Origin: Candidatus Nitrosocosmicus sp.
GTDB taxonomy: Archaea; Thermoproteota; Nitrososphaeria; Nitrososphaerales; Nitrososphaeraceae
Direction of reading: 5' to 3'
Assembly (NCBI GenBank): GCA_025934495.1
Contig: JAICXY010000026.1
Span: 1 to 35,692, forward strand
Length of the DNA stretch: 35,692 nt
A model generated the notes under the pieces. The model was not told the DNA's origin and did no database searches. It saw only the letters and a list, made by a program, of their open reading frames with translations. Positions 1 through 35,692 of this stretch are shown here, one piece after another. The stretch's first letter is position 1. Every line of letters begins with the position of its first letter. Both the position numbers and the translations under genes were made by a program.

Positions 1-140
1 ACAAGGCAGTATATAAAGATGGAACTAAAAGCTTTGACGATTACTTTCCATATACAAAAAGTGTAAATTAAAGCATATAGAACAGGTATAACCTTCTTGT
101 ATCATCATGACAAAAAATTAAGCCTAAAGCGAACAGAGTC
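1..140 (+). mobile_element. Right end of a decayed IS6-like insertion sequence
   Basis: The first about 70 bases translate, with decay, to the C-terminal end of a DDE transposase (QYIKDGTKSFDDYFPY...). The same motif recurs in the IS copies at 18046-18740 and 30349-31056. The piece ends at 140 in the terminal repeat gcgaacagagtc, which matches the right ends of the other copies (gaacagagcc). The left part lies outside the window. The family assignment to IS6/IS240-like is inferred from the transposase motifs and from the 8-bp duplication around the third copy. Confidence 0.75.
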
Positions 141-164
141 AATAAAAATATATGTTAATTTACA

Positions 165-1553
165 TTACTTTTTAACGACATAAAAATCCAAGAATTTAAG
201 GTTATTTTTTCTAAACGCTTTTGAAAAATAATACTCGATAACTGAATAAAAACCTGGAAATGATTCTATTAGTCCTATAAATGGGCAGAAAATTAAAGTT
301 TGAATATGCAATAAAATTCGTCTAATAAAACTTATCTTTGTATATCTAAGATTTAAAAAAAGTCCAATTTGATAAGACATTAACCAAATTATACTTGAAA
401 ATAATAATACCAAACCTAAGCTGCTATCAAAAACTTGAATATCAGTTAATGGTTTAAAAAGGTCATTAGATGAATTTGAAAGATGAGTCAGCCTATCAAT
501 CCAAACAGAAATATCAAATCCCATGTGATAGGTCCAATCAAAATTAATAAACGAAAAGATACTAGATACTTTTGGAATATTTACATAAAATGTCAAAATT
601 AGAGAGATTAGACCCGAAATAAAAGATAAAAAGAAAGATGTGCATCTATAAATCAATCTTAATTTAAACAGTTTTGAAAAATTTTCTATATTTTGTAAAT
701 TACCTATAATCCACCTTCGTCTTTGCATAAAATGATCTTTTATATTAAGAGGAGGTTGTTCCAATAGAACACCCCCATGCCAACCCATAGAATTTTTTCC
801 ATATTTTTTATATATTTCATATCCAAATCTTTGATCTTCTGCCAAAATAGGACCAAATTCCCACCCAATTATATCTTCAACATCGGATCTAACTAATAGA
901 TTACTTCCATGCATATGTATAGGAGGAGGGTTATTCATGTGTGTAACACATTCAAAACATCCAAATGATCTAGGCGATTCTGCCAAAGCAGTAATTCTAT
1001 TTGCGACATCAAATTTTAAGGGATAGAAAATTGGACCTTCTCCAGCAACTCCTTTTTTTTCGCGAATAAATTTTAATAATGAAAGTATAGTTTGCCTAAC
1101 AACATAGCTTTCATCATCCATATGAAAAATCCAATAATCAGAAGAATGTTGATTGATTTTCCTTCTAAATTCTACTGCATATTGTAATGCTCTTGCTTTT
1201 TTAATCGCATTAGGCTTGAATTTTTTACTTACACATACAACCCTACATAAAGAAGAATTTAATGTATCTATATCATTATAATCTTCAGTTACAACCATTA
1301 TTTCATATTTATAATATTTGATTTTATTACAGGATTCTATAATAGAATCTATCCCTCTTTTTACAACAGCAGTTTTTGTTGCAGAGCGAGTAGTTATTTG
1401 GAAAATGATTTGCGGGTCATTTGGTACCCTTATTAAATCCTTTTCAATAAATCGTTTACTATTTTTGACAAATCGATAAAATAAAATAATAGCTTTTGGT
1501 ATGAAAAATATCCATAAAATAGTAGCAAATAAAATTGTAGGATTACTGATCAA
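165..1553 (-). CDS. Egghead-like family 2 glycosyltransferase, membrane-bound
   Basis: 462 aa. A hydrophobic N-terminal segment (about residues 6-28) anchors a GT-A type glycosyltransferase domain. Visible motifs are DDES at 146-149 (nucleotide-sugar and metal binding), AEDQ at 238-241 (catalytic base region) and QRRRW at 277-281 (the Q/RxxRW motif of processive-type GT2 enzymes). Several membrane segments follow from about residue 300. The HMDDES / AEDQRFG / QRRRW spacing resembles egghead-type beta-mannosyltransferases, so transfer of a sugar from a nucleotide donor to a lipid or glycan at the cytoplasmic membrane is likely. Donor and acceptor cannot be read from the sequence. It is divergent from tfb, with a shared AT-rich intergenic region at 1554-1701. 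Confidence 0.8.
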   Translation of the reverse strand: MISNPTILFATILWIFFIPKAIILFYRFVKNSKRFIEKDLIRVPNDPQIIFQITTRSATKTAVVKRGIDSIIESCNKIKYYKYEIMVVTEDYNDIDTLNSSLCRVVCVSKKFKPNAIKKARALQYAVEFRRKINQHSSDYWIFHMDDESYVVRQTILSLLKFIREKKGVAGEGPIFYPLKFDVANRITALAESPRSFGCFECVTHMNNPPPIHMHGSNLLVRSDVEDIIGWEFGPILAEDQRFGYEIYKKYGKNSMGWHGGVLLEQPPLNIKDHFMQRRRWIIGNLQNIENFSKLFKLRLIYRCTSFFLSFISGLISLILTFYVNIPKVSSIFSFINFDWTYHMGFDISVWIDRLTHLSNSSNDLFKPLTDIQVFDSSLGLVLLFSSIIWLMSYQIGLFLNLRYTKISFIRRILLHIQTLIFCPFIGLIESFPGFYSVIEYYFSKAFRKNNLKFLDFYVVKK

Positions 1554-1701
1554 TAAATTGACTATATTACACCCTTTTATAATAATTTAATCGTTATTTT
1601 TAAAATATAATTTTATTTTCCAACAACTATTAATAAAGTAAAATTCTAGAAAAAACATAAATAATAACTATTATAAGTAATAAAATAATGTATATTACTT
1701 T

Positions 1702-2622
1702 ATGCTTCCTGAAGGCAAAATAGGGAATCCAAAGCCAATAGTTTGCGAATATTGTAAAAGCGATTCTGTTATTTTTGATACTGTTTCATTTGAATATGTT
1801 TGTTCTTCTTGTGGTTGTGTATCAAATCAAGATCCCAATTCAGATTCAAATATGAATAACAGAAGCAATTCAGGTTATATAGACAGAACAAGAACAGGTA
1901 TGCCAGAGTCTTTAGCAGCACATAACAAAGGATTATCTACTCTTATAGGTATTGGAGATACAGATGCTCGAGGAAAGGCTTTAGAGCCATCCCAAAAAAA
2001 TAATATTCAAAGGTTGAGGACCTGGAATAATAGAGCTCAATTAAATGATTCCATCTCAAGAAATTTAGAAAAAGCTTTAAAATTATTAAATAATTATGGA
2101 GATAAATTATATTTAAGTCAAGCAGTGATCGAAGGAGCCGCCTACATATATAGAAAAGCAGCTATAAAAAAGCTTGCTAAAGGCAGATCAACATTAGGAT
2201 TGGTAGGAGCTGCACTGTATGCAGCTTGCCGCGAAACTGCAACACCTAAAACTATAACAGATATCGCTAATGCATGTAATATCACTACAAAAGATATAAT
2301 GTCTCATTATAAATTAATATTAAAGGAGCTTTCTCTACAAATGCCCGTATTACATGGTCCAGACTATGTAACTTTAATATGCAATAGATTGCAAATGAGC
2401 GAGAAGACAAAAAGAGAAGCTTTAAGAATATATTCAATGGTACAGCAATGCAGAATTTCAATTGGAAAAAATCCAAGAGCATTAGCAGGTTCAATAATTT
2501 ATATAGCTTCACAAAATTGCAATGAATTTTTAAGACAAGTAGAAATTTGTCAAGTTGCAGAAATATCTACGGTATCATTAAGAAAAAGATGCAAAGAAAT
2601 AAAATCAAGAATCGAAATTTAA
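1702..2622 (+). CDS. tfb: Transcription initiation factor IIB (TFB)
   Basis: 306 aa, the usual length for archaeal TFB. The N-terminal zinc ribbon has Cys15, Cys18, Cys34 and Cys37. It is followed by the B-finger/linker and two cyclin-like repeats (about 105-200 and 205-300). The family segment around RLRTWN (about residues 104-109) is recognisable. TFB bridges TBP on the TATA box and RNA polymerase, and contacts the BRE. Start chosen at ATG 1702, 14 codons before the first zinc-ribbon cysteine. Thaumarchaeota usually carry several TFB paralogues; which one this is cannot be decided here. The gene ends 9 bases before the convergent phosphatase gene. Confidence 0.95.
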   Translation: MLPEGKIGNPKPIVCEYCKSDSVIFDTVSFEYVCSSCGCVSNQDPNSDSNMNNRSNSGYIDRTRTGMPESLAAHNKGLSTLIGIGDTDARGKALEPSQKNNIQRLRTWNNRAQLNDSISRNLEKALKLLNNYGDKLYLSQAVIEGAAYIYRKAAIKKLAKGRSTLGLVGAALYAACRETATPKTITDIANACNITTKDIMSHYKLILKELSLQMPVLHGPDYVTLICNRLQMSEKTKREALRIYSMVQQCRISIGKNPRALAGSIIYIASQNCNEFLRQVEICQVAEISTVSLRKRCKEIKSRIEI

Positions 2623-2631
2623 ATTTAAATA

Positions 2632-3573
2632 TCAAACAAAGTGAATATAATTTGGAAATAACAATCCATTACCATTTATTTCACTTATATCCTTTCGAGA
2701 CATCTTTAAAAATGAGGATTTAAACTTTGGATATGGATCCTTGGATGAAAAAAGGGTAAGAATTTTATTGTCATGAACTAATTTATAACCGTTACAAGGT
2801 TCATGCCCTCGTAAAAGAAATTTGCATCCAGTTTTCAATAGCCACATATTTGTTATACCTATCCCAAAATATTTTCCAAGTCCCCGATTAGAAAAACTCC
2901 AATTTCGATCACAAGATAAATCCCGCGGATCATTCCATAGAATTTCCTCTAGCAGCGGCAAATTATTTAATATTGAAGATAAATGAAACCTGTAATTTTC
3001 AAAAAAGTTAGTATTTTCAATTACAGGTAAACCACCATGAGTTAAAATAGAAAATCCATCTATTTCACAGAATAAAAACAATGATTCAAAAAATGGTAAA
3101 ATATGATTCTCATAAAGTAATTTCGTAGAATGCGCAAATTTATCCAAAAGATTTGAATAAAAATCATACGAAGAAAAAGGAAAGTGATTGTATGCTTCAT
3201 GATTTCCCCTTAACATAAAGACGTTATTAGGATAGGAATTTTTCAGCTTACAAAGTAAAAGCAAAACTTCTAGAGAATACTTGCCTCTATCTATATAATC
3301 ACCTAAAAAAATTAATACGTTTGATTCATTTTTTAAGTAATTTGAGAAATCAATTCTCTCCATTATTTTTTCTAAAGTAAAAAAATCACCATGGATATCA
3401 CCAATAACTACCAAATTTTCAGGAATTTGGAAATTAATATAATGACCAGAAATCAGCCCAATATCCGAAAAAAAACCTTGGAATCTATGATTGTCATGAA
3501 TAGCAGTTGTTTTATCCATTATATTTATACAATCATAGATACTATGATCGAAAACTGAAAACAGATCATTCAT
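2632..3573 (-). CDS. PPP-family metallophosphatase (PP1/PP2A-like Ser/Thr phosphatase)
   Basis: 313 aa. All signature motifs of the PPP phosphatase family are in order: GDIHGD at 58-63, GDYIDRG at 91-97, LRGNHE at 121-126, HGG at 179-181 and RGHEP at 255-259. These supply the two-metal centre and phosphate-binding arginines, so an active phosphoprotein phosphatase in the cytoplasm is likely. The protein is close to a bare catalytic domain with no obvious membrane segment. It lies 83 bases downstream of a GvpD/KaiC-like ATPase on the same strand, so the two may be co-transcribed. Its substrate is unknown; bis(nucleosyl)-tetraphosphatases share some motifs but are shorter. Confidence 0.88.
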   Translation of the reverse strand: MNDLFSVFDHSIYDCINIMDKTTAIHDNHRFQGFFSDIGLISGHYINFQIPENLVVIGDIHGDFFTLEKIMERIDFSNYLKNESNVLIFLGDYIDRGKYSLEVLLLLCKLKNSYPNNVFMLRGNHEAYNHFPFSSYDFYSNLLDKFAHSTKLLYENHILPFFESLFLFCEIDGFSILTHGGLPVIENTNFFENYRFHLSSILNNLPLLEEILWNDPRDLSCDRNWSFSNRGLGKYFGIGITNMWLLKTGCKFLLRGHEPCNGYKLVHDNKILTLFSSKDPYPKFKSSFLKMSRKDISEINGNGLLFPNYIHFV

Positions 3574-3656
3574 ACAATATAATAAATAATAGAATAAAAT
3601 AAAGGTATACAGATTATTAGGATTTGTTTTTTATTATCAATATTGGAAATAAGAGT

Positions 3657-5183
3657 TCAATACGATGGATACCAATCAACAAAATAACTACCAGGTTCAT
3701 TAATCGCACCAAAATTATGTGTTGGTGGAGTAATCGAATTTATTAAAATATTTTTGCCTTTTAAAACTATTTTATAATATTTACTTTCGGATAACAATAT
3801 ATCATTGTTGTTAGAAATTCTGCTTTTCAATATAATAAGATTATTTATTGGATTTGTTTTTATAAAATTTACAAATTTAACATTAGAAAGCAGATCGCAT
3901 GTATTATCGCCATCCATTATATTTAGAACATTATTATAATTAGGATTTTTGTTTTTGTTTTTGTTTTTGTTTTTTTCCAATATTTCAGCTAAAGATTTAT
4001 TAATCGAATCGCCAGAATTCTTTAAATCATATTTTTTTTCTTCAAACGTTTTATTGTGTTCATCATTACAATCTAAAACAAATTTTAGGTAATTCAATTG
4101 ATCATATAATAAATTATTATCAATTAAATCAGAGGATACGAAATAATGCAAAATATTTTTTAACATAGAATAGAAATTCCAATTAAAATTATTTATCATA
4201 ATCGTGTTCTCAGAAACAATCCAAAAAAAGAGAGGTTTTAATAAGATTGATAAAATCAATTCATTATTTAAATTCGAATCAAATTCCATCGTTACAATTC
4301 TGTTGCTATAAAATAGGTCATTGAAAAAATTACCATTATTTTTTCCATATATGTCATATTTATTGTATAATTTATTTTCAGCATTTACAATTTTATCTTG
4401 AACAAATGTATTTATTTTGAGCTTTTCAAATACATTCAGATTATCAATAGAATCAAGCACAAAAAATAATCCATTAAATAAAGAAAAATTGTATACAGAA
4501 CAACCGATTGAAATTCCACGCAGTTTATTGATAAATAATTTTCTATAGTAATTTGAATTTTTAAAGGCGAGTTTTAAAGTAATTATTCCATCGACAATAG
4601 AATCCAAGAGAGTCGTATCATACGATTCACTTAGAAAAATTAATTTTGCTCCTGCTCTTTCTCTCCATATTTGTAAAACTCGTTCATTATTTAACCTTGA
4701 CTCCCTATCCATAAAGGAAGCAATAGCATCCCAAGTATCAATTATAATAATGGGAGATTTTACATCCATTAATTGATTAGTAATTCGTTCAAATAAAGAT
4801 TCGGGTTCGTCCAGCCGTGCATCTTCAAATTTATATTCATACTTTGATTCAGTTTGTATTGTAAATTTGCTAATCCAAGGATAAAAATACGAGAGCTGTT
4901 TGATAGATAACCTAGTAGATATATAAAAATAATTACTATTATGATCCAGATTATCCATCAAAGTTAGTGCAAAAATTGTTTTGCCGGTCCCAGGATTCCC
5001 TTTAACAAGTAATGAGTATGAATCATTATTGACAAATTTTAGTAGTTCATCAGGCAAATGCCCTACTGATTCTTTTTTTATATCAGGTTTCTTTTTATCA
5101 ACATTATTTCCATTTTTTTTATCTAATTCGGAATTATCATTAATACCCGGGCCTTCTTGAGGATCTGGAAATATATCATGCAT
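3657..5183 (-). CDS. GvpD/KaiC-like RecA-superfamily ATPase
   Basis: 508 aa. The N-terminal 40 residues are polar and low-complexity. A RecA-fold P-loop domain follows, with Walker A GNPGTGKT at 62-69 and a Walker B-like strand near residues 146-153 (IIIIDTWD). The pattern resembles archaeal GvpD (repressor side of gas vesicle regulation) and KaiC-like signalling ATPases. No gas vesicle structural genes are visible here, so a general signalling or regulatory role is more likely than gas vesicle control. The C-terminal about 280 residues are AT-rich, I/N-rich and unrecognised, with a (KN)5 run encoded by a hexanucleotide repeat. The neighbouring PPP phosphatase suggests a phosphorylation-related partner, which is inference. 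Confidence 0.7.
   Translation of the reverse strand: MHDIFPDPQEGPGINDNSELDKKNGNNVDKKKPDIKKESVGHLPDELLKFVNNDSYSLLVKGNPGTGKTIFALTLMDNLDHNSNYFYISTRLSIKQLSYFYPWISKFTIQTESKYEYKFEDARLDEPESLFERITNQLMDVKSPIIIIDTWDAIASFMDRESRLNNERVLQIWRERAGAKLIFLSESYDTTLLDSIVDGIITLKLAFKNSNYYRKLFINKLRGISIGCSVYNFSLFNGLFFVLDSIDNLNVFEKLKINTFVQDKIVNAENKLYNKYDIYGKNNGNFFNDLFYSNRIVTMEFDSNLNNELILSILLKPLFFWIVSENTIMINNFNWNFYSMLKNILHYFVSSDLIDNNLLYDQLNYLKFVLDCNDEHNKTFEEKKYDLKNSGDSINKSLAEILEKNKNKNKNKNPNYNNVLNIMDGDNTCDLLSNVKFVNFIKTNPINNLIILKSRISNNNDILLSESKYYKIVLKGKNILINSITPPTHNFGAINEPGSYFVDWYPSY
3946..3978. repeat. Hexanucleotide microsatellite inside the ATPase gene
   Basis: About four to five tandem copies of tttttg on the plus strand, read on the coding strand as alternating AAA-AAC/AAT (Lys-Asn). 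Copy changes are in frame (two codons per unit), so the length of the KN linker can vary without breaking the gene. Confidence 0.8.
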
Positions 5184-5257
5184 TATTTATTATATTTAAA
5201 AAAACAGTCTATTAATAATTCTTAACTATCCCATATAAAAAATCTACGTTATTGTCA

Positions 5258-6370
5258 CTACCAAGGATTTATGCCTTTTTGAAATCTTAGTGAATCTATT
5301 AAACCCTCAGCATAACCCACACTGAGAATAGCAAGTTCCATCTTCCCTTGTTTATAAAAACGTTCAGCGTCAAAAAGATAATTTTCAGCATTTTCTAAAA
5401 CAACAGAATATTCCCTTTCAGATATACTTTTTTCACTGTGAATCATAGCTATTAAATTATCTAAAGCTTGTTTTGCGTTGGGGATATATCTTTTTAACAT
5501 TCTATCAGGTAATCTATCAACAATTGCAGAATTATCAATAGGCTCGTCAATCATTATAGTTAAATTTTTCAGACATTCAATTTCTGTGAAATGTAAATTA
5601 CCAGGTATGATTATAGAATTAAAACCGGTATCAATTTGCATGTTCAATAAAGATTTTATCCTTCCACAAATTAATTTTGAGTTTTCAGATCCTATTTGAG
5701 AGGCAACAATTGCAAAAGAATTTTCAGATAAATTTAGCAGTTTCAAATCCTTTTCCCGTTCTAATAATAAATCAAAAACATTTTTTGGGGGCAAAAAAAA
5801 AGGTACATTATTATTTAGCTTTGAACTTTTTGGGCGTTCATCGTTATTATACTCAGTTAAAATTAAAGTATGCAACCCAAGGCAAATATTGTTATAAATA
5901 GTATCATATACTGTAATCGACGACAAAGGATCAGACATCATTGTAACCGTTTTTCCAAATTTATAATAATGTAACCCAGATTCACCTATTAGTGAAGAAA
6001 TACCAGAGGATGAATGGATTACTTTATAATGAACCGATTGCTTAATCGCCCTAGCAAGTAATTCATTATAAGTAGTTGCAATTAGAGGATCTCCATAAAT
6101 CAATAAACATACATTTTTTTCTATCGAATTATCCAATATTTCTCTTCCATCCTCTATAAACCATCTTTCAACAAATTTAACCTTGGTCTGATTTTTTTGA
6201 TTCGAATTATTAGTTAAGTTTAACATATTTTTAATTTTTAGAGCAAATTCTTCAGATAAAAAACCAGTAAATCTATCCAAAAAAACTATATCACTATGCT
6301 TTAAAATATCAATAGAACCAATACTCAAAGAATCATATTCATTTATTCCTACACCTATCAAATAAAGCAT
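5258..6370 (-). CDS. dphB: Diphthine synthase DphB with C-terminal DUF357 domain
   Basis: 370 aa, clearly longer than the usual about 260-280 aa of DphB. Residues 1 to about 275 are a tetrapyrrole-methylase-fold SAM methyltransferase: MLYLIGVGINEYDSLS at the N-terminus, the YGDPL motif near 112-116, and ITM(M)SDPLSS later. It methylates the 3-amino-3-carboxypropyl-histidine of elongation factor aEF2 on the way to diphthamide. Residues about 285-365 form a helical domain ending in an AxxxxxYAEGLIDSLR pattern typical of DUF357. The fusion suggests DUF357 assists DphB, possibly in contact with aEF2 or the ribosome (inference). It lies 85 bases downstream of lysK on the same strand. Confidence 0.88.
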   Translation of the reverse strand: MLYLIGVGINEYDSLSIGSIDILKHSDIVFLDRFTGFLSEEFALKIKNMLNLTNNSNQKNQTKVKFVERWFIEDGREILDNSIEKNVCLLIYGDPLIATTYNELLARAIKQSVHYKVIHSSSGISSLIGESGLHYYKFGKTVTMMSDPLSSITVYDTIYNNICLGLHTLILTEYNNDERPKSSKLNNNVPFFLPPKNVFDLLLEREKDLKLLNLSENSFAIVASQIGSENSKLICGRIKSLLNMQIDTGFNSIIIPGNLHFTEIECLKNLTIMIDEPIDNSAIVDRLPDRMLKRYIPNAKQALDNLIAMIHSEKSISEREYSVVLENAENYLFDAERFYKQGKMELAILSVGYAEGLIDSLRFQKGINPW

Positions 6371-6455
6371 TTCTTATTAAATATCAAATATAGTTTTAAT
6401 TTATTTATGTATTCTTTTAAAAACCATATTTTTAAAATAAATTATGTGCTCTATT

Positions 6456-7583
6456 TTATCTATTTTGTAAAGTTTTATGCAATCGAATCATATGAAATAA
6501 AGTATTTTTATAAATTTCAATCCCCATCAAATACTCATGAATATAGATTTTCTCATCCACCGTATGAGAGGAATGCGGGTCTCCCGGTCCATATGTAACA
6601 ACAGGAATCTTAAGAACGTTACCTAGAATATTCATATCTCCTGTGCCGGTCTTTTTTAATAATAATGGTCTTTTTTTTCTATTATCCAAAATTGATAACA
6701 CCAAAGATCTTACCAAAGTAGAAGAAGCATTGGCTTGAAAAGGTTCTGTTTTATCCTCAACTTGATACTTTATCACAATCGCATCTTTATCTTTTCTTAT
6801 TTTATTAATATTTATATCAATTAGATTCAGAATATCATCACAAGATAAATGAGCAGGTATTCGAATATCAATAGTCATACGACATTTTTGAGGAGTAACA
6901 TTATGACTAGATCCTCCACTTATTTCTGTTACACTATAACTTACAAGATCTGCTTTATTTTTTGATTTATTAATATCATAACTATCCAAAACTTTTTTTA
7001 GATTGGCCCATATACTATAAATCTCTTCAATAGCATTCAAAGAAATCCATGGCGCACTTGCATGGGCACCACTATTTACATCACATAATATACGAATTTC
7101 CAATCGTCCTTTATAAGAGATAGTGATATTATCAATTCCACTTGGTTCACCAAAAATTGCATAATGAGGATTTAAACTTTTATCTTTAACAAGATTTTTT
7201 ATGCCCGTTGCATTACCTTCCTCATCCACAACTCCAGCAAAAATTATTGTACCATTTTGTTTCGGAAAATCTGCTGCTCCCAATAACATAGCCATCAAAG
7301 GCGCCTTTGCATCTGATGCACCCCTGCCATACATATAATCACCATCCAAACGAACAGGTACAATACCAGGAACCGTATCCATATGACCACAAAGTAATAT
7401 TATTGGGTCCCCTGTGCCCTTCATCGCAACAATGTTTCCTACGCTATCAATATTTGCTTTTTCAAAACCAAGATCCAAACAAACATCCTTCAAAAAAATA
7501 GCAAATTTTGTCTCTGATCTTGATGGCGAATATATTTCCAGCGAATTTTTTAATAACTCTATAGCAAATGTAGAAGAGACCAT
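6456..7583 (-). CDS. lysK: [LysW]-lysine/[LysW]-ornithine hydrolase LysK
   Basis: 375 aa, M20-family metallopeptidase. Metal-binding and catalytic motifs are visible: GHMDTVPG at 66-73, GRGASDAK at 86-93 and DEEG at 120-123. A dimerisation-type insert lies in the middle and a late metal-binding His (GDPHSSH) lies near the C-terminus. It releases lysine, and probably ornithine, from the gamma-carboxyl of the LysW carrier, the last carrier-bound step. It starts 5 bases after the lysX stop, so lysS-lysW-lysX-lysK look like one transcript. ArgE or DapE would share the fold, but context favours LysK. Confidence 0.92.
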   Translation of the reverse strand: MVSSTFAIELLKNSLEIYSPSRSETKFAIFLKDVCLDLGFEKANIDSVGNIVAMKGTGDPIILLCGHMDTVPGIVPVRLDGDYMYGRGASDAKAPLMAMLLGAADFPKQNGTIIFAGVVDEEGNATGIKNLVKDKSLNPHYAIFGEPSGIDNITISYKGRLEIRILCDVNSGAHASAPWISLNAIEEIYSIWANLKKVLDSYDINKSKNKADLVSYSVTEISGGSSHNVTPQKCRMTIDIRIPAHLSCDDILNLIDININKIRKDKDAIVIKYQVEDKTEPFQANASSTLVRSLVLSILDNRKKRPLLLKKTGTGDMNILGNVLKIPVVTYGPGDPHSSHTVDEKIYIHEYLMGIEIYKNTLFHMIRLHKTLQNR

Positions 7584-7588
7584 GGTTT

Positions 7589-8470
7589 TTATTTTTTTAG
7601 AATATTAACCATATGATTAACAATTAATGAGGGTATGTCAACTCCAGTTACTCGTACTGTATTTTTAAATTCAGTGGTATTATTTACTTCATGAACTACT
7701 AGACCATGATTTATACTTTCCATTAAATCTACACCTACTACATCGGCTTTAAAAATTTTCGCAGCAGTAAGACAAATATCTTCCAATTCCTTTGTAACAG
7801 GGCATAATTCAGCACGGCCACCCAAAGCCATGTTTGTCTTCCATTCATTATTGCCAGAATATCTATATATTGCAGCTACTATTTGATCACCTACAACAAT
7901 AGCCCTTATATCCCGAGGTGGTCTTTTGACAAATTCTTCAAGGTAATTAACATGGTATATAGGGAACATATGTTCCCGATCTTCTAAGACGGTTTTAACG
8001 GCTTCCTCATCGTTCAGTAGGCCAATCAACCGCCCCCAACTTCCAACAGTAGGTTTTATCACAACAGGATACCCAAATTTTTTAATCCCTTCAATAGCAG
8101 AAGAAGTAGAAAAGGAGCAAAAAGCATTAGGTGTGGCAATGCCTTGTTTTTGGAGCTCCATATGAGAAAATAATTTATTGCCGCACATAACAGAAGTATA
8201 AAGAGGATTTATCAACCGAGCTCCAAGTCCTTCCAAAGCAGCTGTAGAATGCATACTTTTAAAATAACCTACACACCTCTGCAGAATAACTTTATTTTCA
8301 AACTCTTTATTTTCACAATTCAAAAATAAAACAAGTTCTCTGCAATCAATTGCTTTTAAATCAATATCATTTTTTTTTGCATTTTCAATTATTGACTTTT
8401 CTTCCCATCTTATATTATCAAAAAGAATGTTGAGGGAAGAATTTCCTTCCTCGTTATTTATTGTCCCCAA
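7589..8470 (-). CDS. lysX: LysW:alpha-aminoadipate ligase LysX
   Basis: 293 aa, RimK-type ATP-grasp ligase. It uses ATP to join the alpha-amino group of alpha-aminoadipate to the C-terminal residue of LysW. The N-terminal NILFDNIRWEEK pattern and the C-terminal HEVNNTTEFKNTVRVTGVD segment match the LysX branch, whereas the paralogue at 13590-14462 has EINNTVEFRGASSATS. Position next to lysW supports LysX. The start is unusual: no ATG lies before the conserved domain, and the earliest candidate is TTG at 8470, inside the end of lysW (13-base overlap). A GAGGAAGG stretch just downstream could instead serve a later non-ATG start. The start is therefore uncertain. Confidence 0.9.
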   Translation of the reverse strand: MGTINNEEGNSSLNILFDNIRWEEKSIIENAKKNDIDLKAIDCRELVLFLNCENKEFENKVILQRCVGYFKSMHSTAALEGLGARLINPLYTSVMCGNKLFSHMELQKQGIATPNAFCSFSTSSAIEGIKKFGYPVVIKPTVGSWGRLIGLLNDEEAVKTVLEDREHMFPIYHVNYLEEFVKRPPRDIRAIVVGDQIVAAIYRYSGNNEWKTNMALGGRAELCPVTKELEDICLTAAKIFKADVVGVDLMESINHGLVVHEVNNTTEFKNTVRVTGVDIPSLIVNHMVNILKK

Positions 8471-8631
8471 TCCTCTCCAACTACTTGGGCAGGCTTTATA
8501 CTAAACTCGTCACCTGATTTTACTAATTCAAAACTTTCTCCACAATCAGGACAAGTAACTATTTCTCCTTGCATCGAGTCATTTGGTATTGGGACTTCTG
8601 CATCACATTCGGTACAATTAACTTTTGCCAT
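8458..8631 (-). CDS. lysW: Amino-group carrier protein LysW, ending in Gln
   Basis: 57 aa, too short for many gene finders. A zinc-binding N-terminal part (CTEC at 6-9 and CPDC at 27-30) is followed by an acidic tail ending EDWGQ. LysW carries alpha-aminoadipate (and glutamate in the arginine branch) on its C-terminal residue and presents it to LysX/ArgX, LysZ, LysY, LysJ and LysK. In the characterised Thermus and Sulfolobus proteins, as I recall them, the tail ends EDWGE and the final Glu gamma-carboxyl is the attachment point. Here the last codon before TAA is CAA (Gln). The start ATG lies 3 bases after the homocitrate synthase stop. Confidence 0.93.
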   Translation of the reverse strand: MAKVNCTECDAEVPIPNDSMQGEIVTCPDCGESFELVKSGDEFSIKPAQVVGEDWGQ

Positions 8632-8634
8632 TTT

Positions 8635-9843
8635 TTAATCCTTATTTGTTTTCATATAACCCTCATTAAGTATTTTTCTCTCCAATTTTTCATCTAAATA
8701 TAACTCAAGAATATCGCCCATACGCAATTCTTTTAATCCCTTTGCCAAAGATTCAGAATTTTCTTTCGATGCATCTAATCCCAATAAGGATAATAGATAA
8801 GCAGAACCGTTTTTACCAGATAATTCACCGAAGACAATTTGTCGCCTATTGCCTACTTGTTTAGGTTCGATTATTTCATAAGCAGAAGGATTTCGCAAGA
8901 TAGCAGCAAGGTGAGTTCCGGCTTTATGTTTATAAGCGCTTTCACCCACTAAGGGTTTGGATTCATGGATCGGAATGTGAGTGTATTCAGAAATAGTTTT
9001 AGATAGATCCCTTAGCATGTGTAATCTAAAATCATTATTAGATTTATAGATAAGATTTAATGCAACAGCAGTTTCTGCTAATGCAGGGATACCATTTCTT
9101 TCACCAAGCCCATCTATAGTTGTATGAATTTGATCGGCCCCTCCATTACATCCTGATAAGGCATTAGATAAAGCTAAACCAACATCGTTATGACAATGGA
9201 CATCTAAAGCAGTTTTTGAATTATCAATATTATCATGCACTAATTTTACTACATTATACATTCCTCTAGGTCTCATGATTCCAACTGTGTCGGGAATACT
9301 TATTCTTTCAATGCCACGAATATTTATTTCCCTGCACATATCCAATAGAAATTCAGGATCCGTCCTGCTTGCATCTTCCATAGTAAATCGAGATTTTAGT
9401 CCATGTGATTTAATGTAATCAGCCACATCTAAAGCTCTAATTTTAGCTTCTTCCCTGGATATTCGTAGTTTGGAAGACAAATGAATATCAGATATTCCAA
9501 GATAAGTGGCCACCCAAGTTGCATCACAATCTATTGCAACATCAATATCAGATTTTATTGCACGCACATGTGCTACGATGTCAGCTTTTAGTCCTTGTTT
9601 AAGTATTATTTTTGTAGCATCTCTATGATCTAGAGAAACTATTGGACTTATTTCTATTTGATCTACCCCAAATGAATCAAGCATCCACGCAATTTGAATC
9701 CGTTGTTTATTAGAAAAAGAAACACCCGGATGCTGTTCTCCTTCCCGTAATGTAGAATCCAAAATTTTAATATATTTATTATCATGTTTGGAATCATTAT
9801 ACAAATGCGCAAAATAATTAGGATCGTCTGATTTTAGTGACAT
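8635..9843 (-). CDS. lysS: Homocitrate synthase
   Basis: 402 aa, DRE-TIM/HMGL-like acyltransferase. DSTLREGEQ at 29-37 and HCHND at 216-220 supply the metal- and 2-oxoacid-binding residues. The family-typical GERNG segment follows near 247. It condenses acetyl-CoA with 2-oxoglutarate, the entry step to alpha-aminoadipate and lysine. The length is short of LeuA (about 500 aa) because the C-terminal LeuA regulatory domain is absent, which together with lysW context favours homocitrate synthase over isopropylmalate synthase or citramalate synthase. A TATA-like AT-rich stretch (about 9868-9885) upstream suggests it leads the lysS-lysW-lysX-lysK transcript. Confidence 0.88.
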   Translation of the reverse strand: MSLKSDDPNYFAHLYNDSKHDNKYIKILDSTLREGEQHPGVSFSNKQRIQIAWMLDSFGVDQIEISPIVSLDHRDATKIILKQGLKADIVAHVRAIKSDIDVAIDCDATWVATYLGISDIHLSSKLRISREEAKIRALDVADYIKSHGLKSRFTMEDASRTDPEFLLDMCREINIRGIERISIPDTVGIMRPRGMYNVVKLVHDNIDNSKTALDVHCHNDVGLALSNALSGCNGGADQIHTTIDGLGERNGIPALAETAVALNLIYKSNNDFRLHMLRDLSKTISEYTHIPIHESKPLVGESAYKHKAGTHLAAILRNPSAYEIIEPKQVGNRRQIVFGELSGKNGSAYLLSLLGLDASKENSESLAKGLKELRMGDILELYLDEKLERKILNEGYMKTNKD

Positions 9844-9993
9844 ACTATAATTAATAATACTATTATCGTTTAATTTATAAATGTTATAGTCAAAAACAAT
9901 AATATACTATATGTAAAAAAACATTAATTAATGGAATTCACCATGTATTTATTAATCAACAAAAAATAAGAAATTACAAAAATAAGAAGTATT

Positions 9994-10428
9994 TTAAGTA
10001 TAATTACCAAGAGTTCTCAATATTATAACAGTGTTAGTATCAGAAACACCCTCGATTTTTCTTATCTCATCTATATATGAATTAATTTCTAATATTGTAG
10101 GAGCAATAATTATAGTAGCAATATCATATTGTCCAGTTATTTCATAAACTACTTCGATACCTTTGAGACTCAAAAGATGATTTGAAACATTTGATGTGTC
10201 AGCTGTAGAACTTACAGAAATCAAAGTTATTGCACTAGTTTTATTAGATGGTCCCATATCTATTGTAAATTTTTTTATTATTCCGACATCTTGTAAGTTT
10301 TTTACTCGACGCCTAACAGCTGATTCAGACATCCCAATTTCATTTGCAATATCTACAAAAGATTTTCTTGAATCGTTCTTCAATATTTTAATAATTTTTT
10401 CATCTATAGAATTTAAGTTCTCAGACAT
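9994..10428 (-). CDS. Lrp/AsnC-family transcriptional regulator (LysM-like)
   Basis: 144 aa from ATG 10428 (MSENLNSID...). An N-terminal winged HTH (about 10-60, with SRKSFVDIANEIGMSESAVRRRVKNL) is followed by a RAM/ligand-binding ferredoxin-like domain (about 70-140). A start six codons upstream (10446) is possible, but GGAG lies about 10 bases before 10428 and fits as its ribosome binding site. It overlaps the end of lysJ by 8 bases, so it is translated with the lysY-lysZ-lysJ genes. Sulfolobus LysM is an Lrp-type regulator in the same pathway, so amino-acid-responsive control of this region is likely. The ligand is inferred. Confidence 0.88.
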   Translation of the reverse strand: MSENLNSIDEKIIKILKNDSRKSFVDIANEIGMSESAVRRRVKNLQDVGIIKKFTIDMGPSNKTSAITLISVSSTADTSNVSNHLLSLKGIEVVYEITGQYDIATIIIAPTILEINSYIDEIRKIEGVSDTNTVIILRTLGNYT

Positions 10429-11617
10429 TTCTTCTTTTCTCCTCATTATAAAGTAATTTATCTATCAAATTAATTGCCTTTTTAGTTATGTCTTCATCCA
10501 TTACCAAAGGTGGAAGTAATCTTAAAATGTTTCTACCGGAATATAATAATAAAATTCCACTTTTAATTCCATCAAATAGAATATCTTTGATATCAAATTT
10601 CATTTCTATTCCCATCATCATTCCAAATCCTCTTATCTCACGAATTATTTTATGAGTATCTTTTAAATCTAACAGACCTTCTTTAAACATTTTACCTATT
10701 TTCTCGGAATTTTCAACTAATTTATCCTCCACTAAGGAATCTATTGTGGCAGAGCCTGCCGCACAGGCAAGAGGATTTCCGGCAAATGTCGATGAATGTT
10801 CACCTACTTTAATACAATCAAGAATTTCAGAACGTAAAAGTGTTAGACCCATAGGTATTCCTCCAGCAATCCCCTTTGCTAAGCACATAATATCAGGTTT
10901 AATGTCCCAATGCTGTCCTGCCCACATCTTTCCAGTTCGTCCCAATCCTGACTGAATTTCATCAAATATTAATACCAATCCATGTTTATCACAAATACTA
11001 CGAATTTTTTTTAGAAAATCAACAGGTGGAACAATTATTCCTGTTTCACCTTGTATTGGTTCAACAATTATTGTTCCAATTTTATTATTCGGCCCATTTA
11101 CCAATTCTTCAATTTTCTCAGAATCACTGTATGAAACAAAGTAAACATCATCTAATAAAGGCAAAAAAGATTTACGATATTTTTCATTATAGGTAACAGA
11201 TAATGCTCCAAATGTTTTTCCATGATAAGCACCATTTAATGCAATAATGCCAGTTTTTTTGGTATATTTTCTAGAGAACTTGATAGCTGCTTCTACAGAT
11301 TCAGCACCGCTATTAGCAAAAAATACCTTATTTAGATTTGTAGGTGCAATGGTAAAAAGTTTATTTAAAAAATCTAATCTAGTATCATTGTATAAAGATA
11401 TGTGACAAGTTATAAGCTGTTCGGCTTGTTTTTTTATTGCATTAATTACTCTATCATTACAATGTCCAACTAAAGCAACGCCATAACCACCCATACAATC
11501 GATGTATTCTTTTCCATCAATATCCCAAAGAGTACAGCCCTTGCCTTTCTTTATGCTGACTGGAAATCGCTGATATATATTTCCAACAAAATTTTCTTCA
11601 TTTATATTATAGTTCAT
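10421..11617 (-). CDS. lysJ: [LysW]-aminoadipate semialdehyde/glutamate semialdehyde transaminase LysJ
   Basis: 398 aa, class III (ArgD-type) PLP aminotransferase. FDEIQSG at 218-224 and the PLP-binding Lys248 (MCLAKGI) are in place, with NSGAE at 102-106 and a TTFAGNP-like SSTFAGNPLAC segment later. It converts carrier-bound semialdehyde to LysW-lysine, and probably LysW-ornithine, using glutamate. Its ATG overlaps the lysZ stop by one base (TAATG), indicating translational coupling. ArgD or GABA aminotransferase share the fold, but neighbours decide for LysJ. Confidence 0.92.
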   Translation of the reverse strand: MNYNINEENFVGNIYQRFPVSIKKGKGCTLWDIDGKEYIDCMGGYGVALVGHCNDRVINAIKKQAEQLITCHISLYNDTRLDFLNKLFTIAPTNLNKVFFANSGAESVEAAIKFSRKYTKKTGIIALNGAYHGKTFGALSVTYNEKYRKSFLPLLDDVYFVSYSDSEKIEELVNGPNNKIGTIIVEPIQGETGIIVPPVDFLKKIRSICDKHGLVLIFDEIQSGLGRTGKMWAGQHWDIKPDIMCLAKGIAGGIPMGLTLLRSEILDCIKVGEHSSTFAGNPLACAAGSATIDSLVEDKLVENSEKIGKMFKEGLLDLKDTHKIIREIRGFGMMMGIEMKFDIKDILFDGIKSGILLLYSGRNILRLLPPLVMDEDITKKAINLIDKLLYNEEKRRNV

Positions 11618-12414
11618 TACATAATCACCGTACAGTTATTATGCGATAATGCAGATAAAATAGGATTTTTCACCGATCCCGATGCAATAATTGTTTTATT
11701 AACCCCCAATGCTAACGCTTCTGTACTGGCCAATATTTTTTTTTCCATCCCTGGTCCGATTCTAGGCAACAATTTTTTAGCTTCTTCCAACGTAAGATTA
11801 TGTACTAATTTTTCTTCAATTATTAAACCATTAACATTTGTAATAAAAATAACAACATCAGATTCCAATGCACCCGCAATATTTGCAGCAGCTCTATCAC
11901 CATCGATATTCAAGAATTCGTATTCTTCTCCCAATGCTATAGGAGAAATCACAGGAAGATAACCATTACTTAATAGAATATTGATCAATTTTGGATCAAT
12001 ATTAGATATTTTTCCAGTATAACCACCATCAATAATCATTTTTCTACCTTTTTCATTCAAAATAATTAATTTTTTCTTTCGTTGGGCTCTAATAGTTTCG
12101 CCGTCTACTCCAGTTATCCCAACAGATAATATACCTTTGCTAGATAACATTGCTGTAATGTTTTTGTTTATTCTACCAGACATTACCATGGTATATATCA
12201 TCGATGTCTCTTTATCAGTATACCTGCTTCGTTTACCTTCTGGTGACATTATAAAATTTTGTTCTTTACCCATTAATGTGGCAATACTAGTAACATCTTT
12301 TCCACCACCATGAACCACTACAATTTTTTCTCGTTTAGATAATTCAACAAAATCATCCAATATAGAAGAATGCAATTCTTCTACAATACTTCCGCCTATT
12401 TTAATAACAATCAT
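11617..12414 (-). CDS. lysZ: [LysW]-aminoadipate/[LysW]-glutamate kinase LysZ
   Basis: 265 aa, amino acid kinase family (ArgB-like). The N-terminal IKIGGSIVEE and VVHGGGKDV motifs bind the phosphoryl acceptor and ATP, and the VIFITNVNGLI and GPGMEKKI regions are nucleotide-binding. It phosphorylates the free side-chain carboxyl of carrier-bound aminoadipate or glutamate. Its ATG overlaps the lysY stop in an ATGA junction (4 bases). Only one such kinase is present here for two ligases, so it probably serves both lysine and arginine branches. Confidence 0.93.
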   Translation of the reverse strand: MIVIKIGGSIVEELHSSILDDFVELSKREKIVVVHGGGKDVTSIATLMGKEQNFIMSPEGKRSRYTDKETSMIYTMVMSGRINKNITAMLSSKGILSVGITGVDGETIRAQRKKKLIILNEKGRKMIIDGGYTGKISNIDPKLINILLSNGYLPVISPIALGEEYEFLNIDGDRAAANIAGALESDVVIFITNVNGLIIEEKLVHNLTLEEAKKLLPRIGPGMEKKILASTEALALGVNKTIIASGSVKNPILSALSHNNCTVIM

Positions 12415-13463
12415 ACAGGTGTAATTGGAGTAAATTTAAGTCCCATCATTTCGTCATACCCACACATTACATTCATATTTTGTATTGCGGATCCTGCAGC
12501 ACCTTTCATTAGATTATCTGATGCAGAAAGAGATACAACTCGTTTGTTATCCTCATCTAAATCAAATCCGATATCGCAAAAGTTAGATCCTATCACAAAT
12601 TTAGGATCTGGAAATTTATAAAACCCGTTTTTATCTCGTATTAATCGAATAAAAAACTCATTTTTATATGCATTTCTATAAATTTTCCATAAATCAATTT
12701 CGTTTAATGGCTTTTTCAAAAATACATGATTAGTAGTCAATATACCCCGAACCATGTTAACAGCATGAGGAGTCATGCTAACATGAATTGTACTATTGGA
12801 AAGCAAACTTAATTCTTGCTCAATTTCTCCAGTATGACGATGTTTTGCAGGTTTATAAGGCCTAATAACTCCATACCGCATTGCATGATGAGTCCCCGCA
12901 TTTGCTTTACCTCCAGCACCCGATGAACCTATTTTACTATCAACAATAATGTGATCATTATCAATTAAATCATTTTCTATTAAAGGTTTTAATGCAAGTA
13001 AAGAAGTAACTGCCATACATCCTGGGCATGAAACTAATTGAGCTTTTTTTATTTCTTCTCGATGGATCTCAGGTACACCATAAGTTGATTTAGTCAATAA
13101 ATCAGGGTATGGATGCTCCCATCCATACCATTTTATATAATCATCAGGATTTTTAAGTCTAAAGTCTGCCGAGAGATCTACTATCTTTATTCCACTCTTA
13201 AAGATTTCATTAACAATTTTATTAGATTTTCCATGAGGCACAGATACAAAAACTATATCACAAGAATTTACTAGTTTATCTAAATTCATATCTTCAAATG
13301 ACAAAGTAACAAAATTTTTTAGGCTAGGATGAACTCTATGAACGTATTCTCCGGACTTTTGTCTCGATGTAACCATTGATATTTCTACCTGTGGATGAGT
13401 GACTAGGAGACGTAACAACTCTCCACCTACAAATCCAGATGCTCCGATAACCCCAACTTTCAA
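12411..13463 (-). CDS. lysY: [LysW]-aminoadipyl/glutamyl phosphate reductase LysY
   Basis: 350 aa, ArgC-type dehydrogenase. A Rossmann motif (GASGFVGGELLRLL) opens the protein, and the catalytic Cys149 sits in SCPGCM. It reduces the acyl phosphate made by LysZ to the semialdehyde with NADPH. The start codon is TTG at 13463 (MKVGVIGASG); GGAGG at 13471-13475, 7 bases upstream, supports it and an ATG alternative is absent. It is the first gene of the tightly packed lysY-lysZ-lysJ-lrp block and follows argX by 126 bases. Confidence 0.93.
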   Translation of the reverse strand: MKVGVIGASGFVGGELLRLLVTHPQVEISMVTSRQKSGEYVHRVHPSLKNFVTLSFEDMNLDKLVNSCDIVFVSVPHGKSNKIVNEIFKSGIKIVDLSADFRLKNPDDYIKWYGWEHPYPDLLTKSTYGVPEIHREEIKKAQLVSCPGCMAVTSLLALKPLIENDLIDNDHIIVDSKIGSSGAGGKANAGTHHAMRYGVIRPYKPAKHRHTGEIEQELSLLSNSTIHVSMTPHAVNMVRGILTTNHVFLKKPLNEIDLWKIYRNAYKNEFFIRLIRDKNGFYKFPDPKFVIGSNFCDIGFDLDEDNKRVVSLSASDNLMKGAAGSAIQNMNVMCGYDEMMGLKFTPITPV

Positions 13464-13470
13464 TGGAAAT

Positions 13471-13475
13471 CCTCC
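13471..13475 (-). promoter_or_regulatory. Shine-Dalgarno site fixing the TTG start of lysY
   Basis: GGAGG on the minus strand, 7 bases upstream of the TTG start. It decides a non-ATG start that would otherwise be doubtful. Confidence 0.75.
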
Positions 13476-13589
13476 ATATAGAGAATATCATTTTTACCAT
13501 TAAACAATATATTATCAACACAGAATCTCATAAACAATAAACCGTTTAATTATCCTCATTTAAATTTTTGGTCATACATTAATATTTGT

Positions 13590-14462
13590 TTAGATTTTTT
13601 GAATGTCTTTTATATAGTCAATCATCAATTTTGCTATATCTATACTAGTTGCAGAGCTCGCGCCTCTAAACTCTACAGTGTTATTTATTTCATGGACCAA
13701 TAATCCATGCTGTTCATCCTCCATCATATCGACTCCTAAAATACCTATTCCTACTGCTTTAGCAGCTTTAATAGCAATGTTTTCTAATTCCGATGTTATT
13801 TTTATCATTTCTGCTTTTCCGCCTCTTGAAACATTGGTTCTCCATTCATCGCTAGATGAGTATCGATAAATAGCAGCTACTACCTGTTCCCCAATAACGA
13901 TACAACGGATATCCCTTGGTGGCCTTTTTATCAATTCTTGAAAATAATAAATATTTGAAAATGGACTAGAACTCTCTTGCCTCATTTCAACAATCATTTT
14001 ACCTACTTCTTTATTTCTAACAGGGAAAACTCCTCTACCCCAAGAACCAATTACAGGTTTGAAAACAAGAGGATTATTTTTCAGATCTTGTTGATTAACG
14101 ATGTTAAAAGCAGAATCAGCGTTAAAAGAGAAAAAGGATTTAGGAGTTGGAACATTATTTCTTTTCAAAATCATAGAAGTTAATAATTTATTTCCACATA
14201 TTTCTCCAATTTTCGAATTGTTTATTACCTTATATCCCAGCAATTCTAAACAATTTGTCAGAAATTGACCTCTGAAATAACTAATACTTCTTTGTAAAAT
14301 GACATCTCCATAATCCAAATTATTATTAGTCAAATAATCTGTATTTAGAATAACATTTTTTGAATCAATTAGATTGACTTCGATTCCAATTTTTATGGCT
14401 GTCTCATATAGAGATTTTTCTTCAAAACGTAATTTATCAAAGAAAATACCTAATTTGACCAT
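13590..14462 (-). CDS. argX: LysW:glutamate ligase ArgX
   Basis: 290 aa, RimK-type ATP-grasp ligase and clear paralogue of LysX in this window: both share LRFEEKSLYE/IRWEEKSIIE near the N-terminus and RPPRDIR(C/A)IV(I/V)G. The substrate-side segment differs (EINNTVEFRGASSATS against EVNNTTEFKNTVRVTG). It follows argG by 2 bases on the same strand, so it is the likely arginine-branch enzyme that loads glutamate on LysW. Assignment of ArgX against LysX rests on context plus this motif. Product amino acid preference could be tested only biochemically. Confidence 0.85.
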   Translation of the reverse strand: MVKLGIFFDKLRFEEKSLYETAIKIGIEVNLIDSKNVILNTDYLTNNNLDYGDVILQRSISYFRGQFLTNCLELLGYKVINNSKIGEICGNKLLTSMILKRNNVPTPKSFFSFNADSAFNIVNQQDLKNNPLVFKPVIGSWGRGVFPVRNKEVGKMIVEMRQESSSPFSNIYYFQELIKRPPRDIRCIVIGEQVVAAIYRYSSSDEWRTNVSRGGKAEMIKITSELENIAIKAAKAVGIGILGVDMMEDEQHGLLVHEINNTVEFRGASSATSIDIAKLMIDYIKDIQKI

Positions 14463-14464
14463 TT

Positions 14465-15670
14465 TTAAGCATTATTACGTGCAATTACTGAATTAGCAGT
14501 AATAGATTGCAAACCCCACAATTCCACAAAACCTTTTGCTATAGTTTGGTCAAATGTTGAATTTGATAAATAAGTAGCAATATTATTATTATATAATGAA
14601 AACTTTGAATCTCTCCCTATTACCCTGTAATATCCATTATGCATTTTAATCTTTATTTTTCCAGTTACCCGCTCTTGAGTTTTTTCTATAAATTGATTCA
14701 AATCAGAAAATAAAGGATCTAACCATAATCCAGAATAAGCTAGCCAAGACCACTGCTCCTCTACAATCGCTTTAAATCGGAGTTCATGATTTGTTAGTGT
14801 TAATTTTTCAAGATCTTTATGTGCATTTATAAGAATTAAAGCGGCAGGAGCTTCATATACTTCCCTCGATTTTATGCCTATAACTCTATCTTCAATGTGA
14901 TCAATAATACCTATCCCAAATGAACCAGCAATTTCATTTAATTTATTTATCAAGTAAGGCAGTTTTTCCATTTTACCATCCAAAGATACTGGAATACCTT
15001 TTTCAAAATCTAATTCTATAGTACCTACAGAATTGTTATTGAATTTAACATATTCAAAAGCATCTTCTAACGGTTCGTTATCAAGATCTTCGAGAATACC
15101 CCCTTCGATTGATCTACCCCATAAATTTTTATCAATACTATACTTTTTTGATATTTCACTAATTCTAATACCATTTTCTTTAGCAAAATCTATTTCTTTA
15201 TCCCTGGAAAGGTTTAGATCACGAATAGGAGCAATGATACTTAAATTTGGATCTAAGGACTTGATTGTGACATCAAATCGAATTTGATCGTTACCCTTTC
15301 CTGTACAACCATGAGCAACGGATGTAGCATTATATTTGTTAGCTATTTCTACAGACTTTTTCGCTATCAATGGACGAGCAATAGCTGTGGCAAGTGGATA
15401 GTTTTGCTGGTAGAGAGCATTTGATTTTATTGCCGGAACAACATATTCATTAACAAATTCTTCTTTAGCATCAACATATATATGATCTATAGATCCCAAA
15501 CTTGAGGAAATTTTTTCGATCTCTTTAAAATCATCACCTTGTCCTATATCTACCGTTAAAGTAATTACATCTAAATTATGGTTCTTTTGTAAATATTTTA
15601 CACATACAGATGTATCAAGTCCGCCTGAAAACGCAAGAACAACTTTATTCATAGCAGGCGAGCGTGACAT
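14465..15670 (-). CDS. argG: Argininosuccinate synthase
   Basis: 401 aa, full family length. The N-terminal PP-loop AFSGGLDTSV binds ATP, and the AHGCTGKGNDQ motif and C-terminal synthetase/oligomerisation region are present. It joins citrulline and aspartate in arginine synthesis. A second Met six codons in (15652, MNKVVLAFSGG) matches the usual family start, so the true start may be there. argG leads an argG-argX pair separated by 2 bases. argH and the carbamoyltransferase are not in this window. Confidence 0.96.
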   Translation of the reverse strand: MSRSPAMNKVVLAFSGGLDTSVCVKYLQKNHNLDVITLTVDIGQGDDFKEIEKISSSLGSIDHIYVDAKEEFVNEYVVPAIKSNALYQQNYPLATAIARPLIAKKSVEIANKYNATSVAHGCTGKGNDQIRFDVTIKSLDPNLSIIAPIRDLNLSRDKEIDFAKENGIRISEISKKYSIDKNLWGRSIEGGILEDLDNEPLEDAFEYVKFNNNSVGTIELDFEKGIPVSLDGKMEKLPYLINKLNEIAGSFGIGIIDHIEDRVIGIKSREVYEAPAALILINAHKDLEKLTLTNHELRFKAIVEEQWSWLAYSGLWLDPLFSDLNQFIEKTQERVTGKIKIKMHNGYYRVIGRDSKFSLYNNNIATYLSNSTFDQTIAKGFVELWGLQSITANSVIARNNA

Positions 15671-15738
15671 ACCAAATAATTTAATTCTTTTGTTAAAATT
15701 TAAAAGAAAAATATAAGAATATCAACAAATTTAGAATG

Positions 15739-15996
15739 CTATACGCCAATTTCTTTAGCTAATCGAATTATTTTCTTCCCTTCTTTTGTTAATTTATTGA
15801 ATGTTTTATTTTTAACATTACTCCTTTCAACTAATCCTCTATCTTCAGCTTTGATTAATAATTTGTGTCCATATCCATATGCACCAAGTTTTTTTAATAG
15901 GTCTCTTGTGGAGTATTCTTTCTCTCCGATGGTTTTGATCAATTTTACTAAAGCTCGTTCTTCTATCATTATTTTGATTAAATTTGCGTCACGCAT
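15739..15996 (-). CDS. Small winged-helix DNA-binding protein
   Basis: 85 aa from Met at 15996 (MRDANLIKIMIEERALV). The frame is open up to 16047, but the upstream 17 residues look non-conserved. Helical segments with STRDLLKKLGAYGYGHKLLIKAEDRGLVER followed by a beta-wing (NKTFNKLTKEGKKIIRLAKEIG) fit a winged-helix fold. No catalytic domain. It is between argG and the divergent FBP aldolase/phosphatase gene, so it might regulate either, which is inference. Target is unknown. Confidence 0.7.
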   Translation of the reverse strand: MRDANLIKIMIEERALVKLIKTIGEKEYSTRDLLKKLGAYGYGHKLLIKAEDRGLVERSNVKNKTFNKLTKEGKKIIRLAKEIGV

Positions 15997-16245
15997 AATA
16001 GTAAAGGAAAATAATGGGTATTTATTAGTTACTTTTATTGGCAACAAGAATCATAAATGGCAACCAAAAAACTTTAAAATTTTTATAAAAATAATAGTAA
16101 CAATAAAATTATTTCCAAATCCCCCAATTATAAAACAATTAAGTTTAGTTTTGTTCATCCTATCAACTAATTCGATATTCACAGATATCGATTCATAAAC
16201 TTTTACTACACAAAATTTTTAACTGGTATAAAATGAAATTTGTTT

Positions 16246-17328
16246 ATGAAAATTACGGTTTCAGCAATCAAAGCAGATATCGGAGGAATAGGAGGACATA
16301 CAAGACCTAGCGATGAATTAGTTCAAACAGTAAAAGATTATGTATTTAAAAATGGAAAAGGAGTACTTATTGATAAATATATTGGATATACAGGTGACGA
16401 TATCCACATTATAATGAGTCATACTTTGGGGGTAGATAACCAACAGATCCATAAGCTTGCATGGGATGCATTTACCGAAGGAACTAAAATTGCAAAAGAA
16501 CAGGGTCTTTATGGGGCTGGCCAAGACTTGTTAAAAGATTCATTTTCAGGAAACGTAAAAGGTATGGGACCAGGAATTGCAGAAATAGAAATGGAGGAAA
16601 GACCAAGCGAAGTTTTTTGTATATTTGCAGCAGATAAAACTGAACCCGGAGCATTTAATTTTCCATTCTGGAGAATGTTCGTAGATTCAAGAAGTAATAC
16701 GGGATTAATTATAAATGAAGAACTGGCAAAAGGATCAATATTTAGAATCATGGATGTGATGACTGGGAAGATCGCGGAATTAAAATTATGGAATGATAAA
16801 CCAGAAATTGAAGCAGCCTTAATGTATCCAGGAAAATATGTTGTACATTCAATTTTATCACACAATAGAGAACACATAGTTTCCTCATCAACAGACAGAT
16901 TACACAATATTGCTGGGACATACGTAGGAAAAGATGATCCCATCGCGATTATAAGAACTCAAAAAAACTTTCCAGCTACAGAGGAAGCTGGAAGTGCCTT
17001 TAACGATCCACATATCGTTGCAGGAAATACAAGAGGAAGTCATCACATGCCTTTAATGCCAATAAAACTAAATTCTGCAGCCAGTTTAAATTATTCAATT
17101 CCAATAGTATCCTGTCTATTATTTAGTATGCATAATGGCAAATTCACGGGTCCGCACGATGGCTTTGGTACTTCTGATTGGGAATATCAAAGAATGTTGA
17201 CTGTGGAAAGAGCTATCATGATGAGAGTTCAAGGATTTATACATCCAGCTACCCTAGTTCCAGACGAGCTGGAATACAATAAAGGATATGAAGCAAGAAT
17301 ATCAAAACTAAATGAAAAATTCAAGTAG
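16246..17328 (+). CDS. fbp: Bifunctional fructose-1,6-bisphosphate aldolase/phosphatase
   Basis: 360 aa from ATG 16246 (MKITVSAIKADIGGIGGHTRPS). The N-terminal metal/phosphate-binding signature GGIGGHTRP and the overall length match the class V FBPA/P of archaea. It condenses dihydroxyacetone phosphate with glyceraldehyde 3-phosphate and dephosphorylates the product to fructose 6-phosphate, making gluconeogenesis unidirectional. A TTG two codons upstream is possible, but the ATG gives the conserved MKITV start. A TATA-like ggtataaaat lies about 20 bases upstream. The adjacent triosephosphate isomerase supplies one substrate. Confidence 0.95.
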   Translation: MKITVSAIKADIGGIGGHTRPSDELVQTVKDYVFKNGKGVLIDKYIGYTGDDIHIIMSHTLGVDNQQIHKLAWDAFTEGTKIAKEQGLYGAGQDLLKDSFSGNVKGMGPGIAEIEMEERPSEVFCIFAADKTEPGAFNFPFWRMFVDSRSNTGLIINEELAKGSIFRIMDVMTGKIAELKLWNDKPEIEAALMYPGKYVVHSILSHNREHIVSSSTDRLHNIAGTYVGKDDPIAIIRTQKNFPATEEAGSAFNDPHIVAGNTRGSHHMPLMPIKLNSAASLNYSIPIVSCLLFSMHNGKFTGPHDGFGTSDWEYQRMLTVERAIMMRVQGFIHPATLVPDELEYNKGYEARISKLNEKFK

Positions 17329-17342
17329 CAACATTTAACGGC

Positions 17343-18029
17343 ATGAACACTAACTCACGAAATGGTCCATTCATTATTAACTTAAAAAATTACTTAGAAA
17401 CATCAGGAGATAATACAATAAAAATTGTAAAAGATGCAGAGAGAGTTAGCGAAAAGCTAAATGTGGAAATAATCATATCGCCACCACAACCTTCTTTAGC
17501 ACTAATAGCCAAACAATCAAAGCTCAAAGTTATTTCGCAACATATTGATCTAAAAAAAATCGGAGCTACAACTGGATTCTACATACCAGAAATAATAGAA
17601 AAAGTAGGGGCAAAGGGATCATTAATTAATCATAGCGAACATGAAATAGAAATAGATGAAATAAAACGATCAATAGAAAAACTAAAAGAAATGAAGCTTA
17701 TATCTATAGTATGTATAAAAACATTTGAAGGTTTAAAAGAAATTTTAGCATTTGAACCTGATTATATTGCAATTGAACCACCTGAATTGATTGGAACTCA
17801 AAAATCAATTTCATCTGAAAAACCGTTTTTAATACGAGAATGCAGTAGCGTAATAAATAAAAGAAATCTAAAGTCAAAGTTAATTTGTGGAGCAGGAATC
17901 AACAAAAAGGACGATGTTAAAATAGCCATAGAGAATGGTTCAGCAGGAGTTCTTGTTTCAAGTAGCATCACCAAAGCAAAAAACTGGTATGATAAGATTT
18001 TAGAATTAGCATCAGCATTCAATCAATAA
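17343..18029 (+). CDS. tpiA: Triosephosphate isomerase (archaeal type)
   Basis: 228 aa, the short archaeal form. Key residues are visible: Asn13 and Lys15 in INLKNY, the catalytic His region SLINHSEHE (His97) and Glu144 in AIEPPELIGT, plus the phosphate-binding GAGI loop near 191-194. It interconverts dihydroxyacetone phosphate and glyceraldehyde 3-phosphate. It starts 14 bases after fbp and is probably co-transcribed with it. An IS begins 17 bases after the stop. Confidence 0.95.
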   Translation: MNTNSRNGPFIINLKNYLETSGDNTIKIVKDAERVSEKLNVEIIISPPQPSLALIAKQSKLKVISQHIDLKKIGATTGFYIPEIIEKVGAKGSLINHSEHEIEIDEIKRSIEKLKEMKLISIVCIKTFEGLKEILAFEPDYIAIEPPELIGTQKSISSEKPFLIRECSSVINKRNLKSKLICGAGINKKDDVKIAIENGSAGVLVSSSITKAKNWYDKILELASAFNQ

Positions 18030-18045
18030 AGATATTATTTTTTTT

Positions 18046-18740
18046 GGCTCTGTTAAGTTGAGGAGAAACCTACAGATTGAAAATGGCCCTTTTTATGGAT
18101 TCTAAAAACAGAACACCTTCACAAATTATGGGATAGGTTTATGCTTGTACTTTTTTTATATAGGTTTATCATTTAGAAATACTGCAAAAGCATTATCTTT
18201 CTTTTTTTGCATATAATAAAGATTAGTTACTTATATCTATTTGCTCCGGGGTTCAAAAATACAAGCAAAGAAAGTATCAACAGAAAATAATAAAATTGAC
18301 GGATATGTAACTGATGAAACCCAAATTAATGATGGATTTGAATTGATATGGTTTTGAGTGATCGCGGTTATTGAATCAACAAAAGATAAAGAAATCCTTT
18401 CAGTTAATATATCAGAAGAACGAAAAATGTTTGTAGTAGTAGCCGAACAATTTATTTCAAATGTTATAAAAGAGTACGGAAAGCATCCTGTTTCTATAGA
18501 CTGTGGCTTAGAGTTATCCTAAAGCAGGCAGATTCTTACAACTGGATCACCATATTCATTCCACTTATGAGAAAAGCGCTACTCAAAGAACTATGCAATA
18601 CATAAAGGATATAACAAAAGAATGTTTTGACGATTATTTTCCATACCGAAAAAAGAAATGTAAATTAAAATATGTATTAATTGTTCGAACCTATTTGTAG
18701 ATTTTCATAATAAGGAATTAAACCTTGAGTGAACAGAGCC
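18046..18740 (+). mobile_element. Decayed IS6-like insertion sequence (about 695 bp)
   Basis: The left end ggctctgttaagttgagg and the right end ccttgagtgaacagagcc are imperfect inverted repeats. Between them, plus-strand reading shows a broken DDE transposase in several frames: VTDETQINDGFELIWF, then VIKEYGKHPVSIDCG and QRTMQYIKDITK with FDDYFPYRKKKCKLK. The second catalytic Asp is still seen in SIDCG but the Glu of ERTMQYIKD is Gln. Stops and frameshifts make it inactive. No matching 8-base flanks were seen. Confidence 0.85.
18270..18680 (+). pseudogene. IS6/IS240-like DDE transposase, broken
   Basis: The remaining coding signal of the IS at 18046-18740. The DET motif is near 18317-18325, an in-frame TGA follows at about 18356, and two or more frame changes separate the three catalytic blocks. 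The N-terminal helix-turn-helix part is missing. Same family as the copies at 1-140 and 30349-31056. Confidence 0.75.
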
Positions 18741-18881
18741 GCTGTTAGCACTGTTGGTTCCGCATTCTATAGATTATCAATCTCCATACTATGTAAGATA
18801 TTCGATTTTATCTTCTATACCTGTTTCTAAATATATATTTACTATTATTTTATATTTTTTAAATTAGGAGATTGTATACCA

Positions 18882-19640
18882 TTGTCATTTACTACATTTT
18901 TTAAAATTCGGTTTATCTTTTTTTATTTAGTAGCAATAATAATAATTGCTTTTATAATCTTTTTCTGCACCAAGATATTCAGATTAATTCGTTTACCATA
19001 TATTCTAGAATATGGTGATCCTCTCTACAATGCCATAACCATGTCAATATCTTCCTTAAGATGAGCTTTGAAATCATAAGGTCAAATGCGGTAACCATCA
19101 ATCGATTATTAATAATATATTGTCTTCTTTCAGATATATATTACTCCTTATGACTTCTCTTATCCTTTGATTTTGGAATCTGTTACTCCATCCAATTATG
19201 AAAGAAAGGGACAACGGAGTATATGTTTTCACTTTACTATGGCTATAGTCCTTTTTATTATTTTATATTTTGAGATATGGAACATACATTTTTAACAACG
19301 GTTCAATCTTTTAAAATCCTCTGTGAATGTTACTCATCTAGTTGGACGAGTAAACCAAAGAGTACAGGTAAGGGAGGGACCAAAAACAAGTAGTATTAAA
19401 AATTTATTCTTTTATTTCAGGTTGGAAAGGTCAAGATGCGCCATAATTTCATCCTCCTCTTATTTTTGGACAATCTTTTATTCCATTTTAGAATATCTTT
19501 TTGAGCCTTATTTGTAATTATTACCAATTTCCTGTTTTTCAGATCATTTAATCCTCTGAAAAGCATTCATTTCCTAGAGAACAAATATATCAAATCAAAA
19601 GAGGAATATATGAAGTTGATGGAGGATGGTCATAAATCCA
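18882..19640 (+). pseudogene. Degraded membrane protein, possibly a glycosyltransferase
   Basis: A hydrophobic N-terminus starts at TTG 18882 (membrane segment about residues 11-34), then YILEYGDPLYNAITMS, which resembles the N-terminal loop of membrane glycosyltransferases (GT39/PMT-like). The frame stops at 19064. Further hydrophobic or charged fragments appear in other frames (YDFSYPLILESVTPSNYE near 19140-19200; a last fragment ending KYIKSKEEYMKLMEDG near 19590-19630). Read together they suggest a frameshifted gene. The family is a guess; the rest of this stretch (18741-18881) shows no gene. Confidence 0.35.
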
Positions 19641-19717
19641 TCTAAGCGGAATTATTCAACAAAATCTATTCAATTAAATCTTTTTTATTGATATAATTTT
19701 AAATATATTATTATACT

Positions 19718-20617
19718 ATGTATAAAAGATATAATCTATCAGACATCCAAAAAGAAGTAATAAAATTATTAGGTGATAACAATCCCATGTCAAGCACAGA
19801 AATTTCAAAAAAAATAGGAACTAATAGAATCACCATTACAAAATATCTCGATATTTTATATTTTCAAAGAATCATTAGTAAAAAGAAAATAGGTTCTGTA
19901 AATTTTTGGTTTATAAATCCTGGAATAATTGATATTGATTCAAAAGATGATAGTTATATTGATTTGCAACAAAAATTACTAATGTCTCTAATAAAAGGTG
20001 AAAAAGAAATATTAGAAAATACAATTTTAAGCATCATTAATAAAAGAATTAATTTAAAGAAAATTATTATAGATATTTGCTTTCCAGTTCTTAATACTCT
20101 TTTTGAACTTCACAATAGAGGAAAAATAGGAAAAACTGAAAAAATTCATCAAATTACAAATTTAACAGAGGCAATAAATCTTTTAAAGAACGATATTAAA
20201 GATAATGAAAATATTATAAAGAGAAATTCTTTGCTTATTATCGTTTCAGGCGATGATGATTCGATACCGATATCTAATATGATAAATACTTATGCAAAAA
20301 AAATCAGGATTAATTCTATATTGATAGGAAATGTTGAAAGATATATCGATCCCTTTTTCGACATTGATTTTCAAAGATACATAACTAAATTATCAAATAA
20401 GAATAAAGAGAAAGTATATGTTTGCATATGTTCTTTTAATGAAATGTCATTAAGATTTTTATCTTCGGCTCTTGATGAAATGGAATTTAAAGAGAATGTT
20501 CAAACAATAATTTTTTCTAAGGAAACTATCAAAGAAAAAACTGAAAATATATTTAAAAAAAATATCATAAGCAATTTTGGAATACTTATTGAAACAATCG
20601 AGAAGGAGGTAAAGTAA
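19718..20617 (+). CDS. Winged-helix regulator with B12-sensor-like C-terminal half
   Basis: 299 aa. Residues about 8-65 are a winged HTH (SSTEISKKIGTNRITITKYLDIL). Residues about 88-155 form helices resembling the B12-binding cap domain, and about 170-290 form alternating beta/alpha segments (LLIIVSGDDDSIPISNMI..., VYVCICSFNEMSLRFL, TIIFSKETI) of a Rossmann-like type. The usual DxHxxG cobalamin-ligand motif is absent. The layout recalls CarH/LitR photosensors, but the His ligand is not visible, so ligand binding is uncertain. It is convergent with a B12-type radical SAM gene (15 bases between stops), which might be linked in function. I do not recognise a named homologue. Confidence 0.6.
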   Translation: MYKRYNLSDIQKEVIKLLGDNNPMSSTEISKKIGTNRITITKYLDILYFQRIISKKKIGSVNFWFINPGIIDIDSKDDSYIDLQQKLLMSLIKGEKEILENTILSIINKRINLKKIIIDICFPVLNTLFELHNRGKIGKTEKIHQITNLTEAINLLKNDIKDNENIIKRNSLLIIVSGDDDSIPISNMINTYAKKIRINSILIGNVERYIDPFFDIDFQRYITKLSNKNKEKVYVCICSFNEMSLRFLSSALDEMEFKENVQTIIFSKETIKEKTENIFKKNIISNFGILIETIEKEVK

Positions 20618-20631
20618 ATATTGAATGATAA

Positions 20632-22356
20632 TCAGGCATATTGTGCTTTGATTTTTTCAATCACTCTCTCATGTTCTGGGCTTTTTCTTCTAGCATATTT
20701 CTCCATAGCATTCAAAGGTACACCTCCTAATGTCTTTGCCAAGGAGGCAAAGAAGAATTTTTTAATTGGATCATTTTGCCCTACTTTAGACATAAATTTA
20801 TGAATAGCATATTTGAAATTGTGTTGCCATGTCTTATACATTACTCCCAATTTTGCCGGATCCATAGTATTACCAATATCAAAAAATTCAGATTTCTCAA
20901 GCAAACCAATTGGAACAAAGGTTAATGGAGTAACTGTAAATTTCGAATCGGGTTGTTCTTTTTCCAATTGATGAATTAATTGAATTGTTTCCCAACTATC
21001 ATCCGCACTTTCATCATTATCTAAACCCATAATCAAAGTAAATGCAGGTACCCAATAATATTCATTGAGTGTTTTTACTCCTTCTTTAACTACCCAATGC
21101 CACTCAGAAGGTTTGAAAGGTGCAAGTTTTCTATCTGCATATTTACCAATCAATCTAATACTACCAGTTTCTAAACCACATTGAACACCAATGTGATTTC
21201 TTGGACCTGATTTTATTATCTTGGATAAGCTAGGAATAAGTTTTTCATCTGCAATAGCACCCGCAAGGGTTCCATGTGTAGGATTTGTATGCTCAACACC
21301 TGTTTCCATGATTCCTTTGAATAATTCTTCAAGAGCTTCTCGGTTAGGTTGCATATTTTTAGTTGTTCGAGGATTTAATCCATATACAAAAATATCATCA
21401 CTTTGAATCCAAGCATTTTTTAAACCACCATATTTTATATTAATTTCAATTTCCTTTTGAACTTTTTCAACAGGGTAATATCTCAATGGTCTTAGCGTTA
21501 CATCACAAAATTTACAACCTCTACCACATCCCCTCATAACTTCTATCATTCCATGCATACTCGGATTAACAATATTGGGTATTTCATCAACAACAGGTTC
21601 ATCTGAATAATGAAGGAATCGTCCATGATATTTTCTACCATTTCTATTGAATTCTTTAACTTCCACCTTGAATTTTGATTTTTTAAAAGGATTTGCGGTT
21701 TCCAATTCGTTATTTATTACAGCGTCAAAAAAGCTTCTACCGGCTCCATCTATTTCTGGCCCGATCCCGCCCAAGTCCCCCTCTAATATTGCATATAAAC
21801 CATATTCTTCAATTTTTGCAGGATCGTAATTATATTGCCATGTACCTGACGCTCCAACAACCACTTTGGCCTTACTATTATTCTTTTGTTTTGCTGCGTT
21901 AATTTTAAGATGTAATTCCCTATTATAAAATTCATCATAAGACATTTGTTTACGCCCATAGGTAAATGTCATAGTGACTGGTCCCATACCCAATGGATCC
22001 ATTTCATATGTTCCTATGAATTCGGTTTCTGGCCCAATAAATTTGTCTACATAGTCAGGATGAGCCACTACTACATCTTCTTCCGAATATCCATCCCGTA
22101 ATAAAGAAGATTCAACCTTTCTTAAGCCATAAGGAGCATAATTTGCCCTCCCATTTACATGACCGATTGGATTACATATAAAATCAAAGAGCAATTTAGG
22201 AGTTACTTGCTTACCCAGGACTTTATACCAAAAGGAATCGTGACTACGGCTTTCATCCAGTGCTGGCGCGCAACCAAAAAAGGATGCTAGCGAGATTCCT
22301 CTGTAGGGAGACATTAACGTTCGATCAGCAGTCAAAACAACTTTGGGATATTTCAT
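20632..22356 (-). CDS. B12-binding-type radical SAM protein
   Basis: 574 aa. The N-terminal about 260 residues form a B12-binding-like region (MKYPKVVLTADRTLMSPYRGISLASFFGCAP...). The radical SAM core begins with Cys277, Cys281 and Cys284 in the CxxxCxxC motif (CGRGCKFC), which binds the 4Fe-4S cluster, and continues to about 500. It probably carries out a radical methylation or C-C bond reaction. The organisation resembles GDGT ring synthase-like (Grs) archaeal enzymes that act on membrane lipids, and Thaumarchaeota make cyclised tetraethers, but the match is not proven here. Other B12-radical SAM families cannot be excluded. Single gene, convergent with the regulator at 19718. Confidence 0.72.
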   Translation of the reverse strand: MKYPKVVLTADRTLMSPYRGISLASFFGCAPALDESRSHDSFWYKVLGKQVTPKLLFDFICNPIGHVNGRANYAPYGLRKVESSLLRDGYSEEDVVVAHPDYVDKFIGPETEFIGTYEMDPLGMGPVTMTFTYGRKQMSYDEFYNRELHLKINAAKQKNNSKAKVVVGASGTWQYNYDPAKIEEYGLYAILEGDLGGIGPEIDGAGRSFFDAVINNELETANPFKKSKFKVEVKEFNRNGRKYHGRFLHYSDEPVVDEIPNIVNPSMHGMIEVMRGCGRGCKFCDVTLRPLRYYPVEKVQKEIEINIKYGGLKNAWIQSDDIFVYGLNPRTTKNMQPNREALEELFKGIMETGVEHTNPTHGTLAGAIADEKLIPSLSKIIKSGPRNHIGVQCGLETGSIRLIGKYADRKLAPFKPSEWHWVVKEGVKTLNEYYWVPAFTLIMGLDNDESADDSWETIQLIHQLEKEQPDSKFTVTPLTFVPIGLLEKSEFFDIGNTMDPAKLGVMYKTWQHNFKYAIHKFMSKVGQNDPIKKFFFASLAKTLGGVPLNAMEKYARRKSPEHERVIEKIKAQYA

Positions 22357-22466
22357 ATTAATCGTAATCTTAGAATAGAGGAATCAAAAAAGATAATTAA
22401 AGGTTTCTTATTTGTAAAAGATTCTATAATAATTTCAAATAAATAGCATCATTGAATAAAAAATGA

Positions 22467-22634
22467 TTATTTTTTTGCACCCAAAGTTCTATTTTTTAAT
22501 CGCATTTGACTTCCATGACACTTTCTGCATCTTTCAGATCCAATAGGATTTTTTGCTCCACATTTGAAACAGATCTTAAAAAAGAGGCGTCTTTTTTGAG
22601 CAATTTGCTTTTTTATAACATCAGTTATAGGCAT
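22467..22634 (-). CDS. rpl40e: Ribosomal protein L40e
   Basis: 55 aa, small enough to be missed by gene finders. MPITDVIKKQ opens the protein, and four cysteines (CFKC and CRKC at about 22/25 and 36/39) form the L40e zinc ribbon, followed by a basic tail (MRLKNRTLGAKK). It sits in the large ribosomal subunit. Divergent from the small gene at 22748. Confidence 0.92.
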   Translation of the reverse strand: MPITDVIKKQIAQKRRLFFKICFKCGAKNPIGSERCRKCHGSQMRLKNRTLGAKK

Positions 22635-22747
22635 ATAATTTTAAAAAAGACATACACATTTTTATCTTTCTATTTATTCTGCATATATAAGGAAGCCAAA
22701 TAATAGAAAATTTTTTTAATGATAAGGAGATTAATTCTTACAATCTA

Positions 22748-23053
22748 ATGGTAGATTTTTTTGAGATTGACAGACTTTTAGAAGATTTGGCAGGGATCTA
22801 TTCAACACAATGCGCTGTTTCTTGGTTGAAAGTAAATAAAAATAAAAAACCAACTAAATCAGAATTTAGAATATTGGTAACGGATTTTATGAAAGATTTT
22901 GAAAACAGTTTGCTAAAATTTCCTGATACTGATGATGGTACTTATTTTAAAAACTATTCTCGAGATCTGCTAGAAAAACAAATACAATTTGTATTAGACG
23001 GAAAAAATAAAGAAGTAGAAAAACGATACAGATACTATGCAGAATATAATTAA
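22748..23053 (+). CDS. Conserved small hypothetical protein
   Basis: 101 aa, acidic and basic residues mixed, no membrane segment and no motif I can name. Helical character is likely (IDRLLEDLAGIYSTQCAVSWL, then DFMKDFENSLLKF). ATG 22748 follows a short leader with the L40e gene divergent upstream. Real coding is supported by open length and neighbour spacing; function unknown. Confidence 0.6.
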   Translation: MVDFFEIDRLLEDLAGIYSTQCAVSWLKVNKNKKPTKSEFRILVTDFMKDFENSLLKFPDTDDGTYFKNYSRDLLEKQIQFVLDGKNKEVEKRYRYYAEYN

Positions 23054-23214
23054 ATCCTTTCCAATTCGTATAATATAATTGATAATATTTAGAAATTAAT
23101 TCCTTATTGCAAAACCATGAAATAGATATAACCTATTCTTTGTTATATTCCTATGTGTTATTTTTATAAAAGAAATCTCAAACTTTTAGTTTTGTATTAT
23201 TTTACAGATCCTTT

Positions 23215-23382
23215 TAAATACTTAATATATTATTGCAAATAACAATGGAATTACTATTAAATATTCTCTTTCTACATAGCCTCCAAAGCCATAGTAATTC
23301 AGAGCCTGGTTTATAGCCGCTTCATCAATGATATATCCCCTGATACTTCTCTCCAATCTCTTTGGTTTGTACTTTTGATCTG
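23215..23382 (-). pseudogene. IS6-like transposase fragment
   Basis: Minus-strand reading gives KYKPKRLERSIRGYIIDEAAI, then after a one-frame shift KPGSELLWLW. These align with the first catalytic block of the other IS copies (DETxIKVGSEYIWLW). It is cut off at the MITE boundary at 23383 and has no terminal repeats. Confidence 0.6.
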
Positions 23383-23522
23383 CTTTGTTGCATGATTATT
23401 TTAATCGTTATTTGTTAACGTTTTGTTGATAGATCATAACGGAAATAGTGAAATTATGTTATTGTATTAACTAAGATATAGTTTTTAGCTAACTGTTTTT
23501 CGAATCGTGCAACAAAACAAAG
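23383..23522. mobile_element. MITE-like element, copy A
   Basis: About 140 bp, no ORF. Near-matching terminal inverted repeats: tttgttgcatgatt at the left and aatcgtgcaacaaa at the right. A second copy, diverged but alignable along its length (for example gaaatagtgaaa and gctaactgttttt), is at 27549-27686. Confidence 0.7.
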
Positions 23523-23859
23523 AATAATAGGTGTAGAACCATTGATAAAACATACCAAATCTGGATTTAGATTAGATCCATTGCCAGTAGAAGGATTTCA
23601 GTCTGTATTTGCAATTGTACTATTATCTGGACTACTTTATCAGAAATGATATACTATAAGTGTAAGAAGAATTTATCTACCCAAACTCAATAAGCATATA
23701 CTAGAGCCTAGGTACAAGGTAATAGGTTAAAGATAAAAGATGTGGAATTAAGGTCATACCTTACATAACTAGATAATATTTTATACAACTGTTAACAATA
23801 TTTTGGAAATGCAGGAAACATTTTAAATATAATGTTTTTATTAATATTGATGAGAAACA

Positions 23860-24162
23860 GTGATAGATAATAACAAGCAATTTTTATCACAGCAATTATT
23901 ATGGATAGGAATTTCGCTAGGAATAAGTTTGACAATTTCTTTCTTGATACCTTTCCCTTTCTCATTACCAATAATTATAATTGTTTTCATAATGCTAAGT
24001 TATTACATAAGAAACAGAGCCATGAAGAAAATGGGAATGACCGGCTCGGTTTTTGGTGGTTCAGGAAGCTCTATTAGTTATTATTGCATGAGTTGCGGAA
24101 CAAAACATGACCAATCATCATGTCCAAGATGCGGTTCTAAAATGAAAAGAGTAGGTTCGTAA
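23860..24162 (+). CDS. Two-helix membrane protein with C-terminal zinc ribbon
   Basis: 100 aa from a GTG start (23860). Two hydrophobic segments (about 13-30 and 34-49), then a Gly/Ser linker and a zinc ribbon with Cys76, Cys79, Cys88 and Cys91 (CMSCG...CPRCG). The ribbon likely faces the cytoplasm after two crossings (inferred). Function unknown. It starts a run of plus-strand genes that leads to dnaG. Confidence 0.65.
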   Translation: MIDNNKQFLSQQLLWIGISLGISLTISFLIPFPFSLPIIIIVFIMLSYYIRNRAMKKMGMTGSVFGGSGSSISYYCMSCGTKHDQSSCPRCGSKMKRVGS

Positions 24163-24177
24163 TATTTTTGCGATTTA

Positions 24178-24573
24178 ATGAAGATAGAGAATAAACAAGC
24201 TACGATTAAAAACATAGATGATTTTATTCTTTCTTTAAATGACGAATCCACAAGAAATTCTATTGTGATTGTAGAAGGAAAGAAAGATGTAGAAGCATTA
24301 TATTATTTGGGATACATAGGGAAAATCAAAGCATATCATCATTTTAGAGGCACAACTAATTTTATAGATCGCTGTGCAATGAATTATAATAAATTAATTT
24401 TGCTTTTAGATTCAGATAAAAAAGGTAATGCAATAACAAAAAAAATATTATCTCAGTTAAATGGAAAAATCATAGATTTAAATTACAAAAAAAAATTACT
24501 AAAGATAACTGGCGGAAGAATAAAAAAAATTGAAGAGATAAAATCATTCTATAACTACATATCAGAAAAATAG
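24178..24573 (+). CDS. Small TOPRIM-domain protein
   Basis: 131 aa, a stand-alone TOPRIM domain. VEGKKDVEAL (Glu33) and LLLDSDKKG (Asp78, Asp80) are the catalytic metal-binding motifs. Related archaeal proteins are RNase M5- or primase-like and could act on RNA or DNA; activity is not predictable from sequence. It begins 15 bases after the zinc-ribbon gene and precedes dnaG, another TOPRIM protein. Confidence 0.8.
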   Translation: MKIENKQATIKNIDDFILSLNDESTRNSIVIVEGKKDVEALYYLGYIGKIKAYHHFRGTTNFIDRCAMNYNKLILLLDSDKKGNAITKKILSQLNGKIIDLNYKKKLLKITGGRIKKIEEIKSFYNYISEK

Positions 24574-24711
24574 AAATCAAATGTCAAGTATTCAAATAAG
24601 TATTATAATAAGAAAGATAAAATCATTTAAAAAATAAAAAGATTAATGAGGGTATTCTATATATTAAATAATAATCATCTAAATATGATAAATAAAATTA
24701 ACAACGAGGTT

Positions 24712-26058
24712 ATGAAGATACCAAATACAGGTATTGTAAAGTATCATGTCAAATTAAAATTTGAGGTAGACGGATTAGTCGAAAAGGCAGATATTATTGG
24801 CGCTATTTTTGGTCAAACAGAGGGTCTTTTGGGTCCTGAAATGAATCTAAACGAATTACAAAAAGTATCAAAGGTTGGAAGAATCGAAGTAAATGTAGAC
24901 TCCAAATCTAATTCTGCTAGAGGTGATGCATTAATACCTATGAGTACAGATATATCAACCGCAGCACTAATAGCTGCAGCGATTGAAAGTATTGACAAAG
25001 TTGGACCTTTTCAAGCAAAGTTTTCATTGATAGGTATTGATGACATACGCGCAATTAAGAAGAAAATAATAGTAGATCGAGCAAAAAAAATTGTCCAAGA
25101 ATGGGCAACAAAAACAATAAGCGAAGGAGAAGAAATGCTAAAGGATGTATATGATGCAAGTAAGCCAGGCAGACTCACAACATTTGGAAAAGCTCAGTTA
25201 GCATGCGGAGTTGGAGTATATGATTCAGAATGGATTATTTTAGTTGAAGGTAGAGCAGATGTAATTAATTTACTCAGAGCAGGATATGATAACGCCATTG
25301 CTATTGAAGGAGCAAAAATAGATGAAACCATTTTAAAACTTACACAAGGAAAAAAGATTATCGCTTTTATAGATGGGGATAGAGCGGGTGACTTGATTTT
25401 AAAAGAATTACAAGGACTAGTAAAAATAGATAAAGTATATCGGGCACCTACAGGTAGAGAAGTAGAAGAATGTACTCCTTTAGAGATTTCCGAAATATTA
25501 AAGGATGTACAAGAGTATATTAAAAATATTAATGTTTATAAGCCACAGATAGAGAGCCAAATACAAACAAAAAACAATTTACTGAACCCACAGGTTCAAA
25601 GTCAAATAAATACGGTTAATATGGATAAAGACAACATCAACAAACCTCAAAGCAAAGGATTAATTGATTCAAATATCAATATAGATAGCAATTATTCATC
25701 CACAGAGAAAGATCATTCGCATATAGAAGAAGATAAAGAGATTGTTTCTACAATTAAACAAATATTTCCACAAATAAATGAAACATTAGAAGCTATAATT
25801 TTTGACAAATCATTAAAATCAATGATAAAAGTACCTGTGTCAGATATTGTAAAAAAAGTATCTGATGCTCATGGAGGTAAATTACTAATTCTAGATGGAA
25901 TAATAACACAAAGGTTGGTAGAAGCAGCTAATAAAGCAGGTATACAATACATTATAGGCCATAGGACGAGCAATTTAAAAAAACCTGTTACAAATATCCA
26001 AATACAAACATTTTCTGATATTGGTTTAATTAAACAAAATAATAATAATAATGGATAA
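24712..26058 (+). CDS. dnaG: Archaeal DnaG-type primase
   Basis: 448 aa from ATG 24712. The frame is open from 24646, but gaggt about 8 bases before 24712 and the family start (about 15 residues before the IGAIFGQTEGLLG motif) favour the inner Met. The N-terminal domain carries IGAIFGQTEGLLGPE, and a TOPRIM domain follows with ILVEGRADV and FIDGDRAGD. A low-complexity Q/N-rich linker (about 275-350) leads to a C-terminal region with SDAHGGKLLILDG. Archaeal DnaG is linked to the exosome and to RNA metabolism as well as primer synthesis. Its stop overlaps the ribK start by 8 bases. Confidence 0.95.
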   Translation: MKIPNTGIVKYHVKLKFEVDGLVEKADIIGAIFGQTEGLLGPEMNLNELQKVSKVGRIEVNVDSKSNSARGDALIPMSTDISTAALIAAAIESIDKVGPFQAKFSLIGIDDIRAIKKKIIVDRAKKIVQEWATKTISEGEEMLKDVYDASKPGRLTTFGKAQLACGVGVYDSEWIILVEGRADVINLLRAGYDNAIAIEGAKIDETILKLTQGKKIIAFIDGDRAGDLILKELQGLVKIDKVYRAPTGREVEECTPLEISEILKDVQEYIKNINVYKPQIESQIQTKNNLLNPQVQSQINTVNMDKDNINKPQSKGLIDSNINIDSNYSSTEKDHSHIEEDKEIVSTIKQIFPQINETLEAIIFDKSLKSMIKVPVSDIVKKVSDAHGGKLLILDGIITQRLVEAANKAGIQYIIGHRTSNLKKPVTNIQIQTFSDIGLIKQNNNNNG

Positions 26059-26812
26059 GAACATAAATTATTTTCATTTTTTAATTCTTATCCATTTACT
26101 CGCTGTAGGAGCCAAAGAAATTCCTATAGAAATTACAAGTGGTCAGCTTAGCAAAATAATCAATCGATCTCAACAAACGACTGCAAAGGTTTTAATCGAA
26201 TTAGAGGAGAGTAATTTAATTGAAAGAATTAAAAATAATAAAAAATTTAAAGTAAAAGTAACCCTAGAGGGATATGAAATAATAAAAGAGTTACAAGAAA
26301 CGATAAAAATATCCTTAGATAATTCTAAAATGAAAATGGCAATATTTAAAGGTAAAATAGTTTCTGGTATGGGCGAAGGTTCATACTACATGTCCTTAAA
26401 TGGATATAGAAAACAATTTAAAGAGAAACTAGGATATGAGCCATTTCCAGGCACTTTGAATTTAAAATTAGAAGATAAAATATATATGGATAAAAAAAGA
26501 GAAATAACAAATTATCCTTCAATATATATTCATGGTTTCAAAGACGAAAATAGAACATTTGGATGGGTTAAATGTTACCCCGCAATTTTGACTCCAGAAA
26601 TAGAAAAATATAAAAGAAATATTAAAAACATTGATAAAAAAATAAAAGAAAATAAAGAGATTAAACTCGATTCGGCAATTCTATTGTTAGAAAGAACTCA
26701 TCATGATAATAGCTTAATGGAAATAATTTCACCACATTGCATAAAAGAAACTGCAAATTTGAAAAATGGAGACGTTGTGACAATAGAATTAAAAGAATTA
26801 AAAGGGCGTTAA
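26051..26812 (+). CDS. ribK: CTP-dependent riboflavin kinase with N-terminal HTH
   Basis: 253 aa. Residues about 5-80 form a winged HTH (LSKIINRSQQTTAKVLIELEESNLIERI), which may regulate transcription. From about 95 the archaeal kinase core shows GKIVSGMGEGSYYMSLNGY, YEPFPGTLNL and LLLERTHH, matching the CTP-using enzyme that makes FMN. ATG 26051 lies inside the end of dnaG (8-base overlap). The stop shares a TTAA with the ribL stop on the other strand. Confidence 0.93.
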   Translation: MDKNINYFHFLILIHLLAVGAKEIPIEITSGQLSKIINRSQQTTAKVLIELEESNLIERIKNNKKFKVKVTLEGYEIIKELQETIKISLDNSKMKMAIFKGKIVSGMGEGSYYMSLNGYRKQFKEKLGYEPFPGTLNLKLEDKIYMDKKREITNYPSIYIHGFKDENRTFGWVKCYPAILTPEIEKYKRNIKNIDKKIKENKEIKLDSAILLLERTHHDNSLMEIISPHCIKETANLKNGDVVTIELKELKGR

Positions 26813-27507
26813 ATATCATAAAAAGAATTACCAAGACCTTTTTTTATCATAGTACTTTTAATTTTAGGAATTGGAGAGGATAACCGGATCACATTTAATT
26901 TCAATCCTAGTTCAGAACAATTTTTCTGTATTTCCTTTTCGTTATGTGTTTGATCGTATCCTAAAGCAATTATATCAGGCTTTACAAAATTTACCATATC
27001 GTATAAGGTACCCTCTTTCCCAATAAGCGAAAGATCGACGAAGGATAAAGATGCAACCAATTCTTGTCTCTGTTTTTCATCATGATAGATAATTCGATCT
27101 TTCTTTAACTTTAGTGCTGTAGAAGTAGTTGCTACAATTACAACAAGTATATCCCCATATGATTTTGCAGTCTTTAAAGTAAGAATATGACCAGGATGTA
27201 ACAAATCAAAAACTCCACCTACAAATACAACCTTTATACTAGAACGTCCAATTTCGCTCAGATGGCAAACAACATCATTAGGTTTTTGCGGATTAAATGC
27301 ACCAGTAATAATTTTTAAATATCCATTTTTTTCGAGCTCATTAATTTTGGCAAGGTAAAAATCTTGATCCAAATCCATTTTATTTTTAAGATAGGAAATA
27401 ATAGAACTCATATTATGTCTACTATTCAAATTATTACAATAAATCGAACCCAGAATAAACTTTTGTAATGAATTCATTAAATTTAATATTATAAAGAAAA
27501 ATAACAC
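26809..27507 (-). CDS. ribL: FAD synthetase RibL with N-terminal HTH
   Basis: 232 aa. The C-terminal about 140 residues are a nucleotidyltransferase of the cytidylyltransferase fold: VFVGGVFDLLHPGHILTL (HxGH motif), then ALGYDQTHNE and SSPIPKIKSTMIKKG. It adenylylates FMN to FAD. The N-terminal about 80 residues form a helical winged-helix-like extension (MSSIISYLKNKMDLDQDFYLAKINELEKNGYLKI), unusual for RibL alone and mirroring the HTH of RibK. The start may also be Met at 27477. It is tail-to-tail with ribK, so the two enzymes of FMN/FAD synthesis are adjacent. Confidence 0.9.
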   Translation of the reverse strand: MLFFFIILNLMNSLQKFILGSIYCNNLNSRHNMSSIISYLKNKMDLDQDFYLAKINELEKNGYLKIITGAFNPQKPNDVVCHLSEIGRSSIKVVFVGGVFDLLHPGHILTLKTAKSYGDILVVIVATTSTALKLKKDRIIYHDEKQRQELVASLSFVDLSLIGKEGTLYDMVNFVKPDIIALGYDQTHNEKEIQKNCSELGLKLNVIRLSSPIPKIKSTMIKKGLGNSFYDI

Positions 27508-27548
27508 GATATATTAATTTTATAAAAATGTGGATTAACCTTCCATTA

Positions 27549-27686
27549 CTTTGTTGCATCATTATTAAAATAGTTCTTTGTAAACGGTTGTTTATTGAAT
27601 CATGACAGAAATAGTGAAAAGTAGAGTACCATTGTTCTAAATGGACCATAGTTTTAACTAACTGTTTTTTGGATTATGTAATAAAG
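27549..27686. mobile_element. MITE-like element, copy B
   Basis: About 138 bp, no ORF. Left end ctttgttgcatcatt and right end attatgtaataaag are imperfect inverted repeats. It aligns with copy A at 23383-23522 along most of its length (shared gaaatagtgaaa and taactgtttttt blocks) with many substitutions. It lies just upstream of ribL. Confidence 0.7.
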
Positions 27687-28506
27687 CATAGAAAATCTAA
27701 AAAGATAGGTATATGCGAGACATATTTATAGAATATTCCTTCTAAAAAAATAATCGTAGAAGATGATTATTTAAAGTTGAAAAATATGATGCTAATGACT
27801 TAATATCGTTATATCAATTAAATTTACGGTAAAATATATCTCAGATAAAATCGAGAAAAATGGAACAATCCGAATGGATACAATATAATGTTTATACATA
27901 TTGAAAATTTGTTAAAAAGATATTATAGTATAACATATAAAATAAATTTTTTTAGTATGCCAACAACATAAAATCAAAACCTATGATGTCTCAGTACTCA
28001 TAATCTTCTTCACCAACATTTAAAGTATCAGACGGCTCTTCGTTGTCATCATTGACATCAACAAAACTCATAACCAAAATCAATATATTCTTTTTAATTT
28101 AATGGTAAATCATAGATAAACCGGTCAAATCACGGTGGTAAAATTAAAAGAAATATAGCTTATTCTCTAATATCCCAAATAGTAAATTTTAATAATTTTT
28201 ATCTCAATACTAGACATATGTTCATAGTAATGAATTATTGCACATATTTTAAAAAGATCAAACAAGTTAATTAAAGATATCGAACTTTTATTCGTCTTAT
28301 AATTTAGATATAGATCTAATAGTAAATATTATTGGTTCTAAATTATTGAAATCCTATGCCTAAGACAGATATTTGTTCAATAGTAGATAAATATGTTGAT
28401 ACAACAGTTTGATGATTCCTTGTTTTTTTGTACATCGATAAGGATGGATATATTATTTCAGCAGAGAATACAATAATAAGCAATATTTACAAAGAAAAAG
28501 AGTTTA
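27687..28506. other. AT-rich intergenic stretch
   Basis: Apart from a possible 26-codon ORF at 27991-28071, no coding pattern, RNA signature or repeat stands out. A short plus-strand reading at about 28420-28495 (FLYIDKDGYIISAENTIISN) resembles part of an extracellular sensor domain but has no start, stop context or continuation, so it is noted only. Confidence 0.5.
27991..28071 (-). CDS. Possible 26-aa acidic peptide
   Basis: ATG at 28071 gives MSFVDVNDDNEEPSDTLNVG and six more residues ending EDYEY, strongly acidic. It reads more like coding sequence than the flanking low-complexity DNA, but is short and has no ribosome binding site I can name. It could be the tail of a lost gene or chance. 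Confidence 0.3.
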   Translation of the reverse strand: MSFVDVNDDNEEPSDTLNVGEEDYEY

Positions 28507-28521
28507 TCCCGCGAGCAGGAT

Positions 28522-28551
28522 TTGCCCCAAAAAATAACTTTTATTTTTTGT
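28522..28551 (-). other. Non-canonical tRNA intron in the T-loop
   Basis: A 30-nt insert after A58 of tRNA-Tyr, with a near-perfect internal hairpin (CAAAAAATAA/TTATTTTTTG). Boundary placement can slide by a base or so because of the A-rich bulges. Confidence 0.75.
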
Positions 28552-28572
28552 TTGAGCCTGCGACTCTTCGGT

Positions 28573-28628
28573 CACTGCTAGATGTAAGCCTGATAGGCTG
28601 ATTTTGGTTAGCAATTAGTTGCCAACAG
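28573..28628 (-). other. Canonical tRNA intron (37/38) of tRNA-Tyr
   Basis: A 56-nt intron directly 3' of position 37. The exon segment CTGT (32-35) pairs with intron GCAG, giving the 4-bp central helix between two 3-nt bulges that the splicing endonuclease recognises. Confidence 0.88.
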
Positions 28629-28685
28629 CTACAGCCGAAAGCTCTACCAGGCTGAGCTACCGCGGGACATTTAAATTTAAAATTA

Positions 28686-28698
28686 ATTATATATAATC
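28686..28698 (-). promoter_or_regulatory. TATA box (box A) of the tRNA-Tyr gene
   Basis: Minus-strand gattatatataat, about 20-32 bases upstream of the tRNA 5' end, in the right window for an archaeal box A. Not tested. Confidence 0.55.
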
Positions 28699-28884
28699 TA
28701 ATCGTAAACAGAAGCGGCCCTGTTAACATTGATGTAGATGATATGTTATAGCATCTGGTAAATTAGTTGTGTTTTTCTTTTGCCATCATTATGCCTTTAT
28801 CTTACTATTGTAATTTATGATTATGAGGATTTATTCCCCCTCAAAATGTTTACCCCAGATAACGAAAAGAACCATCTATACCTA

Positions 28885-29435
28885 ATGTCTGAAGATAAAA
28901 ATCAGGACATAGAGCCAAAATAATCCTACTCAAAAATGATGGATATACAATACCATAAATAAGAAAGATAACAACTCACCGTGACCATAACATAAGAAAA
29001 TGGATGCATAAATTCAATGAAAAAGGAATTGATAGTATTATATCAAAAAAGCATAATCATAAGTAGCAGAACAAATTTACTGATAACTTGGAGAAACAAA
29101 TAGTAGAAATAGCATTTTCAAATCCAAGGGATGATTTTAGTTTGGGATTTTCCACATGGTCATTACGGATATTAGCAGGCTTTTGTATATGCGGCTTAAA
29201 AACGGTAGTTAAAAAGCTATTATGCTGAAATAAGAAATATGCTTTTGAAGCACAATATAAAATAGAGAAAATCTAAAACCATGTTTTATCTAATAAAAGC
29301 AAAGATACAGCAAAATATGCTTTGAAAAAAAGTACATCGAACAGCTAAGACGCAACACTCTTATTCCATTCTTTTATATATAGACAAGGAGACCAATAAC
29401 AGAAAGTACCCATGGTGGTTCATGATGATCATCAG
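28885..29435 (+). pseudogene. IS630-family transposase, broken
   Basis: Starting MSEDKNQDIEPK, then after stops and frameshifts RKWMHKFNEKGIDSIISKKHNHK (helix-turn-helix with its linker), NKFTDNLEKQIVEIAFSNPRDDFSLGFSTWSLRILAGF, and later a LYIDKE segment near 29380 that may be the DDE Asp region. These blocks are typical of the HTH-plus-DDE layout of IS630/Tc1 elements. The DE half after it is largely gone. No clear terminal repeats or TA duplication identified. Confidence 0.7.
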
Positions 29436-29880
29436 TTCAAGTTTTGTTTCACACACTTTTTTCTTTCATTCAACATATAAACAAATAGACAAAAAGCCAC
29501 TGTTGCACCGATAATGATCAGCCCCATTAAAACTGAAATTATTTGCTCGTTTCAATTAAAACATGATATATTTACCAGACATTTTAAAAAAATCAATTGT
29601 TTAAAAATAGATCTATTGTATAATTAACACCTAACAAAATTTTAGATTATAGATGAAATTATGTAATATTACATTTTAATTTGCTGATTACGATCAAGTC
29701 ATATTCAATCATTAGAAATTTTTCTAATGATCTTAATTATGCAAAAGATCTAATATAATTCATCTGATGATTTTTTACAACATATTAGTTAGTAATCTTC
29801 TGACGATAACTTCACAGTCCATTAACAAAAGTTTATTATCCTAGTAAACCAATATATTGTTTTTAACTATTTAGCAAATT
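29436..29880. other. Intergenic region upstream of the small membrane protein
   Basis: No gene or repeat recognised. An AT-rich aatatattgt at 29851-29860, about 30 bases before the ATG at 29881, could be a TATA box for that gene. Confidence 0.45.
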
Positions 29881-30309
29881 ATGAATCTAACATTTCATAA
29901 AAATAAATTTTTCATTTTAATTTTATTTTCAATCACATTTACATTAATATTCTATGTTGCATCTTTTTATTCATTAGAAGGTTTTAATCTAAATTCTACT
30001 TTACTTCAACCTAATGAAGCATATAAAATAATTTTGCATAATTATTATAATTACTCATCGAGCAAAATTGAGAGTATTCCAACGGATAATAAAGACAAAT
30101 TCACTTATCAAAGTGTTATGATAAAAGGTAATGGTACTGTTTACCTGATGAATTCTAAAGATCATTACATCATAAAGGCTATAGATAAAATAGCCAATCA
30201 AACAATTGATGGAACTCATTTTGCCTGGAAAATAATCATAAATTATACAAAATTTTATGTGGATTCAACAAGCGGACAAATTATTTCTGCTACCAAGAAT
30301 TCTAGATAA
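29881..30309 (+). CDS. Membrane-anchored hypothetical protein, PepSY-like
   Basis: 142 aa. One N-terminal hydrophobic segment (about 10-28) works as a signal anchor or uncleaved signal peptide. The rest (about 30-142) is probably outside the cell. The C-terminal pattern, ending in FAWKIIINYTKFYVDSTSGQIISATK, resembles PepSY-type domains, where a beta-hairpin turns on a residue pair like D-xx-TGQI. Several N-x-S/T sequons fit archaeal surface glycosylation. Function unknown. It sits between an IS630 remnant and an IS6-like element. Confidence 0.6.
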   Translation: MNLTFHKNKFFILILFSITFTLIFYVASFYSLEGFNLNSTLLQPNEAYKIILHNYYNYSSSKIESIPTDNKDKFTYQSVMIKGNGTVYLMNSKDHYIIKAIDKIANQTIDGTHFAWKIIINYTKFYVDSTSGQIISATKNSR

Positions 30310-30340
30310 ATTATTTGCAATCCGATATCCATATACATTA

Positions 30341-30348
30341 TATTTTAC
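30341..30348. repeat. Target-site duplication, left (tattttac)
   Basis: Eight bases immediately outside the left end of the IS, identical to 31057-31064 at the right end. Confidence 0.85.
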
Positions 30349-31056
30349 GACTCTGTTCACTTGAGGAAAGTCTATAGTTTGAAGGTGCTCTATTTCATTT
30401 ATGATTTCAAGAAACAGCAACTTTTTCAGGGCATATTAGTTATGATTTATATTTCTACTTTTCAGGTTTTTCTTTAAGAAGAACAGCAGTCGATAAATTA
30501 TCATCTTCTTGCTTTATTAAACAAAACCATGTTTCCATCTGGAACTGATTGATTCAAAAGTACAATTCTCAGAAATTATCATCAGGAAAAAGAAGGTATC
30601 CTAGTATGTTATGGATAAGATAGTAATTAAAGTTGGATCAGAGTACATTTGGCTATGACTGGTTGCTATTATTAAATCTGAGAAGAGTAAGGAAATCCCC
30701 AGAATGAGCATACAAAGCGAACAAAAAACATGTTGTGGCGACAGAGCGTTTTCTATCAGATGTTGTAGAGAAATATGGAGAACATCCAGTTACAGCCACA
30801 AATGGTAGTGGTTCTTGGTACCCTCATCAAGCATACAGTTCTTTGAAGCTAAACCATAATCTTCATTCTTCTTTTGTACATAAGAATGAGCAAAGCAGCA
30901 TCATCATTGAAAGAACTGCAATATATTAAAGACAGAACAGAAATCTTGATGACTATTTCCATATAGAAAAAAGAAATGCAAGGTAACCATAAAAGAGTTG
31001 GCTTAATCTTTTTGTAATTCATTCAACAAAGAATTATGTATTAAGTGAACAGAGCC
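30349..31056 (+). mobile_element. Complete but decayed IS6-like element (708 bp)
   Basis: The left end gactctgttcacttgagg and the right end attaagtgaacagagcc are imperfect inverted repeats. Both ends are flanked by the identical 8-base duplication tattttac (30341-30348 and 31057-31064), as IS6-type insertion gives. The transposase inside has stops and frameshifts (KVGSEYIWL near 30632; RFLSDVVEKYGEHPVTATNGSGSWYP near 30745-30820; the ERT...YIKDRTE block near 30910-30935). It is the most complete of the three copies and lies 14 bases past the hemB-like stop. Confidence 0.88.
30600..30975 (+). pseudogene. IS6/IS240-like DDE transposase, broken
   Basis: Remnant in three frames. The block ATNGSGSWYP has Asn where the catalytic Asp of STDGGTWYP is expected; the Glu region ERT...QYIKDRTE is near 30910-30935. 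Not functional. Confidence 0.7.
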
Positions 31057-31064
31057 TATTTTAC
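31057..31064. repeat. Target-site duplication, right (tattttac)
   Basis: Matches 30341-30348 exactly. Confidence 0.85.
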
Positions 31065-31070
31065 CAATAA

Positions 31071-32057
31071 TTATTTATCTAGAATTTTTTTTAATAATTT
31101 AAAAATAAAGTAAGAGATAATTTTATCCGCGCCAGCTCTTCTAAGTGACAATAAAGAAAGAATACACCATTCGGTTTCATCTAGCCATTTCTTTTCTGCA
31201 GCAGCCTTTATTAATGCATACTCCCCAGAAACATTTTGAACGACCAATGGTTTTTCAATAAATGTCTTTAACTCTTTTACAATATCCATATACCAAAAGG
31301 AAGGCTTTATCATTACCCAATCAGCACCCTCGTCAATATCAAGAATTATTTCTCGTACTGATTCTCGAAAATTATGATAACTATTCTGATATAAAGATTT
31401 ATCAATTAAATTGGATTGAAAGAAATTATTACTTCTAAATGGAGAATACAAACAAGAATTATGTTTTGAAGAATAACTCATTATTTTCACATTATTAAAA
31501 TTATTATTTTCTAATATTTTTTTTAAATAGAGTACTTGTCCATCCATCATAGAAGATGGCGCAATATAATCAGTTCCCGATTCAGACAAGCTTAAAGATA
31601 TCTTTCCTAATATTTTCAAAGTTTTATCATTATCAATTAAGGTATCCATATTGTTTAGATCGGTTTTTTTTCCTCCACCATTATTACGATAAATTCCACA
31701 ATGACCTGAAGTATTATATTGACACAGACATACATCAGAAATAATGTTTATTTTATCGCCAAAATTTTCCTTGATTCTTTTAATCGATTTTTGAGCAATT
31801 CCATTTTTTCCATACGACGAAGTCCCTAAAGAGTTTCTGCTTTTGGGTATTCCAAAAATAAGCATATTATAAATCTTTAAATCAACCAAACTCTGAATAA
31901 ACTTAGAAATATTTTTTATAAAAACCTTGGAATCATTTAGATACTCCAATTTTAAACTATTTCTAAAAGTTGTTTCATTTTCGTAAATAAAAATAGGAAA
32001 AATAAAGTTATCAATATTGTCAAAAATATTCAACAGATTTTTTAAATTTATAAACAA
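31071..32057 (-). CDS. Divergent porphobilinogen synthase (HemB-like)
   Basis: 328 aa, about normal for HemB. Zinc-type cysteines are intact (Cys110, Cys112, Cys120 in DVCLCQYNTSGHCG), as are both Schiff-base lysines (Lys198 in SYSSKHNS, Lys251 in VMIKP), APSSMMDGQV and VSGEYALI. HemB joins two 5-aminolevulinate molecules into porphobilinogen. Many positions outside the active site differ and the composition is rich in I/N/K. It ends the AAA-ligase-GNAT-HemB block, 20 bases after the GNAT stop. It could be the cell's only HemB or a paralogue in another pathway; the window cannot decide. No other haem gene is here. Confidence 0.82.
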   Translation of the reverse strand: MFINLKNLLNIFDNIDNFIFPIFIYENETTFRNSLKLEYLNDSKVFIKNISKFIQSLVDLKIYNMLIFGIPKSRNSLGTSSYGKNGIAQKSIKRIKENFGDKINIISDVCLCQYNTSGHCGIYRNNGGGKKTDLNNMDTLIDNDKTLKILGKISLSLSESGTDYIAPSSMMDGQVLYLKKILENNNFNNVKIMSYSSKHNSCLYSPFRSNNFFQSNLIDKSLYQNSYHNFRESVREIILDIDEGADWVMIKPSFWYMDIVKELKTFIEKPLVVQNVSGEYALIKAAAEKKWLDETEWCILSLLSLRRAGADKIISYFIFKLLKKILDK

Positions 32058-32077
32058 TCAGTATTAAATTTAACGGT

Positions 32078-32926
32078 TTATAGTCGATAGATCAGAGTGG
32101 TATAAAGTTTTACAAATCCCTTTTTTTCATAAAAATTTAATAAACCGTCACTTTTTAAAGTTTGAAGTCCAAAAATTTGGTACCCCTTATCTTTCCCAAA
32201 CTTAATCGAAAAATCTAAAAGATTGGTTGCCACGTGTTTATGCCTATACTCTTTTTTAGTACCCAAGCAATATAGAGAAATGCTGCCTCTGTAAGGAAAT
32301 AGAATGCAGCAACCCACAGTATTCCCGTGGGTTTCATTTATACCATTTATTTTGAATGATATGAAGTAAAAGATCCCAAATTTTTTCTTTAAAATCTCAT
32401 AAATCAAATATTTTTTTCTAGAACTAATACCAAAAGATAAGCAGTAAATATTTACCCACTCCTTTAAGGTATCAATATCATCAATTACTATAATTTTAGA
32501 TAAATTAGAATAATTCTCCGAAGAGTTAAAATTTTCGGTAAGAATGGATAGATCAAAATAATAAGGATAGTATAAACCAATTACTTCATCGATTTTTTCA
32601 AAACCTTTTTTTACCAAATAATCTTCCAAAAGCGTTTGGTCAGAGTTTAAATGCAAATAAAAATTAATTTTTTCATTTTTTGATATATTGTTTAAAGAAT
32701 GTATTATTTTTTCAATCTGATTTTTATTTTTTAAAAATAGATTAGTATTTTTTTTAATAATAGTCCTGTTTATAAAATAATCATCAAACAAATCTTTATT
32801 ATATAAAGTTAAAAATTCATTATTAAAATCCCAAATCACGGAATCCCAATTTTTACAAAAATATAACTCGTTTTTTTTTAATATTTTAATAATATTTGAG
32901 TCCAAGTATTTCAAGCATCCTACCAA
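32078..32926 (-). CDS. GNAT-family acetyltransferase
   Basis: 282 aa. The C-terminal about 130 residues are a GNAT domain: GCCILFPYRGSISLYCLGTKKEYRHKHVATNLLDFSIKFGKDKGYQ gives the beta4 and the acyl-CoA loop (RHKHVA), followed by FYEKKGF. The N-terminal half (about 1-135), ending EDYLVKKGFEKI, looks like a degenerate second GNAT unit, so the protein may be a double-GNAT like MshD. The ATG at 32926 overlaps the end of the CysRS-like gene by 41 bases; a later TTG is also possible. Substrate is unknown. Close coupling implies action on the ligase product (inference). Confidence 0.7.
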   Translation of the reverse strand: MVGCLKYLDSNIIKILKKNELYFCKNWDSVIWDFNNEFLTLYNKDLFDDYFINRTIIKKNTNLFLKNKNQIEKIIHSLNNISKNEKINFYLHLNSDQTLLEDYLVKKGFEKIDEVIGLYYPYYFDLSILTENFNSSENYSNLSKIIVIDDIDTLKEWVNIYCLSFGISSRKKYLIYEILKKKFGIFYFISFKINGINETHGNTVGCCILFPYRGSISLYCLGTKKEYRHKHVATNLLDFSIKFGKDKGYQIFGLQTLKSDGLLNFYEKKGFVKLYTTLIYRL

Positions 32927-34010
32927 TTAATAAAGAATTTCTAGTTTTGTCCAATACTTGCAAAATCAATTCTAATGCAGATGCCGTGTCATAGTCATCA
33001 TATAAAAAGCTTAAAAACCTTTTCATTATTGGTTTTTCTATGTTTTTGTTTGAATGAAAACTATTTTTGTCCTCTAACAAAAAACTTGTAATATTTTTAT
33101 CGTGTTCATTTGCTTTATCAAGATCTTGGTTGGAAAATTCGATATCTGTTTTATAATTTTTTGAGAGAAAGTATAATTTTAACGTATTTGGATTATAAGT
33201 TTTTAAAATATTCGATATGGAAACAGTATTACCTGTAGAATTGGACATCTTTTCTGAATTAATATTTACAAGACCTATATGGAGCCATTTTTTTTTATAT
33301 AGCATTTTACTATTTTCATTTATTTTTTTTGAAATTTCATCAATAAATTCATGATGAGGATATAACAATTCTCTTGCACCACCATGCATATCGTAATCAC
33401 CATTAAACACATTCTTTATAATTTCATGATCTTGAAAGTGCCACCCTGGAATCCCACTAGTCAATATTCTTTTATAAATTTCATTATTACCTTCATCATC
33501 TTTTTTTTTATATTCTTGATAAAAATTTTCAGAATTCCAGATCATAATATCCCTTTGTTTACTTTTACCACAAGATATATCGATGGGCATATTATCAATA
33601 TCGTTCAAATCCAATCCAAAAGGACTAGCAATATCTCCAGTTATTTTTAGGTAAACGTTTCCAGCATACATATATCCTTTTTTTGAATTCAGAATACCAA
33701 TAACATCGCTTTTAATTAAGGATAAAAAATTAGAAACTCGACTGTAAATAAAATTTTTTTCTACTTGAATATTATTTAAATCTTCAAAAAGAAATGAAAG
33801 AAATTTGTCAGATATATTCGCAATATTTATAGAATTGGGATAATCTTTTTGGTAAATTTTATGATCAATATCAGTCAACTGCAATATAGCAATAGGCCAA
33901 TCTCCTATAAAGCGATGAAAATTGATCAAAAAATTAAAAAAAATAAATATTCTGGCATGTCCTATATGGCATCTCTCATATAGTGTTGGACCGCAAATAA
34001 ATATTTTCAA
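32886..34010 (-). CDS. CysRS-like class I ligase, truncated and with altered zinc site
   Basis: 374 aa against about 460 for CysRS. HIGH (15-18), CGPT with Cys6, TDIDHK, PGWH (188-191), PHHE (218-221) and KMSNS (254-258, KMSKS in CysRS) are clear. Relative to E. coli CysRS, the zinc ligand Cys209 aligns with Asp194 and Glu238 with Ile; Cys28 and His234 remain as Cys6 and His219. The N-terminal lead-in of about 20 residues and the anticodon-binding C-terminus are absent, and a partial DALR-like helix region ends the protein. It should still activate a carboxylic amino acid with ATP, but zinc-based Cys selection is doubtful. MshC, which makes Cys-GlcN-Ins, is another CysRS paralogue lacking the anticodon domain, but keeps zinc. 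Overlaps the GNAT gene. Confidence 0.8.
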   Translation of the reverse strand: MKIFICGPTLYERCHIGHARIFIFFNFLINFHRFIGDWPIAILQLTDIDHKIYQKDYPNSINIANISDKFLSFLFEDLNNIQVEKNFIYSRVSNFLSLIKSDVIGILNSKKGYMYAGNVYLKITGDIASPFGLDLNDIDNMPIDISCGKSKQRDIMIWNSENFYQEYKKKDDEGNNEIYKRILTSGIPGWHFQDHEIIKNVFNGDYDMHGGARELLYPHHEFIDEISKKINENSKMLYKKKWLHIGLVNINSEKMSNSTGNTVSISNILKTYNPNTLKLYFLSKNYKTDIEFSNQDLDKANEHDKNITSFLLEDKNSFHSNKNIEKPIMKRFLSFLYDDYDTASALELILQVLDKTRNSLLIGRMLEILGLKYY

Positions 34011-34174
34011 AGTCGAATCTTTGGTTTATTAATATTTAATCCTTATATTTTTGTTTACTAGCATATGTATCTCTTTGGATCGTATGCTATACCAAGCAAA
34101 ATAAAAAGGTAATAAAAGGCAAGTAATTATATTTCAGTCGTATATAAAAGGATGTAAATCAAGCAAATTGATTA
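34011..34174. other. Gap between the AAA+ and CysRS-like genes
   Basis: 164 bases. On the minus strand an AT-rich aaaaatataagg (about 34041-34052) sits 30-40 bases before the CysRS-like start and could be its TATA box, which would separate the AAA+ gene from the downstream trio. Another tatataaaagg is on the plus strand near 34141-34151. Confidence 0.4.
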
Positions 34175-34957
34175 TTATTTCTTTTTATATTGTTTCAAAG
34201 TTTCAATAATCAAATCTACATCTTCAACATTTTTCGAAAGTCTACCTATTTTAATACAATCTCTTATATCTTTTGACTTTAATTTGTTCCAAACCAGATA
34301 TGCAATTTGTTTTGAAATATTTGACTCAAGATTACATTCTTTCAATAGAAGGTGTTTAGTAATTGTTAGAAATGAATCATAATCATATTTCTTGAAATAT
34401 AAAATGAGGAATCTAGATAACAGAGGCGTCAGTAATTTTTTTTCATCATTACAGGATGCAAAAACCCAGGTTTTCATAACAGCCTTTCTGGTTTTTCCAA
34501 ATTTTGTTTCACTTAATATACCTGTTTCCATTAAGCTTAAAAGTACGGCTTGATCCTTAATTGGCATATATTCAATTTCATCAATAATCAAATTCCTTGG
34601 TCTGCTTGTAAATAAATAATCCACCATACCGGCTTTTGTGCTATGACTTCCAAGTGTAAAATAAGAACGTTGAAAATTCATACATTCCATCAAAAACAAA
34701 GTTTTTGCAGAACCTGGAGGTCCAACCAATAAAATATGTACAGGTAACTGTGAAGATATAACAAAAGAAAATATTTTCTTTATGTTATTATAACCTATAA
34801 TATTTTCAAAAAGAGTAGTGCATGATTTTGAAATCCCAGATTCACAATCATCATCTATAGCATCAGTTAATGCAGATTTGTCATAAAACTTGTCTTTCAA
34901 ATTTATTTTCTTATTTTTTCGTCTATTGCTATCTAAATCAGTAACATAATCAAACAT
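34175..34957 (-). CDS. AAA+ ATPase, MoxR/RuvB-like
   Basis: 260 aa. Walker A GPPGSAKT at 79-86, Walker B LIIDEIEY near 123-130, sensor-1 Asn170 (FASCND) and arginine finger region near 182 (LLSRF), then a small helical lid to about 245. The N-terminal about 50 residues are polar. A stand-alone, compact motor of this type usually remodels a partner protein or nucleic acid complex. It is upstream of the CysRS-like gene on the same strand with 164 bases between, so co-transcription is possible but not shown. No partner (such as a VWA protein) is next to it. Confidence 0.75.
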   Translation of the reverse strand: MFDYVTDLDSNRRKNKKINLKDKFYDKSALTDAIDDDCESGISKSCTTLFENIIGYNNIKKIFSFVISSQLPVHILLVGPPGSAKTLFLMECMNFQRSYFTLGSHSTKAGMVDYLFTSRPRNLIIDEIEYMPIKDQAVLLSLMETGILSETKFGKTRKAVMKTWVFASCNDEKKLLTPLLSRFLILYFKKYDYDSFLTITKHLLLKECNLESNISKQIAYLVWNKLKSKDIRDCIKIGRLSKNVEDVDLIIETLKQYKKK

Positions 34958-35089
34958 TCCGTATTTTAGTTAAACCAGATTAATAAAACTTTTTTAAATA
35001 AACAATCGATATATTTTACAAGAATTCCTAAGGGTTTTTGCAGTAATTTCAATATACATCAATAATAAATATTATAAACAATAAAAGTC

Positions 35090-35570
35090 ATCAAGCGAAA
35101 AATCTTCCTACAATATTAATTACTCAAAAGATCCCATCAAATGGGATAGATGTTCTAAGATCGAAATTCAACGTAATAATGAACAAAAAGAATAGACCAC
35201 AAAATAGAAAAGAACTAAAAAAAATGTAAAAGATATTGATGCAATAATGTGTGTATTACAAGATAAAATAGATAAAGAAATTATTGATATTGCAGTCCCA
35301 AAGCTAAAGATAATTAGCACTTTTAGTACTGGTTTTGAACATATAGATATAGATATCAATACTGCAAAGATGAAAGGGATAAAAATAGGATATGTTGAGA
35401 ACAGTTTAACAGAAACAACCGCAGATTTACTTTTGGATTGATATTGGGTATAGAAAGAAAGAAAGATTGTAGAATCAGATAAATTCGTCAGGGAATTAAA
35501 ATGGAAAAACAGATGGAGTCCAGAACTAATGCTAGAAACTGATATACACAATAAATCTCTTGCATAATTA
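35090..35570 (+). pseudogene. 2-hydroxyacid dehydrogenase (glyoxylate reductase-like), broken
   Basis: An N-terminal fragment in one frame (NLPTILITQKIPSNGIDVLR, near 35100-35160) continues after a frameshift as DAIMCVLQDKIDKEIIDIAV...LKIISTFSTGFEHIDI...KIGYVENSLTETTADLLLD (35240-35440), then another frame gives IVESDKFVRELKWKNRWSPE and MLETDIHNKSL (to about 35560). These are consecutive blocks of the D-isomer-specific 2-hydroxyacid dehydrogenase family. The NAD-binding domain and catalytic His are lost, so it is nonfunctional. Confidence 0.8.
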
Positions 35571-35692
35571 TTTGTAAACAGCTTTATGTCCAATCATAAT
35601 TCATCAACCTGTTCTCTCATTGCTTTCGTATGATAGACTGTCCAAAAAACCATTACTTTTTAAATCATTTACTGGACTAACAATAAAAGAAT

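Follow-up and report, generated by a model that had tools for sequence, protein, structure and literature searches.

A CysRS-like ligase, a GNAT, and a tyrosine-ended small protein as a putative conserved archaeal system

The four-gene block and its protein families

Four minus-strand genes of Candidatus Nitrosocosmicus sp. raise the question of whether they form one biosynthetic system and, if not, which of them belong together. They lie in the window, i.e., the whole stretch of DNA analyzed, which comprises positions 1 to 35,692 of contig JAICXY010000026.1 (assembly GCA_025934495.1). In the following, G denotes genomes (G000 is that of the window), f families (f1 is that of the window), L loci, and C contigs. 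The four genes are:

34175..34957, minus strand: AAA+ (MCM/MoxR-like) ATPase, 260 aa (MCM/MoxR-like AAA P-loop, E = 1e-8)
32886..34010, minus strand: CysRS-like aminoacyl ligase, 374 aa (tRNA-synt_1e, E = 3e-48)
32078..32926, minus strand: GNAT acyltransferase, 282 aa (GNAT, E = 2.5e-8)
31071..32057, minus strand: HemB2, second porphobilinogen-synthase paralog, 328 aa (ALAD, E = 5e-92)

Open reading frames and profile matches agree with the strand and the families named in the first-pass annotation, and the tight linkage it described was confirmed: the ligase and GNAT reading frames overlap by 41 nt, and 20 nt separate GNAT from HemB2. Its remark that the block is rich in Ile, Asn, and Lys describes a real difference (30.5% I+N+K vs. 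24.7% in nine other window proteins), but this is mostly a reflection of the low-GC genome (GC of 0.263 in the block and 0.294 in the window). The four genes themselves are far above chance; the contested point is their grouping into one system. Elsewhere, the window's genome carries a full-length cysS (C5:20299; 402 bits, compared to 168 for the CysRS-like window gene) and a hemB (C175:46984; 453 bits, compared to 308 for the HemB-like window gene). Both window copies are therefore paralogs, and neither is the sole copy in the genome.

The window ligase keeps the HIGH (as HIGH) and KMSKS (as KMSNS) motifs and lacks the anticodon domain, comprising 374 aa compared to ~455–503 aa for canonical CysRS in the same genomes. 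Regarding the zinc ligands, which we take to be Cys28, Cys209, His234, and Glu238 in E. coli numbering, the second cysteine (position 209) is replaced by Asp in each of the 24 aligned paralogs (WHFQD in the window protein). Invariant features of the family are C28, D209, H234, HIGH, and KMSKS; position 238 is variable (E, H, D, I, L), with a two-residue insertion at Glu238 in the window protein, and Asp229 is replaced by Glu in most paralogs. The window ligase reaches 174.5 bits with the cysS equivalog TIGR00435 (cut-off 340; the comparison with the cut-off applies to the window protein, and other family members match the profile better than it does) and 104.7 bits with the MshC profile TIGR03447 (cut-off 485.1). 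Phylogenetically, the canonical CysRS clade stands apart from the paralogs (support 0.999). With the anticodon domain missing and Asp at position 209, the ligase is not a normal CysRS, and it is not MshC either. In G029, the sole full-length CysRS found (~470 aa; C139:5841-6881, L220) reads WHIED and groups with the paralogs; Asp209 may thus be compatible with cysteine.

The GNAT combines a degenerate N-terminal half with a C-terminal GNAT domain, and the window protein exceeds the gathering thresholds of PF13508 (34.6 vs. 27 bits) and PF00583 (31.3 vs. 20.7 bits). Profile matches comprise NatE, YpeA, and RimI-like enzymes, NatE and the RimI type being alpha-amine acetyltransferases. The MshD profile TIGR03448 matched two of 16 GNATs (best E = 3e-4) and gave no match for the window protein. 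The CoA pyrophosphate motif [RQ]xxGx[GA] is of the RGRGIG type in most families and degraded to RHKHVA in the window's clade. An AF2 model of the GNAT (four sequences) was poor, with a mean pLDDT of 39. Given RHKHVA in the GNAT, and the lost Glu238 and KMSNS in the ligase, activity may differ in the window's clade.

Judging by its motifs, HemB2 probably acts as a second PBG synthase or as a close variant of one. Every PBG-synthase catalytic motif checked is intact, which applies to the two active-site Lys, the zinc cysteines CxC...GHC, VSGE, and ISY, and the score with PRK09283 is 300 bits (cut-off 297). HemB2 proteins form a well-supported clade (1.000) with the signature VVQNVSGEY in the genus and xxQNVSGE variants in other genera; the housekeeping copy reads AAYSVSGEY. 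In three other f1 genera (L113, L121, L123), HemB2 adjoins a family-2 glycosyltransferase and an unknown 200-aa protein, and aIF5A is also found beside it in two of the three.

Elsewhere in the window, positions 6456-15670 hold a LysW-type lysine/arginine biosynthesis cluster (M20 peptidase, HMGL-like, class III aminotransferase, semialdehyde dehydrogenase, argG), which is probably itself a carrier-protein pathway. Positions 27508-29880 form a 2.4 kb stretch with no ORF of ≥80 aa. The translation of a small ORF within it (28541-28729) resembles that of a tRNA (AVAQPGRAFGC...RRVAGSN), yet neither ARAGORN (bacterial mode) nor Rfam returned a hit.

Distribution of the block among relatives

We compared 41 related genomes, 25 from f1 and 16 from outside this family, of which 22 encode the CysRS-like/GNAT pair. 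Within the window's genus, about 11 of 15 genomes retain the order AAA+, ligase, GNAT, HemB2, a count that takes in one genome with a broken AAA+ gene and one in which no AAA+ was detected, with the locus at a contig edge. Conservation of the four-gene block is limited to this genus. At L028:7224-7927, in-frame stops split the AAA+ gene and ligase, GNAT, and HemB2 are open, which reflects decay or an assembly error. Four congeners (G002, G003, G004, and G006) have AAA+ beside HemB2 with the middle pair missing. The distance between the two genes is 276–449 bp in G003, G004, and G006, where the flanks are otherwise the same and tblastn revealed no relics of the pair in between (best E = 0.17); in G002, both genes are likewise close. 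Outside f1, the pair stands without HemB2 or AAA+ in unrelated surroundings and in many families. HemB2, in turn, is present in all 25 f1 genomes, including all ten that lack the pair, and a second HemB was found in none of the 16 relatives outside f1.

Since the pair occurs without HemB2 and AAA+, and these occur without the pair, we regard both as neighbors and rejected them as parts of a system. Of the single system suggested earlier, the ligase paralog and the GNAT remain as a conserved unit; the same gene order recurs within the window's genus, and outside f1 the pair stands alone. Likewise, of the set for which the first-pass annotation knew no described system, the ligase/GNAT unit is apparently undescribed, and HemB and AAA+ as members found no support. 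The first-pass annotation further had the HemB-like enzyme form a pyrrole-type or related unit, so that all four genes would act in one pathway ending in this step. The compact same-strand order in about 11 of 15 congeners speaks for such a pathway; however, it is largely refuted by the pair lacking HemB2 or AAA+ outside f1 and by HemB2 persisting in the ten pair-less f1 genomes. As the motifs of HemB2 are those of an ordinary PBG synthase, the pyrrole-type step found no support either, and we consider the four-gene pathway highly improbable.

Partners encoded outside the block

Two proteins encoded outside the block, a small protein termed A3 and a metallopeptidase-like protein, appear from co-occurrence and linkage to be the real partners of the pair. 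A3 comprises 80–110 aa and is poorly conserved apart from the motif LDxDEG[IV]R and the C-terminal residue, which is Tyr in all 35 complete copies despite low overall identity. Pfam and PDB profile searches returned no relatives, and no DNA-binding domain is recognizable. Among the 41 relatives, A3 is present in all 22 pair-positive and two of 19 pair-negative genomes (Fisher p = 1e-9, an optimistic value because genomes were treated as independent and shared ancestry was ignored). In a phylum sample of 299 genomes, nine have a strong GNAT match (E < 1e-40), and A3 is encoded in every one of them. Copies without a detected pair were found in G019, G028, and G193, possibly due to incomplete assemblies.

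The gene for A3 divergently adjoins the pair in f4, f6, f8, f11, f12, f14, f17, f44, and f59 and, within f1, in two genera (G015 and G020). In four f9 loci it lies ~1 kb upstream of the pair, and in G067 the distance is ~4.5 kb. In the window's genus, the two are unlinked (C121:9838-10131 in G000; 86 kb apart in G013), yet A3 accompanies the pair there as well. Both the pair and A3 are missing from G002, G003, G004, and G006. G008, which has kept both, falls among these four in the HemB2 tree, which suggests more than one joint loss of pair and A3, with one node being weak (0.125). At the f9 locus L154:6600-7579, the end of a PAC2-family (proteasome assembly chaperone) gene and the A3 gene share 4 nt.

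The peptidase-like protein has 160 aa, an HExxH motif, and a weak M78/IrrE match (E = 0.0018). Outside f1, it occurs in 18 of 18 A3-positive and three of 22 A3-negative genomes (p = 1e-8, with kinship ignored); within f9, it is found in all six pair-positive and none of the 11 pair-negative genomes. Its gene directly adjoins A3 in f44 (G209), and the distance is 2–3 kb in f9 and ~1 kb in G311 (f59). At E ≤ 1e-5, neither the window's genome nor any other in f1 yielded a copy. Relatives without A3 or a detected pair are encoded in G033 (f10) and in G259 and G269 (f18); f18 also carries a distant two-domain GNAT.

Candidate chemistry and competing readings

Composition, co-occurrence, and linkage of the system are well supported by these sequence comparisons, and its chemistry is what we infer from them. 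We tentatively propose, short of even confidence, that ligase, GNAT, and A3, joined by the peptidase outside f1, form a conserved system of Thermoproteota, mainly Nitrososphaerales, in which A3 would be a carrier or substrate. Enzymes with the class I aaRS fold adenylate the carboxylate of a free amino acid, and the aminoacyl-AMP needs an amine acceptor. The ligase would adenylate an amino acid with ATP and hand it to an amine acceptor without tRNA decoding, and the GNAT would then acylate the new alpha-amine, following the logic of MshC to MshD. A3 with its fixed C-terminal Tyr would be the carrier or substrate that the enzymes recognize, and trimming or release of the product may fall to the peptidase, much like in carrier-protein pathways of the pearlin or LysW type. 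Because a C-terminal Tyr offers no amine acceptor, either the Tyr carboxylate itself would be activated or the Tyr would be a recognition element; it may have a structural or regulatory role instead. The bolder version, a new kind of carrier-protein pathway in which an aaRS-derived class I ligase places an amino acid on A3 or next to it, the GNAT acylates it, and a dedicated metallopeptidase releases the product, is conceivable but on balance unlikely.

Several known systems resemble this set in part. The LysW amino-group carrier system likewise has a small acidic protein with a conserved C-terminal residue, a ligase, and a metallopeptidase. It differs in its ligase, which is an ATP-grasp enzyme, and A3 resembles no Pfam family detectably. 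Pearlin pathways (TglA/TmoA carrier, PEARL ligase, metalloprotease; PMC9303977) share a small ribosomal protein with the C-terminal end as fixed feature, and modifying enzymes besides an amino-acid ligase and a metallopeptidase. Here, however, the ligase is class I aaRS-like (tRNA-synt_1e), no PEARL (LanB-like) ligase domain was found among the conserved neighbors of the pair, and A3, with its conserved central motif, looks like a folded domain. The pearlin carrier is modified at its C-terminus; of such a modification in A3, the invariant Tyr is suggestive only. Clusters with a MetRS paralog (PMC2922099) also encode a class I aaRS paralog, a predicted peptide ligase, together with a GNAT, but the pair described here is archaeal and of the CysRS lineage, and no cupin, lysine monooxygenase, or ACP genes adjoin it.

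The closest enzymatic precedent is mycothiol synthesis, where MshC, a CysRS paralog without anticodon domain, acts as a tRNA-independent ligase alongside the GNAT MshD (PMC2922099, PMC9437257). A discussion of thiols in ammonia-oxidizing archaea names ergothioneine and gshA, and leaves mycothiol unmentioned (PMC7554672). In a mycothiol-like small-molecule pathway, the ligase would join an amino acid, possibly Cys, to an acceptor of the amino-sugar or inositol type, the GNAT would acetylate the product, and A3 would merely be an accessory or regulatory subunit. The gene for inositol-1-phosphate synthase (MIPS) adjoins the pair or lies near it in f9, G015, and G016; judging from the loci, however, this looks like old gene order shared by f1 and f9, and we rejected MIPS as a partner. 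Further points against this reading are the scores far under both the MshC and MshD cut-offs, the Asp in place of a zinc-ligand Cys, and PIG-L (MshB), which is absent from the pair-positive G027, G029, G034, G035, and G040 and present in many pair-negative genomes. Mycothiol also has no counterpart to A3 or the peptidase, so the invariant Tyr terminus and the peptidase are left without explanation. We therefore rejected membership in the mycothiol pathway on MshB co-occurrence and the MshC/MshD scores and retain the analogy; a mycothiol-like pathway of this kind seems unlikely.

The divergent arrangement of A3 and the pair in most families, together with the peptidase's M78/IrrE match, would also fit a switch, with A3 as a repressor divergent to the operon and cleavage of A3 by the peptidase turning ligase and GNAT on, just as ImmA cleaves ImmR and IrrE cleaves DdrO. 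Such a repressor would have no recognizable DNA-binding domain and an unusual fixed last residue, though, and A3 is unlinked in the window's genus and the peptidase absent from f1; we keep this reading as a serious but improbable rival. We give a slightly poorer chance still to a role in translation, in which the ligase would modify a special tRNA, like CysRS*, or aIF5A (cf. EpmA/PoxA on EF-P), with the GNAT acting on the residue. Anticodon-less aaRS paralogs do modify a tRNA or a translation factor elsewhere (PMC9437257), and in f9 the pair borders on deoxyhypusine synthase (DHS), as does A3 on spermidine synthase in G311. The DHS gene, however, is convergent with the pair and was dismissed as a partner, as it is there in f9 only. 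A partner tRNA was rejected as well: ARAGORN detected no tRNA within the window, and in related loci none lies close to the pair, the nearest being tRNA-Gly and tRNA-Glu at ~1–2.4 kb in a single locus (L108). CysRS*, also a CysRS paralog that lost the anticodon domain, has its own tRNA (PMC9437257), whereas the consistent partners here are the GNAT and A3, for which a translational role leaves no place.

Regarding the system of ligase, GNAT, A3, and peptidase that we propose, the literature searched contained no description of this set and no paper in which both Nitrosocosmicus and a cysteinyl-tRNA term are mentioned. While the logic of ligase and GNAT is already known, the partnership with A3 and the peptidase and the archaeal setting appear to be new. 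aaRS paralogs working outside translation have been a productive source of new chemistry, e.g., mycothiol, EF-P lysylation, and cyclodipeptides. The system would add a three- to four-part archaeal example, found in soil ammonia oxidizers and deeper relatives, with a small partner of no known family that ends in an invariant Tyr. As pair and A3 are kept or lost together among congeners, close relatives in culture lend themselves to a test of its function. In the bolder carrier-pathway version, the product would be a metabolite or protein tag made mainly by non-marine ammonia-oxidizing archaea and their relatives.
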